A stretch of 64,000 nt of DNA, taken from the NCBI RefSeq assembly GCF_902809845.1, contig NZ_CADDWI010000009.1, positions 124,001 through 188,000 of the forward strand. Reading direction: 5' to 3'. Source of the stretch: Chelativorans sp. Marseille-P2723 (GTDB lineage Bacteria; Pseudomonadota; Alphaproteobacteria; Rhizobiales; Rhizobiaceae). Of this stretch, positions 1 to 64,000 are shown piece by piece. A model generated the notes under the pieces. It was given only the letters and a program-made list of their open reading frames with translations, ran no database searches and had not been told where the DNA came from. Made by a program: the position numbers and the translations under genes. How positions within the stretch are numbered: position 1 is the first letter of the stretch; every line of letters starts with the position of its first letter.

Positions 1-384
1 CGCTCACCGCCCGCCCTGGAGCACGGCAAGGTCTGGCACGTGCCGAAAAAGCTGGACGCAGAAGCCATGCAGGAGGCAGCGTGCCGCCTTGTTGGCCGGC
101 ATGACTTTACCACCTTCCGCTCCATCCAGTGCCAAGCGAAAAGCCCGGTCAAAACGCTCGATCGGCTGGCAGTCAGCCGCCTCGGCGATGAGATCGAGAT
201 CCGTGCCTCAGCCCGTTCATTCCTGCACAATCAGGTGCGCTCGCTGGTCGGCACGCTCAAGAAGGCGGGGGAAGGCACCTGGAGCGCCGATGACGTCGAA
301 GCCGCCCTGCAGGCACGCAACCGGGCGGCCTGCGGTCCTGTGGCCCCACCGCAGGGGCTTTATCTCGTCCGCGTGGATTATTGA
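1..384 (+). CDS. truA: tRNA pseudouridine synthase A, C-terminal part (5' end outside window)
   Basis: The frame is open from base 1 and ends at the TGA at 382-384, so only the last 127 residues are present. TruA isomerises uridine to pseudouridine at positions 38-40 of the tRNA anticodon arm in the cytoplasm. The visible part has the family's C-terminal signatures: HDFTTFRS, then a strand with [24 protein letters not shown], which packs around the active site, and the terminal [13 protein letters not shown]. The in-frame GTG at 40 is internal, not a start, because the residues before it ([10 protein letters not shown]) also fit the family. The stop overlaps the convergent membrane-protein gene by 7 bases. 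Confidence 0.95.
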
Positions 385-980
385 AAGTCGAGGCCCAGCA
401 GCTCCTGCAGCAACATCAATGCCGTAATTGAGGTAACCAGCATACCCAGGAAGACGGCGCTACCGGTTGCCAGGCCCCGGCCGATCGCAATTATGGTGAG
501 CCGCCACGAAAGGACGAGCGACGCGATGAAGAGGACGATCGAAACGAACAAGGTGAGCTCTTGCGCGCCTGGCCAGAACAGGCGCAGGAGCGCGGAAGGC
601 AGCATGAGCCAGGCAAACAGGGCGGAGGCCCAGTTGCTGGCCACTACATAATGTACGAAGCGTGAGGCAATGCCGGCCGGACGGCTAATGGCCCCAAGCA
701 CTGCAAGTGGAAGGACCCAGGCGCCCATATCCACGATAAAGAGTCGAAGCAGGATCGCAAATCGTACCTCGAAATAGACCGCGTAGGACACGCTGTTCGC
801 GATGGCTACCCAGCCCACCACAAGCGCGGGCAGCGCGACCATAATGGCGTAGAAAGAGTTCCAGAACCCGTCTACCGACAGGTCGAGCAGCGACAAGCCT
901 TCCGACCGCCCCAACATCATCTGCCAGACGCCGGTCAGATATTGCTGTACTTCCTCACCCGAAGGCATCAGCCGAACCAT
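378..980 (-). CDS. Conserved integral membrane protein, function unknown
   Basis: 200 residues. I do not recognise a characterised family. About five hydrophobic segments can be seen (roughly residues 40-62, 72-92, 106-130, 140-160 and 166-192), with short charged loops and a mostly polar N-terminus of about 35 residues, so it should sit in the inner membrane. There are no catalytic motifs and no Cys or His clusters. Its start overlaps the end of dapE by 13 bases, which suggests co-transcription with dapE and possibly a cell-envelope role; that is inference from context only. The ATG at 978-980 is the first in-frame start. Confidence 0.75.
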
Positions 981-2155
981 CCCTCCAGGAACCGCTCGTA
1001 AATGCGGGTCAAAATTTCCAGATCCGCAAGGGCCACCCTTTCATCGACCATATGCATGGTCTTGCCTACCAGTCCGAACTCGACCACCGGGCAGTAATCC
1101 TTGATAAAGCGAGCGTCGGACGTGCCGCCCGAAGTGGAAAGCTCAGGCCGGCGTCCCGTCACCGCCTCTACGGCCCCCGATAATGACTCGATCAGCCTTT
1201 CGTTACGCGTCAAGAATACCGGACTGGGCCTGTCACGCCAATGGACCTCAAAGGCTATCGGCTCGCCGCGGCCCGGGCGCAACCGGTTTTTCTTCGCCGC
1301 CTGCTTCAGGCGCCTCAAAATCTCTGACTTGAGGCTTGCTGCGTCCCAGGTGTCATTGAACCGTACATTGAAGGAAGCTGTGACGCGGGCGGGGATCACA
1401 TTGACTGACGGATTGCCAACGTCGATGGACGTGATCTCCAGATTGGTGGGCGGGAAATCCGACGTGCCTTCGTCGAATGGCGACAGGAGCAAGGCTTCCA
1501 AAAGTGAAATCAGTCCCGGCACCGGATTATTGGCCAGATGAGGATACGCAACATGCCCCTGCTTACCCCTCACGGTAAGCGTCCCCGAAAGCGATCCGCG
1601 TCGCCCGATCTTGATCATGTCGCCAAGGCGATCCGGATTCGTGGGCTCGCCCACGATCGATGCGTCCCAGCGTTCGCGTCGCGCCGCGGCCCATTCGAGC
1701 AGCTTTGCCGTGCCATTTACAGCCGGCCCTTCCTCATCCCCCGTGATGAGAAAGGAAACGGAACCGCGAGGAGAGCCGTGTCTGGCAACATGACGGGCCA
1801 GCGCGGCCACGAAGCAGGCTATTGCGCCCTTCATGTCCACCGCCCCGCGGCCGAACATCTCCCCGTCGGTTATTTCGGCCGCGAAAGGAGGATGGGACCA
1901 ATCGCTTTCGTCGCCAGGCGGCACCACATCGGTGTGGCCGGCGAACATCAAATGCGGACCTACCTTCCCGATCCGCGCATAGAGATTCTCAACTTCTGGC
2001 ATTCCTTTCTCTTGGAATACCGGCCGCTCAACCCGCGCCCCAAGAGGAGTGAGCATTGCTTCAAGCGCCGAAAGTGCCCCCGCTTCCGCCGGCGTGACGG
2101 AGGGACATCGAATCAGGACCGCGAGATTGGCGGCAGGGTCCACGGGAAGGCTCAT
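968..2155 (-). CDS. dapE: Succinyl-diaminopimelate desuccinylase
   Basis: 395 residues, usual for the family. It hydrolyses N-succinyl-LL-2,6-diaminopimelate to LL-diaminopimelate and succinate in lysine and peptidoglycan synthesis. M20 metallopeptidase motifs are in order: AGHTDVVPPGD (first Zn ligand His and Asp), GRGAVDMKG (bridging Asp), GDEEGPA (catalytic and ligand Glu), GEPT, and the C-terminal GKTMHMVDE (His ligand). The dimerisation domain lies between about residues 180 and 290 (RRGSLSGTLTVRGKQGHVAYP). It is on the same strand as dapD, separated only by a small DUF805 gene, so both succinylase-branch enzymes lie in one leftward block. Confidence 0.96.
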   Translation of the reverse strand: MSLPVDPAANLAVLIRCPSVTPAEAGALSALEAMLTPLGARVERPVFQEKGMPEVENLYARIGKVGPHLMFAGHTDVVPPGDESDWSHPPFAAEITDGEMFGRGAVDMKGAIACFVAALARHVARHGSPRGSVSFLITGDEEGPAVNGTAKLLEWAAARRERWDASIVGEPTNPDRLGDMIKIGRRGSLSGTLTVRGKQGHVAYPHLANNPVPGLISLLEALLLSPFDEGTSDFPPTNLEITSIDVGNPSVNVIPARVTASFNVRFNDTWDAASLKSEILRRLKQAAKKNRLRPGRGEPIAFEVHWRDRPSPVFLTRNERLIESLSGAVEAVTGRRPELSTSGGTSDARFIKDYCPVVEFGLVGKTMHMVDERVALADLEILTRIYERFLEGWFG

Positions 2156-2205
2156 GATGAAGAATCGTTACTAGACGCGAATTGGGCTGTCACGCCCCAC
2201 ACGCC

Positions 2206-2574
2206 TCATTTCGGCGCGTTGGTGCGCTCGCCATAGCTGTTAGGGCCGGAGTCGCCGGGATAAAGGCACAGGATGACGAGTACGAAGAAGGCAAATACCG
2301 GGACGAAGAGCGCTGCAGCGAGGATGCCCGGTTTGTCGAAATCATGCAGGCGCTTTACCCCCAGCGCAAGCTGGGACCACAGCCCGACGATGGCGAAGAA
2401 CCAGAAGAAAAGCAGCCAGCCGGAGGCCGCGCTGTCACCCTCTGGAATGAGCGAGAGCCTGTAAATTGCAAAAAGCGGAAAAAGGCCCGCGAACACATTT
2501 GCCAAGAAGTAGACCAGGCGGCTGATCCGCCCCGAAAGACCGAAGAAGAGCCAGATGAAAGTCTTTATGTCCAA
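2206..2574 (-). CDS. DUF805 family small membrane protein
   Basis: 122 residues. The N-terminal FFGLSGRISRLVYFLANV and the later LGVKRLHDFDKPG are the recognisable DUF805 signatures. About four membrane helices are visible. The function is unknown; the family is widespread, often encoded next to unrelated genes. No in-frame ATG exists upstream before the stop, so the start appears to be the TTG at 2572-2574, preceded by a weak purine stretch. It sits between dapD and dapE on the same strand and is probably co-transcribed. Confidence 0.8.
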   Translation of the reverse strand: MDIKTFIWLFFGLSGRISRLVYFLANVFAGLFPLFAIYRLSLIPEGDSAASGWLLFFWFFAIVGLWSQLALGVKRLHDFDKPGILAAALFVPVFAFFVLVILCLYPGDSGPNSYGERTNAPK

Positions 2575-2604
2575 GCCTGTGCCCCATGCTCGCCGACGCT
2601 GGCG

Positions 2605-3459
2605 TCAGTCTCTCAAAAGTTCGTTGATCGAGGTCTTTGCGCGCGTCTTCTCATCCACACGCTTGACGATGACGGCACAGTAGAGGCTTGGCCCCCAATC
2701 GAGCTCAGGAACAGCCTTGCCTGGGACTGTGCCGGCAACCACCACTGAATAGGGCGGTACCTCACCATAAAAGATCTCGCCGGTTGCCCGATCGACGATC
2801 TTGGTCGACTGGCCGATGAAGACGCCCATGCCCAGAACCGAGCCCTCACGGACGATGCAGCCTTCCACCACCTCCGAGCGCGCGCCGATAAAGCAATTAT
2901 CCTCGATGATGGTCGGCGCGGACTGCATGGGCTCCAGAACCCCGCCGATCCCCACGCCGCCGGAAAGATGCACATTCTCGCCGATCTGCGCACAGGAGCC
3001 GACCGTCGCCCAGGTGTCCACCATTGTGCCACGCCCTATATAGGCCCCGAGATTGACAAATGACGGCATGAGCACCGCACCGGGTGCGATATAGGCTGAA
3101 TGACGGACGATCGCGCCGGGAACCGCGCGAAAGCCAGCATTCACGAATTCGTTCGGGCCCCATCCGTTGAATTTAGAGGGGACCTTGTCCCACCAGGCAG
3201 CCTCGTCCGGGCCGCCCTTGATGATCTGCATCGGGTTTAGCCGGAATGAAAGCAGCACGGCTTTCTTCAGCCACTGATTTACGTGCCAGTTGCCATTCGC
3301 CTGCGGCTCGGCTACCCGTGCCGCGCCGCTGTCGAGCAGATGGAGCGCTTCTTCCACGGCTTCGCGCACTTCACCGCGTGTTTCCGGCGCGATGGAGTCG
3401 CGGTTGTCAAACGCTTGCGTCACCGTCTTTTCCAGCACGGCAAGATCCGGGCTTTTCAT
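2605..3459 (-). CDS. dapD: 2,3,4,5-tetrahydropyridine-2,6-dicarboxylate N-succinyltransferase
   Basis: 284 residues from the ATG at 3457-3459, close to the family length. An upstream in-frame extension to 3564 is rejected because it would add 35 residues with no family resemblance. It succinylates tetrahydrodipicolinate using succinyl-CoA, the first committed step of the succinylase branch to lysine and meso-DAP. An N-terminal helical domain is followed by a left-handed beta-helix of hexapeptide repeats, seen as spaced I/V-G and A-x-I patterns ([36 protein letters not shown]). A conserved [14 protein letters not shown] segment follows. DapE, the next enzyme but one in the pathway, is encoded just downstream. 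Confidence 0.96.
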
Positions 3460-3609
3460 CAATGGACGCTCCGCTACACAAGGTATTAAAAGGCTCCCGC
3501 TATAAGGGCCATCAGGCCCGCGGCAACCGGCGCGGACCCTATGCGAAGCGCTGAAAGGGGTCAATCACGCGATGAACGCAAAGCGCGAGAAGGACGGGAC
3601 AGGAATCGC

Positions 3610-4449
3610 ATGAATCCAGATGAAAAGAATAGCTGGACGCCGCTACCCCATTCAGACGAAGACCTGAAGCGGGCGCGCAGCGTACCCGATACGCCGCAGA
3701 CGCGATCTTCAACCTACCGGCTCGCCTGGGACGACGAGGATTTCATGACGAGGCGCGAGCTACGGCCCGTGCGCCTTCAGCTTGAACTTCTGAAGCCGGA
3801 AATGGCGCTTGCGGGCCGCGGCATCCGCTCGACAGTGATTCTTTTTGGCGGCGCGCGCATTCCAGAGCCGGGGGGCGACGCCTGGGCGGCCAAGAACGAG
3901 GTGCAGAAGCAGAACCTTGAAAAGAACAGCCGCTATTACGAGGAGGCACGTCAGTTTGCGCGGCTGTGCTCCGAGCATTCGGCCAAGACCTATTATCGTG
4001 AATATGTGGTGGTGACAGGGGGCGGACCCGGCGTCATGGAGGCGGGCAATCGCGGTGCCGCCGATTGCGGCGCTCCCTCGATCGGCCTCAACATCGTTCT
4101 GCCGCACGAGCAGGCGCCCAACCTCTATGTGACGCCGGAACTCTGCTTCAACTTCCACTACTTCGCAATCCGCAAGATGCACTTCATGATGCGGGCAAAG
4201 GCGGTGGCGGTATTCCCCGGCGGATTCGGCACCTTGGATGAACTGTTTGAGACGCTCACCCTCATCCAGACCGGCCGCATGGAGCGGGTGCCTGTCATCC
4301 TCTTCGGAAAGGAATTTTGGCATCGCGCCGTTGACCTTGGCTACCTTGCCGAGCAGGGTACGATCTCGCCGGGCGATGACGAACTCATTACCTTCGTGGA
4401 TACGGCGGACGAAGCATGGTCGCATATCGCTGCATTCTATGAGCTTTAG
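3610..4449 (+). CDS. LOG family protein (TIGR00730-type nucleotide 5'-monophosphate phosphoribohydrolase)
   Basis: 279 residues from the ATG at 3610, which has AGGA six bases upstream; a further upstream in-frame ATG at 3541 adds an Arg-rich extension unlike the family. The Rossmann-like LOG fold is shown by VTGGGPGVMEAGNRGA and the diagnostic PGGFGTLDELFE (PGGxGTxxE), which carries the catalytic Glu. Characterised members release free base and ribose-5-phosphate from cytokinin riboside or purine monophosphates. The extended N-terminus of about 90 residues fits the longer, type II-like bacterial LOGs. It is transcribed away from dapD across a 150-base gap. Confidence 0.88.
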   Translation: MNPDEKNSWTPLPHSDEDLKRARSVPDTPQTRSSTYRLAWDDEDFMTRRELRPVRLQLELLKPEMALAGRGIRSTVILFGGARIPEPGGDAWAAKNEVQKQNLEKNSRYYEEARQFARLCSEHSAKTYYREYVVVTGGGPGVMEAGNRGAADCGAPSIGLNIVLPHEQAPNLYVTPELCFNFHYFAIRKMHFMMRAKAVAVFPGGFGTLDELFETLTLIQTGRMERVPVILFGKEFWHRAVDLGYLAEQGTISPGDDELITFVDTADEAWSHIAAFYEL

Positions 4450-4539
4450 CGGCGGCCACACCCTAATGGCGGGAACCGCGCTCGCGTGTCGCAGACTGGG
4501 TGATCTGGCGTTGCGAAGGTCTGTACGCTAAACAGAATC

Positions 4540-4938
4540 ATGGCAAGCGGCGGCAAGTCATCGAGGAGCATGTTTGCGGCAATGCGGCAAGACCGCGGCC
4601 TATTTGCGTTTGCTGCCACCCTGACGCTCGTCCTCAACCTGCTCCAGCCATGGGCGGCGTCTCGCAATGCGGATTTCGCCTCTCTTCTCATCCTGTGCAA
4701 TCACGAAGCGAGTGCTCTGGCCGCTCCGTTGAGCAAGCAACAGAAGCCGGATTGCCCATTCTGCCCGGCCGGCCACCTTTGTGCCCTTTCCGCAGCGCTG
4801 GCGCCTCCGGCCCAACCACCGAGCCTACCTGTCTCGTCCGATGCCATCAGGCAGAAGCCGGACAGGACAGGAGTTCCCGTACCGCCTTCTGGCGATCATG
4901 CCCTGCCCTCGATAAGGGCCCCTCCCCTCGCAGCATAA
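4540..4938 (+). CDS. DUF2946-type small exported/membrane-anchored protein
   Basis: 132 residues. A hydrophobic segment at about 21-42 acts as signal or anchor, then a CPFC pair (DCPFCPAGHLC) and a Pro/Ala-rich tail. The CxxC placed after a signal segment fits DUF2946, a family often found next to copper genes. It lies 55 bases upstream of the YcnI-PCu(A)C fusion, which supports a role in periplasmic copper handling, but the function is not established. The start could instead be the ATG at 4570, where GAGGAG sits almost against the codon. Confidence 0.7.
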   Translation: MASGGKSSRSMFAAMRQDRGLFAFAATLTLVLNLLQPWAASRNADFASLLILCNHEASALAAPLSKQQKPDCPFCPAGHLCALSAALAPPAQPPSLPVSSDAIRQKPDRTGVPVPPSGDHALPSIRAPPLAA

Positions 4939-4993
4939 GCCGCCGGCCAGCGCGCCGGCCTCATGAAATCGAGGAGAGAAAAAGGTACTGATC

Positions 4994-5956
4994 ATGTGCA
5001 GAATCATTCTTACCGCGCTTGCCGCATCGGCACTCTGTGGCGCATCGACGGTCGCGGCGACCGCCCACATTTCCCTGCAGCAGAAGGAAGCTGCACCCGG
5101 CACATTCAAGGCGGTGCTCGGCGTTCCCCATGGCTGCGACGGTGAAGCAACCCGGTCCCTGCGCGTCCAGATCCCCGAAGGCTTCATCGGTGTAAAGCCG
5201 ATGCCCAAGCCAGGCTGGGAGATCGAGATCGAGGAAGGCGCCTATGCCGGCACCTACCGCTTGCACGGCGACGATGTCGACTCCGGACCAAAAGCCGTCA
5301 CGTGGCACGGCGGGAGCCTTTCCGACGCGCATTACGACGAGTTTGTGCTGCATGGTACATTAGCGGGGGTCGAACCGGGCCAGAAGCTGTACTTTCCAGC
5401 CGTCCAAACCTGCGCATCCGGCGAGGAGCCATGGACCGAGATTCCCACTTCCGATGCGCGTGTCGAGCGTCCCGCTCCCGTTTTGACCATTCTGACCGCA
5501 GAAGGCGCTGCAGACGGCCATGACCACCAGAGCGTAGCCGAAGCCATGGTGGGGGATATCGGCATCACCAATCACTGGGCGCGGGCAATGCTGCCCGGCC
5601 AACCAACGGCAGGCGCCTACATGACCATCGAGAATTACGGCCAAGAGGCAGATCGCCTGGTTTCGGCCGCATCCCCAGCCGCGGGCAAGGTCGAGATCCA
5701 CACGATGGAGGTCGTGGATGATGTGATGGTGATGCGCCCGGTAGAAGGCGGACTTGAAATTCCGGCAAACGGAAGCGTGGCACTAGAGCCCGGCGGGCTG
5801 CACCTCATGCTCATGGACGTGGCAGAACCCTTCGTGGAAGGCGGCGAGGTGCCGGTCACGCTGGTGTTCGAGAAGACAGGCGAAGTGGAGCTTTCCCTGC
5901 CAGTGCGTTCAGCCCGCGCCGGGCGCGGCGAGCATAGTCACGAGCACGATCACTAG
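4994..5956 (+). CDS. Fused YcnI (DUF1775) and PCu(A)C copper-binding periplasmic protein
   Basis: 320 residues in two domains. A signal peptide (residues 1-24, ending in AATA) would leave His as the first mature residue (HISLQQKEA), as required for the mono-histidine copper brace described for YcnI. The YcnI-type domain runs to about 165, with GVPHGCDGEATRSLRVQIPEG and LYFPAVQTCASGE. From about residue 185 comes a PCu(A)C (DUF461) chaperone domain with the His/Met site: EIHTMEVVDDVMVMR followed by GGLHLMLMD. PCu(A)C proteins deliver Cu(I) to the CuA and CuB sites of cytochrome oxidase. The last residues are His-rich (HSHEHDH). The ATG has AGGAGAG upstream. Confidence 0.88.
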   Translation: MCRIILTALAASALCGASTVAATAHISLQQKEAAPGTFKAVLGVPHGCDGEATRSLRVQIPEGFIGVKPMPKPGWEIEIEEGAYAGTYRLHGDDVDSGPKAVTWHGGSLSDAHYDEFVLHGTLAGVEPGQKLYFPAVQTCASGEEPWTEIPTSDARVERPAPVLTILTAEGAADGHDHQSVAEAMVGDIGITNHWARAMLPGQPTAGAYMTIENYGQEADRLVSAASPAAGKVEIHTMEVVDDVMVMRPVEGGLEIPANGSVALEPGGLHLMLMDVAEPFVEGGEVPVTLVFEKTGEVELSLPVRSARAGRGEHSHEHDH

Positions 5957-5978
5957 CCTGCCATCTGCCTTTGGTGAT

Positions 5979-6006
5979 TGCGGCGGGGCCTTGGCGCCCT
6001 GCCGCA
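5979..6006. terminator. Hairpin between convergent genes
   Basis: TGCGGC at 5979-5984 pairs with GCCGCA at 6001-6006, and inner GGGC/GCCC bases extend the stem. It lies between the convergent copper-protein and nucleotidase genes and could terminate both. There is no strong T tract on the plus side; TTTTT follows about 20 bases later. Confidence 0.5.
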
Positions 6007-6046
6007 GATTCGGCCAGAAAAGCGAATTTTTCAGGCTGGAATACGA

Positions 6047-6748
6047 CTAGCTCCCGGTCACAGCTCTTAGGAACTTTGGAAGATCGTCTGTGACGTAATC
6101 GACCTCATCGTCCTGCTCCGGATCACGCTCCCAGATATCCGAGTAAGTTGGGCCAAAGTTCTGCGGGACGATGAGCACGGTCGTCATGCCGAGTTCCTTG
6201 GGAATGCGCAGATTGCGAGCTATGTCTTCGAACATCACCGCATTCGGCCCGACAATTTCGTGGAGGGAGACGAAGAGGTCGTAGCTCTCCTTTGCCGGTT
6301 TGGGCTGCAGGCCGGCCGCGACGATGTCGAAAATATCCTCAAAATGGTCGGAAACGCCGAGTTGCCTTGCCGCACTCTCGGCGTGACGGCGGCTGCCATT
6401 AGTGAAGATGAACTTGCGGCCTGGCAGCGCCTCGATCGCCTCCTTGAGCGCCGGATTCGGCTTGAGCCAAGAGTAATCAATATCATGCACCTTCTCCAGG
6501 AAGTCGTCCGGGTCGACCTCATAACGGTCCATTAGCCCGCGCAGTGTCGTCCCGTGGCTGCGGAAAAGCTCCTTCTGAAGCTCGCGCGCTTCCTCCCGGG
6601 GTAGTTTCAGAAGCTCCGAAACATAGGTGGTCATCCGTACATCGATCTGTGAAAAAAGATTGCTTTCGGGCGGATAGAGCGTGTTGTCGAGATCGAACAC
6701 CCAGTCAGTGACATGGGCGAAGCGGCTTGGGTCTGGCTGATTGGTCAT
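6047..6748 (-). CDS. HAD-superfamily pyrimidine 5'-nucleotidase
   Basis: 233 residues. HAD motif I is DLDNTLYPPE (nucleophile and acid/base Asp), motif II is FTNGSRRHAE, a Lys lies in PKPAKESYDLF (motif III), and motif IV is FEDIARNL. The DNTLYP signature is typical of the SDT1/YjjG-like pyrimidine 5'-nucleotidase family, which dephosphorylates UMP and CMP or damaged pyrimidine nucleotides. The protein is cytoplasmic, with no signal peptide. The gene is convergent with the copper locus and divergent from the DMT transporter gene across a 137-base intergenic region. Confidence 0.88.
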   Translation of the reverse strand: MTNQPDPSRFAHVTDWVFDLDNTLYPPESNLFSQIDVRMTTYVSELLKLPREEARELQKELFRSHGTTLRGLMDRYEVDPDDFLEKVHDIDYSWLKPNPALKEAIEALPGRKFIFTNGSRRHAESAARQLGVSDHFEDIFDIVAAGLQPKPAKESYDLFVSLHEIVGPNAVMFEDIARNLRIPKELGMTTVLIVPQNFGPTYSDIWERDPEQDDEVDYVTDDLPKFLRAVTGS

Positions 6749-6885
6749 GGCCTTTTATGTCGGTTTTGCAGTTTACTTCCAAACATCTTTGTGCGCCAAC
6801 GATATATTGCACGGATATTGCACCCGAACCGCTAGGCGGCTAAGTCTTCACCCTGCACCTGCTGCCCCTCGTTTTCGGTCCTTCC

Positions 6886-7788
6886 ATGGAACTTTGGATA
6901 CCTCTCACGCTTACTGCCGCCTTCCTGCAAAATCTCCGGTCGGCAGCGCAAAAACACCTGAAGGGCGTGATGGGCACCACGGGGGCCACCTTCGTACGCT
7001 TCGGCTTCGGCTTGCCATTTGCCGCCCTTTTCCTGGTGGGCTTGCACAAGGTTGCGGACTTTTCCTTTCCCTCATTCAACCTTGTGTTTTTCTTCTGGGT
7101 GATTCTCGGCGGATTAGGGCAGATCGCCGCCACTTTCCTTCTCGTCCACCTCTTTTCCTTCCGCAATTTCGCAGTCGGCACCGCCTATTCGCGTACAGAG
7201 CCTGCGCAAGCGGCGGTATTCGGCCTCATCTTCCTGGGCGATGTAGCCGGCCATGCAACGCTGGTCGCTATCGCGATCACCGTCGTCGGCGTGATGCTTA
7301 TCTCAGTCGCGCACCTGCCCATGAACTGGCGCAACCTCTTTTCTTCGCTTGTGAGCCGAAACGCGTTGATAGGGCTTGCCTCGGGCACGCTCTTCAGCAT
7401 CGCCGCGGTTTCCTACCGCGCCGCCTCCCTTTCCCTGGGCGGACCAAATTTCATGATGCAGGCAGCCACCACATTGTTCTTCACGATCCTTTTTCAGACC
7501 GTGGCGATGCTGGCATGGATCTACCTGAAAGACCGTAGCGAGCTCACGCGTATCGCGCAAGCGTGGAAGACGTCGCTTTTCGTGGGCCTGGTCGGGGCTA
7601 CCGCCTCCTTCTGCTGGTTCTCTGCTTCTACCTTGCAGCAGGCGGCGGTGGTAAAGGCGCTCGGGCAGGTCGAAATGATCTTCACCTTCGCCTCTTCCGT
7701 CTACTTCTTCCGCGAAAAGATCAACTTGACGGAAATTGCGGGATGTTTGTTCATCGTCGCTGGCATTATCGCGCTGGTGCTTTTGTAG
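6886..7788 (+). CDS. EamA/DMT superfamily transporter
   Basis: 300 residues with about ten predicted membrane helices in two repeats of five, the usual drug/metabolite transporter arrangement. The first repeat starts at the N-terminal LWIPLTLTAAFLQNLRSAAQK, and the second begins near residue 155 (NALIGLASGTLFSIAAVSYRA). The conserved C-terminal EMIFTFASSVYFFREKINLTEIAGC is typical of EamA domains. The substrate cannot be deduced. It ends only 4 bases from the stop of convergent argB, so the two genes have no terminator space between them. Confidence 0.85.
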   Translation: MELWIPLTLTAAFLQNLRSAAQKHLKGVMGTTGATFVRFGFGLPFAALFLVGLHKVADFSFPSFNLVFFFWVILGGLGQIAATFLLVHLFSFRNFAVGTAYSRTEPAQAAVFGLIFLGDVAGHATLVAIAITVVGVMLISVAHLPMNWRNLFSSLVSRNALIGLASGTLFSIAAVSYRAASLSLGGPNFMMQAATTLFFTILFQTVAMLAWIYLKDRSELTRIAQAWKTSLFVGLVGATASFCWFSASTLQQAAVVKALGQVEMIFTFASSVYFFREKINLTEIAGCLFIVAGIIALVLL

Positions 7789-7792
7789 CGCC

Positions 7793-8686
7793 TCATGGAA
7801 CGATCAACGTTCCCGCTCCGTGTTCGGTAAAGAGCTCCAGAAGCACTGCATGGGCGGTCTTGCCGTTCAGGATGACAACGCCCTCCACCCCGCGCTCGAT
7901 GGCTTCAATGCAGGTTTCCACCTTGGGTATCATGCCGCCGGAAATGGTTCCATCCTTGATAAATGCGCGCGCTTCGGCCACCGTAAGCTCGTCGATCAGC
8001 TTGCCCTGGCCGTCAAGCACGCCCGGCACGTCAGTCAGGAAGAGGAGCCGCGTAGCCCTCACGGCCCCGGCAATGGCGCCCGCAAAGGTGTCGGCATTGA
8101 TGTTGTAGGTGTGGCCGTCGCGCCCCGGTGCCACCGGCGCGATGACGGGGATCATCTCTGATCGGGCGAGCAGGTCGAGCAAGGTCCTGTCAACTTCCAC
8201 GGGTTCGCCGACAAAGCCGAGATCCAGAACGCGCTCGATATTGGAATCCGGGTCGGTAACGGTTTTGCGCGCCTTCTCGGCGAAAACCATGTTTCCGTCC
8301 TTGCCGCAAAGGCCGATGGCCCACTCCCCTTCTGCATTGATGAGTGCCACGATCTCCTTGTTGATGGAGCCCGCGAGCACCATTTCCACGATCTCCACGG
8401 TCTTTTGATCCGTAACACGCAGCCCGTTCTCGAACTTGGATTCAATGCCCAGGCGCTTGAGCATGGAACCGATCTGCGGTCCGCCGCCATGAACCACAAT
8501 TGGGTTTACGCCTGACTGTTTAAGAAGCGCGACGTCGCGAGCGAAGGCGCGGCCGAGCGCGGCGTCCCCCATGGCGTGGCCACCATATTTGATAACTACG
8601 GTCTTGTTCTCGTAACGCTGCATGTAGGGCAGCGCAGCAGAAAGGAACTGCGCCTGGGCCTCGGCGGTTTCGGTGACTTGCGGCAT
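7793..8686 (-). CDS. argB: Acetylglutamate kinase
   Basis: 297 residues. It phosphorylates N-acetyl-L-glutamate with ATP, the second step of arginine synthesis. Amino-acid-kinase motifs are KYGGHAMGD near the N-terminus (phosphate-binding Lys), [13 protein letters not shown], the N-acetylglutamate-binding [13 protein letters not shown] region, [30 protein letters not shown], and [10 protein letters not shown] near residue 218. The extended N-terminus ([28 protein letters not shown]) is typical of arginine-sensitive hexameric enzymes, so feedback inhibition is likely (inference). The ATG is at 8684-8686. Confidence 0.96.
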
Positions 8687-8843
8687 ATCAGGGTCCCGGT
8701 CTTGATCGTCCCACCGCCCTCATATCGCATTCGCCGGTGCACGCAAATGGCTGTGCGCTATTCGACGCGGCGCGCAGCCTCACGAGCCGTTGATTTGCCG
8801 TATGTGCACGGCACATCTACCCTGAGCCTGGAGGAGGTGCCCC

Positions 8844-9347
8844 ATGAAACGGCGCAATTTCCTTTATGGCGGAGCTGGCGCTTTTGCCGCGCTTGCGGGC
8901 AGCGGGTTTTTCATGCGCAATAGTCCGGGCGGCGGTGCCACCGCCGCGACGTTCGAAATCATGAAACCCGACGAGGAATGGCGCGCGATCCTTTCGCCCG
9001 AGCAATATGCGGTACTCCGGCAAGAAGTGACAGAGCCGGCATATTCGAGCCCGCTCAATGGCGAGAAGCGGGCCGGCATTTTCCACTGTGCCGGCTGCGA
9101 CCTGCCGCTTTATTCCTCGGAAGCGAAATACGATTCCGGCACGGGCTGGCCGAGCTTCTGGGAGTCCCTGTCGGGAGCTATCGGTACGAAGAAAGACCGA
9201 TCCTTCTTCATGGTGCGCACTGAATGCCACTGCCGTCGCTGCGGGGGTCATCTGGGCCATATTTTCGATGATGGACCGCTTCCAACGGGCAAACGTCATT
9301 GCATCAATGGCCTGGCACTCACCTTCAATGCCGCCGAAGCCACCTAG
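8844..9347 (+). CDS. msrB: Peptide-methionine (R)-S-oxide reductase, Tat-exported
   Basis: 167 residues. An N-terminal twin-arginine-type leader (MKRRNFLYGGAGAFAALAGSG) implies a folded periplasmic enzyme, which is less common than cytoplasmic MsrB. The MsrB core has Zn-binding pairs CAGC and CRRC, the substrate loop DSGTGWPSFWE, GGHLGHIFDDGP, and the catalytic Cys in RHCINGLAL near the C-terminus. It reduces the R epimer of methionine sulfoxide in proteins. GGAGG lies seven bases before the ATG. It is divergent from argB. Confidence 0.92.
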   Translation: MKRRNFLYGGAGAFAALAGSGFFMRNSPGGGATAATFEIMKPDEEWRAILSPEQYAVLRQEVTEPAYSSPLNGEKRAGIFHCAGCDLPLYSSEAKYDSGTGWPSFWESLSGAIGTKKDRSFFMVRTECHCRRCGGHLGHIFDDGPLPTGKRHCINGLALTFNAAEAT

Positions 9348-9538
9348 CGCATGCACAATCGCGCTTGCGCCAGCTTGACATGAAGCAGTCAGATGCGCAA
9401 TCGAGGCTTGCATTTCGCAGGGCCATACGTTTGCATGAAGCTGAGCCACCTAGCCACGGCACTTCGGTGCATGTGCTTCCAGAAGACAGTTGAATATTGA
9501 TCAGCGCCGCTCCGGCACCTGAACCTTAAGGAAATAGC

Positions 9539-10990
9539 ATGACCGACACGAAGTTCTCATACCCCGACACGCGCTTGCTGATTGACGGCGCATGGCAAGC
9601 AGGTGCTGAAGGAAAGACGCTCGACGTGCTCAACCCGGCCAGCGGTGAGGTGATTGGAACGGTCGCCTGCGCGGGGCGGAGCGACCTTGATGCCGCCCTT
9701 GCCGCTGTTGACAGGGGATTTGCGCTCTGGAGCGCAGTATCCGCGCTCGAACGCTCGAAGATCATGCGCCGGGCGGCCGAGCTCTTGCGCTCACGCGTCG
9801 AGACGATTGCTCGCATCCTGACGCTTGAGCAGGGAAAACCCCTGATCGAGGCAAAGACAGAGACGCTGTCAGGTGCCGACGTCATCGACTGGTTCGCCGA
9901 GGAGGCGCGACGCACTTACGGGCAGATCATCCCCGCACGCGTGCCTGGGGTCACCCAGATGGCAATAAAGCTTCCTGTTGGCCCCGTCGCAGCCTTCACA
10001 CCGTGGAACTTTCCCATCAACCAGGTCGTACGCAAGCTTTCAGCGGCGCTCGCGGCTGGATGCTCCATCATCGTTAAGGCTCCGGAAGAGACACCTGCAT
10101 CCGCAGCCGAATTGATCCGGGCATTCGTCGATGCTGGCTTGCCTGCGGGTGTGATCAATCTCGTTTACGGCGTTCCGGCGGAGATATCCGAGTATCTGAT
10201 ACCGCACCCCGTCATCCGCAAGATTTCCTTTACTGGCTCCACCGCCGTCGGCAAGCACCTTGCCGGGCTGGCTGGCCGGCACATGAAGCCTGTCACGATG
10301 GAGCTTGGCGGGCATGCGCCGGCGATTGTCTTTGGTGACGCGGATATCGAAAGGGCTGTCAAGGTGCTGGCTGCCGCAAAATTCCGCAATGCCGGGCAAG
10401 TCTGTGTGTCACCTACGCGCTTCCTCATCGAAGAAAATGTCTACGATCGTGTAGTTGATGCTTTCACCGAAGCAGCAAAGGCCATCCGTGTGGGCAACGG
10501 GCTTGAGGAAGGGGTCCAGATGGGACCGCTTGCGAACGAGCGCCGCATCCCAGTGCTTGAGGAGTTGATTTCCGACGCCGTGCAACACGGGGCGGAGTTG
10601 AAGACGGGCGGCCGCCGCATCGGAAACAAGGGCAACTTCTTCGAGCCTACAGTGCTGTCGAACGTTCCCGTGGAAGCGAAGATCATGAATGAGGAGCCGT
10701 TCGGCCCGGTGGCCTCGTTCCGGCCTTTCCGCTCGCTCGACGAGGTAATCGATGAATCGAACAGGCTGCCCTATGGCCTTGCAAGCTATGCCTTTACAAG
10801 CTCCGCGGACAAGGCGAACCAGCTTGGCCTGCGCATCCAGGCTGGCATGACCACCATCAATCACAACGGCCTGGCTCTGCCAGAAGTGCCTTTCGGCGGA
10901 GTCAAGGATTCCGGCTATGGCACCGAAGGCGGCTCGGAGGCGATCGACGCGTATCTGACAACGAAGCTTGTTACCCACATGAGCAGTTAA
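9539..10990 (+). CDS. NAD(P)-dependent aldehyde dehydrogenase, succinate-semialdehyde type
   Basis: 483 residues, full length. ALDH motifs are [22 protein letters not shown] (cofactor binding, Asn oxyanion hole), ITFTGST-like [24 protein letters not shown] (general-base Glu) and [13 protein letters not shown] (catalytic Cys). The sequence is closest in feel to GabD/succinate-semialdehyde or alpha-ketoglutarate-semialdehyde dehydrogenases, but no gabT or sugar-acid genes are adjacent, so the substrate is uncertain. AAGGAA precedes the ATG by seven bases. It is followed by the metE control region. Confidence 0.85.
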
Positions 10991-11016
10991 GGGCCGAGCC
11001 GACAGAAAGATTTAAA

Positions 11017-11038
11017 GATATAAGCATCTCTTTATATC
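11017..11038 (+). promoter_or_regulatory. Inverted repeat upstream of metE promoter, candidate SAM/SAH-type operator
   Basis: GATATAA at 11017-11023 and TTATATC at 11032-11038 are perfect complements around an 8-base spacer. It sits five bases before a TTGACA box. From memory, alphaproteobacterial methionine-cycle genes are controlled by ArsR-type SahR/SamR repressors at AT-rich palindromes of this kind, so it is a candidate operator. The identity of the regulator is inference. Confidence 0.5.
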
Positions 11039-11042
11039 ATTC

Positions 11043-11070
11043 TTGACAAATCGCCTGAAGCTGCGAGTAT
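11043..11070 (+). promoter_or_regulatory. Candidate sigma-70 promoter of metE
   Basis: TTGACA at 11043-11048 is a full consensus -35 box. GAGTAT at 11065-11070 follows after 16 bases as a weak -10. A transcript from here would begin just before the cobalamin riboswitch, as expected. Transcription start has not been shown. Confidence 0.5.
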
Positions 11071-11074
11071 GCCA

Positions 11075-11285
11075 CCGGTCGTGGTTCTCCGGCGCGACGT
11101 CTGTCGCCCGGAGCTAAGAGGGAAACCGGTGCGCGCTGCAAAGCCGGTGCTGCCCCCGCAACTGTAAGCGGCGAGCCGACGCCTCTCCAATGTCACTGGG
11201 GTGAAAGCCTCGGGAAGACGGGCGAAGGCTGTGACCCGCGAGCCAGGAGACCTGCCGCGACCGAACGTTCACGGGCAGGATGCCA
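11075..11285 (+). ncRNA. Cobalamin (AdoCbl) riboswitch of metE
   Basis: The leader contains the two most conserved parts of the class: the GCCCCCGCAACTGTAAGCGG-like core around 11151-11171, and the B12 box AGCCAGGAGACCTGCC at 11241-11256. GGTCGTGGTTCTCCGG-type P1/P2 bases lie near 11078. It lies between a TTGACA promoter and the metE ATG at 11366. Cobalamin binding should repress the B12-independent enzyme when the B12-dependent MetH can work. The downstream 80 bases would hold the expression platform. Confidence 0.93.
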
Positions 11286-11365
11286 CGCGCAGTGCAAAGG
11301 GCGGTCTTGAAGGGTTCCTTTCCTGTGCGGTCGAGCATCTTCGCCCCAGCCAATCGGGGTAAGTC

Positions 11366-13708
11366 ATGTCTGGTTCAAATATTCCTGTCGCTACGCTCGG
11401 AGTGCCGCGCATCGGCCGCCGCCGCGAACTGAAGTTCGCGCTTGAAGCCTACTGGTCGGGGGAATCCTCGGCGGCAACGCTGCTTCAGACGGCCAAGGCG
11501 TTGCGCGCTGCCAACTGGATGGAGCAATGTGACCGCGGCGTCACGAAAATCCCTTCCAACGATTTTTCACTCTATGACCACGTCCTCGATACTGCAGTCA
11601 TGGTCGGCGCGATTCCAGCCATCTATGGCTGGACCGGCGGCGAATTATTGCTGGACACCTATTTTGCCATGGCTCGGGGCGGCCGTTTGAATGACGCTTC
11701 TCCGGCCTGCGGGCACGGCAGGCATAATGGCCATGGCAAGGGCGTGCGTGCGCTGGAGATGACGAAGTGGTTCGACACCAATTATCACTACATGGTGCCG
11801 GAATTTTCTGCCGATCAGGTCTTCGCGCTAACTTCGACCAAGCCTGTCGACGAGTTTCAGGAAGCGAAGGCTCTCGGCATCCACACACGACCGGTGATAC
11901 TTGGTCCCCTTACTTTTCTGAAGCTGGGCAAGCCGGAGGAAGAAGGTTTCGAGCCGCTTGAGCTTCTGCCCCGATTGCTGCCTGTCTATGAGCAACTCTT
12001 GGACAGGCTGGCAGCGGCCGGAGCCGACTGGGTGCAGATAGACGAGCCGGCTCTGGTGCTCGATCTCGGCGATCAGGAGCGCAAGGCCTACAAGCAGGCT
12101 TATGAAAAGCTTGCGGCCGCCGTTCCGGAACTGAAGATCATGCTGGCCACCTATTTCGGTGGGATCGGCGAGAATATCGACACCGCTCTTTGCTTGCCGG
12201 TGGCCGGACTTCATATTGATCTTGTTCGCGCACCCGAGCAGTTGGAAGAGATTGCGCGGCTGGCGCGCAAGGATATGGTGCTGTCGCTTGGTCTGATCGA
12301 TGGCCGCAACATCTGGCGCGCCGACCTTCAAGCCATCCTCGACCGCATCGAGCCTGTTGTGGGGGCTTGGCCGCTGGAACGCATCGAAATAGCCTCCTCC
12401 TCTTCGCTCATTCATGCGCCGATCGACCTGGAGCTTGAAACAGGACTGGACCCGAAGCTCAAATCCTGGCTCGCCTTCTCTGTCCAGAAGATGAGCGAGC
12501 TTTCGATCCTTTCTCAGGCGCTGTCTGGCGGACGCGCCTCGGTCATGTCCGAGCTCAAGGCCTCAAGCGAGGCGGCGGCGGCACGCGCAGCCTCGCCCAA
12601 TGTCCATAACCCGGCAGTGCGGGAGCGAGTCTCCGGCATTACGGAAGAGATGAAGAACAGGGCGAGCAGCTTCACCGAGCGGCACGCAATACAGCGCGCA
12701 AAGCTGCAACTGCCAGCCTTCCCGACGACGACCATCGGATCTTTTCCGCAGACTGCGGAGGTGCGCCGCGCACGCGCCGCACATCTAAGAAATGAAATTA
12801 GCCGCGACCAATATGAGACTTTCCTCAAGCGCGAGACGGAGGCGGCCATCCGCTGGCAGGAGGAAATCGGGCTTGATGTGCTGGTTCATGGCGAGTTCGA
12901 GCGCAACGACATGGTCCAGTATTTCGGCGAGCAGCTTTCCGGCTTCGCCTTCACCAAACATGCTTGGGTGCAAAGCTATGGCTCGCGCTATGTGCGTCCG
13001 CCGATCATCTATGGAGACGTATCGCGCCCGCGCCCGATGACGGTGGATTGGTGGAAATATGCACAATCGCTAACAGAAAAGCCCGTCAAGGGCATGCTTA
13101 CCGGTCCAGTCACGATTCTCAACTGGTCCTTCGTGCGCGACGACATCCCCCGTTCAGCAGTGTGCCGCCAGATCGCGCTCGCCATTCGCGACGAAGTGAC
13201 GGACCTTGAAAAGGCCGGCGCCCGCATGATCCAGATTGATGAAGCTGCACTGCGCGAGGGGCTTCCGCTACGCAAGCCAGAGTGGAAGGAATACCTTGCC
13301 TGGGCCGTGGAATGTTTCCGCCTCGCCTCCTCGGGTGTAGAGGACTCCACCCAGATTCACACGCATATGTGTTACTCGGAGTTCAACGATGTTATCGACG
13401 CCATTGCAGCGATGGATGCCGATGTCATTTCCATCGAGACTTCGCGCTCGAAGATGGAATTGCTCGACGCCTTTCGTAGCTACAGCTATCCGAATGAGAT
13501 CGGACCTGGCGTCTATGACATCCACTCCCCGCGCGTGCCGGAGGTGGCCGAAATCACAAACCTCGTGGAACTCGCCCGCAGCAGGCTTTCAGACTCCCAG
13601 CTCTGGATCAATCCGGACTGCGGCTTGAAGACGAGGAAATGGGACGAGGTCCGTCCCGCACTTGTCAATATGGTGGAGGCTGCGAAACGGCTGCGGGAAG
13701 CGGCCTGA
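11366..13708 (+). CDS. metE: 5-methyltetrahydropteroyltriglutamate--homocysteine methyltransferase (cobalamin-independent methionine synthase)
   Basis: 780 residues, full length. It transfers the methyl group of methyltetrahydrofolate polyglutamate to homocysteine without B12. Two homologous barrels are present: the N-terminal barrel begins TLGVPRIGRRRELKFALEAYW, and the catalytic C-terminal barrel begins FPTTTIGSFPQTAEVRRAR near residue 450. The Zn and substrate residues appear as QIDEAALREG, THMCYSEF (His and Cys) and the terminal NPDCGLKTRKW (Cys). The gene stands alone behind a cobalamin riboswitch, so expression should fall when B12 is available. Confidence 0.97.
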   Translation: MSGSNIPVATLGVPRIGRRRELKFALEAYWSGESSAATLLQTAKALRAANWMEQCDRGVTKIPSNDFSLYDHVLDTAVMVGAIPAIYGWTGGELLLDTYFAMARGGRLNDASPACGHGRHNGHGKGVRALEMTKWFDTNYHYMVPEFSADQVFALTSTKPVDEFQEAKALGIHTRPVILGPLTFLKLGKPEEEGFEPLELLPRLLPVYEQLLDRLAAAGADWVQIDEPALVLDLGDQERKAYKQAYEKLAAAVPELKIMLATYFGGIGENIDTALCLPVAGLHIDLVRAPEQLEEIARLARKDMVLSLGLIDGRNIWRADLQAILDRIEPVVGAWPLERIEIASSSSLIHAPIDLELETGLDPKLKSWLAFSVQKMSELSILSQALSGGRASVMSELKASSEAAAARAASPNVHNPAVRERVSGITEEMKNRASSFTERHAIQRAKLQLPAFPTTTIGSFPQTAEVRRARAAHLRNEISRDQYETFLKRETEAAIRWQEEIGLDVLVHGEFERNDMVQYFGEQLSGFAFTKHAWVQSYGSRYVRPPIIYGDVSRPRPMTVDWWKYAQSLTEKPVKGMLTGPVTILNWSFVRDDIPRSAVCRQIALAIRDEVTDLEKAGARMIQIDEAALREGLPLRKPEWKEYLAWAVECFRLASSGVEDSTQIHTHMCYSEFNDVIDAIAAMDADVISIETSRSKMELLDAFRSYSYPNEIGPGVYDIHSPRVPEVAEITNLVELARSRLSDSQLWINPDCGLKTRKWDEVRPALVNMVEAAKRLREAA

Positions 13709-13742
13709 GTCCCAATTCACGACGGCACTTGTTTGACAAAAT

Positions 13743-13768
13743 CGCGGCGCGGGATCTCCCGCGCCGCG
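13743..13768. terminator. Perfect GC-rich hairpin between convergent genes
   Basis: Twelve-base arms CGCGGCGCGGGA (13743-13754) and TCCCGCGCCGCG (13757-13768) are exact complements with almost no loop. It lies between metE and the convergent MFS gene, 35 bases after the metE stop. A bidirectional terminator is the simplest reading; no long T tract follows. Confidence 0.6.
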
Positions 13769-13783
13769 AGGCTCTAGGCAGTC

Positions 13784-15001
13784 TTATGTCACTCTCCTGC
13801 TCATCCGCCCTTGTCCGGTATTCGGAAGGAATACCGTCAACAGTCCGAGAAGCGGCAGGAAGGAGCAAAGCCAATAGACGTAGCGGATGCCCTTGACGTC
13901 GGCGACGACGCCGAGCAAGGCCGCCGCGATCCCTGCAATGCCAAAGGCAAGGCCGAAGAAGATGCCCGCGACCATGCCGACGCGACCCGGGATAAGTTCC
14001 TGCGCCATGACCACAATCGCAGGAAAAGCGGACGCCAGAATCAGCCCTATGATGGCGGTGAGAACGATGGTCCATTCAAGGTTGGCGTAGGGCAGCGCCA
14101 AGGTAAACGGCAATATACCGAGGATGGAAATCCAGATCACCACCTTGGCGCCGAGCTTGTCTCCAATCGGCCCCCCCAACACAGTGCCCGCAGCCGCAGC
14201 GCCGAGAAAAACGAATAGCAGCACCTGTGACATCTCGACGGAAACGGAGAACCTGTCGATGACATAGAAGGTGTAATAGCTGGACAGGCTCGCCAGGTAG
14301 ATGTTCTTCGAGAAGGTGAGAATCGTCAGCACGATGAGCGCGATTGCGACTTTCCGCCTCGGGATCGTGAACTCACGCTGAGGCGATGGCCGTCGCTCGG
14401 CGTTTGCCTGGTAGCGGGCATACCAGTTACCCACCTGCCAGAGAATGACCATGCCGACGAAAGTAGCCGCCGTGAACCAGGAAATGCTTGCCTGCCCCAG
14501 CGGCATGACAATGAAAGCGGCCACCAGTGGGCCCATGGACGCGCCCAGATTGCCACCGACCTGGAAAAGGGACTGCGCAAGCCCGTAGCGTCCTCCGGAA
14601 GCAAGACGCGCAACCCGCGAAGATTCGGGATGGATGATTGCCGACCCCAGCCCGACAAGCATCGCGCCCAGAACAAGCACGCCATATTGACTTGCAAAGG
14701 CAAATACCATGAGCCCAACGCAGGTGAAGCCCATTGCTGCCGGCAACAAATAATACAGCGGCCGCTTATCCGCATAGAGCCCGATCAATGGTTGGAGCAC
14801 GGAGGCGGTGCCTTGAAACGCCATGGTCAGCAGGCCGATCTGCCAAAAATCCAGCTTGTAGTTGAGTTTCAGCAGCGGATAGACCGCAACCAGGAGTGAC
14901 TGAATGACATCATTGATGAAATGGCAGACGCTTACCGCAAGGATCACCGCAAAGACGGTATTTTCCGGCCGCCTTCCTGCAGTGACTGACGTTTGGCTCA
15001 T
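13784..15001 (-). CDS. MFS transporter, Fsr/fosmidomycin-resistance type
   Basis: 405 residues with about twelve membrane helices. The N-terminal CHFINDVIQSLLVAVYPLLK is typical of the Fsr-like branch of the major facilitator superfamily, as is GLYADKRPLYYLLPAAMGF in the conserved loop 2-3 region. Fsr exports fosmidomycin in E. coli; the substrate here is unknown. The long central loop after helix six holds basic residues (YARYQANAERRPSPQ). It is divergently transcribed from an AraC-family gene, which is likely its regulator. Confidence 0.88.
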   Translation of the reverse strand: MSQTSVTAGRRPENTVFAVILAVSVCHFINDVIQSLLVAVYPLLKLNYKLDFWQIGLLTMAFQGTASVLQPLIGLYADKRPLYYLLPAAMGFTCVGLMVFAFASQYGVLVLGAMLVGLGSAIIHPESSRVARLASGGRYGLAQSLFQVGGNLGASMGPLVAAFIVMPLGQASISWFTAATFVGMVILWQVGNWYARYQANAERRPSPQREFTIPRRKVAIALIVLTILTFSKNIYLASLSSYYTFYVIDRFSVSVEMSQVLLFVFLGAAAAGTVLGGPIGDKLGAKVVIWISILGILPFTLALPYANLEWTIVLTAIIGLILASAFPAIVVMAQELIPGRVGMVAGIFFGLAFGIAGIAAALLGVVADVKGIRYVYWLCSFLPLLGLLTVFLPNTGQGRMSRRVT

Positions 15002-15097
15002 GGTGACTCCGTTACAAAGTTATTGAATGTAATAGGTGAGTTGCTCGAGTCCTTCTTTCGTGGTTACCTCCAAGAGTTTCGAGAGTGGGCCAAATTG

Positions 15098-15916
15098 GTG
15101 ATCAATCGTAGTAGGTCCTCACGCCAACAAAAGAAAACCGAAATCGAAGAGCGGCGCGACTGGCTCGAAACGGCTGGGGCCGACGTCATAACGCTCGCCA
15201 CGGATTATTCCGCCGGCGTACATGTCGCTCTTCACCGACATAGCCGGGCCCAGCTTCTCTATCCGCTCTCGGGCGTCGTGATGGTGAGTACCGAGGGCGG
15301 CCGCTGGATGGTTCCGCCTGAACACGCAATCTGGCTTCCCCCGGATGTGGATCACGCGCTGGACATGTTGGGGGATGTGCAGATGCACTCGATTTACGTT
15401 CTACGCGGCGCGATTGACGGCCTTCCCGAGGGTCTTCGGGTCTTCTCTGTCACGAGCCTCATGCGCAGCCTGATCATTGAGGCGATGGCCCATCCGCGCG
15501 ATGATCCACCGACCGCCCGTACCTCGCTCATCCTGGACCTGCTCCTGCATGAAATTCTCACGTTGCCGGAGCAGCCCCTGGCACTCCCCATCCCGGCGGA
15601 CAGGCGGCTGAGCGAACTTTGCCGCCGCTTTCTTGAGGCTCCCTCTCCCCACGACACGATAGACGAATGGGCCAGAAGTGCTGGCATGAGCCGCAGGAGC
15701 TTCACGCGCGCGTTTCACCGGGAAACCGGTTTGAGCCTGTCGATATGGCGGCAGCAGGCCTGCCTGTTTGCCGCGCTTCCGCGCCTTGCGGATGGCCAGC
15801 CGATCACCACTATCGCCCTGGATCTTGGCTATGAGAGCATGGCTGCGTTCAGCACGATGTTCCGGCGCATGACCGGCCTTCCTCCCCGCGCATGGCGCAG
15901 CAAGTTATCCTGCTGA
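15098..15916 (+). CDS. AraC-family transcriptional regulator
   Basis: About 272 residues from the GTG at 15098. The frame is open back to 14993, but that would overlap the divergent MFS gene and add 35 residues unlike the family. The N-terminus is a cupin-like sensor domain (HVALHRHSRAQLLYPLSGVVMVSTEGG, WLPPDVDHALDM). The C-terminal 95 residues form the double helix-turn-helix: WARSAGMSRRSFTRAFHRETGLS, then IALDLGYESMAAFSTMFRRMTGLPPRAWR. The arrangement resembles NimR-type regulators of a divergent MFS gene, so local control of the transporter is likely. The start is uncertain. Confidence 0.85.
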   Translation: MINRSRSSRQQKKTEIEERRDWLETAGADVITLATDYSAGVHVALHRHSRAQLLYPLSGVVMVSTEGGRWMVPPEHAIWLPPDVDHALDMLGDVQMHSIYVLRGAIDGLPEGLRVFSVTSLMRSLIIEAMAHPRDDPPTARTSLILDLLLHEILTLPEQPLALPIPADRRLSELCRRFLEAPSPHDTIDEWARSAGMSRRSFTRAFHRETGLSLSIWRQQACLFAALPRLADGQPITTIALDLGYESMAAFSTMFRRMTGLPPRAWRSKLSC

Positions 15917-16079
15917 ATTTGGTTTTCCGCATAAGACGTTGGAAATCTTTCGCTCCTAGAAGACTTGTCGTGGCGTTCTATTTCGCCCAGCATTGATATT
16001 GGAATTAGTTTGCTTTCCAAACCTTCATAAAAGGCTGATAAACCTGCGTTACGGTACCAGTCGTTCAGGAAGTTATTCC

Positions 16080-16487
16080 ATGGCGGTGAAATCTGCGAAG
16101 GTCCACGCACGCAGCGAAACGGCTGCCACATGCAAACTGACCAATGACCGTCATCAGGAGATCGCCGCGGTATTCTCGACGCAGGCTCGCGGCTTCACGC
16201 CGCTTGAATTGCAGGCGGCGGCGCTGGCAGCCTGCATCTGTGCAAGCGTACGTATTGCTGCGAACAACCTCAAGATCGGCCGCCTGAAAGGAATCGATGT
16301 AGAGGTAGAAGCCGTCAAGGCGGAAGACGCGCCTTCGCGCCTGGCAACCTTTCACTGCATCGTGAAGTTCGAGGACGATCTCGATGACGAGACCCAGGAG
16401 GAGCTCGTGGAGGCGGCGGAACACATCTGTACCATCAGCAACACGCTGCGCGCCGGCGCCACCATCCTCGCTCGCCCACAAATTTGA
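16080..16487 (+). CDS. OsmC family protein
   Basis: 135 residues from the ATG at 16080; an in-frame extension to 15993 lacks family resemblance. The OsmC fold is supported by GFTPLELQAAALAACICASVRIAA, with the first conserved Cys at the start of the central helix, and by EAAEHICTISNTLRAGA, with the second. In OsmC/Ohr proteins these two cysteines reduce organic hydroperoxides. Other members have no peroxidase activity, so the function is only provisional. The gene ends 21 bases before dctP and may be its first operon partner. Confidence 0.8.
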   Translation: MAVKSAKVHARSETAATCKLTNDRHQEIAAVFSTQARGFTPLELQAAALAACICASVRIAANNLKIGRLKGIDVEVEAVKAEDAPSRLATFHCIVKFEDDLDDETQEELVEAAEHICTISNTLRAGATILARPQI

Positions 16488-16508
16488 TGCACCCACAGGA
16501 GACTTTCC

Positions 16509-17645
16509 ATGTGTCGCCTTCTCTATACGCTTGCATCTTCGGCCTTCGTTTTTCAGGCACACGCATTCACCGTGGCGGACTGGCTGAACCATGAGGTTCC
16601 CGAAGCCGAACCTTCCATGCAATATGAGGGCAACCCCGTCACCCTGAAATTTTCCTCCCCCAACCCGGCCGCTTCCCTCGTGCCGGAAGTTTGGAGCCGC
16701 GGCTTTCGCTGGCTGGAGGAGGCGACAAGCGGCAAGCTCAACATCGAAGAATATCATGGCGGAACTCTGCATGCCGCGGCCGACGGATGGCGGGCCGTGC
16801 GCAGCCGCGTTACCGATTACGCCGCCTGCTACACTTCTTACGAAGGCAGCGGCTTCCCGCTCCACAAGGCCATCGAGCTGCCCTTCGTAACCCCCTCCAG
16901 CCCGGTCGCGGCGACGCGCATCATGCAGGAGCTGGCGCCGGAATATTTCGTTCCGGAATGGGAGGGCCGAGGCGTGCTTTATGGCTATACGGTGATCGCC
17001 GGCGTTTCGGACATCATGAGCAACCGGCCAATCCGCACCCCCGAGGATTTACGCGGCATGAGGGTCATTGCCCAGGGCTTTCCTCCCGAAGCGGCCGAAG
17101 CTCTCGGCATCACCACCTTGAACACGCCCTTTCCGGAAATCTACACGGCTTTCCAGCAGGGAATTGCGGATGCGGTGATCTGGGTCGATCCGGGCTTCGT
17201 TCCTTTCAAGATCTACGAACTGGCCAGCTATCACACCAGCCTTGGAATGACCGCGCAGCACATCGACACCTGCATCAACCGTGAGGCATATGAGGATCTC
17301 CCTGCAGAGCTGAAGCCGGTCTTTGCCGAGTTCCAGCAGAATATCGCCCATGCAGTCAGCCAGCGGCTTGGCGTGGAGTTCCGCGAGGAGGCGCTGCGGA
17401 CCTACCAGGAAAACGGCGTCGAGCTGATCGAACTGACGGACGAAGAAAAACAGGCCTGGCGCGCGGTGCTTGAGCCGGTTCTGGAGCAATGGATCGAGGC
17501 TCGCGAAGCGGAGGGCTTGCCCGCCCGCAAACTGATCGAGGATATCCGCCGCCTGGAAGCCCAATATGAGGGCAAAAGCGCGGAAGAACTCTTCGAGATC
17601 ACGGTGACGGAGCCTGTCCCGGAGCTGCTGCCTCAAGCGGAATAG
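16509..17645 (+). CDS. dctP: TRAP transporter substrate-binding protein, DctP family
   Basis: 378 residues. A short signal peptide ends around residue 19 (SSAFVFQAHA). The DctP fold shows in LKFSSPNPAASLVPEVWSRGFRWLEEAT, the conserved EYHGGTLHAAADGWRAVRSRVTDYA region, and RTPEDLRGMRVIAQGFPPEAAEALGITTLNTPFPEIYTAFQQG, where TRAP proteins place the carboxylate-binding Arg. It binds a periplasmic acid and hands it to the DctQM membrane pair encoded next. The ligand is not identifiable; the region before the binding Arg is longer than usual. A C-terminal acidic helical tail of about 60 residues is present. Confidence 0.9.
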   Translation: MCRLLYTLASSAFVFQAHAFTVADWLNHEVPEAEPSMQYEGNPVTLKFSSPNPAASLVPEVWSRGFRWLEEATSGKLNIEEYHGGTLHAAADGWRAVRSRVTDYAACYTSYEGSGFPLHKAIELPFVTPSSPVAATRIMQELAPEYFVPEWEGRGVLYGYTVIAGVSDIMSNRPIRTPEDLRGMRVIAQGFPPEAAEALGITTLNTPFPEIYTAFQQGIADAVIWVDPGFVPFKIYELASYHTSLGMTAQHIDTCINREAYEDLPAELKPVFAEFQQNIAHAVSQRLGVEFREEALRTYQENGVELIELTDEEKQAWRAVLEPVLEQWIEAREAEGLPARKLIEDIRRLEAQYEGKSAEELFEITVTEPVPELLPQAE

Positions 17646-17654
17646 GCAGGAGAA

Positions 17655-18122
17655 ATGCTAGGCCGCATTGTCGCCATATGGGAAGGCTGGGCCGCCTATC
17701 TCATGCTTCCGATCCTCACCTTGCTTGTGGGGACGGACGTCGCCCTGCGCTACCTGTTCAACCTGCCGTTCCGCTGGGGAAGCGACGTGATGGAACTCAT
17801 GCTGCTCCTGATCGTCACCGCGGGATTGCCCGCAACCAGCCTTCAGAACCAGCACATCAGGATGGCGCTGCTCGATGACCGGCTGCCCGCCCGCGCCAAA
17901 CGCATCTCGGCAGTGGCGCGTCATCTGCTGACTGCTTTTGCCGCGGTCGTCGTTGGCTATGCGGTCCTCAATCAGGCTCTTGACATGTACCGCTATGGCG
18001 ACCGGGCAGAGATGATCAACATCCCCTTCTGGCCAATGGCAATGCTTGTCACAATTGCGTTTGTCCTATCGGTCCTTGCCGAGCTCGCGCGCGCGGTTTC
18101 AGCTGCCCGGGGACGATCCTGA
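17655..18122 (+). CDS. dctQ: TRAP transporter small permease subunit, DctQ family
   Basis: 155 residues with four membrane helices (about 12-32, 46-66, 88-108 and 128-150). LRYLFNLPFRWGSDVMELMLLLIVTAGLP, including the conserved W-x-x-(D/E) region, is characteristic of DctQ. The small subunit forms the scaffold of the Na+-driven TRAP membrane complex. GGCAGGAG precedes the ATG. The stop overlaps the dctM start by one base, so translation is coupled. Confidence 0.9.
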   Translation: MLGRIVAIWEGWAAYLMLPILTLLVGTDVALRYLFNLPFRWGSDVMELMLLLIVTAGLPATSLQNQHIRMALLDDRLPARAKRISAVARHLLTAFAAVVVGYAVLNQALDMYRYGDRAEMINIPFWPMAMLVTIAFVLSVLAELARAVSAARGRS

Positions 18123-19420
18123 TGGAGCCCCTGACCCTTGGCATTGTCGTTCTGGCCGGAATGCTGCTTGCCGTTTTTGCGGGAGTGCCGGTGGGCTACG
18201 CGCTGCTTGGGGCCGGCACGATCGGCTATGCCATTCTCGGGGGCGTCTCGCAGGCTTTGACCCAGATCGGGCTCGTCCTGTGGGACAACGGCACAAATTT
18301 CCTCTTCATCGCTGTGCCGCTCTTCATTCTGATGGGGCAGATCATCTTCCATGCAGGTCTGGCGGACGACATCTTCTCCGTCGCGCAGAGGAGTCTGCGC
18401 CGCTTGCCGGGCGGCCTTGGTATCTCCACGGTACTGGCTTCCGCCGGCTTTGGAGCCGTTACAGGATCGAGCGTTGCTGCTGTCGCCACCATGGGTAACA
18501 TCGCCGTGCCCGAAATGGTGAAGCGCGGCTATTCGGAGAAACTGGCCACAGCATCGGTCGCCAGCGCAGCCACGCTTGCCATTCTGATCCCGCCAAGCAT
18601 TCCGCTGGTCATCTACGGCGTCTGGAGCGAGACGTCGATAGGGGCGCTCTTCATCGCAGGAATCGTCCCCGGCCTGATCCTCACCCTGTTTTTCGCAGCA
18701 GTTCTCCTGCTGCAGCGGCGGCAGTATCCGGCTATCAGCAAAACCCCTGCCCTTCAACCGCGGCGGCTCTCGGCCATGCTTGTCGGCGTTCTGACAATAG
18801 CTGCTGTGGCCGTCATCGTCATCGGCGGGATTTATGCCGGAATATTCACGCCCACGGAAGCATCGGGCGTTGGCGTTCTCGCTGTTGTGATCTTGGCGGC
18901 TTTGTCCAGACGCCTCACCCTTGCCGTGCTAAAAGCTTCCTTGCGGGAAACCGTCAGCACGAGCGCCGCCATTTTCCTGATCCTAGCCGGCGGTGTCGTC
19001 CTGTCGCGTTTTCTGGTCCAGACGCGGTTGACGGAAGCGGTGGTGGGTGTCGTCGCAGGGCCGGACGTCCCGCCTCAAGTGCTCATGCTGGCCCTGGTAC
19101 TTGTCTATCTGTTTCTCGGTGCCATCATGGACACGTTCGGAATGCTCATCCTGACGCTGCCTCTGGTGCTGCCCATTACCGTAGCGCTCGGTTACGATCC
19201 GGTCTGGACAGGCATTTATCTTACCGTCCTGATGGAGATCGCCATGATCACCCCGCCGATCGGTCTCAACGTGTTCATCCTTGAGCGTGCAACAGGTGTG
19301 CCGGCGCAACGAATCTTTACAGGCGTATGGCCCTTTGTAGTCGCTGCTCTTCTGCTCGTCGTGGCGCTCATCTTTTTCCCACAGATTGCGACCTGGCTTC
19401 CGGATACCATGCGACGGTAG
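18122..19420 (+). CDS. dctM: TRAP transporter large permease subunit, DctM family
   Basis: 432 residues, the usual length, with about twelve hydrophobic helices. Family features are PLFILMGQIIFHAGLADDIF, the AGFGAVTGSSVAAVATMG loop (re-entrant hairpin, Na+ site), TLAILIPPSIPLVIYGVW, and in the second repeat FLGAIMDTFGMLILTLPLVLPI and MEIAMITPPIGLNVFIL. It forms the substrate translocation path. It is translationally coupled to dctQ. Confidence 0.93.
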   Translation: MEPLTLGIVVLAGMLLAVFAGVPVGYALLGAGTIGYAILGGVSQALTQIGLVLWDNGTNFLFIAVPLFILMGQIIFHAGLADDIFSVAQRSLRRLPGGLGISTVLASAGFGAVTGSSVAAVATMGNIAVPEMVKRGYSEKLATASVASAATLAILIPPSIPLVIYGVWSETSIGALFIAGIVPGLILTLFFAAVLLLQRRQYPAISKTPALQPRRLSAMLVGVLTIAAVAVIVIGGIYAGIFTPTEASGVGVLAVVILAALSRRLTLAVLKASLRETVSTSAAIFLILAGGVVLSRFLVQTRLTEAVVGVVAGPDVPPQVLMLALVLVYLFLGAIMDTFGMLILTLPLVLPITVALGYDPVWTGIYLTVLMEIAMITPPIGLNVFILERATGVPAQRIFTGVWPFVVAALLLVVALIFFPQIATWLPDTMRR

Positions 19421-19501
19421 GGAACAGCCGCTGGTCCTCAGGGGGGACTTGCCAGCCGAACATCATTTGGAAATGCTTGCCCGGCGATGGGGTTGGAAAA
19501 G

Positions 19502-20305
19502 ATGAGCAAAAGGACCGGTAGGTTACTGGACCAACTCGGCCGTTTCCTAGCACGGCGCCTACAGAAGGAATCGTCCGGCTATCAACCCTACACGCCCTCC
19601 GATCCGGATGTACTGCATCGCTCGCTCGCCCCAGGCGACATCCTCCTGGTGGAGGGCAATACGCATCTTTCGGCTGCGGTCAAATATCTGACCCAATCCA
19701 CCTGGAGCCATGCCGCGCTTTTCGTGGGCGATGCATTGCCAGTGCCCGAGGATGGCGGCGAACGGCCCCGCCTCATCGAGGTTAATCTCGGTGAGGGCTG
19801 CGTTGCCGTCCCCCTTTCGAAGTACCGCACCTACAATACGCGCATCTGCAGGCCAAGCGGGCTGACACCTGAGGACCGCGCCGCGATCATCGCCTTCATG
19901 ATCGAGCGGATCGGGCTGAAGTACGATATGCGCAACATCTTCGATCTCATGCGGTATTTCCTGCCGCAGCCGCCGGTCCCGGTGCGTTGGCGTCGGCGCA
20001 TGCTGGCGCTGGGCTCAGGCGATCCTACCCGCGCCATCTGTTCCTCGCTGATTGCCCAGGCGCTTCAGTCAGTGCGGTATCCAATTCTGCCGCGCATAAA
20101 GGAGCGTCCTGGCCACGCGTCGGCGCAATCAACCTATTCGCGCCAGGAGATCCTCCTAATCCGGCACCATTCGCTCTACACGCCCAGAGATTTCGACCTG
20201 TCACCCTATTTCCAGATCGTCAAGCCGACGCTGAACTTCGGCTTCGATTACAAGGCGCTGCACTGGGAGGAGGCCGGGAATGCCATCGAAGCGGAAGCGG
20301 GATAA
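19502..20305 (+). CDS. YiiX/YebB-like NlpC/P60-superfamily cysteine hydrolase
   Basis: About 267 residues from the ATG at 19502; the ATG at 19487 is also in frame. The circularly permuted papain-like arrangement of YiiX proteins can be seen: GDILLVEGNTHLSAAVKYLTQSTWSHAALFVG, with the HAA histidine first, a Glu in LIEVNLGEGCV, and the catalytic Cys later in AICSSLIAQAL. Such proteins act on amide bonds of lipids or peptides, and the in vivo substrate is unknown. No signal peptide is evident. It lies 81 bases after dctM and need not belong to that operon. Confidence 0.8.
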   Translation: MSKRTGRLLDQLGRFLARRLQKESSGYQPYTPSDPDVLHRSLAPGDILLVEGNTHLSAAVKYLTQSTWSHAALFVGDALPVPEDGGERPRLIEVNLGEGCVAVPLSKYRTYNTRICRPSGLTPEDRAAIIAFMIERIGLKYDMRNIFDLMRYFLPQPPVPVRWRRRMLALGSGDPTRAICSSLIAQALQSVRYPILPRIKERPGHASAQSTYSRQEILLIRHHSLYTPRDFDLSPYFQIVKPTLNFGFDYKALHWEEAGNAIEAEAG

Positions 20306-20435
20306 CCTGGCAGAACTGTTCATGAAGGGCCTGATCGCATTACAGCTCGCACAATGTAGAGCCGGCAGTTAAATGATGCCTTGACATCTCTGCTCATTGC
20401 TTGCTGTTGCCTGGCTGCACTGCTACATGCCGCCC

Positions 20436-22244
20436 ATGACCAACACGCCGCTCAAGAACATCCGCAACTTCTCCATCGTTGCCCACATCGACCATGGGAA
20501 GTCGACGCTCGCCGACCGTCTTATTCAAATGACGGGTTCCCTCCAGGATCGCGAGATGAAGGACCAGCTGCTCGATTCCATGGACATCGAGCGAGAGCGC
20601 GGCATCACCATCAAGGCCAATACTGTACGCCTCGAATATGATGCGCGGAACGGCCAGCACTACGTGCTGAACCTTATCGACACGCCCGGTCACGTGGACT
20701 TTGCCTATGAGGTCTCCCGCTCCCTGGCGGCTTGCGAAGGGTCCCTCCTCGTCGTCGATGCCTCGCAGGGCGTCGAAGCCCAGACGCTTGCCAATGTTTA
20801 CCAGGCGCTCGACAATGACCACGAAATCGTGCCCGTCCTCAACAAGGTCGACCTTCCCGCCGCCGATGCGGAACGCGTGAAGCAGCAGATCGAGGACGTG
20901 ATCGGGCTTGACGCCTCCGACGCCTTGCTCATCTCGGCCAAGACCGGGCTTGGCGTTGGCGACGTGCTGGAGGCGATCGTCCATCGCCTGCCGCCTCCCA
21001 GCGAAGGCGATGCCAAAGCGCCGCTCAAGGCGCTTCTCGTCGATAGCTGGTACGATGCATATCTTGGCGTCATCGTGCTCGTGCGCATCATCGATGGGGT
21101 GCTGAAAAAGGGCCAGACGATCCGGATGATAGGAACGGGCGCGAAATACCCGGTGGAACGGGTCGGCGTCATGACCCCGAAGATGGTCATGGTCGATGAA
21201 CTCGGTCCGGGGGAGATCGGCTTCATCACGGCTTCTATCAAGGAGGTGGCCGATACGCGCGTCGGCGATACAATCACCGAGGACAAGCGGCCCACATCCA
21301 CTCCGCTTCCCGGCTTCAAGCCCGCCCAACCCGTCGTCTTCTGTGGCCTCTTCCCGATCGATGCCGCCGATTTCGAAGATTTGCGCGCGGCCGTGGGCAA
21401 GTTGCGCTTGAATGACGCGAGCTTCACCTACGAGATGGAGACCTCCGCGGCGCTCGGCTTCGGATTCCGGTGCGGCTTTCTAGGTCTCCTCCATCTTGAG
21501 ATCATCCAGGAGCGCCTTTCCCGCGAGTTTAACCTCGATCTGATCGCGACCGCCCCTTCGGTGGTCTACCGTATGAACCTTACAGACGGGAAAACGGTAG
21601 AGCTTCACAATCCAGCCGATATGCCGGACCCCGTGAAGATCGCATCGATTGAGGAGCCCTGGATCCGGGCCACCATCCTCACGCCGGACGAATATCTGGG
21701 TGCAATCCTCAAGCTCTGCCAGGAGCGGCGAGGCATCCAGGTAGACCTTTCCTATGCCGGCACGCGCGCTATGCTCACCTATGACCTGCCGTTGAACGAG
21801 GTGGTTTTCGACTTCTACGATAGGCTTAAATCCATCAGCAAAGGTTATGCATCCTTCGATTACCAGCTTACGGACTATCGCCAGGGCGACCTCGTGAAGA
21901 TGCAGATCCTGGTGAACGGCGAGCCTGTCGACGCACTTTCCTTGCTGGTCCACCGCTCCCAGGCCGAGCGGCGAGGGCGTGCCATGTGCGAGAAGCTGAA
22001 GGAGCTTATCCCGCAGCACATGTTCCAAATTCCTATCCAGGCAGCCATCGGCGGCCGCATCATTGCCCGGGAGACCATTCGGGCGCTGCGTAAGGATGTG
22101 ACGGCGAAGTGCTATGGCGGCGATGTTTCCCGCAAGCGCAAACTTCTGGAAAAGCAGAAGGAAGGCAAGAAGCGGATGCGCCAGTTCGGCAAGGTGGAGA
22201 TTCCGCAGGAAGCATTCATCGAAGCGCTCAAAATGGGCGATTGA
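20436..22244 (+). CDS. lepA: Elongation factor 4 (ribosome back-translocase GTPase)
   Basis: 602 residues from the ATG at 20436, matching the family; an ATG at 20427 is nearly equivalent. GTPase motifs are [14 protein letters not shown] (G1), [10 protein letters not shown] (G2), DTPGHVDF (G3), NKVDLP (G4) and SAKTG (G5). EF-G-like domains III and V are followed by the LepA-specific C-terminal domain ([22 protein letters not shown], and the basic [17 protein letters not shown] tail that reaches the A-site tRNA). It is thought to assist ribosome assembly or to re-mobilise mistranslocated ribosomes. Confidence 0.97.
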
Positions 22245-22382
22245 CCGACCCGCCGTCGAAGTGGGGAGCGCCGCATCGAAAGCGGGCGGGACAATTCAAC
22301 GTCAAGCGGGCCCTTAACGGCACCTTAAATTGACGCCTTTAGCGTGCAGCCCTGGTTGCGGCCGGAGGAGCCGGCGGACGCA

Positions 22383-24539
22383 ATGGGGATGAAGCAGGAA
22401 ATGGCCAAGCGGAAAAGGCGCATAGAGCCGAGCTTTGAGAGGCCCGCGGCTCGGCGCCGCGGAGGAGCGCTTTCGGTAAGCCATTCCGACAGGGTGCTGC
22501 CTCCGCAGCGCCGAAGAAAATCTAGCAAGAAGCGGAAATCCCGTCGCGCCAGCCGTGCGCGGCGCAGCGGATTCTTCGGCTTCATGAAAGGCTTCGTCTA
22601 CTGGTCGCTGGTGCTGTCGCTATGGGCGGGGATCGCAGGCATTGGTGTCGCGGCCTTTTATGGCGCACAGATGCCCAGTGCCACGACATGGACAATTCCC
22701 GACCGACCACCCAACGTCAAGATCCTCGCGGTTGACGGCAGCCTGATCGCCAACAGGGGCATGACCGGAGGCGAAGCGGTGGGGCTGCACGAAATGTCGA
22801 CCTTCATTCCGCAGGCGGTAATCGCCATTGAGGACCGGCGCTTCTACTCCCATTTCGGCATCGACCCGATTGGCCTTGCCCGTGCGATGGTGGAGAATGT
22901 CATCCAGGGCCGCCTCACCCAGGGCGGCTCCACCATCACGCAGCAGCTTGCCAAGAACCTGTTCCTTGAGCCTGACCGCACGATCGAGCGCAAGGTGCAG
23001 GAAGTGCTTCTGGCGCTTTGGCTAGAGCACAAATACAACAAGGACCAGATCCTGGAGATGTATCTAAACCGGGTCTATTTCGGGTCCGGAGCCTATGGCG
23101 TGGAGGCCGCCTCACAGCGCTACTTCCATAAGTCCGCTCATGACGTAACGCTTGCCGAAGCGGCGTTGCTGGCGGGTCTGCTCAAGGCTCCCTCGCGCCT
23201 TTCGCCCGCCCGCGACCCCAACGCCGCCGAGGAGCGCGCGCAGGTCGTGCTTTCCGCAATGCGCTCTCAAGGAATGATAGGCGACAGCGAACTGGCCGCA
23301 GCCATCAGCGCGCCGGCCACCCGCGCGGCGGCATACTGGTCGGGATCAGAGCATTATGTCGCCGACCGCGTCATGGAGGAATTGCCCATCCTGATCGGCA
23401 ATATCGAACGGGACGTGGTGGTGCACACCACGATCGATCTTGCACTTCAGAAAGAGGCGGAGCGGACCATACGTCAGCTTATCGATGAAAAGGGCAAGGA
23501 GTTGCACGTCAGCCAGGGCGCGTTCGTCGCCATCGATGGGACGGGCGCCGTGCGGGCGATGGTGGGCGGCTACGATTATGCAAACAGCCAGTTTGACCGC
23601 GCTTCTGAAGCGCGGCGGCAGCCCGGCTCCGCCTTCAAGCCCTTCGTGTTCATGGCCGCACTCGAACAGGGCCGCACTCCCGACAGCGTTCGCAACGACG
23701 CTCCGGTGAAGATCGGCACCTGGACGCCAAACAACTATCGCGGAAAATATCACGGCCCTGTGACGCTTTCGGAAGCACTTGCCCGCTCGCTCAACTCTGT
23801 GGCGGCCCAGCTTGCCATGGAGGCAGGCCCGAAAAAGGTGATTGAGGTTGCCAAGCGAATGGGCATCGAATCGGAATTGCAGTCCAATGCCTCCATCGCT
23901 CTCGGCACCTCGGAAGTGACGCCGCTGGAACTGACGGCCGCCTATATCCCTTTTGCCAATGGCGGATTCCGGCCTCAGGTGCACTTCATCGAACGGGCGA
24001 CTACCACCCAGGACAGGCTTCTCTACAAGCATCAGGGCGGCCGTGCTGTTCGCGTCGCAAGCAGTGAGGTGATTGGCATGATGAACGCCATGATGGCGGA
24101 TACCCTACGCTACGGCAGTGGCAGGGCAGCCGATTTCGGCTGGCCCGCCGCCGGCAAGACCGGGACAACGCAGAGTAGCCGCGATGCTTGGTTTGTCGGC
24201 TACACCTCCAATCTGGTCACCGGCGTCTGGTTCGGCAATGACGACGGTCGCCCGACCAAGGCAACCGGTTCCTCACTGCCAGCCGAAGCATGGCGCAAAT
24301 TCATGTCAGCCGCCCATAAGGGCGTTCCCGCCACCCCCCTTCCCGGCGGCTGGCAACCGGCCGGCCCCCGGGAAGCGCCTCCTATAGTGGAGCAGGCGGT
24401 AGGAAACGCGTCCGAGCGGTTAGAACCCTCCCAAGCCAGCGCCCAACGCTCAAGCAGGCGCCCGGTCCCGCCTGCGGATGTTGGCGGCCCTCCGCAAAAG
24501 CGTCAGCTTTCGATTATGGAAATAATTCTCGGAAATTGA
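22383..24539 (+). CDS. Class A penicillin-binding protein (bifunctional glycosyltransferase/transpeptidase), PBP1A type
   Basis: 718 residues from the ATG at 22383, which has GGAGGAG 12 bases upstream; ATGs at 22344 and 22401 are alternatives. A strongly basic cytoplasmic stretch (KKRKSRRASRARR) precedes a membrane anchor (FVYWSLVLSLWAGIAGIGV). GT51 motifs are IEDRRFYSHFG (catalytic Glu), GGSTITQQLAKNLFL and RKVQEVLLALWLE. Transpeptidase motifs are SAFK (SxxK, nucleophile Ser), SLN (SxN) and KTGTT (KTG), all intact. It polymerises and cross-links peptidoglycan in the periplasm. The C-terminal Pro/Gln-rich tail of about 60 residues has low complexity. Confidence 0.94.
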   Translation: MGMKQEMAKRKRRIEPSFERPAARRRGGALSVSHSDRVLPPQRRRKSSKKRKSRRASRARRSGFFGFMKGFVYWSLVLSLWAGIAGIGVAAFYGAQMPSATTWTIPDRPPNVKILAVDGSLIANRGMTGGEAVGLHEMSTFIPQAVIAIEDRRFYSHFGIDPIGLARAMVENVIQGRLTQGGSTITQQLAKNLFLEPDRTIERKVQEVLLALWLEHKYNKDQILEMYLNRVYFGSGAYGVEAASQRYFHKSAHDVTLAEAALLAGLLKAPSRLSPARDPNAAEERAQVVLSAMRSQGMIGDSELAAAISAPATRAAAYWSGSEHYVADRVMEELPILIGNIERDVVVHTTIDLALQKEAERTIRQLIDEKGKELHVSQGAFVAIDGTGAVRAMVGGYDYANSQFDRASEARRQPGSAFKPFVFMAALEQGRTPDSVRNDAPVKIGTWTPNNYRGKYHGPVTLSEALARSLNSVAAQLAMEAGPKKVIEVAKRMGIESELQSNASIALGTSEVTPLELTAAYIPFANGGFRPQVHFIERATTTQDRLLYKHQGGRAVRVASSEVIGMMNAMMADTLRYGSGRAADFGWPAAGKTGTTQSSRDAWFVGYTSNLVTGVWFGNDDGRPTKATGSSLPAEAWRKFMSAAHKGVPATPLPGGWQPAGPREAPPIVEQAVGNASERLEPSQASAQRSSRRPVPPADVGGPPQKRQLSIMEIILGN

Positions 24540-24667
24540 CGACCTAAGTCTTTTTTCGAGATTCCGAACGGGAACCGGTTGAATTTCCTCTAGGCGACGC
24601 CTTTCTGACGCAACCCGCCTGCACCCGTCGCTTTCTCCGAACGCATCCACTACATAGGGAAAGCTGC

Positions 24668-25429
24668 ATGGAGGATCCGGTGAGCGAGATAGATCATAGA
24701 AAGACGCTGGTTCTGACAGGAGCAAGCCGTGGCATTGGCCATGCGACGGTGAAGAAATTCTCGCGGGAAGGATGGCGCGTCATCACCTGCTCGCGCCAGG
24801 CGTTCACCGAGGACTGCCCCTGGCCGGCCGGCCCGGAGGACCATATCCAGCTTAATCTTTCCGATCAGGAGGGCGTCGGAATCGCTATTGCGGAGATTCG
24901 TCACCGCCTCGCGGCGAATGGAGGCCGACTCGACGCGTTAGTCAACAATGCCGCCATCTCCCCGAAGCTGGAAGGTGGCAACCGCATGAACTCCATTGAC
25001 ACTCCCATGCATGTCTGGCGCGATGTCTTTCAGGTGAATTTCTTTGCACCAATCATGCTGGCGCGCGGTCTGTTCAAGGAGCTGGCTGCTGCCAAAGGTT
25101 CCATCGTCAATGTCACGTCCATTGTCGGCAGCCGCGTCCATCCCTTCGCCGGAACCGCCTACGCGACGTCGAAGGCGGCGCTGGCCGCGCTCACCCGCGA
25201 AATGGCCGCCGATTTCGGCCCCAACGGTATCCGCGTCAACGCCATTGCGCCGGGTGAGATCGAAACCTCCATCCTTTCACCCGGCACGGAGAAGCTGGTG
25301 GAGACACTTCCGCTGCGGCGTCTTGGCCAAACTTCCGAAGTAGCCGACACCATCTTCTTCCTGTGCTCGCCGAACGCCTCTTACGTGACCGGCGCTGAGA
25401 TCCACATCAATGGCGGGCAGCATGTCTGA
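24668..25429 (+). CDS. SDR family NAD(P)-dependent oxidoreductase
   Basis: 253 residues. Classical short-chain dehydrogenase motifs are TGASRGIG at residues 17-24 (cofactor Gly-rich loop), NNAA, the catalytic Ser in VNVTSIVGS, and YATSK (Tyr and Lys). RVNAIAPGEIETSIL follows the active site, and AEIHINGGQHV ends the protein, as in FabG-like enzymes. The residue that would select the cofactor is in the CSRQAF segment, where the Arg hints at NADP(H) (inference). The substrate is unknown. It stands alone downstream of the PBP gene. Confidence 0.88.
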   Translation: MEDPVSEIDHRKTLVLTGASRGIGHATVKKFSREGWRVITCSRQAFTEDCPWPAGPEDHIQLNLSDQEGVGIAIAEIRHRLAANGGRLDALVNNAAISPKLEGGNRMNSIDTPMHVWRDVFQVNFFAPIMLARGLFKELAAAKGSIVNVTSIVGSRVHPFAGTAYATSKAALAALTREMAADFGPNGIRVNAIAPGEIETSILSPGTEKLVETLPLRRLGQTSEVADTIFFLCSPNASYVTGAEIHINGGQHV

Positions 25430-25540
25430 CCAATACGGCAGATAGGGCAGCATCAACGGGGCGTATAGCTTTGCGCGCCTCAAGAGGTAGATGCGAGCTT
25501 GGATAAGTCGGCGTTTCATGCGGACATGAGCGTGCCTTCG

Positions 25541-25990
25541 CTACGCTCGGGTTAGCATATTCTCGATGTCGAAGACGGTGTGGTTGGTAAGCGTCTTGGG
25601 AATTTCCCCCACGACGCGCGCTTCGACTTCCTTATGCAGCGCCTTGCGCAGTGTGCCGAGCACTGTTGGCGGCGCTATCAGCACGATCTTGTCGAACCGG
25701 CCCCGGTGAGCAAGGCTGTAAAGACGTCCGGCGATTTCGTCCGCAAAGCGCTCCTTTTCGACCCGATGCCAATCTGTTTCCTCAAACCCGCTTTTGTGAG
25801 GCGCAGCCGTATCGAAATGGCGGCCTGGACGGTCAGTCCCCTGCTCACGGGTCGGCGGATTCTCGTCGTGCATTTCCCGCACGACTTCAAGGTTGGGGTA
25901 TACAGCATCCCCTTCATTGCGCAGGAAAAGCGCCTTCTCGCCATCGGCGACCAGCAACCATATCCCATGTTCCAGCCGGACTCCCGCCAT
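25541..25990 (-). CDS. Host attachment family protein (PF10116-like)
   Basis: 149 residues from the ATG at 25988-25990, chosen because GGAG lies six bases upstream and because family members begin close to HGIWLLVADGEKALFLRN. A longer frame extends to 26092. The C-terminal half (DKIVLIAPPTVLGTLRKALHKEV, and the terminal LTNHTVFDIENML) matches the 'protein required for attachment to host cells' family of rhizobia, in which genetic evidence for attachment is thin. The fold resembles the eRF1 domain 2/baeRF group. It is convergent with the SDR gene. Confidence 0.8.
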   Translation of the reverse strand: MAGVRLEHGIWLLVADGEKALFLRNEGDAVYPNLEVVREMHDENPPTREQGTDRPGRHFDTAAPHKSGFEETDWHRVEKERFADEIAGRLYSLAHRGRFDKIVLIAPPTVLGTLRKALHKEVEARVVGEIPKTLTNHTVFDIENMLTRA

Positions 25991-26199
25991 GTCGTTCTCC
26001 ATTGACTCTTTCATCAAGCAAACGCGCGCAGTGACGCGACGTTCCAACAGGGAGGCGAATCCAGAGGAGGGATGTTTTTTCCTTCGGGTCAATGGCGGCG
26101 CAAAAGCGATTGCCCGCCGTAAGTTCCGGCGCGACTGGGTTTCTTCTGAAAACCGGTTCGGGCAGGCACAATCCTCGCATCAAGCAGGAACCTCCCGGC

Positions 26200-27639
26200 A
26201 TGACACCAGAGCCGACAAAGCTGAATGCATTTCCGATTTTCATGCGGGTGGAAGGTCGCCCCGTCGTGATCGTCGGCAGTGGCGAAGAGGCGCTCGCGAA
26301 AGCGAGGCTTCTGGCGCAATCGAGCGCAAGGATAACCATCCTGGCGGAAAAGCCGGAACCGACATTGACTGCATGGGCGGCGATGAATGGGGTCACCCTG
26401 CTCTCGCCTTATGAGTCAGCTCTTTTGCAAGGGGCTGTTCTCGTTTTCGCGGCCACGGGCAAAGAGGATGCCGACCGGGCGGTCGTTGAGGATGCACGTG
26501 CACTTTCTATTCCCGTAAACGCGGTTGACAGGCCAGAGCTTTGTGACTTTTTCACCCCAGCACTCGTCAATCGGGCTCCAGTGGCCGTCGCCGTTGGCAC
26601 GGAAGGGGCAGGTCCTGTCCTTGCCCAGATAATCCGCAGCCGGATCGAGCAAATGCTTTCGCCTTCGCTTGGCCAACTTGCCCTGCTTGCAGCGTCCTAT
26701 CGGGAAGCGGTCGAGCAGCATGTCACAAGGGGCGCTGCCTGCCGCCGCTATTGGCGAAGCTTTTTCACGGGTTCTCCCGCGCGATCGGTCGAAGCAGGCA
26801 ATCAAGAACGAGCGGCTTGGGCGGCCGAGCGCCTGCTTCAAACCCAGGGTGTCGAGGAAGGCCACGTTGCGCTGGTGGGTGCAGGTCCTGGAGCGGAAGA
26901 CCTTCTTACGCTTCGCGCCCAGCGCCTTCTCATGGAAGCGGATGTCATCGTGCACGATGCCCTCGTGCCCGAAGCGGTAATTGCCATGGGAAGACGCGAT
27001 GCAGAGCGCATCGCAGCAGGCAAGCGCAAGGGCTGCCATTCGAAGACGCAGGATGAGATCAACGCGCTTCTCGTCAGGCTTGCGCGTGAAGGCAAGCGCG
27101 TGGTGCGGCTCAAATCCGGCGACCCCCTGATCTTCGGGCGCGCAGGCGAGGAGCTGGCCGCGCTGCGCGAAGCGGGCGTTTCCTATGAAGTGGTGCCGGG
27201 CGTCACCGCCGCCTTTGCCGCCGCCGCCGATTTCGAACTATCCCTCACACTGCGCGGTGTGGCCTCTTCCCTCGTGTTCACCACCGGACACGATTTGAAA
27301 GGTGGTCCGCTGCCGGATTGGGCGAGGCTGGCCATCGATGGGGCAACCGTTGCCGTCTATATGGGACGTTCCAGCGCAGCCGAAGTGGCGGGCCGGCTCC
27401 AGAAGGCCGGGCTTTCCCCCGATACGGCAGTGGCCGTCGTTGAAAATGCAAGCCTTGTAAACCGCAGGCTCTTCCACGGGACCCTTTCGGACCTGCCTGC
27501 CCTTGCCAGCCGCACAGACATTCCCGGCCCGGTGCTGACCATCATTGGCGATGCTGTTGCAGGGGCGAACTTTACACGCTCCGTGCCGCTCGCAACACAG
27601 AACATCTTTAGCCCCGAAGCGGAGAAACACGAGCGATGA
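26200..27639 (+). CDS. cysG: Siroheme synthase (trifunctional CysG)
   Basis: 479 residues from the ATG at 26200; an in-frame upstream extension to 26092 is unlike the family. The N-terminal part is the precorrin-2 dehydrogenase/sirohydrochlorin ferrochelatase (FPIFMRVEGRPVVIVGSGEEALAKARLL). The C-terminal part from about residue 225 is the uroporphyrinogen-III C-methyltransferase (VALVGAGPGAEDLLTLRAQRLL, RLKSGDPLIFGRAGEE, VVPGVTAA). It makes siroheme, the cofactor of the sulfite reductase encoded two genes downstream. The stop overlaps the DUF2849 start (ATGA). Confidence 0.95.
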   Translation: MTPEPTKLNAFPIFMRVEGRPVVIVGSGEEALAKARLLAQSSARITILAEKPEPTLTAWAAMNGVTLLSPYESALLQGAVLVFAATGKEDADRAVVEDARALSIPVNAVDRPELCDFFTPALVNRAPVAVAVGTEGAGPVLAQIIRSRIEQMLSPSLGQLALLAASYREAVEQHVTRGAACRRYWRSFFTGSPARSVEAGNQERAAWAAERLLQTQGVEEGHVALVGAGPGAEDLLTLRAQRLLMEADVIVHDALVPEAVIAMGRRDAERIAAGKRKGCHSKTQDEINALLVRLAREGKRVVRLKSGDPLIFGRAGEELAALREAGVSYEVVPGVTAAFAAAADFELSLTLRGVASSLVFTTGHDLKGGPLPDWARLAIDGATVAVYMGRSSAAEVAGRLQKAGLSPDTAVAVVENASLVNRRLFHGTLSDLPALASRTDIPGPVLTIIGDAVAGANFTRSVPLATQNIFSPEAEKHER

Positions 27640-27944
27640 AATTGCTGGCGGCAAATCGTCTGGCCGATGGGGAAGCGGTCTGGCTCGGACCTGACGGCCA
27701 ATGGGTGGAAGATATCAGCGCGGCCGAAGTCGCCCGCGATGCCGATAGCGCAGATCGTCTTGAACGCATTGGGCATGAAGCCTTTCTGCGCAATGAAGTG
27801 GTCGATCTGGAGCTTATCGAGGTCGAGATCGTCAATGGCCAGGTGCGCCCCGCGCGCCTGCGCGAACGCATTCGTGCTGCAGGTCCATCCATCCATCCCG
27901 GTCTTGGCAAACAGGCGCGCAAGAGCGCCTTCACTCTGATCTAG
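27636..27944 (+). CDS. DUF2849 domain protein of the sulfite-reduction operon
   Basis: 102 residues, cytoplasmic, with no membrane segment or metal motif. LAANRLADGEAVWLGPDGQWVEDI and the C-terminal VRPARLRERIRAAGPSIHPGLGKQ match DUF2849, which is found almost always between cysG and cysI in alphaproteobacteria. A role as accessory to sulfite reductase (for example as a small partner protein) is inferred only from this conserved position. It is coupled to cysG by a four-base overlap and followed by cysI after 9 bases. Confidence 0.88.
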   Translation: MKLLAANRLADGEAVWLGPDGQWVEDISAAEVARDADSADRLERIGHEAFLRNEVVDLELIEVEIVNGQVRPARLRERIRAAGPSIHPGLGKQARKSAFTLI

Positions 27945-27953
27945 GAGGCGCCC

Positions 27954-29624
27954 ATGTATCGCTATGACGAATTCGACCATGCCTTTGTAAAAGCACGTGT
28001 CGCGCAGTTTCGCGATCAGGTGGAAAGGCGCTTGTCGGGCGAGATCACAGAGGAGCAGTTCAAGCCGCTCCGCCTGATGAACGGCGTTTACCTGCAACTT
28101 CATTCCTACATGCTCAGGATCGCCATACCCTACGGGACGCTCGCGCCCCGGCAGTTGCGCATGCTGGCCTACATAGCGCGCACCTATGACAAGGGATATG
28201 GCCACTTCACCACGCGGCAGAACCTGCAATTCCATTGGCCCGCGCTGAGGGACGTTCCGGACATTCTGGAGCACCTAGCATCCGTGGAGATGCACTGCAT
28301 CCAGACTTCCGGCAATTGCATCCGTAACGTAACGGCGGATCACTTCGCTGGGGCCACGGCGGACGAAGTGGCCGACCCGCGCCCCTATGCGGAGATTCTG
28401 CGCCAATGGTCGTCGCTTCACCCGGAATTTTCCTATCTTCCGCGCAAGTTCAAGATTGCGGTGACGGGAGCGGAGCGCGACCGCGCAGCCATACAGGTGC
28501 ATGATATTGGCCTGCATCTGAAGAAGAACGCACAAGACAAGCTTGGCTTTGCCGTCTATGTTGGCGGCGGTCTCGGGCGCACACCCATGGTGGCCAGGAA
28601 GATGCGCGATTTCCTCCCCGAGGAGGATCTTCTTTCCTACACGACTGCGATCCTGCGCGTTTACAACCTGCATGGCCGTCGCGACAACAAGTTCAAGGCT
28701 CGCATCAAGATCCTCGTGCATGAAACCGGAGCGCAGGAGCTAACGACGCAGATCGAACGGGAATTCGCGGCACTGAAAGACAGCGACCTCAAACTACCCC
28801 ACGCCGACATCCAGGCCATCCAGAACTATTTCGCCCCGCCGGCCCTGCCTCCCCGTCCTGAAGGCGGCGGGGTTCTTGTCCGCGCTGCGGACGACGGCAA
28901 TAGCTTCGCAAGATGGCTCAGGCACAACCTCCACACGCACAGAAATCCTGACTACGCCTGCGTCACCATCTCGCTCAAGGGCATCGGTGACGTGCCGGGA
29001 GACATATCTGCGGACCAGATGGATGCCGTCGCCGATATCGCTGAAGCTTATGCTTTCGGAGAAATTCGCGTCAGCCACGAGCAGAACCTAGTGCTGCCGC
29101 ATGTCGCCCGGGCCGACCTCAGGGCTGTTCATGACAGGCTCCATGAGATCGGCCTTGCAACCCCCAACGCGGGACTTGTCACCGATATCATCGCCTGTCC
29201 GGGCCTTGACTATTGCGCCCTGGCCAACGCCCGCTCCATCCCTGTCGCCCAGGAAATCGCCAACCGATTCGCCGACGAAGAGCGGCAGGAGGAAATTAGC
29301 ATGCTCAAGATCAAGATTTCCGGTTGCATCAATGCGTGCGGGCACCACCATGTGGGCCATATCGGCATTCTCGGTGTCGAGAAGAAAGGCGCTGAGCTTT
29401 ACCAGATAACGCTTGGGGGCTCGGGGGACGAGAACGCGGCCATCGGCGAGATCATCGGGAGGGGCTTCGGCCCGACGGAAATCGCGGACGCAGTGGAAAC
29501 TATCGTGGGGACCTATCTTTCCCGGCGCCTGGATGCCTCGGAGACATTCCTTGCCGCCTATCAGCGGCTTGGCCCCGCACCCTTCAAGGAGGCGCTTTAT
29601 GGAAGCCACGCAAAAGCCGCTTGA
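27954..29624 (+). CDS. cysI: Sulfite reductase hemoprotein (nitrite/sulfite reductase family)
   Basis: 556 residues. It reduces sulfite to sulfide in six-electron steps at a coupled siroheme-[4Fe-4S] centre. GGHFTTRQNLQFHW and TSGNCIRNVTADHF bind siroheme or substrate. The cluster ligands are CPGLDYC (C-x5-C) and GCINAC (C-x3-C) near residue 460. It is a single-chain enzyme of the ferredoxin-dependent or small-flavoprotein type; no cysJ is adjacent, so the electron donor is encoded elsewhere. GGAGG lies six bases before the ATG. Confidence 0.94.
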   Translation: MYRYDEFDHAFVKARVAQFRDQVERRLSGEITEEQFKPLRLMNGVYLQLHSYMLRIAIPYGTLAPRQLRMLAYIARTYDKGYGHFTTRQNLQFHWPALRDVPDILEHLASVEMHCIQTSGNCIRNVTADHFAGATADEVADPRPYAEILRQWSSLHPEFSYLPRKFKIAVTGAERDRAAIQVHDIGLHLKKNAQDKLGFAVYVGGGLGRTPMVARKMRDFLPEEDLLSYTTAILRVYNLHGRRDNKFKARIKILVHETGAQELTTQIEREFAALKDSDLKLPHADIQAIQNYFAPPALPPRPEGGGVLVRAADDGNSFARWLRHNLHTHRNPDYACVTISLKGIGDVPGDISADQMDAVADIAEAYAFGEIRVSHEQNLVLPHVARADLRAVHDRLHEIGLATPNAGLVTDIIACPGLDYCALANARSIPVAQEIANRFADEERQEEISMLKIKISGCINACGHHHVGHIGILGVEKKGAELYQITLGGSGDENAAIGEIIGRGFGPTEIADAVETIVGTYLSRRLDASETFLAAYQRLGPAPFKEALYGSHAKAA

Positions 29625-30336
29625 TGCCGAAAATGAGGCCGCTGAACTCAATTCCCGTTATGGCCATATGAGTGCCGAGACGATTGTATCGCTGGCGGTG
29701 GAGCGCTTCCGCAACGCGGGCGGCATCGCGACCGTCTCTTCCTTCGGAGCCGATTCAGCGGCACTCCTACATATGATCGCGCGCATAGACAGCAGCCTGC
29801 CCGTTCTCTTCCTCGACACCGGACAGCATTTCGCCGAGACGTTGGAATATCGCGACCGGCTCGCTGACGATCTGGGATTGGCCGAGCTGCACATCATCCA
29901 TCCGCTGCGACACGCCATCGCCAAGAATGATCCAGAGGCGGATCTGCACAGATTAGACCCCGACAAGTGCTGCCAGATCCGGAAAGTGGAGCCCATGGCG
30001 CGCGCCGTAGAACCTTATGCGGCGTGGTTTACCGGGCGCAAACGGCACCAGTCGAGCACGAGGGCACAGATGCCCGTTTTCGAGGCGGTGGGCCCGCGCA
30101 TCCGCGTCAATCCGCTCGCCCGTTGGACCACTAGCGATCAGGCAGCCTACATGCGGGCACATAATCTACGGCAGAATCCGCTGGTAGCCTTCGGTTATCT
30201 CTCCATCGGCTGTTTTCCTTGCACGACCCCCGTGAAGCCTGGAGATGATGAACGTAGCGGCCGCTGGGCAGGCCTCACCAAGACCGAATGCGGCATCCAC
30301 CTGCCGGGGTTGGAGTCAGTATCGGACGCGGCATAG
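29599..30336 (+). CDS. cysH: Adenylyl-sulfate reductase (assimilatory, APS-type CysH)
   Basis: 245 residues from the ATG at 29599, which overlaps cysI by 26 bases; upstream in-frame codons are shadow sequence. It reduces activated sulfate to sulfite with thioredoxin. Cys pairs CC (residues 124-125) and C205-x-x-C208 are the four ligands of the [4Fe-4S] cluster that mark APS-using enzymes rather than PAPS reductases. The catalytic Cys is in ECGIH near residue 231. SFGADSAALLHM is the PP-loop-like nucleotide motif. Together with cysG and cysI it completes sulfate-to-sulfide reduction. Confidence 0.94.
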   Translation: MEATQKPLDAENEAAELNSRYGHMSAETIVSLAVERFRNAGGIATVSSFGADSAALLHMIARIDSSLPVLFLDTGQHFAETLEYRDRLADDLGLAELHIIHPLRHAIAKNDPEADLHRLDPDKCCQIRKVEPMARAVEPYAAWFTGRKRHQSSTRAQMPVFEAVGPRIRVNPLARWTTSDQAAYMRAHNLRQNPLVAFGYLSIGCFPCTTPVKPGDDERSGRWAGLTKTECGIHLPGLESVSDAA

Positions 30337-30347
30337 ATAGGAGCACC

Positions 30348-30881
30348 ATGGCGTTGGCTGAAACATCGTCATCCCGGAACGCGCGGCTCTGGAGCGAAGA
30401 TGGGTTTCGCGAGGATAGCTGGCGGCGCAGCGACTCGGCAGATGAGGCGGAGGATGGAGCGAGAATCATCTTGCCGCTTTCGGCCTTTCTGGCGCTTGAA
30501 CCGGATTATCGCGAAGCAAACCTGCCTCGGCTGGGCGTCGAAATTATGCCCGGCGAGTCAATTGAGGCGCTTCTACCCTTTCTTCACCGCTTGACTCTCA
30601 TTGCGCTCGCTTTCCCCGTCTTCAACGACGGGCGCAGCTACTCCAAGGCGGAGCTCCTTCGCTCGCGGCATGGTTTCAAGGGAGAATTGCGCGCCACGGG
30701 AGACGTTCTGCTTGATCAGGTCGCGCACATGTTGCGGTGCGGCTTCTCCACATTGGAGGTGAAGAACCCCGTCGTTGTCCGGCGGCTTTCATCTGGGGAT
30801 CCGGCCGGCATGTCACTTTACTATCAGCCAAGTGTGGCAACTCCCGGTAAGCCGGGCAAATATGCCTGGCGGCGTGCTTAG
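30348..30881 (+). CDS. DUF934 domain protein of the sulfite-reduction operon
   Basis: 177 residues from the ATG at 30348, preceded by TAGGAG. DUF934 signatures are ARIILPLSAFLAL, FPVFNDGRSYSKAELLRSRHGFKGELRATGDVLLDQVAHMLRCGF and the Tyr-rich C-terminus SLYYQPSV. Family members usually follow cysI/cysH in proteobacteria. Proposed roles in oxidoreduction or donor coupling are unproven. A 23-residue region at the N-terminus is Ser/Arg-rich and variable. It is the last gene of the operon. Confidence 0.9.
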   Translation: MALAETSSSRNARLWSEDGFREDSWRRSDSADEAEDGARIILPLSAFLALEPDYREANLPRLGVEIMPGESIEALLPFLHRLTLIALAFPVFNDGRSYSKAELLRSRHGFKGELRATGDVLLDQVAHMLRCGFSTLEVKNPVVVRRLSSGDPAGMSLYYQPSVATPGKPGKYAWRRA

Positions 30882-31318
30882 AGCAACGGACATTTAATCA
30901 GAGGCATAGCCGGCTTCTTTGAGGTAGTTGCGCATTCAGTCTTGCTGAAGAGGTTGCAGACGTTTCCGCCGCCCCCCAGCCGGTCCGCCAGGTCCGGCAT
31001 CCGGTCTGGCCCCACCGCGCAGATCCACAAAAGCTTCAAAAGCGAGGTGCCGGGAGCGCGGCGGCCGTCCTTCACGCTGCGGCCTGCCGTCCCGTGCTGC
31101 ATCACGCGCCCTGCAGCAGCTTGACCGCGAAGCTCGTGCTAACGCCAAGATATCACCCTAGCACGAATGCGCCGTCCCGGATCTGCGCGAAAAGGTTGCT
31201 GGGTTGCGCCAAATAGCTCTTGTCCATGATCCGCCTCAATCACGGTGAGCACAAACCAGACCCAAAGCTTATCCTTCGATTCAAATTACACGCCGATAAC
31301 AGCCTGTGAGTGCGGCCG
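30882..31318. other. 437-base gene-free spacer with transposase relic and inverted repeat
   Basis: It holds the IS630-type relic at 30894-30965, then about 170 bases of GC-rich sequence with short frames but no recognisable protein. An inverted repeat follows, TCGTGCTA (31134-31141) with TAGCACGA (31159-31166). The rest, up to the stop of the PNPOx-like gene, shows nothing I can name. Confidence 0.6.
30894..30965 (-). pseudogene. IS630-type transposase relic, C-terminal fragment
   Basis: Read on the minus strand, the segment gives VCNLFSKTECA, then after adding one missing base NYLKEAGYASD and a TAA stop at 30894-30896. This matches the usual end of IS630-family transposases (F-x-x-x-ECANYLK-x-AGY). 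One base is missing in the Ala codon, so the frame is broken. No further transposase sequence could be followed upstream, so only about 23 codons remain. Confidence 0.6.
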
Positions 31319-31798
31319 CTAAAGATCGACCTTGACGTTATCGCCCAGGTCGGGGCGGGTGCTGGAAACGGCGGCTGCAGCCATCTTGATGTAACTCCTC
31401 ACCGTGCCGGGGCTTTCCCAATATTGTGCGTCCTTGGGCGTGATTTTCAGCACGCGAATCGAGGGATCATCCGGGCTGTCCCACCAAGCCTTTGCCGGCG
31501 TGGACCAGAGCTGCCGCACCTTTTCACGGTCGTCCGAAACTTCGGCGGTTCCCGAAACCGCAAGGTAATTCTGGTTGCTCGTATCGGCGAATGCCAGAAC
31601 CACATGCGGATCGCGCGCCACCTCCTCGTCCTTATGGCTTTCGGCATCGGTAAGGAAGTAGATCATGCGGGAGTCCCGGTCGAAATAGGCGGCCATTGGC
31701 CGAGCTCGGAGGTCCGCCCCGTCTCGGCTAGCCAGCATGCAGATGCCGATCTTCTCCATCAACTCCCACACGCGGTCTACATCGCTGCGGTCTGCCAT
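31319..31798 (-). CDS. Pyridoxamine 5'-phosphate oxidase-like FMN-binding protein (general stress type)
   Basis: 159 residues from the ATG at 31796-31798; the next upstream in-frame codon is TTG. The split-barrel flavin fold shows in the order VWELMEKIGICMLASRDGADLRARPMAAYFDRDSRMIYFLTDAESHK, then ALAFADTSNQNYLAVSGTAEV, then TPKDAQYWESP near the C-terminus, as in general stress protein 26-like PNPOx proteins. These bind FMN, FAD or F420, and the substrate is unknown. It is on the same strand as gyrB and 80 bases downstream of it. Confidence 0.85.
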   Translation of the reverse strand: MADRSDVDRVWELMEKIGICMLASRDGADLRARPMAAYFDRDSRMIYFLTDAESHKDEEVARDPHVVLAFADTSNQNYLAVSGTAEVSDDREKVRQLWSTPAKAWWDSPDDPSIRVLKITPKDAQYWESPGTVRSYIKMAAAAVSSTRPDLGDNVKVDL

Positions 31799-31878
31799 CA
31801 ATGCCTCCTTGGTCTTGACTCGCGCGGACCAACAAAAAAGGCTTGCGGCTTGTTCCCGGCCTCGGAGAGCTGTAAGCG

Positions 31879-34338
<2,460 letters not shown>

Positions 34339-34502
34339 TCAGGAAGCGCCGTTTCAGGCATCGGGAGTGGGCCGCGAATCACGCGGCATTACTGTCTAAG
34401 ATATAGGCGTTCCAACACATTTTTCCAAGTTTCGAGGCTGGAATGAACTAGGGAAGAGCCAGCCTTCCCACCGACCCTTTGCCTTCGGATGGAAAGAGAT
34501 TT

Positions 34503-35513
34503 ATGAAGCGCGGCAAAGCGCAATCGGAAACTGAGGCATCCATGGCCATTATACGGGAAAATCCTAGTCTCGTCACGGTGTTCGGCGGCTCCGGCTTCGT
34601 CGGCCGCTACGTGGTCCAAGCGCTGACGCGCCGGGGCTATCGCGTGCGCGTGGCCTGTCGCAACCCGCATACGGCAGTGCATGTGCTGCCGCTCGGCAAC
34701 ATGGGCCAGGTGCACTTGGTGCAAGCGAACCTGCGCTACCGCTGGTCCGTAGACCGTGCGGTGGAGGGGGCTGACCACGTCATCAATCTCGTTGGCATCC
34801 TTCACGAAAACGGCAAGCAACGCTTCGATGCCGTGCATCGAGATGGTGCGCGGGCCGTGGCGGAGGCCGCGCGCGAGGCTGGCGCTGGGCTCACGCAAGG
34901 TTCGGCCATCGGGGCGGATGTTAATTCGCCTTCCCTTTACGGACGGTCCAAGGCCGAAGGCGAGCGTGCCGCCCTGGAGGCTATGCAGGGGGCGGTTATC
35001 ATTCGCCCATCCATCATCTTCGGGCCGGAAGATTCGTTCTTCAACCGCTTTGCCAACATGGCCCGTTTCTCTCCCTTCCTTCCCCTGATCGGGGGCGGTC
35101 ATACAAAGTTCCAGCCGGTCTATGTGGGCGATGTGGCTGAGGTTTATGCGCGTTCCGTGGACGGTACGCTCGCGCCTGGCGGCATCTATGAGCTTGGAGG
35201 ACCGCAAATCCTTACCTTCCGTGAATGCATGGAAGAAATGCTGGAAATTATCGGCCGCAAGCGGCCTCTCGTTTCAATCCCTTGGCCCGCAGCCCGGATG
35301 ATGGCCCGCGTGCTCGGCCTTCTGCCGAAGCCTCTTTTGACGAGCGATCAGGTACGGCAGCTTCAGACTGACAATATCGTCTCCGAAGAAGCAAAAGCGC
35401 GCGGGCATACGCTGGAAGGGCTTGGCATTGCCAGCCGCTCCATACATGCCATCCTGTCCACCTACCTTTGGACCTATCGTTCCTCCGGCCAGTTTACGCA
35501 GCCACAGATCTAG
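34503..35513 (+). CDS. Complex I NDUFA9-type NAD(P)-binding protein (extended SDR)
   Basis: 336 residues from the ATG at 34503, which has GGAAAGAG upstream; ATG 34542 (MAIIRENP) is an alternative. The Rossmann motif TVFGGSGFVGRYV is followed by HVINLVGILHENGKQRFDAVH and the modified active site YGRSKAEGE. This is the family of the mitochondrial complex I 39-kDa subunit, common in alphaproteobacteria as a separate gene. Its role is probably in complex I assembly or stability, or as a ubiquinone-linked accessory; which one is not shown here. No nuo genes are adjacent. Confidence 0.88.
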   Translation: MKRGKAQSETEASMAIIRENPSLVTVFGGSGFVGRYVVQALTRRGYRVRVACRNPHTAVHVLPLGNMGQVHLVQANLRYRWSVDRAVEGADHVINLVGILHENGKQRFDAVHRDGARAVAEAAREAGAGLTQGSAIGADVNSPSLYGRSKAEGERAALEAMQGAVIIRPSIIFGPEDSFFNRFANMARFSPFLPLIGGGHTKFQPVYVGDVAEVYARSVDGTLAPGGIYELGGPQILTFRECMEEMLEIIGRKRPLVSIPWPAARMMARVLGLLPKPLLTSDQVRQLQTDNIVSEEAKARGHTLEGLGIASRSIHAILSTYLWTYRSSGQFTQPQI

Positions 35514-35520
35514 AGCACAT

Positions 35521-35605
35521 CCTGTTTAATGTGGGACATCAGGCTGCCTTGAAGCAGTTCGCGCATTCGGCGGAGTGAAGAGGTCGACGATTGGTGACCG
35601 CGTCC
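35521..35605 (-). pseudogene. Second IS630-type transposase relic, C-terminal fragment
   Basis: On the minus strand, SAECANCFKAA and a stop end one frame, and just upstream IVDLFTP appears in another frame. Joined by single-base shifts they give DLFTP-AECANCFKAA, the pattern of IS630-family transposase C-termini. The paired frame changes and the premature stop after KAA show decay. It begins 8 bases after the end of the NDUFA9-like gene, in the same orientation as the relic at 30894-30965. Confidence 0.55.
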
Positions 35606-35653
35606 CATAGGGAGGCGATGTTCATCCAGTTGTGAGACGGTTGAATGAAGGAA

Positions 35654-35703
35654 GGGTTCTCCGAAGCTCGGGTTGCTAAACCTTGAGACAGGAAGGAGAA
35701 CCC
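35654..35703. repeat. Nine-base inverted repeat in the thiC upstream region
   Basis: GGGTTCTCC (35654-35662) and GGAGAACCC (35695-35703) are perfect complements separated by 32 bases. It lies between the transposase relic and the thiC promoter. It could be the remnant of an insertion-sequence end or an RNA stem; the sequence does not decide. Confidence 0.5.
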
Positions 35704-35835
35704 CAGGCAGGTATTCGGCCTTCCCGGCCACGTTATGAGAGGCCACGGCAGCATCACGCCTAGCGTCGAAAGCTCTCGATAGGCTCCGGGCCGGTGTGCC
35801 AACACGTCTCATCTGTCATGAACCCGGACAGCGGC

Positions 35836-35865
35836 TTGACAAGCAGGACAATTGCGGCCCATCAT
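35836..35865 (+). promoter_or_regulatory. Candidate sigma-70 promoter of the thi operon
   Basis: TTGACA at 35836-35841 is a consensus -35 box. CATCAT at 35860-35865 is a weak -10 after 18 bases. It would start transcription a few bases before the TPP riboswitch. No experimental start site is available. Confidence 0.45.
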
Positions 35866-35874
35866 CATCCTATC

Positions 35875-37906
<2,032 letters not shown>

Positions 37907-38162
37907 TTTTTGCAGGCATGGCCACAAGCATCCTCCCTCTTGCAAATTTGAAGGGCTTGGCTTTGCCAAGCCCAGAAATTTGCTTTCTCCTTCGCAGAGA
38001 GGGAGAAACACCCTTTGCAATCTCTGGCTTCAGCGATCGGCGTCAACGCTTATCTCTCACCTTGCGGGAGAAAAAGCGATTTCAACGTCATAGCCAAACG
38101 GTAACTGTTAGAAATGGTACGAGAGGGGATTTGCACCCACGGATCTCCGCGAGCGAACCCTG
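37907..38162. repeat. Palindrome-rich spacer between thiC and thiO
   Basis: This 256-base interruption in an otherwise overlapping operon contains a large near-perfect palindrome at 37942-37983, formed by GCAAATTT, GGGCTTGGC, a TTT loop, GCCAAGCCC and AAATTTGC. It is followed by TTTCTCC(...)GGGAGAAA at about 37982-38008 and TCTC(...)GAGA near 38055-38074. It looks like a mosaic of small intergenic repeats inserted between the genes. I cannot assign it to a named repeat family. Confidence 0.6.
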
Positions 38163-39170
38163 ATGCGCATCCTCGTCAAAGGAGCGGGCGTCGCGGGCCT
38201 GGCCACGGCCCACGAACTGGCAAAGGCGGGCGCCCATGTAACCCTAATTGAGAGGCGTCCGGATATCGGCGGAAACGCCTCTTGGCTGGCGGGCGGCATG
38301 CTTGCCCCTTATTGCGAGCAGGAAGGCGGCGGCCCCGAGGTAGTCCGGCTTGGAAGACAGGCAGCGGACTGGTGGGAAAAGACCCTGCCCGGCATCGTGA
38401 CCTTCAACGGCACGCTGGTGGTTGCCCCGCCGCGCGATACCACCGAGCTGCGGCGTTTCGCGGAGCGGACGGAAGCGCATTGCTGGGCAGATGGCGAGGA
38501 GATTGCTAGGCTGGAGCCGGACCTTGCAGGACGTTTTCGAACCGGGCTCTTTTTTGCGCAGGAAGCCCATCTAGATCCGCGGCATGCCCTTCCACTTCTT
38601 CATGAAAAACTCACTAGCATGGGCGTCGACATGGACTTCGGGCAGGACAGCGCACGGGAGGAGCCATTCGAACGTATCATTGACTGCACTGGCTTTGCGG
38701 CAGCGCAGGCTCTTGCGGATCTGCGCGGGGTTCGCGGCGAGATGCTGCACCTTGAAACGCGGGAGGTGAATCTCTCCCGCACCATCCGCTTCATCCATCC
38801 CCGCTTTCCTGTCTATATCGTGCCGCGCGGCGAGGGCCGGTTCATGGTCGGGGCGACGATGATCGAAAGCGCGGATCAAGGCCCGGTTTCAGTGCGTTCG
38901 ATGATGGAGCTTCTGAATGCCGCCTACGCACTGCATCCGGCCTTTGGCGAGGCGCGCATCATCGAAATGGCCGCAGGCGTGCGCCCTGCTTTTCCAAGCA
39001 ATCTTCCCGCCATCAGGAAGAAAAACGGAACCATTTTCGTGAACGGCTTTCACCGCCACGGCTTCCTCATGGCGCCGGCGCTTGCCTGCCAGGTGGTCCA
39101 AACGGTGCTTGCCGATCACAACTCAGGAAGGACATGCCATGAAGCTTATCGTGAATGGACGGCCGCTTGA
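38163..39170 (+). CDS. thiO: Glycine oxidase of thiamine synthesis
   Basis: 335 residues. It oxidises glycine to the imine used for thiazole formation, with FAD. The N-terminal dinucleotide motif is VKGAGVAGLATAHELAKAGAHVTLIER. The DAO-fold C-terminal half includes GEMLHLETREVNLSRTIRFIHPRFPVYIVPRGEGRFMVGATMIES and VRPAFPSNLPAI, and NGFHRHGFLMAPALA near the end. It ends inside thiS (32-base overlap). The start ATG follows the palindrome-rich spacer with no strong ribosome-binding site, so translation may be weak. Confidence 0.93.
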   Translation: MRILVKGAGVAGLATAHELAKAGAHVTLIERRPDIGGNASWLAGGMLAPYCEQEGGGPEVVRLGRQAADWWEKTLPGIVTFNGTLVVAPPRDTTELRRFAERTEAHCWADGEEIARLEPDLAGRFRTGLFFAQEAHLDPRHALPLLHEKLTSMGVDMDFGQDSAREEPFERIIDCTGFAAAQALADLRGVRGEMLHLETREVNLSRTIRFIHPRFPVYIVPRGEGRFMVGATMIESADQGPVSVRSMMELLNAAYALHPAFGEARIIEMAAGVRPAFPSNLPAIRKKNGTIFVNGFHRHGFLMAPALACQVVQTVLADHNSGRTCHEAYREWTAA

Positions 39171-39336
39171 AACGGTAGCCACGGACCTTGCGGGTCTACT
39201 CGGAGAGCTTGGCTACGAAGGCAATTGGTATGCCACTGCTCTCAACAGCGAGTTCGTGCCTAGGGAAGAACGCAAGAGAACAGAACTTCGCGAAGGCGAT
39301 CGCATAGAAATCCTGACGCCGCGGCAAGGGGGGTAA
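39139..39336 (+). CDS. thiS: Sulfur carrier protein ThiS
   Basis: 65 residues from the ATG at 39139, chosen because ThiS begins with MKLIVNG and AGGA lies upstream. It has a ubiquitin-like beta-grasp fold. Its C-terminus is Gly-Gly (TPRQGG), which is adenylated and converted to the thiocarboxylate that donates sulfur to ThiG. It overlaps thiO by 32 bases and precedes thiG by one base. No thiF gene is visible in the operon. Confidence 0.93.
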
Positions 39337-39337
39337 A

Positions 39338-40114
39338 ATGGGCCTCTCCCTCTACAAAGAACAGCTTTCCTCCCGCTTGCTGCTTGGCACTGCGCAATAT
39401 CCATCTCCTGCGGTGCTGGCCGATGCCGTGCGGACCTCCGGCGCGAGGGCTATCACCGTTTCGCTCAGGCGGGAAGGCACGAGCGGCCAAAGCGGCAGCC
39501 GCTTCTGGTCGCTCATCCGCGAGCTTGATGTGCGCATCCTGCCCAATACCGCAGGCTGCCACACGGTGAAGGAGGCGGTGACAACGGCAAGAATGGCGCG
39601 CGAGGTGTTCGGCACGAATTGGATCAAGCTTGAGGTGATCGGCAATCACGACACGCTGCAGCCCGATGTCTTTGCGCTTGTTGAAGCCGCGCGCATACTG
39701 AGTGAGGATGGCTTTACGGTTTTTCCCTATACGACCGAGGATCTGGTGGTAGGTGAAAAGCTGCTTGAGGTTGGGTGCGAGGTGCTGATGCCCTGGTGCG
39801 CCCCAATTGGCTCAGCAAGGGGGCCGGTGAATATCGATGCGCTGAAGGCATATCGCACGCATTTTCCGGATACGCCGCTCATCATCGATGCCGGCCTGGG
39901 CCGGCCCTCGCATGCCGCCGCTGTCATGGAACTGGGCTTTGATGGGGTGCTGCTCAACACCGCCATCGCCAAGGCCGGCGATCCGGTGATGATGGCATCG
40001 GCCTTCGCGCAGGCAGTCGAAGCGGGCCGCCGTGCGTTCGAGGCGGGGCCGCTGGCTGGAGCCGCGCGACATGGCCGTGCCCTCCACGCCTATCATCGGC
40101 AAGGCGGTGTTCTC
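39338..40114 (+). CDS. thiG: Thiazole synthase, frameshifted near its end and joined in frame to thiE
   Basis: ThiG condenses dehydroglycine, ThiS thiocarboxylate and DXP into the thiazole ring. Residues 1-239 are normal: [16 protein letters not shown], the Schiff-base Lys in [33 protein letters not shown] and [18 protein letters not shown]. At 40052-40059 the tetranucleotide CTGG is repeated. Removing one copy restores a normal tail ([24 protein letters not shown], stop TGA overlapping the thiE ATG). With it, about 19 residues are out of frame and the frame runs on through thiE, giving one 460-residue reading frame. This could be a real mutation or a sequence error. Confidence 0.88.
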
Positions 40115-40720
40115 ATGAGGCTCGATCCGTTTTACCTCATCGTCGACTCCTCGGCCTGGATCGAGCGCCTGGTGCCGCTCGGCGTGAAGCTGGTGCAACT
40201 GCGCATCAAGGAAATGGCCGAGCCGGAGTTGCGGACGGAAATCCGCCGCGCAAGGACGATTTGCGCGCGGTATGACTGCCAGCTCATCGTCAACGACTAT
40301 TGGCAACTCGCCATCGAGGAGGATTGCGACTTCGTTCATCTCGGGCAGGAGGATCTGGCGGCCGCCGATCTCGCCGCGATCAAACGGGGGGGGCTGAGGC
40401 TGGGTATCAGCACCCATGACCATGCCGAACTTGCAACTGCGCTTGCCGTCGAACCGGACTATGTGGCGCTCGGCCCGATCTACCCTACACTCCTCAAGAA
40501 GATGAAATGGGCACCGCAAGGATTGCCGCGGGTCGCAGAGTGGAAGAAGCGTGTCGCGCCGCTGCCTCTCGTCGCCATTGGCGGCCTAACGCCCGAGCAA
40601 CTTGCCGGAGTTTTCGAGCATGGTGCAGATTCGGCCGCGGTGGTGACCGATATTCTGCGCAACTCCGACCCGGAAGGCCGCACTCGGGAATGGGTCAAGG
40701 CAACCCGTCAATGGCGATAG
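40115..40720 (+). CDS. thiE: Thiamine-phosphate synthase (in frame with thiG here)
   Basis: 201 residues from the ATG at 40115; without the thiG duplication this ATG would overlap the thiG stop as ATGA. It joins HMP-pyrophosphate and thiazole phosphate to thiamine phosphate. TIM-barrel motifs are [21 protein letters not shown] (Asn-Asp), [39 protein letters not shown] (pyrophosphate loop) and [13 protein letters not shown]. All are intact. The end overlaps thiD by ten bases. As a C-terminal fusion it may still fold, because the ThiE start follows only a short frameshifted linker. Confidence 0.92.
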
Positions 40721-41499
40721 ACGCTCAGGATCGAATAGCCAGTGTGCTGGCAGTGGCAGGCTCTGATTCCTCGGGTGGCGCCGGGCTCTCCCGCGATATA
40801 GCAACTATCGCCCAACTCGGACTTTCCGCAGCAGTGGCCGTTACCGCTGTCACGGCACAGACTGATAGGCACGTGCTGGCTGTTGAGACGATGCCGCCAC
40901 ATCTGGTCGCACGCCAGATGGAGACCGCACTTGAAGCGCGTGATGTCCGCGCAATCAAGATCGGCATGCTGGCCACGAGGCCAATCGTCGAAGCTGTTAC
41001 ATCCGTCCTGAAAAAACATCCCGCGATCCCGGTCGTGCTGGATCCGGTGCTTGCCGCATCGTCGGGTAAGCTTCTTCTGGAGGCCGACGCACTCGGCACC
41101 CTTAAGCACGAATTGATGCCGCTTTGCCCTCTCGTGACCCCCAACTGGATCGAACTTGCCGTCCTTTGCGGCAGTGAGCCCGCCCGCTGTGACGAGGAAG
41201 CCATCGCCCAGGGACACGCTAGCTTGCACAGTACGGGCTGCTCCGCACTTCTGGTAAAGGGTGGCCATTCGCCTGATCAATCCGGCTCGACCGATATCTT
41301 GTTGCGCAAGGAAGAGGCTCCGCTCCTCTTCAACGCTCCACGAGTGAATGCTGAGCTGCGCGGCTCCGGATGCCGGCTTTCAAGCGCCATAGCCGCTATG
41401 CTCGCCTCTGGAAAGAGCCTCGAAGATAGCATTAGTGAGGCCAAGGACAAGCTTCTTGCCGCTTATCGGGCTGCCGCTTTAACTCACGCACATCAATGA
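40711..41499 (+). CDS. thiD: Hydroxymethylpyrimidine/phosphomethylpyrimidine kinase
   Basis: 262 residues from the ATG at 40711, which overlaps the thiE stop. It phosphorylates HMP and HMP-phosphate. Ribokinase-like motifs are [20 protein letters not shown] near the N-terminus, [46 protein letters not shown] and [16 protein letters not shown] (anion hole and catalytic Cys; the usual GTGC is GSGC here). It completes the operon. The last codons are followed by a 200-base stretch with no gene I can support. Confidence 0.9.
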
Positions 41500-41700
41500 A
41501 TTGAACCAATCCAGCAAGTTCGGCTGCATCTTGCGTCGGATGTCGCGGGCTGCCAAAGAACATCTCATTTCGCTTGACCTGCAGCCAAAGTACACGCTTA
41601 AGGGCGCAGCAGCTTGTTTGAATATGCGAATCCTGCTCCTGCGAAAGGGTTTCTGTTTCCGGAGCGGGAGAGTAGTCAAGGTGTACGGAGATCCGGAACC

Positions 41701-42549
41701 ATGAACACATCATCCAGCCCGCGTGTCCGGCGCGGTTTCGTAGACGTCGACGAGGGTCAGGTGCATTTCCGCTATGCTGGACAAGGCAGGGGGCGCCCAG
41801 TGGTACTGATCCATGCGTCGCCCGGTTCCAGCCTGGGGCTTGAACCGTTGGTCGCGTCGCTGGCATCGGACCGCTACGTCGTGGCACCCGACACGATGGG
41901 CAATGGTGATTCCCACGGGAGCATGCCGGAAATTCCTGATATTGATTTCTTTGCCCAACGAGCCCTGGAGGCGATCGATGCACTTGGCATCGACAAGTTC
42001 GATCTTTACGGCACACACACCGGCGCCTCCGTCGCAGCCGAAATTGCAATACGCAACCCGGAGCGGGTGAACAGTCTCATCATGGATGGTGTAGGCCTCT
42101 ATTCGGATGAGATGCAGGCGGAATTGCTGGAGAATTATGCGCCGGCGATGAAGCCGGATCTGCACGGGAGCCACATAAACTGGGCGTGGCATTTCGTCCG
42201 CGACACATACATGTTCTGGCCGTGGTACCGTACGGACGCCGCTCATCGGCGTCAGCTAGGCCTGCCTTCCGCAGATGTCTTGCATGGCAAGGTGGTGGAC
42301 GTGCTAAAGGCGATAGAGACCTACCACCACTCGTATCGTGCGGCCTTCCGGTTCGACAAGCGCAAGCGCTTTGCCGAAATTTCCGTGCCGACGCTGGCGG
42401 TCTGCGCCGCGAGCGATATGCTCATGAAATGGCATGATGAATTCGCAGCACTCATTCCGAATTCCACGAAGGCCGTGATTCCCGCGGTCACGACGGACCC
42501 GGACGAAGCTGCCGCCATTTTCCGGAATTTCCTCGACCGCGAACTATGA
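41701..42549 (+). CDS. Alpha/beta-hydrolase-fold protein with non-canonical active site
   Basis: 282 residues from the ATG at 41701. The fold is supported by FRYAGQGRGRPVVLIHASPG (strand 3 and HxxPG), APDTMGNGDSHG (strand 4 loop), and YGTHTGASVAAEIAIRNPERVNSLIMDGVG (nucleophile elbow). The elbow reads G-T-H-T-G with His106 where GxSxG enzymes have Ser, and no GH pair is seen in the C-terminal segment (VTTDPDEAAAIFRNFL). It is therefore either a non-hydrolytic member or has an unusual mechanism. It converges on the catabolic island's left ABC operon. No start alternatives matter. Confidence 0.78.
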   Translation: MNTSSSPRVRRGFVDVDEGQVHFRYAGQGRGRPVVLIHASPGSSLGLEPLVASLASDRYVVAPDTMGNGDSHGSMPEIPDIDFFAQRALEAIDALGIDKFDLYGTHTGASVAAEIAIRNPERVNSLIMDGVGLYSDEMQAELLENYAPAMKPDLHGSHINWAWHFVRDTYMFWPWYRTDAAHRRQLGLPSADVLHGKVVDVLKAIETYHHSYRAAFRFDKRKRFAEISVPTLAVCAASDMLMKWHDEFAALIPNSTKAVIPAVTTDPDEAAAIFRNFLDREL

Positions 42550-42552
42550 AAA

Positions 42553-42574
42553 AGGGGCGGTCTTCGCCGCCCCT
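42553..42574 (-). terminator. Rho-independent terminator of the left ABC operon
   Basis: AGGGGCGG (42553-42560) and CCGCCCCT (42567-42574) form an eight-base stem with a six-base loop. On the minus strand the stem is followed by TTTTT, the standard U tract, 30 bases after the substrate-binding protein stop at 42604. On the plus strand it may also end the hydrolase transcript. Confidence 0.75.
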
Positions 42575-42603
42575 CCCCGTCAAACAGCTCCGGAACCAGC
42601 CGT

Positions 42604-43641
42604 TTAGATCTGGTCAACGAAGCGATTTGTATAGAAGCGTTCAGGCGCCACACCCTTCGTCTGGATCACGCCAGAATTTTCCAAAAGCTCGATAGCCTTC
42701 GCCCAGTCCTCTTCGCTGAAGCGCATCTGGGGAATCCCGCCCGTCGGCTCCATGTAGGGCTTCAGGCTGGCCAGGATCTGCTTGCCTTTTTCGACCTGGG
42801 ACCCTTCGATCGGATTGTAGGCATTCAGAAAGCCTACAACTTCTTCGTAGTTCGCCTCATCCTGCATGAATTCAATCCCGCGGCGGCAAGCCCGCAGGAA
42901 CCGGACGATAACCTCCTCATTTGCTGGATCGTCGGCAAATGCCAGGTTCGTGATCAGCGCGTCGGCAGGAAGCGGTGCATAGTCGTCGGCTGGTAGGTAG
43001 TGAAGTTCGATACCGTCATTCATCAGCGCAGTCTTGGACTCGTAGAAGACGAAGAAGCCATCGACTTCCCCACGCTCCAGGAATGCATAGCCGCTGGGGC
43101 CGAGCCCAGTGACAACCTTGTTGACATTGGCGGGATCCAGTCCGACGGCGCGCGACATTGCGTCAAACTGAAGATCCACGGCTCCGCCGACCGAGGCGAT
43201 ACCGATCGTCTTGCCCTGCCAATCCCTGGGATGCTTGAGAGGCTTGTCGACAGGAGACGCTAACTCCCAGAAATTCCGGTAGCCGATCTGGCCAATCGAG
43301 ATGATGGGAGCATTCTGGTCTGCGATGGGCGCACAGGTGGCGATAGGGGCTGCCATTCCGAATGGCGCTGCTCCCGCGGAAACCTGCTGAACCGAAACCG
43401 CCGTACCGGTGCCGGGCTGGATCTTGATATCCACGCCCTCTTCCTCAAAAAAGCCTTTTCCTTCAGCCGCAAGCAAATAGCCTTGGAACAGGGTGAGCTT
43501 GGCCGGCGCCATATAGGTGTAGGAACCGCCCGCCTGAGCCGCAGCGCTGGATATGCCGAAAGCTACAGAGCTTCCCCCCATCGAGGCCACTACCGTCGCA
43601 GCGAGCGACCCTTTCGTAAAACTGCGTCTGTTGATAGTCAT
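42604..43641 (-). CDS. ABC transporter substrate-binding protein, NMT1/THI5-SsuA type (left importer)
   Basis: 345 residues from the ATG at 43639-43641, preceded by GGGAGAG. A twin-arginine-like leader (NRRSFTKGSLAATVVASMGG) suggests periplasmic export. The fold shows in LAAEGKGFFEEEGVDIKIQPG, VSVQQVSAGAAPFGMAAPIATCAPIADQ, LKHPRDWQGKTIGIASVGGAVDL and FLERGEVDGFFVFYES. This family binds HMP precursors, riboflavin, aromatic sulfonates, taurine or phthalates. Proximity to the thi operon is not proof of thiamine ligands; it belongs with the catabolic genes. The ligand is unknown. Confidence 0.85.
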   Translation of the reverse strand: MTINRRSFTKGSLAATVVASMGGSSVAFGISSAAAQAGGSYTYMAPAKLTLFQGYLLAAEGKGFFEEEGVDIKIQPGTGTAVSVQQVSAGAAPFGMAAPIATCAPIADQNAPIISIGQIGYRNFWELASPVDKPLKHPRDWQGKTIGIASVGGAVDLQFDAMSRAVGLDPANVNKVVTGLGPSGYAFLERGEVDGFFVFYESKTALMNDGIELHYLPADDYAPLPADALITNLAFADDPANEEVIVRFLRACRRGIEFMQDEANYEEVVGFLNAYNPIEGSQVEKGKQILASLKPYMEPTGGIPQMRFSEEDWAKAIELLENSGVIQTKGVAPERFYTNRFVDQI

Positions 43642-43655
43642 TGCATTCTCTCCCT

Positions 43656-44501
43656 TTATGGTTGTTGAGCAGAATCGTGCCACGGCACGGCGACCTTGCG
43701 GATTGAGGCGATGAGTGCATAGAAGATGAAGCCGAAGCAGGCGAGCGCTACGATTGTCGCGAACATTTGGTCAACGCGCATGGCGTTCAGCGTCATGACG
43801 ACCATGGCCCCTAATCCCTCATTGCCGCCAAGATACTCGCCCACAATTGCACCCGTAACCGCCAGTACGCTGGCCGTTTCCACACCAGTCAGAAGATACG
43901 GAAGGACGGCGGGTATATCGAGCGACCACACGCGTTTCCAACCGGGTGCCTGAATCACCGTGAACAAGTCGCGCTGTTCTGGGCTGATTGACCGCACACC
44001 TAGGATCGTCGACTTCATCACTGGGAAGAAGGACAGCAGAACGACCATTGCGATCTTCGATTGCATGCCGAACCCCATCCATAGGAGAAAGAGCGGCATG
44101 AGCGCGACTTTGGGCGTGACCTGCGATGCTACGATAAAGGGGGAAGCAATTCGCTCGAAGAGCTTGAGCTTTCCAAGCAGCACACCCAATACCGCACCGA
44201 TGACGACTGCAATCGCGAATCCCGAAACGATCTCGGTGACCGTGATGCGGAAATAGTTCCAGAAGAACGGCTGGGACATCAGCTCCAGCAAGCTCTTGCC
44301 GACAGCTTCGGGCGGCGGCAACATGAACGGGCTGACATTGAAGACGACGATATAGAGCTTCCACAGGCCAATGAAGGCGAGAATCAGAAGCGGCGTCGTG
44401 ACCCATGTCAGATACCGGTCGGCGATCGCCAAGAGCGAATGGCGCCTTCGCTCGGCGTCGAGGACAGCCTCGGTCGACAGTTCTGAACTTGTCATCGTCA
44501 T
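43656..44501 (-). CDS. ABC transporter permease, SsuC/TauC type (left importer)
   Basis: 281 residues with six predicted membrane helices (first at about 34-54). The segment PFIVASQVTPKVALMPLFLLWMGFG precedes the EAA-type loop (FTVIQAPGWKRVWSLDIPAVLPYLLTG), which contacts the ATPase. AIVGEYLGGNEGLGAM is typical of the nitrate/sulfonate/taurine permeases. Its start overlaps the ATPase stop (ATGA), so they are translationally coupled. It has a clear homologue in the right arm at 57486-58244. Confidence 0.9.
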   Translation of the reverse strand: MTMTSSELSTEAVLDAERRRHSLLAIADRYLTWVTTPLLILAFIGLWKLYIVVFNVSPFMLPPPEAVGKSLLELMSQPFFWNYFRITVTEIVSGFAIAVVIGAVLGVLLGKLKLFERIASPFIVASQVTPKVALMPLFLLWMGFGMQSKIAMVVLLSFFPVMKSTILGVRSISPEQRDLFTVIQAPGWKRVWSLDIPAVLPYLLTGVETASVLAVTGAIVGEYLGGNEGLGAMVVMTLNAMRVDQMFATIVALACFGFIFYALIASIRKVAVPWHDSAQQP

Positions 44502-45331
44502 TCTCCTAATTCGACCCGCAATTCGGACACCAGCGCCTGGAACTCCACGGATTTTGTGATCGAAAGTGGCCTTGGCCTCTCAAAGGGCACAGGAATGATG
44601 CGCTGGACGCGACCCGGATGCGGCGAAAGCAGTACAATCCGGTCGGCTAGAAATGCGGCTTCGGTAATCGAATGCGTAACAAGCACTACAGTCTTGCGAT
44701 AGCGCAGCCAAATGTCCTGGAGCGCAAGGTTGAGTTCATCGCGCGTGATGGCATCGAGCGCGCTGAACGGCTCATCCATGAGAAGGATGGATGGCTCGGC
44801 CGCCAAAGCCCTCATAATCGCCACCCGCTGGCGCATTCCTCCGGAGAGTGCCTTGGGCAGATGATCGAGAAATTCCTTCAACCCCGCAAGCTCGGCTAGT
44901 TGCTCCGCGCGCAGCCGCCGCTTCTCCTTCGGAACCTTCTGTACTTCGAGGGGAAGCGCGATGTTCTTCCAGACCGAACGCCAGGGCAGCAGGTTCGCAT
45001 CCTGGAAAACGAAACCGAGGTCGCCGATAACGCGCGGAACAATCCGGCCATCGTCCTGATAAAGCGACTTCTCATTGATCCTAATCCGCCCTGTGGTTGG
45101 CGGCTGCAACCCTGCAAGCGTGCGCAGCAAGGTGCTCTTGCCGCACCCTGAGCGGCCAATCAGGACCACGAACTCGCCCGGCTCTATGGCCAGGTTGATA
45201 TTCTCTACGCCGACCGTGCGCTGCCCCCTGCTTTGATAGACCTTTGTAACATTCTCGATCTGGATCGAACCGCTGAGCGCCGGAGAAGGACGGGTGGGAT
45301 CCGGTACATCCGCCATGGGAGCCACGGTCAT
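44498..45331 (-). CDS. ABC transporter ATP-binding protein, SsuB/TauB type (left importer)
   Basis: 277 residues; the ATG at 45331 has GAGGTG upstream, ATG 45316 is possible. Walker A is LIGRSGCGKSTLLRTLAG, the signature is LSGGMRQRVAIMRAL, Walker B is ILLMDEPFSALD, and the H-loop is VTHSITEA. The Q-loop has VFQDANLLPW. A C-terminal tail of about 50 residues carries the usual RPRPLSITKSVEF. It energises the importer with the permease and binding protein that follow on the same strand. Confidence 0.92.
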   Translation of the reverse strand: MTVAPMADVPDPTRPSPALSGSIQIENVTKVYQSRGQRTVGVENINLAIEPGEFVVLIGRSGCGKSTLLRTLAGLQPPTTGRIRINEKSLYQDDGRIVPRVIGDLGFVFQDANLLPWRSVWKNIALPLEVQKVPKEKRRLRAEQLAELAGLKEFLDHLPKALSGGMRQRVAIMRALAAEPSILLMDEPFSALDAITRDELNLALQDIWLRYRKTVVLVTHSITEAAFLADRIVLLSPHPGRVQRIIPVPFERPRPLSITKSVEFQALVSELRVELGE

Positions 45332-45552
45332 GGTTTCACCTCTTTACACATTGTTCGTGCCACCTGGCTCGCGAACAGCAGCAGTCTCAAACCCGCCAAG
45401 TGGCCACTCGCAATTACGGTACCCAGCAGGGACAGGGCAGCCAAACCCGCGCTAGTGCAATCAACCGGACGAGAGAAACGACGTCGCAAGCTGGCGCAGT
45501 TAACGGCTTCAAACATCGGGTGCGGATTCAGCCTCATCTCATGCACCCGAAA

Positions 45553-47034
45553 CTATCCTATTGCCTCACGGATCTCGGATGCATGCATCTCGACAAGCTT
45601 TTTCTTCAGGACTTTTCCAAAACTGTTCCTTGGGAACTCGTCAACAACCAGGACTGCCTTCGGCCGTTTATAGGATGCAAGCTGGCTTGCGCACCACTCG
45701 GTCAAGCTTTCAGGGGACGGGGCGTCCCGCGCGATCACGAAGGCAACCACTTCCTCGCCGAACTCGCGCGATTCCCAGCCTGCGACCGCAGCATCGATGA
45801 TTGACGGATGGGTCAGGAGAGTTGCTTCGACATCGCTGGGATAGATGTTGACGCCGCCTCTGATGATCATGTCCTTGCGGCGACCCCGCAGCGTGATGAA
45901 ACCGTCTTCGTCACGCTCAGCAAGGTCCCCCGGATAGAACCATCCATCCCGGAACGATTCTCGGGACGCCTCATCGTCACGATAGAAGGAGTCCGCCACC
46001 CCGGGCCCGCGATAGCGCAGAAGACCGACCTCGCCTGGGGGCAAGGAGCGCCCGTCGTCATCGGCGACATCCACCTCGACTCCGAAGATGGGCCTTCCTA
46101 CCGTTCCCCCATGGGTCTCCTGGTCTTTCGGCGTCAGCAAGGAGATACCGCCGCCTTCGGTGGCCGCGTAATACTCGAAGAAGTTTGGGCATATCCGCTT
46201 GCGGATCTCAATACGCTCCTCCGGCGTAACGGGAGCGCCGCTGACCAGCAGCATCCGCAGCCTACGCAATGGCGCAAGCACAGAATCGTCGAGGTCCAAA
46301 AGCCGGCGGATCATCGTGGGAACGAGAAAAAGGCTCGTTGCCTGAGTACGCTCGACTTCGGCCGCCAGTTCCGCGACCTTGAACGGCGGCGGAAACATCA
46401 CCACCGTACCGCCGCAAAACAGCGTCGACAGGCAGAACATGCGGCCGCCACCGAAGTAAAGCGGGGTGGCACAAAGATATCGCTCATGCGTCGTGAAGCC
46501 GAGATCGATCCAATGTGTCATGTACCGCCGCAAAAAATGCCTGTGGGTGACGAGCGGCCCCTTCGGCCGGCCTGTTGTTCCCGACGAGAGTGACAGGACA
46601 AGGGGGGCGGAGCCATCGCCGCTCGGAAACTCGACCACCGGCGTCGCAGACATGTTTGCGAACCACTCGTCATCCACGGTCTGCGTGGCGATTTCCTCAC
46701 CAAGAGCGTCACCTGGCTCCAGGAGCACGAGGCTGGCACCGAAATGGCGTGCCACGCGCTCCTTCTCGACAGCCGTCCATCGGCAATCAATTGGCAGGAT
46801 GATGATATTTGCGCGAGCAAGTGCATAAAGCACGGTGAGATAGCGGGCGGTGTCGCGTAGCGCTATGCCCACAACAGCTCCCTCAGGCAATCCGGATTTA
46901 CGGAAGCCGGAGGCAATGCCAAGCATGTTGCGCACAAATTCGCTGTAGGTGGTGACCTTTTCACCCTCGATGACCGCAGGATGGTTCGGCTTGTTTCGGG
47001 CGACGCTCTCGACACCTTCGGCAATGTTGAGCAT
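45553..47034 (-). CDS. AMP-forming acyl-CoA synthetase/ligase
   Basis: 493 residues from the ATG at 47032-47034. ANL-superfamily motifs are LSLSSGTTGRPKG (P-loop), FEYYAATEGGG (adenine site), YPGDLAERDEDGFITLRGRRKDMIIRGGVNIYPSDVE (hinge and A8), and FPRNSFGKVLKKKL (catalytic Lys). It activates a carboxylate to its CoA thioester via an acyl-adenylate. The acid is unknown. It overlaps the amidohydrolase-like gene by one base and belongs to the left arm of the island. Confidence 0.9.
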   Translation of the reverse strand: MLNIAEGVESVARNKPNHPAVIEGEKVTTYSEFVRNMLGIASGFRKSGLPEGAVVGIALRDTARYLTVLYALARANIIILPIDCRWTAVEKERVARHFGASLVLLEPGDALGEEIATQTVDDEWFANMSATPVVEFPSGDGSAPLVLSLSSGTTGRPKGPLVTHRHFLRRYMTHWIDLGFTTHERYLCATPLYFGGGRMFCLSTLFCGGTVVMFPPPFKVAELAAEVERTQATSLFLVPTMIRRLLDLDDSVLAPLRRLRMLLVSGAPVTPEERIEIRKRICPNFFEYYAATEGGGISLLTPKDQETHGGTVGRPIFGVEVDVADDDGRSLPPGEVGLLRYRGPGVADSFYRDDEASRESFRDGWFYPGDLAERDEDGFITLRGRRKDMIIRGGVNIYPSDVEATLLTHPSIIDAAVAGWESREFGEEVVAFVIARDAPSPESLTEWCASQLASYKRPKAVLVVDEFPRNSFGKVLKKKLVEMHASEIREAIG

Positions 47035-47906
47035 CAAGCGCCTCCATCCAGGCCATAGATTTTCAAGACATTGTCACGCAGCAGCTTCCGTTTCGCTACA
47101 GGCTTGAGCCCCAGCTCATCTATTTCCCGAATCGTCCTTCCAAAATCGAGAATCGGGAAGTCCGTACCAAAAATGACTTTGTCTTGGCCGTAACTATTGA
47201 TGTAGTTGACGAAAGACGCCGGCCAATATTTGGGGCTATGTGCGTCGGTGCTGATGTAGACGTTGCGATGCTTCCAGGCCATCGCGATCATCTCATCCGT
47301 CCACGGTATACCAACATGAATTCCTATCAGCTTGAGCTCGGGAAAATCGCAAGCGACAGCGTCAAGCGTGATCGGCCGGCCGACGCTCCGGCGAGGATAG
47401 GATTCGTCATAGATCATTGACTGACCTACCTGGAGCTGAACCGGGACATTCAGTTCGCAGCATTTTGCATAGAACGGATACCAGCGGGCATGATCGGGCG
47501 CGAGCTCATACCAATGCGGATAGAAGTGCCCGCCGATGAAGCCATATTCGCGGACCGCTCTTTCGAACTCGCGAACACCCGCCATGCCTTCAGTAGGATC
47601 AAGGCCGGCGATTCCCAGGAAGCGGTCAGGATGTGCCTGTACAGCATCGGCTACCAGCTTGTAGGGCACGTGATAGCATGCTGGGTGGCCGAGCTGCCCC
47701 ACCTTAGCGGCTACCAGAAATGCCTTTTCAATCCCAGCCGCATCCATGCGCGCCAGCATGTCGGGAAGTGAAAGCCCTTCCATATCGACATTCACACGCA
47801 TTTTGCCGGTGTAGAAATTCTTCCGGTCCGGACGGCCAGCCAAAGCCTCCTTCGTCCAGATATTCACTGTCGAATCGATCGCCTTTATTGGTCGCTCGTC
47901 TGTCAT
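47034..47906 (-). CDS. Amidohydrolase-2 family protein lacking the N-terminal HxH metal motif
   Basis: 290 residues from the ATG at 47904-47906, preceded by AGGAGGG; an in-frame ATG at 47945 is poorer. The PF04909 fold is supported by FIGGHFYPHWYELAPDHARWYPFYAKC, LIGIHVGIPWTDEMIAMAWKHRNVYISTDAHSPKYWP and KVIFGTDFPILDF (Asp). The usual N-terminal IDxHxH metal ligands are replaced: IDSTVNIW has Thr13 and Asn15. It may be a metal-independent or one-metal hydrolase or decarboxylase. It lies between the CoA ligase and acyl-CoA dehydrogenase genes in the left arm. Confidence 0.82.
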   Translation of the reverse strand: MTDERPIKAIDSTVNIWTKEALAGRPDRKNFYTGKMRVNVDMEGLSLPDMLARMDAAGIEKAFLVAAKVGQLGHPACYHVPYKLVADAVQAHPDRFLGIAGLDPTEGMAGVREFERAVREYGFIGGHFYPHWYELAPDHARWYPFYAKCCELNVPVQLQVGQSMIYDESYPRRSVGRPITLDAVACDFPELKLIGIHVGIPWTDEMIAMAWKHRNVYISTDAHSPKYWPASFVNYINSYGQDKVIFGTDFPILDFGRTIREIDELGLKPVAKRKLLRDNVLKIYGLDGGA

Positions 47907-47946
47907 CTCGAGTCGATCCCTCCTATCAGTTGGTTTGGCTGGCACA

Positions 47947-49086
47947 TCAAAGGCCTAGCTGCCGCGCGATCAGCTCGCGCTGGATTTCGTTGGAGCCTTC
48001 ACCGAAGGTGTAGAGACGGGAATCACGCCAGTAGCGCTGCATATCGCTTTCCATTGCGTAGCCGGCGCTGGCCAGAATCTGCATCCCGTGATGCGTGACA
48101 TATTGCAATGCTTCAGTCGCGATGACCTTCGCCTGCGATGCTTGCCGTCCGCATTCCTGGTTCTGCGAGATCATCCAGGCCAGATGGTGTACGATGAGTC
48201 TTGCCTGGTCCACCCGCATCTGCATATCGGCAAGGCGGAAGCGGATAGCCTGGAACTTGCCGATGCTTCTGCCGAACTGCGTACGCTCCCGTGCATAGGA
48301 AAGGGCCAGGTCGACTGCCGCCTGGGCGCAGCCTGTCACTGTCGCCGCCATGCTGGCGCGCGAGTAGTGCAATGTAGACATGAGGTTGGCGAACCCATCA
48401 CCTTCCTCGCCGATCAGCGCGTCCTTCGGCACGAAGACATCGTCAAAACCGATGTCGAAGCTTGGCATGCAGTTGTTGCCCACTTTTGGCAAGCCCGTCA
48501 TCGATATGCCAGCCGCCTTGGGCGGGACCAGGAAAAGCGAGATTCCCTTCGCGCCTTCCGTTCCTGGTTGGCGCGCCGCTACAAGCAGCAAGTCGGCTCC
48601 TTCGGCATCGCTGATCCAGACCTTGCGTCCGCGAAGCCGCCATCCCCCATCCACCGGAATGGCGCGCGTTGACAACGCCGACGCATCCGAACCCGCGCTC
48701 GGTTCTGTCAAGGCCAGAGCAATCAGCAGCCGCCCCGCCGCAATTTCCGGAAGCAGCTCTTCGCGCTGGGCAGGCGAGCCATAGGTGAGAATTGACATCG
48801 CACCGAAACCAACGACGCGATTGAAGATCGACGCGGCGCAATAAGCATGGAGGCCCAGCCGCTCCTGGACGAGCGCTACCATGCTCCAGCTCGCATCCAA
48901 CCCGCCATACTCGGAAGGCAGTGGCAAGGCAAAAAGCCCGAGCTCAGCCATGGCTGGAAGAAGATCATATGGAGGGATGTGGCCGTCGTCGCGTCTTCGC
49001 ACCTCCTCAGGAGGCAAGTGATGCGCGATGAAACGGTCAACGCTCTCGAGCAGCAGGCGATCTTGTTCGGAAATCGAAAAGTCCAT
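47947..49086 (-). CDS. Acyl-CoA dehydrogenase
   Basis: 379 residues, the length of short- and medium-chain enzymes. It introduces an alpha-beta double bond into an acyl-CoA with FAD, passing electrons to ETF. Motifs are LALTEPSAGSDASALSTRAIPVDGGWRLRGRKVWISDAE (FAD and substrate), RERTQFGRSIGKFQAIRFRLADM, and FGEGSNEIQRELIARQLGL, where the Glu of GEG lies at the catalytic-base position. It is the first gene of the leftward transcript and is divergent from gntR. The acyl group is unknown. Confidence 0.92.
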   Translation of the reverse strand: MDFSISEQDRLLLESVDRFIAHHLPPEEVRRRDDGHIPPYDLLPAMAELGLFALPLPSEYGGLDASWSMVALVQERLGLHAYCAASIFNRVVGFGAMSILTYGSPAQREELLPEIAAGRLLIALALTEPSAGSDASALSTRAIPVDGGWRLRGRKVWISDAEGADLLLVAARQPGTEGAKGISLFLVPPKAAGISMTGLPKVGNNCMPSFDIGFDDVFVPKDALIGEEGDGFANLMSTLHYSRASMAATVTGCAQAAVDLALSYARERTQFGRSIGKFQAIRFRLADMQMRVDQARLIVHHLAWMISQNQECGRQASQAKVIATEALQYVTHHGMQILASAGYAMESDMQRYWRDSRLYTFGEGSNEIQRELIARQLGL

Positions 49087-49412
49087 TTACCCTCGCCAGG
49101 TTCGCGAAAAAGCCGCTTATGGGGTCAGCTTCAATCCCGAGTTTTGCTATAAATATATCAAGATTACAATTGCAAATGTGGATTGCCTCGAAAGAGCATG
49201 CTAGCGACTAGGCGCGTGCCATGAGAGGCATTGGAAGGGGAGGACGTCCGGAGGATATGCCGGCGATCAACTGGGGAGGCTAAATCGATGTCGGAACTGG
49301 AGTGGACTTTCCGCTCCTGCTCCCTTCGCAGGAGACGAACCTTCGCGCTCGAAAACTTTCACTTTGCGGGCGAAACTTTCTCGATCAGCGAACGTCTGGA
49401 CGGGGGAAGGCG
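49087..49412. promoter_or_regulatory. Divergent control region between acyl-CoA dehydrogenase and gntR genes
   Basis: The region is AT-rich at 49145-49180 (TATAAATATATC), the likely promoter core. It contains the palindrome TTACAATTGCAA (49164-49175, complementary except for the two bases beside the core), a candidate operator. A small reading frame (49288-49416) and a hairpin CTCCTGC/GCAGGAG (49314-49334) precede gntR. Both arms of the island could be controlled here. Confidence 0.55.
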
Positions 49413-49416
49413 ATGA
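49288..49416 (+). CDS. Putative 42-residue leader peptide coupled to the GntR regulator
   Basis: ATG at 49288 has a strong GGGGAGG nine bases upstream, better than many full genes here. The frame runs 42 codons and its TGA overlaps the gntR ATG at 49413 (ATGA). The peptide is Arg-rich in the middle (CSLRRRRTFALENF) and resembles nothing I know. Inside it a seven-base hairpin, CTCCTGC/GCAGGAG, could form. It may be a translated leader that couples or attenuates gntR; it may also be an annotation artefact. Confidence 0.4.
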   Translation: MSELEWTFRSCSLRRRRTFALENFHFAGETFSISERLDGGRR

Positions 49417-50177
49417 GTAACATGACGGCCAATCCGATGCCGCGTTATCATCAGGTCTATCTACTTCTTAGGCAGAAGATATTGGAAGGAGAATGGCCAG
49501 TAGGAACCCCTATGCCGGGCGAGCATGAACTGGCCCTTGCCCACGACGTTTCGCGCATTACCGTCCGGAATGCATTGGGGCGGCTGCAGAGGGAAGGCCT
49601 GATCACCCGGCGTCGCGGCTCAGGCACATTCGTGCAGCCATTGAAGCCCCAGCGACGCCGGGAGAACCTGCAGGGACTGCTTGAGAACCTCATTGCAATG
49701 GGGCTGCGGACCGAGGTGCGCCTGCTAAAATTCGCTTATGTGCCTGCGCCGCCCGATGTTGCCGAGCAGTTGGAACTGAAGCTCGGCAGCGTGGTGCAGA
49801 AATCCATTCGTGTAAGGCTCAGCGATGGCGTTCCCTTCAGCCATCTCACGACCTGGGTGCCTGAGGATGTCGGCCGGCATTACCGGCCCGATGATCTTGC
49901 AGAGCGACCGCTTCTGACGCTTCTGCGCGAGGTCGGTTTTCCGCCCACCCACGCCGAGCAGGTCATCTCATGCAAACTTGCCGACTCCGTAATCGCCAAG
50001 CTTCTCGAAGTGGAGCCAGCCAGCTCGCTCCTGTGGGTGCGCCGACAGGTTCGCACGCAATCACAGCGACCAATCGAATATATCGAAGCGCTCTATCGGC
50101 CCGATCTTTACGAATACAAGATCAGTCTAGTGCGCCAAGGCGACATCTGGAGTCATCTCGGCGAGCGACCCGGCTAG
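49413..50177 (+). CDS. GntR-family transcriptional regulator, HutC/UTRA type
   Basis: 254 residues from the ATG at 49413, preceded by GGGGGAAGG. The N-terminal winged helix-turn-helix is typical: YHQVYLLLRQKILEGEWPVGTPMPGEHELALAHDVSRITVRNALGRLQREGLITRRRGSGTFV. From about residue 90 a UTRA ligand-binding domain follows (VVQKSIRVRLSDGVPFSHLTTWVPED, PIEYIEALYRPDLYEY). UTRA domains bind small effectors and release DNA. Centrally placed between the two arms, it is the probable regulator of the island. Confidence 0.92.
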   Translation: MSNMTANPMPRYHQVYLLLRQKILEGEWPVGTPMPGEHELALAHDVSRITVRNALGRLQREGLITRRRGSGTFVQPLKPQRRRENLQGLLENLIAMGLRTEVRLLKFAYVPAPPDVAEQLELKLGSVVQKSIRVRLSDGVPFSHLTTWVPEDVGRHYRPDDLAERPLLTLLREVGFPPTHAEQVISCKLADSVIAKLLEVEPASSLLWVRRQVRTQSQRPIEYIEALYRPDLYEYKISLVRQGDIWSHLGERPG

Positions 50178-50308
50178 TCGGACGATCAGCCACATACGAT
50201 TGCAAAAGGCGCTTCAGTGCCAAGCTCCTCTGATTGTGGGAAATCCTCGCTGGGCTGCCTTCTACCCGGAGCCTTTTTTGTATTGCTGATCCGAAATTGC
50301 TTTGCTAG

Positions 50309-50330
50309 GTTGTCTACATTTAGGGACAAC
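50309..50330 (+). promoter_or_regulatory. Inverted repeat before the ADP-forming CoA ligase gene, candidate operator
   Basis: GTTGTC (50309-50314) and GACAAC (50325-50330) are perfect six-base arms around a ten-base centre. It lies about 50 bases upstream of the ligase start and 130 bases after the gntR stop. A GntR dimer could bind it. No second copy was seen elsewhere in the island. Confidence 0.4.
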
Positions 50331-50376
50331 TTGCCGGGGCAAAGCCTCGTCTACAGGCAAAAAATTGGGTGGGGCA

Positions 50377-52491
50377 TTGGATAGACTGGATCTTCGTCGT
50401 TTCTTCGCGCCTAAATCCGTTGCACTTGTCGGGGCAAGCTCCGATCTCGGCAAGTTTGGCGGTCGTTGCTTCCGTCAGTTGCGCGATTTCGGATATGGTG
50501 GAAACATTTATCCGGTGAATCCTCGTCTGAACGAGCTCGACGGTCTTGCCTGCTATCCGGATATACGTAGCCTTCCAGAGACGCCGGACCATGTATGCAT
50601 CATCGTGCCGAGCGCGGCGATTCCCGAGACGATCCGCCAGTGCGGCGAACGGGGCGTACCGTTTGCAACGATATTCAGTTCGGGCTTCGCTGAGGGTGGT
50701 GGCGAGGACGGCAAGAAGCTTCAGGCGGAAATCGTCCATCTGGCCCGCCAGAATGGCTTGCGCTTCATGGGGCCGAACTGCAACGGCCTGATCAACTATG
50801 TGGACGGCGTCGCTCTAACCTCGACGGCAACAATCAATGGGCCCCGCGCACCCGCTGGCGACGTTGCCGTACTCGGACATTCCGGCGGACTTGCGCAGGT
50901 CAACGTGATGTGGCGTGCCCAGCAGGCTGGTCTGGGCATCAGCTATCAGGTGAGTTGCGGCAACGATGCCGACCTTGATATCATGGACTACGCGGAGTTC
51001 ATGGTCGATGACGCGCACACGCGTGTCATTCTCATGCTCGCCGAAAGCATCCGCAGCGGGGCCAAATTGCGGCGCCTGGCAGAAAAGGCCCGCAAGGCTG
51101 GCAAGCCCATCGTGATGATGAAGCTTGGCCGTTCGGATGCAGGGCGGCAGGCGGCAATTTCTCATACCGGCGCTCTGGCTGGTAGCGACGCGGTAGCAGA
51201 TGACGTGTTGCGGCAGCTCGGTATCATCCGGGTGAACGATTGTCATGAGATGGTCGATATGGCCATGGTGTTGCGCACCGGCCATCGCTTTTCAGGCGGG
51301 GGCCTTGCCGCCGTCTCAATCTCCGGCGGCAATCTCGTTCACCTGGCTGACCAGGGCCCGGCCCAAGGCCTATCTTTTCCTGCCTTCAGCGAGCAGACGC
51401 AAAGCCGCCTCTCATCGCTGATTCCTAACTACGTTAAGGCGGCTAACCCGGCTGATGTCACCTCGGCTGCCATCGGCGCGCCGGAAATCTTCTCCGGCGT
51501 GATGCAGGCCATCGCTGCCGACCCGTCAATCGACGTGGTGGTGCCGGTCCTCACCCTCCATTCGCGGCAGATCATCGAGGCGGCAGCGGAGGCCATTACC
51601 GGCTGCGGCAAACCTTTCGCAATGGTCTGGAGCGGCGGCTGCACCGATGACCCGAACCTGACGCCGGCTGAACTGGTCCGGCGGGGCATTCCAGTATTCC
51701 GTGACATCGCACCGGCAATGCAAGCAATTCGGCATGCGGTCGATTATGCCGGCTTGGCAGCCGAGCCGTCGCATAATGGCAGTGTACTTGGCGGAAAAAG
51801 CCACCACCTGCGAGCCGCGCTCGCGGAACTGCCTGCGCGTCCCACAGAGGTCCAGGCAAAGCTGCTGCTGACTGAAGCCGGTCTGCCGGTGCCCAAGGGG
51901 GAGCTTGTGGCCACTGCGGAATGCGCCAGCGTCGCCTTCGACCGCATTGGAGGGCCGGTAGCAGTTAAGATGGTTTCTCCGGACGCAAGTCATAAGACGG
52001 AGCTCGGAGGCGTACGGCTCGGCATCACCTCCGGGCATGCTGCTGCCGAAGCCGCGCGCGCGATCGAGGCGCAGGTCCGCGAAAAGGCGCCTGACCTTCA
52101 TATTGAGGGGTTCCTTGTGGAGCGGATGGCCGCACCGGGGGTGGAGATGATCGTGGGACTCTCGCACGATGCTGCGTTCGGCCCGATCATTACCGTTGGC
52201 CTCGGTGGCGTTCAGGCGGAGATGTTGAAAGACGTTGCCCACCGAATGTTGCCGATCACCGAAGGGGATGCTTATTCGATGCTCAGGCAGTTGAGAGGCT
52301 GGCCGCTTCTTGACGGTTTCCGGGGTGCACCGGCCGCGGATGTGGAAGCACTCGTCAGGCTGATGATGCAGGTTTCGGAATTCGGTCTGGAACTTGCCGA
52401 AGACATCGGCGCACTTGACCTGAACCCTGTCCTCGTCGCAAGCAAGGGACAGGGCGTCGCAGTCTGCGATGCCCTTCTGATCCGCCCATGA
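50377..52491 (+). CDS. ADP-forming acetate/acyl-CoA ligase family protein (CoA-binding plus ATP-grasp)
   Basis: About 704 residues from a TTG at 50377; no ATG fits the conserved beginning LDRLDLRRFFAPKSVALVGASSD, and TTG 50365 or 50302 are alternatives. The CoA-binding Rossmann domain comes first, then succinyl-CoA-synthetase-like domains with the phospho-His in AISHTGALAGSD (about residue 263). An ATP-grasp domain is C-terminal (VAVKMVSPDASHKTELGGVRLGI, GLGGVQAEMLKDVAHRMLPI, DLNPVLV). It interconverts acyl-CoA and acid with ADP and Pi. It is the first gene of the right arm. Confidence 0.88.
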   Translation: MDRLDLRRFFAPKSVALVGASSDLGKFGGRCFRQLRDFGYGGNIYPVNPRLNELDGLACYPDIRSLPETPDHVCIIVPSAAIPETIRQCGERGVPFATIFSSGFAEGGGEDGKKLQAEIVHLARQNGLRFMGPNCNGLINYVDGVALTSTATINGPRAPAGDVAVLGHSGGLAQVNVMWRAQQAGLGISYQVSCGNDADLDIMDYAEFMVDDAHTRVILMLAESIRSGAKLRRLAEKARKAGKPIVMMKLGRSDAGRQAAISHTGALAGSDAVADDVLRQLGIIRVNDCHEMVDMAMVLRTGHRFSGGGLAAVSISGGNLVHLADQGPAQGLSFPAFSEQTQSRLSSLIPNYVKAANPADVTSAAIGAPEIFSGVMQAIAADPSIDVVVPVLTLHSRQIIEAAAEAITGCGKPFAMVWSGGCTDDPNLTPAELVRRGIPVFRDIAPAMQAIRHAVDYAGLAAEPSHNGSVLGGKSHHLRAALAELPARPTEVQAKLLLTEAGLPVPKGELVATAECASVAFDRIGGPVAVKMVSPDASHKTELGGVRLGITSGHAAAEAARAIEAQVREKAPDLHIEGFLVERMAAPGVEMIVGLSHDAAFGPIITVGLGGVQAEMLKDVAHRMLPITEGDAYSMLRQLRGWPLLDGFRGAPAADVEALVRLMMQVSEFGLELAEDIGALDLNPVLVASKGQGVAVCDALLIRP

Positions 52492-53663
52492 TGCGCGCTG
52501 CTGCAGCGATCGTCGGCACCGGCGAAAGCCGGATCGGGGTAGTTCCCGACCGCACCTCCATGGAGCTCATCGCGGACGCCGCGGCGCAGGCGCTGGAAAA
52601 TGCCGGCTTGACGTTCAAGGACGTAGACGGCCTTCTGACAACTCCCTCACGGGTGGAAGGATGGCCCATGCCGTGCGTTGTCGTTGCAGACGCGCTCGGC
52701 CTCAAACCATCCTATTTCGCCACCGTGGATGTTGCGGGCGCGTCAGGTACTTCGATGATCCATCAAGCTGCCATGGCGGTCGCTACCGGGGCCTGTTCGA
52801 CAGTGCTTTGCGTCGCCGGACAGAGCCTGCTTTCCGGCATGTCACGCGGCGGCGCGATCGCGTCCATGGCCACGCGAGGCTCCGCTGCCCATGCAGAATT
52901 GGAGCAGCCCCTCGGCCCACCAATTCCGGCGCTCTACGCGTTAGTAGCGCAGCGGCACATGCACGAATATGGCACGACACATGAGCAGATGGCGCAGGTA
53001 GCGGTCGAGATGCGCCGCAACGCTGGCCTCAATCCGAATGCGCACATGCGTGAGCCGATCACGGTCGAGGATGTTATCAATGCGCCGATGATTACCTCGC
53101 CTCTCGGCCGGTTGGACTGCTCACTCGTTTCGGATGGCGCGGGTGCTGTGATCGTCACGACGCCCGAGCGGGCGCGTAATCTCAACGGGCAGCCCGTCTG
53201 GTTGCTTGGCGCAGGTTATGGGTTAGGCCACGCCTGGGTGGGCGATTCCGGATCGCTCACGACGACCGCTGCAGTTGCTTCGGGAGCGGATGCCTATAGA
53301 GGCGCCAGCATTTCGCCGTCCGACATCGATTTTGCGTGTCTTTACGACTGCTTCACCATTACGGTGATCGCAGAACTTGAGGATCTTGGCTTCTGCCCAA
53401 AGGGAGAGGGTGGAGCTTTCGTCGAAAGCGGCGGTATCGCGAGAAGCGGCATATTGCCGGTAAACCCGCATGGTGGATTGCTTTCTGCAGGTCATAGCGG
53501 GGTGCCGGCCGGCATTTTTCATGTCATTGAGGCAGCGCGCCAAATACGGCAGGAGGGCGGAGACCGACAGTTGGAGCGCGTTTCTACTGCTCTCGTCCAC
53601 GGCAATGGCGGCATCATCGGCGTGCATTGCAGCCTCATTCTTGGTGGAGCTGATGCGCTATGA
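52488..53663 (+). CDS. Thiolase-like/SCP-x family protein without the nucleophilic cysteine
   Basis: 391 residues. The thiolase fold is supported by VGTGESRIGVVPDRTSMELIADAAAQALENAGL, DCSLVSDGAGAVIV, NPHGGLLSAGHSGVPAGIFHVIEAARQI and ALVHGNGGIIGVHCSLIL. Where thiolases have the acyl-accepting Cys, this protein has VDVAGASGTSMIH (about residues 80-92), with Ala/Ser. Such non-Cys thiolase-like proteins often pair with DUF35 proteins, as here (four-base overlap with 53660). Retro-aldol or acyl-transfer activity is possible; the function is not established. Confidence 0.85.
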   Translation: MMRAAAAIVGTGESRIGVVPDRTSMELIADAAAQALENAGLTFKDVDGLLTTPSRVEGWPMPCVVVADALGLKPSYFATVDVAGASGTSMIHQAAMAVATGACSTVLCVAGQSLLSGMSRGGAIASMATRGSAAHAELEQPLGPPIPALYALVAQRHMHEYGTTHEQMAQVAVEMRRNAGLNPNAHMREPITVEDVINAPMITSPLGRLDCSLVSDGAGAVIVTTPERARNLNGQPVWLLGAGYGLGHAWVGDSGSLTTTAAVASGADAYRGASISPSDIDFACLYDCFTITVIAELEDLGFCPKGEGGAFVESGGIARSGILPVNPHGGLLSAGHSGVPAGIFHVIEAARQIRQEGGDRQLERVSTALVHGNGGIIGVHCSLILGGADAL

Positions 53664-54019
53664 CCGTCGCGAACCAGAATGTCTTTCCGACAATGCGGCG
53701 ATGCACAGCATGTGGCTCATTGCGCTTCTATCCCAAGCCGCTTTGCCCAGCATGCCATGATGCCAAATCTGAAGCGGCTCAAGTCAATGGCCAAGGGGAG
53801 CTTTATTCCTTTACTGTTGTCCATCGGGCACCAACACGCGAACTCAAGGCAGAAGCACCCTATATCATCGCCCTCGTAGATCTTGACGAGGGCGTAAGGG
53901 TCACAGGCCGCCTCATCATGCCCGAAGGACGCACACCGCGCTGCGGCGACCGCGTGAGGCTTGTGGCTGGCGGACAATCCTTCGCCATTTTCGAGAGCAT
54001 CGACAGGGAAATCATCTGA
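53660..54019 (+). CDS. DUF35 OB-fold protein with rubredoxin-like Zn ribbon
   Basis: 119 residues. An N-terminal Zn ribbon has four cysteines in two CxxC pairs (Cys15, 18, 29 and 32, in RRCTACGSLRFYPKPLCPACH). An OB-fold follows (GQGELYSFTVVHRAPTRELKAEAPYIIALVDLDEGVRVTGRLI, GDRVRLVAGGQ). DUF35 proteins form complexes with thiolase-like partners and bind acyl-CoA. It overlaps the thiolase-like gene before it (ATGA) and the small gene after it by one base, so all three are translationally coupled. Confidence 0.92.
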   Translation: MTVANQNVFPTMRRCTACGSLRFYPKPLCPACHDAKSEAAQVNGQGELYSFTVVHRAPTRELKAEAPYIIALVDLDEGVRVTGRLIMPEGRTPRCGDRVRLVAGGQSFAIFESIDREII

Positions 54020-54234
54020 TGAGCGCCAAGCTGTGTGATGCCATTCAGGCAGTCGTTTCTGCCCGGCTCTCCCCGCGATCCGAAATGTCGGAGAACGAAG
54101 ATGTGGCGGCAATGGCGCAAGAAGCCATCATGCTTGCCACAGACATTGAGGCATTCCGTCCCCATCTTACCCCGGTGGCATCCCCTGAGCCGCTTTGGCT
54201 TCATCTGCGCAGCCATGGGAGGACGCCGCAATGA
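54019..54234 (+). CDS. Small AtzG/GatC-like putative amidase partner
   Basis: 71 residues, starting inside the DUF35 stop and ending inside the amidase start (overlaps of one and four bases). I do not recognise it with certainty. It is largely helical, with a Pro-rich end (PHLTPVASPEPLWLHL), and its size and position before an amidase resemble AtzG (DUF4089), the small stabilising partner of AtzE, and GatC before GatA. The tight coupling suggests a stoichiometric complex with the amidase. There are no metal or catalytic motifs. Confidence 0.6.
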   Translation: MSAKLCDAIQAVVSARLSPRSEMSENEDVAAMAQEAIMLATDIEAFRPHLTPVASPEPLWLHLRSHGRTPQ

Positions 54235-55598
54235 ACGACATCCACCGTCTGGCAATATCGGAAATCCGTGCGCATCTGCAGGACGGAACGCTCACCGCGA
54301 CGCAAGTGACTGTATCGATGCTTGAGCGTGCACACGCAATCGATCATCGTCTCAACGCCTTTGTTTCGATCGAGGACGAACAGGCATTACGTCGAGCTGA
54401 GGAACTCGACAAAGCCGGCTTTGACGGCAGCAAGGCCCTGTGGGGCATACCCGTTGCGCAGAAGGATATGTTCGCACGGCCAGGGCGGCAGCCGCGTTGC
54501 GGCGTTGGTCATGCTGTGGAGGGGCTTGACCTGCCGGACTCGCCGGTTATCGCGGCGTTCGAGGCGGCGGGAAGCGTCGATCTGGGTCCGCTTACGATGG
54601 CGGAGTTCGCCTTGGGTACGACGGGTACAAATGCTTTTTATGGCAATGCAGGCAACCCATGGGATCTTGATCGATGTACCGGCGCTTCCTCTTCGGGATC
54701 AGCAGCAGCGGTAGCGGCAGGTGTCGTGGCCGGTTCGCTGGGCACGGACACCGGCGCATCCGTGCGTATGCCGGCAAGTTTCTGCGGCGTTGTTGGCCTC
54801 AAGCCCACCGCCGGCGCGATCGCCTCGACTGGCGTGTTCCCGGCCGCCTGGTCATTGGACTCAGTTGGCGTAATCACCCGAAGCATCGAGGATTGTGCAT
54901 TATTGTTCAGCGTCGCAGCCGGAAGGGATGTGTCGCTGGCGGAAGGGGTACGCCAGCCGCTTACCATTGGCGTTCCTGATCGATACTATACCGAGCATGC
55001 TGACCCGCAGGTTGTGGAAGCCTGGCTGAACGCTCGGGCGACGATGGAAAAAGCAGGGTTCCGGGTTGTGGATACGGCCGTTGTGGAGACTCCGGAAATC
55101 CGTTCCCTGCTGCGCATCATCATGCGCGCTGAGGCCGCTTGTGTCCATCGCGAGCTTATGGCGAAGCGCCCCGAAAACTATCCGATGGCGGTGCGCAAGT
55201 TCATCTCTTCGGGCGAAGGTGTGCTCGGCGTCGACTATATCGACGCGTTGCGGTTGCGCGCTACTCTTCTGAAGTCGGCCTTGTCCACCAACTTCGCGCA
55301 GGCTGACGTCTTGATGACGCCGACAGTGCCGGTCCTTCCGCCTCGCTACACAGAAATTTCCGATGCCCAAAATTCGGAACAATGGCGGACTGTGACGCTG
55401 CTGGCGCATTACACGCAGCCTGCGTCCTATCTGGGTCTACCTGCTATTTCCGTACCCTATTCGCTATCTGCGGAAGGATTACCTATCGGCATGCAACTGA
55501 TCGGCGCTCCTTGGAGCGAAGCGTCCTTGTTCCAGTCGGCAGTGCCTCTTCAGAAGCATTGGCTTTCCCTTGGCGCCGTACCTCCGGAAATGTCTTGA
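54231..55598 (+). CDS. Amidase (amidase signature family)
   Basis: 455 residues from the ATG at 54231. The Ser-cisSer-Lys triad is visible: Lys in VAQKDMFARPG (about residue 78), the cis-Ser and Ser in TGASSSGSAAAVAAGVV, and the nucleophile region GTDTGASVRMPASFCGVVGLKPT. A C-terminal LPAISVPYSLSAEGLPIGMQLIGAPWSEA is typical of the AtzE/GatA group. It hydrolyses an amide to a carboxylate and ammonia or amine. The substrate is unknown; the surrounding CoA ligases could take its acid product. Confidence 0.9.
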   Translation: MNDIHRLAISEIRAHLQDGTLTATQVTVSMLERAHAIDHRLNAFVSIEDEQALRRAEELDKAGFDGSKALWGIPVAQKDMFARPGRQPRCGVGHAVEGLDLPDSPVIAAFEAAGSVDLGPLTMAEFALGTTGTNAFYGNAGNPWDLDRCTGASSSGSAAAVAAGVVAGSLGTDTGASVRMPASFCGVVGLKPTAGAIASTGVFPAAWSLDSVGVITRSIEDCALLFSVAAGRDVSLAEGVRQPLTIGVPDRYYTEHADPQVVEAWLNARATMEKAGFRVVDTAVVETPEIRSLLRIIMRAEAACVHRELMAKRPENYPMAVRKFISSGEGVLGVDYIDALRLRATLLKSALSTNFAQADVLMTPTVPVLPPRYTEISDAQNSEQWRTVTLLAHYTQPASYLGLPAISVPYSLSAEGLPIGMQLIGAPWSEASLFQSAVPLQKHWLSLGAVPPEMS

Positions 55599-55709
55599 GC
55601 ACGGTTGCCGCTGGCTTGTTTCGCAATTTCGAAAGGAGGTGCGCCATTCATTATTCAATGCTGAAATCCACCAATGAATGAACCTTCTCGTTTAAAAGGG
55701 GAACTTACA

Positions 55710-56717
55710 ATGCCGACCCTCAAGCTCAATCGCAGAAATTTTACGGCAGGACTTCTTGCAACGCCCTTTGTGGCACGGTCAGTGCCGGCGCTTGCCCAAT
55801 CGTTGCAGGAGATTTCCTACATCACGCCGTTCGGCCACTCTGTCGTTTATGCGCCCGACTATGTAGCAGCCACTTCAGGTCTCTTTGAAAAGAACGGTCT
55901 GAAAGTGAACATCATTGGCGGAACAGGCTCGGCTGCCGCTGTTCAACAGCTAGTCGCCGGTCAGGTGCAGGTTGCACGCACAGGCGGCATAGACATCGTG
56001 CGCGCAATCGCAAATAGCGATGCGCCGATCCGCGCTATCGCCACGGTCTCTCAGTCGTCGACCTGGCACATCATCAGCTCGCAGGATGCCCCCATCAACA
56101 CGCCGGAAGAGCTGGCAGGCAAAACCGTCGGCATTGTCTCGGCCGGTGGCGGCTCGGAAGACACGGTGGATATCGTGCTTGCAGGCGCCGGAATACCGAA
56201 AGAAGAGGTCAGGCGACAGGTTGTGGGCAACTCCCCTGGCGCCTTCGATCTTGTCAAGCTTGGCAGGATCGACGCGTTTATCTGTGACCTGTCGGTGGTG
56301 TCGAACCTGAGGGCTATCGATGCACCGATGGCAGTGATGCAGGTGGATCCGTTCGTAGCTATCCCGGGCCAGGCCTATATCGCCACGCAGGAGACCATCG
56401 ACAACCATGGCGACATGCTACTTGGCTATCTGCGGTCGGCGAAAGAGGCGATCCAGGCGATCGAAGCCGATACGGATGGCCAAGAAACCCTCAAGCTTAT
56501 GGAGCCGTTCGATTTTCCAGAGCTGAGGGACCCCGATACCGCGCTCGCGTCGCTACGTGCCGAGCAGCAGGTCTGGTTGTCGAAGGGTAGCGAGAACGTC
56601 CTGCGGATCTATCCCGAGGTATGGGAAGAAGGCTGGGCGCAGATGGCCGCTGCGGGCATCGTTGAAGCGGGTGACGCTTCGAGAGCTTACACGACGGTCT
56701 TTTCCGAACAGCTTTGA
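55710..56717 (+). CDS. ABC transporter substrate-binding protein, NMT1/SsuA type (right importer)
   Basis: 335 residues from the ATG at 55710, with AAGGGGAA upstream; an ATG at 55674 is less supported. A twin-arginine-like leader (NRRNFTAGLLATPFVARSVPALAQ) is present. The fold shows in YAPDYVAATSGLFEKNGLKVNIIGGTGSAAAVQQLVAGQVQVARTGGIDIVRAI and NTPEELAGKTVGIVSAGGGSEDTVDIVL. It is homologous to the left binding protein but clearly diverged, so the two should bind different or related compounds. The ligand is not identifiable. Confidence 0.88.
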   Translation: MPTLKLNRRNFTAGLLATPFVARSVPALAQSLQEISYITPFGHSVVYAPDYVAATSGLFEKNGLKVNIIGGTGSAAAVQQLVAGQVQVARTGGIDIVRAIANSDAPIRAIATVSQSSTWHIISSQDAPINTPEELAGKTVGIVSAGGGSEDTVDIVLAGAGIPKEEVRRQVVGNSPGAFDLVKLGRIDAFICDLSVVSNLRAIDAPMAVMQVDPFVAIPGQAYIATQETIDNHGDMLLGYLRSAKEAIQAIEADTDGQETLKLMEPFDFPELRDPDTALASLRAEQQVWLSKGSENVLRIYPEVWEEGWAQMAAAGIVEAGDASRAYTTVFSEQL

Positions 56718-56733
56718 TGCATCACGTGAACCA

Positions 56734-57489
56734 ATGACGATTTCGATTAGCTGCCGGGGACTCGGCAAAACATATCATTCGCGTTCTGGCGACGTGCGCG
56801 CGCTGGAGCCGGTGGATCTTGAGGTTAAGCCTGGCGAGTTCCTAGTGCTCATCGGACCGTCCGGTTGCGGAAAGACCACCCTGATGCGCATCATCGGGGG
56901 ACTTCAATCCGCCAGCGAGGGGACGCTGAAACTGACTACCGGCCCGGATGGACGGGATACGGTTGGTTTCGTTTTTCAGCAGTCAAACCTCCTGCCGTGG
57001 ATGACCATTGAGGACAATGTGGCGCTACCGCTGCGGTTGCGCCACATTGGCAAGCAGGAAAGGCGCGAAAGAGCCGTAGAGCTCTGCAATAAGGTCGGGC
57101 TGGCGGGTTTTGAACGTAGATGGCCGCGTGAGTTGTCCGGAGGTATGCAACAGCGCGCGGCGATCGCCCGTGCGCTTGCGGACGATCCGGCCCTTTTGCT
57201 CATGGACGAGCCCTTTGGGGCGCTGGATGCACTAACGCGTACGCGCCTTAATTCGGAGCTGGAGCGCCTCTGGATGGCGTCAGGGGCAACTGTTGTACTT
57301 GTCACTCATTCAATTTCCGAAGCCGTGATGTTGGCTGATCGAATAGTGGTGATGAGTGCGCGCCCCGGCCGCATCCGCAGCATCACCCAGGTTCCCTTCG
57401 AGCGGCCCCGTCCGGTCAGCCTCGAAGGGACAGCCGAATTTCAGGCAATCGCAAGCGAACTGCGCGCACAGTTGGATCAAACGGCATGA
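56734..57489 (+). CDS. ABC transporter ATP-binding protein, SsuB/TauB type (right importer)
   Basis: 251 residues from the ATG at 56734, 17 bases after the binding-protein stop. Walker A is LIGPSGCGKTTLMRIIGG, the Q-loop VFQQSNLLPWM, the signature LSGGMQQRAAIARALAD, Walker B LLLMDEPFGALD, and the H-loop VTHSISEAV. The C-terminal PFERPRPVSLEGTAEFQA matches the left ATPase closely. It powers the right importer and is coupled to the permease by an ATGA overlap. Confidence 0.93.
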   Translation: MTISISCRGLGKTYHSRSGDVRALEPVDLEVKPGEFLVLIGPSGCGKTTLMRIIGGLQSASEGTLKLTTGPDGRDTVGFVFQQSNLLPWMTIEDNVALPLRLRHIGKQERRERAVELCNKVGLAGFERRWPRELSGGMQQRAAIARALADDPALLLMDEPFGALDALTRTRLNSELERLWMASGATVVLVTHSISEAVMLADRIVVMSARPGRIRSITQVPFERPRPVSLEGTAEFQAIASELRAQLDQTA

Positions 57490-58244
57490 CCCGTCTTCAG
57501 AAATCCCTGCCCGGAATCGTATCGGTTACCGGCTCCTTCATCATCTGGGAAGCCTATTGCCGCCTTTCCGGCATGCCCGCGCTGATACTTCCAGCTCCCA
57601 CCCAAATCCTCGCGGTGTTTTTCGATGTGATGTCGGAGCGGAGCACGTTCTACCATCTCAGTATAACGCTATGGGAGATTCTGGCTGGGTTTTCGATTGC
57701 GACGGTCGCGGGCGTCTTTCTCGGCTGGCTCATCTATGTCTCGCCGATCATCCAGCGCGCCTTGCACCCGTTTATCGTGGCGAGCCAGGTCGTACCGAAG
57801 GTCGCGCTTGTGCCCCTTTTCGTGCTGTGGTTTGGTTTCGGGCCGGCTTCCAAGATCATAGTTGCCGCGGTGATCGCCTTCTTCCCCGTTATGGTAAATA
57901 CTCATCTTGGCCTTCGCTCCGTCGAAGACGGGCACAAGGACGTCTTCAAGGCATTGCGGGCCAACCCCTTCCAGCGGATCATGCTGCTTCAGATCCCCAG
58001 CGCGCTTCCCGCCATTCTCGCTGGAATGGAGATGGCAATCGTTCTGGCGACTATCGGTGCCGTGGTCGGGGAATATCTGGGGGGTAGCGAGGGGCTTGGT
58101 TATCTCGCGGTTGCCACCATGAACGCGTTCCAGACGGATCGGTTGTTCGTGCTGATCATTCTGCTTACCCTGATTGGATTTTCGCTCTTCATCGTCATCG
58201 CGACGTTGCGCCGTATGTTGACCGCGTGGCATTCGGTTGATTGA
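57486..58244 (+). CDS. ABC transporter permease, SsuC/TauC type (right importer)
   Basis: 252 residues with about six membrane helices. It shares PFIVASQVVPKVALVPLFVLWFGFG and AVVGEYLGGSEGLGYLAVATMNAF with the left permease, so the two importers are paralogous. The EAA loop is in KDVFKALRANPFQRIMLLQIPSALPAILAG. It is the last gene of the right arm and ends about 50 bases before the terminator-like hairpin at 58296-58317. Confidence 0.92.
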   Translation: MTRLQKSLPGIVSVTGSFIIWEAYCRLSGMPALILPAPTQILAVFFDVMSERSTFYHLSITLWEILAGFSIATVAGVFLGWLIYVSPIIQRALHPFIVASQVVPKVALVPLFVLWFGFGPASKIIVAAVIAFFPVMVNTHLGLRSVEDGHKDVFKALRANPFQRIMLLQIPSALPAILAGMEMAIVLATIGAVVGEYLGGSEGLGYLAVATMNAFQTDRLFVLIILLTLIGFSLFIVIATLRRMLTAWHSVD

Positions 58245-58295
58245 GCAGCCGGAAGGCAGCTCTCTTACCGCGACCTAGTCCAAGGTCCGCAGGTC

Positions 58296-58317
58296 TGCAC
58301 CCGAGTATTCGGGTGCA
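58296..58317. terminator. Hairpin between convergent genes at the island's right end
   Basis: TGCACCCGA (58296-58304) and TCGGGTGCA (58309-58317) are perfect nine-base arms with a four-base loop. It lies between the permease stop and the convergent GNAT gene. A T tract is lacking on both sides, so termination is likely but not certain. Confidence 0.6.
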
Positions 58318-58345
58318 TGATCCACCCATGGAGCGGCCAAGGGTT

Positions 58346-58930
58346 CTACTCTTTCGGTGGCCGGCTCATGAACCAGTTGGATACGCCGAGGACATCTTCC
58401 TGCCGGACTATGGCAAAGCCGAGCGTTTTATAGAAGGCGACATTGACTTCCAAATCCGTCTCCAGATAGGCGGTGGTGCCATCCGCATCGACATCTTGGC
58501 AGCATTTGAGCATCAAACGGCGACCAATTCCGCGCCGTCGAAATGCCGGATGCACAGCTAAAGGCCCGAGATGCCAGTGCGGCTGAACCGGATCATTGCG
58601 CCCCCAGATTTTGAGCCAGCGCAGGATGCGCAATGTTCCCGTCGGTGGATTGCTCGTCACGATGGTGCCAACGAGGCTCAGCACGTCTCTCAGCGAGGGA
58701 CGGCAGCCGCCCGGCTTCATCATTCCCAATACGCCGACCAGTTCACCTTGCGCATATGCGCCCAGCAATCGGCCATTCGAGTGGACGTAGCGGACAACCC
58801 AGTTCAGGAAGCGTAGCAGTCGCCTTTGCCCGCGTGCAGTCTGCCTGCCAAACACCTTCAGATGGTTGGGGTTGTCGCGCATACCCTGCGCCAGGATGCG
58901 AGCTGCTGCCTGCAGTTCGCCCGGGGTCAA
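58346..58930 (-). CDS. GNAT-family N-acetyltransferase
   Basis: 194 residues from the TTG at 58928-58930; no ATG or GTG exists in frame before the upstream stop, and GAGGA lies ten bases upstream. The acetyl-CoA motif A is HLGPLAVHPAFRRRGIGRRLMLKCCQ (R/Q-x-x-G-x-G/A), followed by TAYLETDLEVNVAFYKTLGFAIVRQEDV, typical of the YhbS- or RimI-like GNAT group. The acceptor is unknown. It is convergent with the right importer. Confidence 0.85.
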   Translation of the reverse strand: MTPGELQAAARILAQGMRDNPNHLKVFGRQTARGQRRLLRFLNWVVRYVHSNGRLLGAYAQGELVGVLGMMKPGGCRPSLRDVLSLVGTIVTSNPPTGTLRILRWLKIWGRNDPVQPHWHLGPLAVHPAFRRRGIGRRLMLKCCQDVDADGTTAYLETDLEVNVAFYKTLGFAIVRQEDVLGVSNWFMSRPPKE

Positions 58931-59250
58931 AACTCTTATTTCCTCGCCGGTACTTATGGTTGATTCATCCGTTTTCGTAGCCGAACTGAACCCTACGGCT
59001 GATCTTGCCAGACGCTCATTCTAGTTCGCAAAGGAGCTGAGTGTTAGTGTGCGTGCGCTCCTAGTCCGGCATCGACTGGCTCCTGGTTGAAGGCCACACG
59101 CCAGGAACGCGAAATCAGCTACTGAGCTTCTTGCACTTTGCGACTGTGGGATGAAATCGGCGTGAGCCCGTTAAATCAAGCTCAACCCTCAGGAATTTGC
59201 TTTAATTCAAGCCTGTTCAAAGGGCGGCTGATAAAGAACGCAGCCGCTTG
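58931..59250. other. 320-base spacer with nothing recognisable
   Basis: Between the GNAT start and the methyltransferase stop. Only short, non-conserved frames are present. No tRNA, hairpin terminator, repeat or transposase fragment could be seen. Confidence 0.5.
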
Positions 59251-60000
59251 CTACCTGACTGCTACTGAGTGGAGGCGGTGATCTGGGAAATTCAACCTGA
59301 AGCGCATGGGCGGGCCGAACTTGTCTTCCTGAAGTTCCAGATCCAGGCGTGGCCCACATAATTCCGCACTCTCCACATGCAGCTTCTTATCGCCCAGCCA
59401 GGCCTCGCCCGAGACTTCCTGGTACTTTTGCCGCAACTTGACGCGATAGCGTTCGCCATTCGCTCTTTTCCACTCCCATACGCCCGCTACCTTTGCCGGT
59501 ACGATCCACTTGTAAATGGTTGTGCCGTTCAACTTGATCCAATCGTCCGCTTTCCAGTCGCCCATGTGGAAGGCGTGAGAGATGACGCGGGTGCCCGGAC
59601 GGAGTTCGTTCAGCAGCCGCGGCCGCAATTGCGCATTAACCGACTCCAGGAGATAGAGCGTGACCACCGTGGCTTCCCGGATATCGGCGGTGAAGATGTC
59701 TTCCTCGATAAAGTCGACAAGATACTCCACCCCGGCCCAACCAGCATATTCCATCGCATCTGCAATGCGCACCGGATCGATTTCAACGCCGATGGCGCGC
59801 GCGTTCCTTTCTTTCGCCGCAGCAATCACAATACGCCCATCGCCAGAGCCCAAGTCATAAAGGACGTCTTTTGAACCCACCTTCGCGAGTTTCAGCATCG
59901 CATCCACCGCTTCTTCATCGGTGGGGACAAATGGTACGTCCAAATACCGCTCAGGCTCGGCAGAGTAGTTGTCTATTTCATCCAGCAAATCTCTGAACAT
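59251..60000 (-). CDS. Class I SAM-dependent methyltransferase
   Basis: 249 residues. SAM-binding motif I is DVLYDLGSGDGRIVIAAAKERNARAIGVEIDPVRIADA, and motif II/III resemble IREATVVTLYLLESVNAQLRPRLLNELRPGTRVISHAF. A C-terminal beta-rich extension of about 100 residues (YKWIVPAKVAGVWEWKRANGERYRVKLRQ) is added to the methyltransferase core. The arrangement resembles prokaryotic DOT1/KMT-like proteins with the LxLLESVN segment, but the target (protein, lipid or small molecule) is unknown. It stands alone; ATG at 59998-60000. Confidence 0.83.
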   Translation of the reverse strand: MFRDLLDEIDNYSAEPERYLDVPFVPTDEEAVDAMLKLAKVGSKDVLYDLGSGDGRIVIAAAKERNARAIGVEIDPVRIADAMEYAGWAGVEYLVDFIEEDIFTADIREATVVTLYLLESVNAQLRPRLLNELRPGTRVISHAFHMGDWKADDWIKLNGTTIYKWIVPAKVAGVWEWKRANGERYRVKLRQKYQEVSGEAWLGDKKLHVESAELCGPRLDLELQEDKFGPPMRFRLNFPDHRLHSVAVR

Positions 60001-60127
60001 TTTTACGCCTAACGCCCGCCTTTTCTATACTCTACGATAATTAACCCGATCATTCCTTTTACATTCCCTCCGCCGGCCACGAAGCACGACCCACCCTGTA
60101 TCTATCGGCCCGGAGGAAAGGAACAAG

Positions 60128-60155
60128 GGACGCCGCATAAATCGGCACGGCGTCC
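60128..60155. terminator. Hairpin downstream of the baeRF gene
   Basis: GGACGCCG (60128-60135) and CGGCGTCC (60148-60155) are perfect eight-base arms around a 12-base loop. On the minus strand it lies about 60 bases after the baeRF stop at 60214 and before the methyltransferase gene. It could end the baeRF transcript; no T tract is seen. Confidence 0.5.
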
Positions 60156-60213
60156 TGTCGGTCCGGGTACCTACTGTCGTAAGCGATGCTTCCAGCTGAC
60201 GCGAAGACCCGCC

Positions 60214-61356
60214 CTAAAAGCGGTAAATTGCTGCAAGGCCCGTATCTGTAGGCATACGCTCCGCCGGAACAATGACCACTTCGCCTCCCGTTTTTAGCGT
60301 ATGCTCGCCGAGATCGTCCAGCAGGTCATCGACGCCAGGCTCGTCCAGCTTCGCGAACTCGATTGCACCGGTGTCAGGGTCGAAGCGCCCTGGAACCACG
60401 CGGTCTGCGTCGACAAGCAAGGTCTCAACGCGTCCCGCGACAACCGCTCTTGCAATTTCAGCAACATCCGCCGAACCGCGCTCTTCTGATCTTGATGCAC
60501 CAAACTGCTCGACAAGCCGGCCGAGGCGGTTGAGATATATGGGAAGGACAAGCTGCCATGCACGCTCGCGCAATTCTTCGATCGATAATGCGCTGGGATG
60601 AACGTCGAGCCCCGTTTCGATCAGATACGGATTGTTGCTCACAGAACGAAACAGAGGCTGCTGCTCCGGTAATGCTGCCAGCAGTAACGGCATTTTCGAC
60701 GGCTGCGAATACTCCTCGAGAACCGCTTCATCCACCATGCGGAAGAACTGTTCCATCTGAGCATCCAGAAAGGCTTGTCGACTGTCGGTGCCATGTTGAA
60801 CGTTTTGGCCGGCTGGCCCGTAGGCTCTGTTCCTTTGCTCCGGATCGTCATCTCGACCTTTTACTACCTCATCGCTTGTCCGCGGGAAGCCAGGCCCTGT
60901 TTCAACCTCGTCCAGAGCGTAACGGTTTCCTTCAAACAGACGAACCTCCTCGCGATTGAGCCCGAGGATGTGGTAGCGATCGGCCGACTGCAGAATGCGC
61001 ATGAGGGGCTTTGCATGGAAGGAGTTGGCTGCTATCGCCATTTCCCCGACCAGGCGCTGGAGCCGGTAAACCTTGAAAATATCTACGGTTGCGAAGATCG
61101 CAAGCCCGTCGCGAGGATGATGCCAGAACTCTGTATCCTCCGTCAGTTCATGAAATGGACGGAGGAGCGGCTCGCTCTCCCGGTCTGAGTATTTTTGCCG
61201 TAAGGACTGCTCCAGTTCCTTTACAAGGTTGCGAAAACGGGTCTTGTTCTGCTGCCTGTCGGGGAACGAACGGAATGTCGGCTGGTACAGCGACAGACAG
61301 GGCGGCTCATGATCTGCCAACAGTACAGTCCGGTAATCCCGCTCTAGTGCGTCCAT
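60214..61356 (-). CDS. baeRF-family protein (bacterial archaeo-eukaryotic release factor-like, family 3/7 type)
   Basis: 380 residues from the ATG at 61354-61356 with GAGGAAAG upstream. The three-part layout of bacterial eRF1-like proteins is visible: an N-terminal domain (CLSLYQPTFRSFPDRQQNKTRFRNLVKELE), a middle domain with YHILGLNREEVRLFEGNRYALDEV, and a C-terminal domain with ETLLVDADRVVPGRFDPDTG and GGEVVIVPAERMPTDTGLAAIYRF. Related proteins are predicted to act on stalled ribosomes under stress. The charged middle segment (VKGRDDDPEQRNRAYGPAGQN) has low complexity. It is co-oriented with the CBS-DUF2267 gene, 58 bases away. Confidence 0.78.
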   Translation of the reverse strand: MDALERDYRTVLLADHEPPCLSLYQPTFRSFPDRQQNKTRFRNLVKELEQSLRQKYSDRESEPLLRPFHELTEDTEFWHHPRDGLAIFATVDIFKVYRLQRLVGEMAIAANSFHAKPLMRILQSADRYHILGLNREEVRLFEGNRYALDEVETGPGFPRTSDEVVKGRDDDPEQRNRAYGPAGQNVQHGTDSRQAFLDAQMEQFFRMVDEAVLEEYSQPSKMPLLLAALPEQQPLFRSVSNNPYLIETGLDVHPSALSIEELRERAWQLVLPIYLNRLGRLVEQFGASRSEERGSADVAEIARAVVAGRVETLLVDADRVVPGRFDPDTGAIEFAKLDEPGVDDLLDDLGEHTLKTGGEVVIVPAERMPTDTGLAAIYRF

Positions 61357-61414
61357 TTCCAAACTTTCCTCATTGTGCTTTCGCTCTTGCTCGCGTGATA
61401 TCGGCCTGTTGCAA

Positions 61415-62305
61415 TCAATTCACGGCGCCGAACAGCGGCTTCATTTCTTCGGGCAGTTGCCCACGCACTTCCTCCATCTGTCCTGCGGACACATTGTTGG
61501 AGATCACCCTGCAAATGGCTAGAAGAACCCGGTTGGCGTCTTGCGGGTCCGAGCCGATGGTTTCACTCAGCTTGTCTTCAATAACCTCGGTGGAGACGTT
61601 CCGATCCGGCCCATCGGCGCATTCTTGAAGCCGTGGCTGGAGCAAGGACGGCAATTGCGCGATCAGGTCGCGCGCCTCATCCTGCGTTAAGCGGCGGCAG
61701 AGCATGCAGCCGACAACATATAACGCCTTTTCCGCCGATTGGCGTTCGAGCCCCGTCGCGTCTGCCACTTCCTGCAGGAAACGGCCATAGGTCGCTTCGG
61801 CACGGGCTTTTGCCCGCATCAATGCACGCGTGCGTGATTGTGCTGTCTGCGCGGCGCTCGGGTGCAGGCTTCCTGCAGGCTTTTGCGGAGCTTCCACCTC
61901 AAGCTGGGCGGTTACGATGTTGCGCAACTCCTCAAGGCTCAGGGAACTGTCCACAACGAGGTCATCGAATGTAACAAGACCAACGGGCCTGCCCTCCTCC
62001 ACCAGCGGGAGACGCCGTATGGCATGCTGCTGCATGAGTTCCACGACCTTGCCAAGGTCGGAACCGATGTCGCAGGTGACCACCTCTTCAGACATGATCT
62101 CCGACAGCCGTGTAGCCGGATCGAGGGCGCCACCGAGCACTGCAAGCGCCAGGTCGCGGTCGGTAACGATGCCGGCAATTGCCTGCTTGTCGACCACGAG
62201 AACGGCCCCGATATGGTTGTCGGCCATCGCTCGCGCCGCCTGATACGCGGTCGACCTTGGGGTGAGAACTACCATTCGTGACCTCCGGAAGCGCGCAAGC
62301 GACAT
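61415..62305 (-). CDS. CBS-domain pair plus DUF2267 protein
   Basis: 296 residues from the ATG at 62303-62305, chosen because GGAGG lies about seven bases upstream; the ATG at 62309-62311 sits directly against GGAGGT, and a longer frame to 62665 is unlike the family. Two CBS domains fill residues 10-135 (AYQAARAMADNHIGAVLVVDK, GIVTDRDLALAVLGG, VVELMQQHAIRRLPLVEEG, GLVTFDDLV), which bind adenosyl ligands. The C-terminal DUF2267 follows (RALMRAKARAEATYGRFLQEVADATG). A stress or energy-sensing role is likely; function unknown. It may share a transcript with the baeRF gene. Confidence 0.82.
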   Translation of the reverse strand: MSLARFRRSRMVVLTPRSTAYQAARAMADNHIGAVLVVDKQAIAGIVTDRDLALAVLGGALDPATRLSEIMSEEVVTCDIGSDLGKVVELMQQHAIRRLPLVEEGRPVGLVTFDDLVVDSSLSLEELRNIVTAQLEVEAPQKPAGSLHPSAAQTAQSRTRALMRAKARAEATYGRFLQEVADATGLERQSAEKALYVVGCMLCRRLTQDEARDLIAQLPSLLQPRLQECADGPDRNVSTEVIEDKLSETIGSDPQDANRVLLAICRVISNNVSAGQMEEVRGQLPEEMKPLFGAVN

Positions 62306-62637
62306 CTCCATACCTCCTCTGCTAGGCAGCCTCGATTCTGTCGCCCGAAGGGCTCTAACGCGGGAGGCCGGCAATGGCGGTTGGGTCAGTACATCAGCCT
62401 TCTTGCCCGACCCGGCTGCAGTTGCGCAGCGCTTCAAGGCGGCGCAAGATCCAACCCATGCGGCTGCGAATTGTTCCTGTCGCGGGGAGCATCGGCGGGA
62501 TCGGTGTGATCGGCTTCCGGCAGTCAATCGGCGGCACCCTTCAATGGTAAGCGCTCGTTCAAAGTCGACTTGCAACAACGCGAAATGAAAGAGGCTCACG
62601 AGGGGGCGAGGCCCTTGGGCCTCGTCCGCAGGTTCAA
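62306..62637. other. 332-base spacer with a terminator hairpin
   Basis: It contains the hairpin at 62607-62624 and no gene. A frame continuing from the CBS gene across most of it is Arg/Ala-rich without conserved features and is not supported as coding. The promoter of the CBS gene should lie here, but no clear boxes are seen. Confidence 0.55.
62607..62624 (-). terminator. Hairpin downstream of the polyamine-type binding protein gene
   Basis: CGAGGCCC (62607-62614) and GGGCCTCG (62617-62624) are perfect eight-base arms with a two-base loop, so the inner pair or two must open. It lies 14 bases after the substrate-binding gene stop on the minus strand. It may end that transporter transcript. 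Confidence 0.55.
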
Positions 62638-63705
62638 TCAGCGCTTGAGCTGAAACTCCTGCCACTCTGCCTCATATCGGTCGAGGTAGATGGCAGACTG
62701 CTCGTCGTTGAAGATCACGGCGTCCTTGATATTGTCAGGGTGGGTGATCATCTGGCCAGCCTGATCCGGCGTGGCCTTGCCCGCTGACTTCTCTAGAACC
62801 GGAGCGTAAATGCCCATGGGAATGAGACGGTCCTGGGCCTCTTCCGAAATGGCATAGTTGATCAGCTCCATAGCGAGGTCCTTGTAGGGTGAACCCTTCG
62901 GAATGATGAAGGCGTTCCCCCATGCAATGCCATCCTTCAGCGTCATGGCAACAGGGGCGTCCTCCCTCTGCGCATCGAGGATGCGACCGTTCCACGCCAT
63001 TGCGATTGCAACCTCGCCCGTCGACAGAAGCTGCGGCGCTTGCGCGCCAGAGCTCCACCAAACAGCGACGTGCGGTTTGATTTCTTCCATTTTCTGGAAC
63101 ATCAACCGCACTTTCTCTTCCGTTACCGGATAGATCTCGTCTGCCGGAACACCGGCTGCCCTCAAAGCCGCTTCATAATTGTAGTGCATGCGCGAGTAGA
63201 GACTGCGCGGACCGGGGAACTCCTCGACATTCCAGAAGTCGGCCCAGGATTTCGGCTCCCTCCCCTCCGGGAAGGCGTCTGTGTTGTAGGCTACGACCGT
63301 TGCACCTGTGCTGGTAAAAACGCCGAATTCAGCCTTCCAATCATCCGCAAGGTCGTCGTTCCTGATGACGCTATAGTCCATCGGCTCCGCTAGATTCTGA
63401 TCCTTGGCCTGATACATCCACTGACCGCCAACGCAGACGAGATCCCATTCGACGTTTCCAGCCTCGACCTGAGCCTTGATCTTCGCGTAGTTGGTCGGCG
63501 AATCCTCGGCAAATCTCATGCCCCGCTCGGCAAAGAATGGCTCGATGAAGGCCGTCTTCTCCATTTCCTGCAGGGCGCCTCCCCACGAGCAGAATGTGAA
63601 TGGCCGAGAAGGCTGCGCGATCGCGGTCGCGCCGAATCCGGCCGGCAAGATCGCTGCGGCGCCAAGCGCGGTGCCTGACTTGATCAATGTACGGCGATTC
63701 ATCAT
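62638..63705 (-). CDS. Extracellular solute-binding protein of a polyamine-type ABC transporter (PotD/PotF-like)
   Basis: 355 residues, with AAGGAG upstream of the ATG. A twin-arginine-like leader (NRRTLIKSGTALGAAAILPAGFGATAIAQ) is present. The type I periplasmic binding fold shows in FTFCSWGGALQEMEKTAFIEPFFAERG, DLVCVGGQWMYQAKDQNLAEPMDYSVI, TVVAYNTDAFPEGREPKSWADFWNVEEFPGPRSLY and IAWGNAFIIPKGSPYKDLAMELINYAI. This resembles binding proteins for spermidine/putrescine or related compounds. The ATP-binding gene just upstream (63724) supports a PotABCD-like operon. Confidence 0.88.
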   Translation of the reverse strand: MMNRRTLIKSGTALGAAAILPAGFGATAIAQPSRPFTFCSWGGALQEMEKTAFIEPFFAERGMRFAEDSPTNYAKIKAQVEAGNVEWDLVCVGGQWMYQAKDQNLAEPMDYSVIRNDDLADDWKAEFGVFTSTGATVVAYNTDAFPEGREPKSWADFWNVEEFPGPRSLYSRMHYNYEAALRAAGVPADEIYPVTEEKVRLMFQKMEEIKPHVAVWWSSGAQAPQLLSTGEVAIAMAWNGRILDAQREDAPVAMTLKDGIAWGNAFIIPKGSPYKDLAMELINYAISEEAQDRLIPMGIYAPVLEKSAGKATPDQAGQMITHPDNIKDAVIFNDEQSAIYLDRYEAEWQEFQLKR

Positions 63706-63723
63706 GGTAAACTCCTTCTACTA

Positions 63724-64000
63724 TTATGCCGCCCGCCCAGTATCTTTGAGCAGGCGGACGTTCTGCGGATGCCAACGGATCCGCATCTTTTCTCCCTCAC
63801 GCACAGGAGGCAGGCCCATCTGTCGCATCCAGACGGAATGCCCTGTTGCAAGTTCCAGCTTGAGTGCAGTGAGCTCGCCGAGATAGACGGCCTCTTCGAC
63901 TCCAGCCTCGATGCCAGGCTCGTTCTCGGGCGCAGGTGTAAGATCTTCCGGTCGGACGAGCAGGAGAGCGCGATCATTCCTCATCGGCATGCCATCATGC
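63724..64000 (-). CDS. ABC transporter ATP-binding protein, C-terminal part (runs off the right edge)
   Basis: Only the last 92 residues are present; the frame stays open to base 64000. The visible part is the TOBE regulatory domain: LLLVRPEDLTPAPENEPGIEAGVEEAVYLGELTALKLELATGHSVWMRQMG and the terminal RWHPQNVRLLKD, as in PotA/UgpC-type ATPases. It lies 18 bases upstream of the solute-binding gene on the same strand, so they form one operon. The Walker motifs are outside the window. Confidence 0.85.
   Translation of the reverse strand, partial: HDGMPMRNDRALLLVRPEDLTPAPENEPGIEAGVEEAVYLGELTALKLELATGHSVWMRQMGLPPVREGEKMRIRWHPQNVRLLKDTGRAA

Follow-up and report, generated by a model that had tools for sequence, protein, structure and literature searches.

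A conserved alpha/beta-hydrolase-fold family with histidine at the position of the catalytic serine

Results

Histidine at the nucleophile elbow

The gene analysed here encodes a real, conserved variant of the alpha/beta-hydrolase fold and belongs to a large, diversified family with His at the position of the catalytic Ser. It lies in a window of 64,000 nucleotides from Chelativorans sp. Marseille-P2723, the term denoting the whole stretch of DNA that was analysed. A widespread elbow-His family in which the partner His is gone and the Asp is kept would be a case of a rebuilt triad. We give an even chance to the reading that the protein is a catabolic enzyme in which His106 and Asp239 form an acid-base dyad. 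The features of the gene are:

41701-42549, + strand: His-elbow alpha/beta-hydrolase-fold gene, 282 aa (open reading frame; Pfam Abhydrolase_1; AF2 model)
41812-41832, + strand: oxyanion loop H38-A-S-P-G-S-S44 (conservation in His-elbow domains)
42010-42024, + strand: nucleophile elbow G104-T-H-T-G108, between strand 100-105 and helix 107-118 (AF2 model)
42172-42225, + strand: cap motif H158 to W175, H..W...RD....WPW (residue counts in first and second domains)
42415-42417, + strand: Asp239, at the place of the classical catalytic acid after strand 7 (alignment with the classical Asp)
42481-42498, + strand: loop after the last strand, residues 261-266, catalytic His missing (AF2 model; His counts at 259-268)

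The reading frame starts with the ATG at 41701 and is open over all 282 aa. Its product matched Pfam Abhydrolase_1 with an E value of 3.6e-15, and an NCBIfam scan of the 282-aa protein reached no family cut-off. Positions 42001-42024 are the codons for residues 101-108 (DLYGTHTG), the codon of His106 being 42016-42018. In the AF2 model (AlphaFold2, 76 sequences; pLDDT 95.8, pTM 0.93), His106 is predicted to sit in the turn from strand 5 (100-105) into helix C (107-118). When the model was compared by VIA with the chloroperoxidase-type hydrolase 4dgq, 255 residues were aligned (Z 27.9, rmsd 2.7); as modelled, the fold is an ordinary alpha/beta-hydrolase fold with an elbow turn. A Ser, Cys or Asp nucleophile was not found at the elbow, where His106 stands instead. 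This bars the classical mechanism, not membership of the fold, and the superfamily also holds Ser-less members. The loop of strand 8, residues 261-266 (PAVTTD) after the last strand (255-260), contains no His in the model. The preliminary description had recognised an alpha/beta-hydrolase-fold protein with a GTHTG elbow, His106 at the Ser position and a C-terminal segment without the catalytic GH, and had proposed structure prediction as a check. All of these assignments are borne out by the Pfam match and the model.

Conservation of the elbow among relatives

Two sets of genomes were searched without requiring the motif. Of 101 genomes (own genome included; threshold 1e-20), 7 gave a match, and G-x-H-T-G was present in 7/7 homologous genes outside the window at identities of 32-48% (alignment A1). 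The second set comprised 385 genomes of the same class, 116 of which had a match at 1e-15; many weak matches cover the N-terminal half only, and the 20 weak matches that were retrieved are classical hydrolases. In 29 other genomes, the best locus carried the elbow His in 26 cases, 25 of them as GxHTG and one (L117) as AHHTG, and lacked it in three (L112, L115 and L119). Among 20 further places picked from the 385-genome list, His was present in 11, one (L130) was ambiguous, and eight had A, F, D, S, R or M. Because the strong relatives L139 (E 7.6e-69) and L138 (E 5.9e-57) have Met and Arg, respectively, and others have Ala or Phe, the elbow His is not indispensable everywhere. Canonical GxSxG at the elbow of near homologues, named beforehand as the observation that would point to a local change, was not seen, and the proposed alignment of homologues upheld the motif.

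The His is no local mutation, since it is carried by divergent homologues that were found without requiring the motif, and on these alignments its conservation is more than chance. A local mutation or decaying pseudogene would suit the sporadic occurrence of the gene, which was absent from 15/15 congeners at 1e-20, but the frame of 282 aa is open and the motif is common to divergent homologues; the probability of such decay is negligible.

In a scan of genome contigs, relatives were encoded in 189 stretches; 80 of these were retained. By record title, these loci are mostly from Proteobacteria, with a few Actinobacteria and one Marinimicrobia assembly. Alignment A2 consists of 75 of the 80 loci (L030, L033, L037, L065 and L076 left out) plus the window protein. 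Because the scan pattern demanded HTG, neither A2 nor loci L010-L089 were counted as conservation of the His. Public records mostly call the relatives 'alpha/beta hydrolase' or leave them unnamed, and their catabolic clusters may therefore well be mis-annotated.

A tree of 113 rows was calculated by a quick method (LG+G4, elbow columns included, L133_72 and L135_50 dropped), and it contains some long branches. The 23 classical rows made up one side of a branch with an SH-aLRT support of 99. The His label changed 9 times on this tree vs 35 times in shuffles. A single gain of His followed by several losses would be compatible with this pattern, which is not proof of it.

Conserved residue sets

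In total, 69 His-elbow domains were aligned, 17 of which come from the pattern-selected set plus the window; domains below 45 bits or 180 aa were dropped before residues were counted. Position 239, which aligns with the classical Asp after strand 7, is Asp in 64 and Glu in 3 of them (D/E in 67/69), and D/E in 10/21 family domains without elbow His. As classical comparators, 25 domains were picked from the weaker end of the 385-genome search; they have Ser (17), Asp (6), Ala (1) or Gly (1) at the elbow, those from L133-L136 having been assigned to the classical group after their elbows had been seen. With one rule for both groups, a His at positions 259-268 was found in 6/69 His-elbow domains vs 24/25 classical comparators. 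Two relatives, L123 (G199:C58; GH) and L126 (G471:C171; TH), have both the elbow His and a His in the strand-8 loop, apparently at the classical position, and are possible intermediate or mixed forms.

The oxyanion loop, described beforehand as a partly kept HASPG, is present as H38-A-S-P-G-S-S, and its residues are retained in most of 68 His-elbow domains (H38 in 63, P41 in 57, S43 in 61). Thr107 is kept in 67/68. These counts bear on the idea that the nucleophile is Ser43 of this loop, or Thr107, with His106 as its base. Both residues are conserved, but Ser at 43 is also common in classical hydrolases (11/25), and Thr107 comes after the elbow, on helix C. We know of no case in which position 43 or 107 is a nucleophile position, and we consider this arrangement quite improbable. 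A structure with another competent Ser, which the preliminary description had named as evidence to the contrary, is likewise not known, although both of these residues are conserved.

Fused second domains

At 14 of the 29 loci (L097, L098, L100-L111), a His-elbow first domain is followed in the same frame by a fused, degenerate second hydrolase domain. At L005, L007 and L009, the His-elbow domain instead comes second, after an N-terminal copy that is very weak (14-16 bits); the double-domain frames of both kinds are ~490-725 aa long. In 13 second domains, a set that excludes the weak second copies at L103 and L104 as well as the weak N-terminal copies at L005, L007 and L009, the elbow set was largely lost (His106 in 1, Glu114 in 4, Tyr208 in 4, Tyr212 in 0, Asp239 in 6). 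Of the cap set, H158, W163 and R167 were each present in 13/13 and D168 in 11; because second domains were found by profile, copies without the cap motif would be missed. In 68 His-elbow domains these cap residues are kept less strictly, with counts of 58 for W163, 51 for R167, 50 for D168 and 34 for H158. Most second domains cluster together on the tree (support 88, long branches).

We infer that the second domains may separate an elbow set, as would be expected of an active site, from a cap set that is retained on other grounds, probably for binding the substrate or for pairing the domains. His106 and Asp239 are kept together and often lost in the second domain; thus, an active site is favoured over a dead scaffold.

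Genomic setting

The His-elbow gene follows thiamine genes and is convergent with a catabolic cluster, so that it is not part of the operon of the cluster. The neighbouring genes of the cluster are listed here, with relatives counted in the DNA stretch of each of 80 related loci:

42604-43683, - strand: NMT1/SsuA-like substrate-binding protein, the convergent neighbour (NMT1 E 6.8e-33)
43656-44501, - strand: ABC permease (BPD_transp_1 E 2.6e-24)
44498-45331, - strand: ABC ATPase (ABC_tran E 2.2e-35)
45553-47037, - strand: AMP-forming acyl-CoA ligase (AMP-binding E 7.4e-65; relative at 32/80 loci)
47034-47945, - strand: Amidohydro_2-fold partner without HxH metal motif (PF04909 E 1e-42; relative at 26/80 loci)
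47947-49086, - strand: acyl-CoA dehydrogenase (domain match; relative at 25/80 loci)

The gene had been placed at the edge of an island, which is supported only in part. It stands between the thiamine genes and the convergent cluster, and the GC content (55-63% per kb) has no clear step. On the thiamine side, ThiG is fused to a TMP-TENI (ThiE-type) domain in one frame (39338-40720, + strand), with a DAO-family (ThiO-like) gene on one side and a Phos_pyr_kin (ThiD) gene on the other.

The amidohydrolase relatives at the 26 loci are often 68-75% identical to that of the window. On annotated plasmids, the four gene types, those of the His-elbow protein, the ligase, the amidohydrolase and the dehydrogenase, lie within ~5.5 kb in Variovorax SRS16 and within ~4.4 kb in Comamonas endophytica. 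Among the 385 genomes, the His-elbow family was found in 29 (E <=1e-27), the amidohydrolase in 21 (1e-60) and both in 16, leaving 5 of the 21 amidohydrolase genomes without the His-elbow family at the cut-off. The co-occurrence of 16/21 compares with 1.58 expected (hypergeometric 1.4e-16, a value that ignores relatedness; 10/11 families overlap). The amidohydrolase neighbour was absent in 15/15 congeners at 1e-60.

Other neighbours at some loci are hydantoinase-like (Amidohydro_1), isochorismatase-like, amidase, LeuCD-like and isocitrate-lyase-like genes. Cyclic imides or branched dicarboxylates as substrates would fit some of these neighbours; this assignment was not adopted because the neighbours vary too much between loci.

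Several loci had arrangements of their own. On the Sphingobium plasmid pTomTYG65b (L142), the neighbours are LeuCD-like, isocitrate-lyase-like, isochorismatase-like, HMG-CoA-lyase and CoA-transferase genes, and the opposite strand carries a double-domain relative with ATHTS. A tandem pair of polysaccharide-deacetylase-family genes together with an isochorismatase gene recurs near the family in Comamonas (L141) and Sphingobium (L142). On the Antarctobacter plasmid pSMS3-3 (L143), the family gene shares a few bases with the end of a SAM methyltransferase gene, and three hypothetical genes precede this pair.

The amidohydrolase partner

The partner reads D24-S-T-V-N28 at the metal motif, and three other Amidohydro_2 proteins of the same genome read DAHIH, DPHHH and DSHLH. 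No His at 26 or 28 was present in 46 aligned partner sequences, the motif being read by eye in a set from which near-copies were not removed and ORFs of at least 420 aa were dropped; H140, Y142, P143, H144, W145 and Q172 are invariant in these sequences. A3 contains the window and 22 of the 30 stretches listed. The model of the partner (pLDDT 91) was nearest to 3irs, an uncharacterised TIM-barrel structure from Bordetella, and to decarboxylases. Two hydrolase-superfamily proteins, each with an altered catalytic motif, thus often occur together.

Elsewhere in the own genome (G000:C9:229038-231570; L196, L200), a second alpha/beta-hydrolase-fold gene lies near another Amidohydro_2 gene, with ~1.3 kb between the match ends. 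That Amidohydro_2 gene keeps DSHLH, and the elbow of its neighbour, GWGTG in a weak profile alignment, is seemingly Ser-less.

The altered partner enters the main rival explanation, according to which the His-elbow protein is a non-catalytic, ligand-binding or chaperone-like partner that works with or regulates the amidohydrolase relative, with His106 only shaping the pocket. Not only are the Ser and the strand-8 His both lost, but the metal motif of the amidohydrolase is lost too; the family does include non-catalytic copies, as seen from fused second domains that lack the elbow set, and the elbow residue is Met or Arg in two strong relatives. Against this, His106-Thr107-Gly108 and Asp239 are kept in most first domains but frequently lost in second copies, which exceeds the needs of a passive scaffold, and no amidohydrolase partner was found in the DNA stretch of 54/80 loci, some contigs being short. 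We regard the non-catalytic role as rather doubtful.

Proposed role of His106 and Asp239

According to the acid-base reading, the classical triad would have been rebuilt: the elbow Ser is replaced by His (mostly GxHTG) and the mobile His after strand 8 is gone, the Asp after strand 7 staying in place. His106, oriented by Asp239, might provide general acid/base catalysis by activating water or transferring a proton, and the oxyanion loop (H38-SPG) together with the backbone of Thr107 might polarise a carbonyl. The protein would take a step in the breakdown of an organic acid, the same acid being handled by the CoA ligase, the acyl-CoA dehydrogenase and the amidohydrolase relative that lacks the metal motif. 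As candidate reactions, the acid or its CoA ester might be hydrolysed, hydrated or cleaved at a C-C bond. In favour of this reading are the conservation of the elbow His and of D/E at 239, the frequent loss of both in second domains, the separation of the classical rows on the tree and the linkage of the closer relatives to the catabolic genes. Against it count the three of 29 loci without the His, the strong relatives with Met or Arg, the strand-8 His of L123 and L126, the place of the window gene outside the catabolic operon, the 54/80 loci with no amidohydrolase in their DNA stretch and the five amidohydrolase genomes without the family. A wider reading, which would amount to a new form of catalysis on the most intensively studied hydrolase fold and in which the elbow His and Asp239 replace Ser and the mobile His, as base or as acyl-imidazole nucleophile, and the protein cooperates with the metal-motif-less amidohydrolase relative in a catabolic pathway, is tentative, and we hold it somewhat more likely to be wrong than right.

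His106 might also be a covalent nucleophile, forming an acyl-imidazole intermediate in an acyltransferase or a hydrolase with a new nucleophile. It sits exactly at the Ser/Cys/Asp site of the fold, beside the kept oxyanion loop, and Asp239 is kept as well. On the other hand, no other general base was identified, and the variants listed in section 2.7 of a review (PMC11878206) are only Ser, Asp, Cys or Ser-less arrangements, elbow His not being among those given there. A covalent role of His106 seems improbable.

Comparison with known systems

The Ser-His-Asp triad is the textbook case for the alpha/beta-hydrolase fold. An open-access literature search, covering titles and the starts of abstracts, returned no hydrolase-fold family with an elbow His. 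The passages of PMC9105624, which deal with an Arg in an SGNH esterase, offered no precedent. When the A2 profile was compared with the PDB, the best match was an ordinary esterase (E 1.3e-18; best 60 of 321 matches), and two GHHTG relatives matched only ordinary families. Ordinary hydrolases were also among the matches listed by Foldseek and VIA (top 50).

The His-elbow protein has the fold and the acid position in common with PcaD, arylesterases and the C-C hydrolases DxnB2, CarC and BphD. VIA gave Z values of 26.4-27.2 for PcaD-type 2xua, arylesterase 3t4u, CarC and DxnB2, and BphD was among the Foldseek matches listed. The best NCBIfam match was PcaDC (E 2.8e-18, below cut-off), and the score for PcaD, the 3-oxoadipate enol-lactonase, was 58.8 bits vs a cut-off of 255.85. 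Unlike all of these enzymes, the protein has His rather than Ser at the elbow, no strand-8 His and a cap motif of its own, and its family lies on a separate side of the tree from the classical alpha/beta-hydrolases.

The cofactor-free dioxygenases HOD and QDO likewise have the fold in common with the protein and perform unusual chemistry on a hydrolase scaffold. Cofactor-free dioxygenases and hydroxynitrile lyases keep the strand-8 His as base, and HOD and QDO need it. An enzyme of these known types would fit the fold and the catabolic setting, where some loci have enzymes for nitrogen compounds (amidase, isochorismatase-like, Amidohydro_1/hydantoinase-like), but it is very unlikely because the window protein lacks the strand-8 His. 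The preliminary description had offered three options: a binding protein that is catalytically dead, a cofactor-free oxygenase or lyase-like enzyme, and an unusual hydrolase. The second is thus unlikely as far as dioxygenases of known type are concerned, and the first is less favoured than an active site.

With haloalkane and fluoroacetate dehalogenases and epoxide hydrolases, the protein shares the fold and a non-Ser elbow residue. These enzymes use an Asp nucleophile with a strand-8 His, both of which are absent in the window protein. RutD and other Ser-less hydrolase-fold proteins resemble it in lacking a Ser nucleophile, and the RutD profile matched it with an E value of 3.6e-13, below cut-off. 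The RutD type combines a small elbow residue with a kept strand-8 His, neither of which was found in the window protein. In the comparator L162, which is called RutD-like from resemblance alone, the elbow residue is Ala and the strand-8 His is retained. The His-elbow protein is the reverse of it: the elbow His is present and the strand-8 His is gone.
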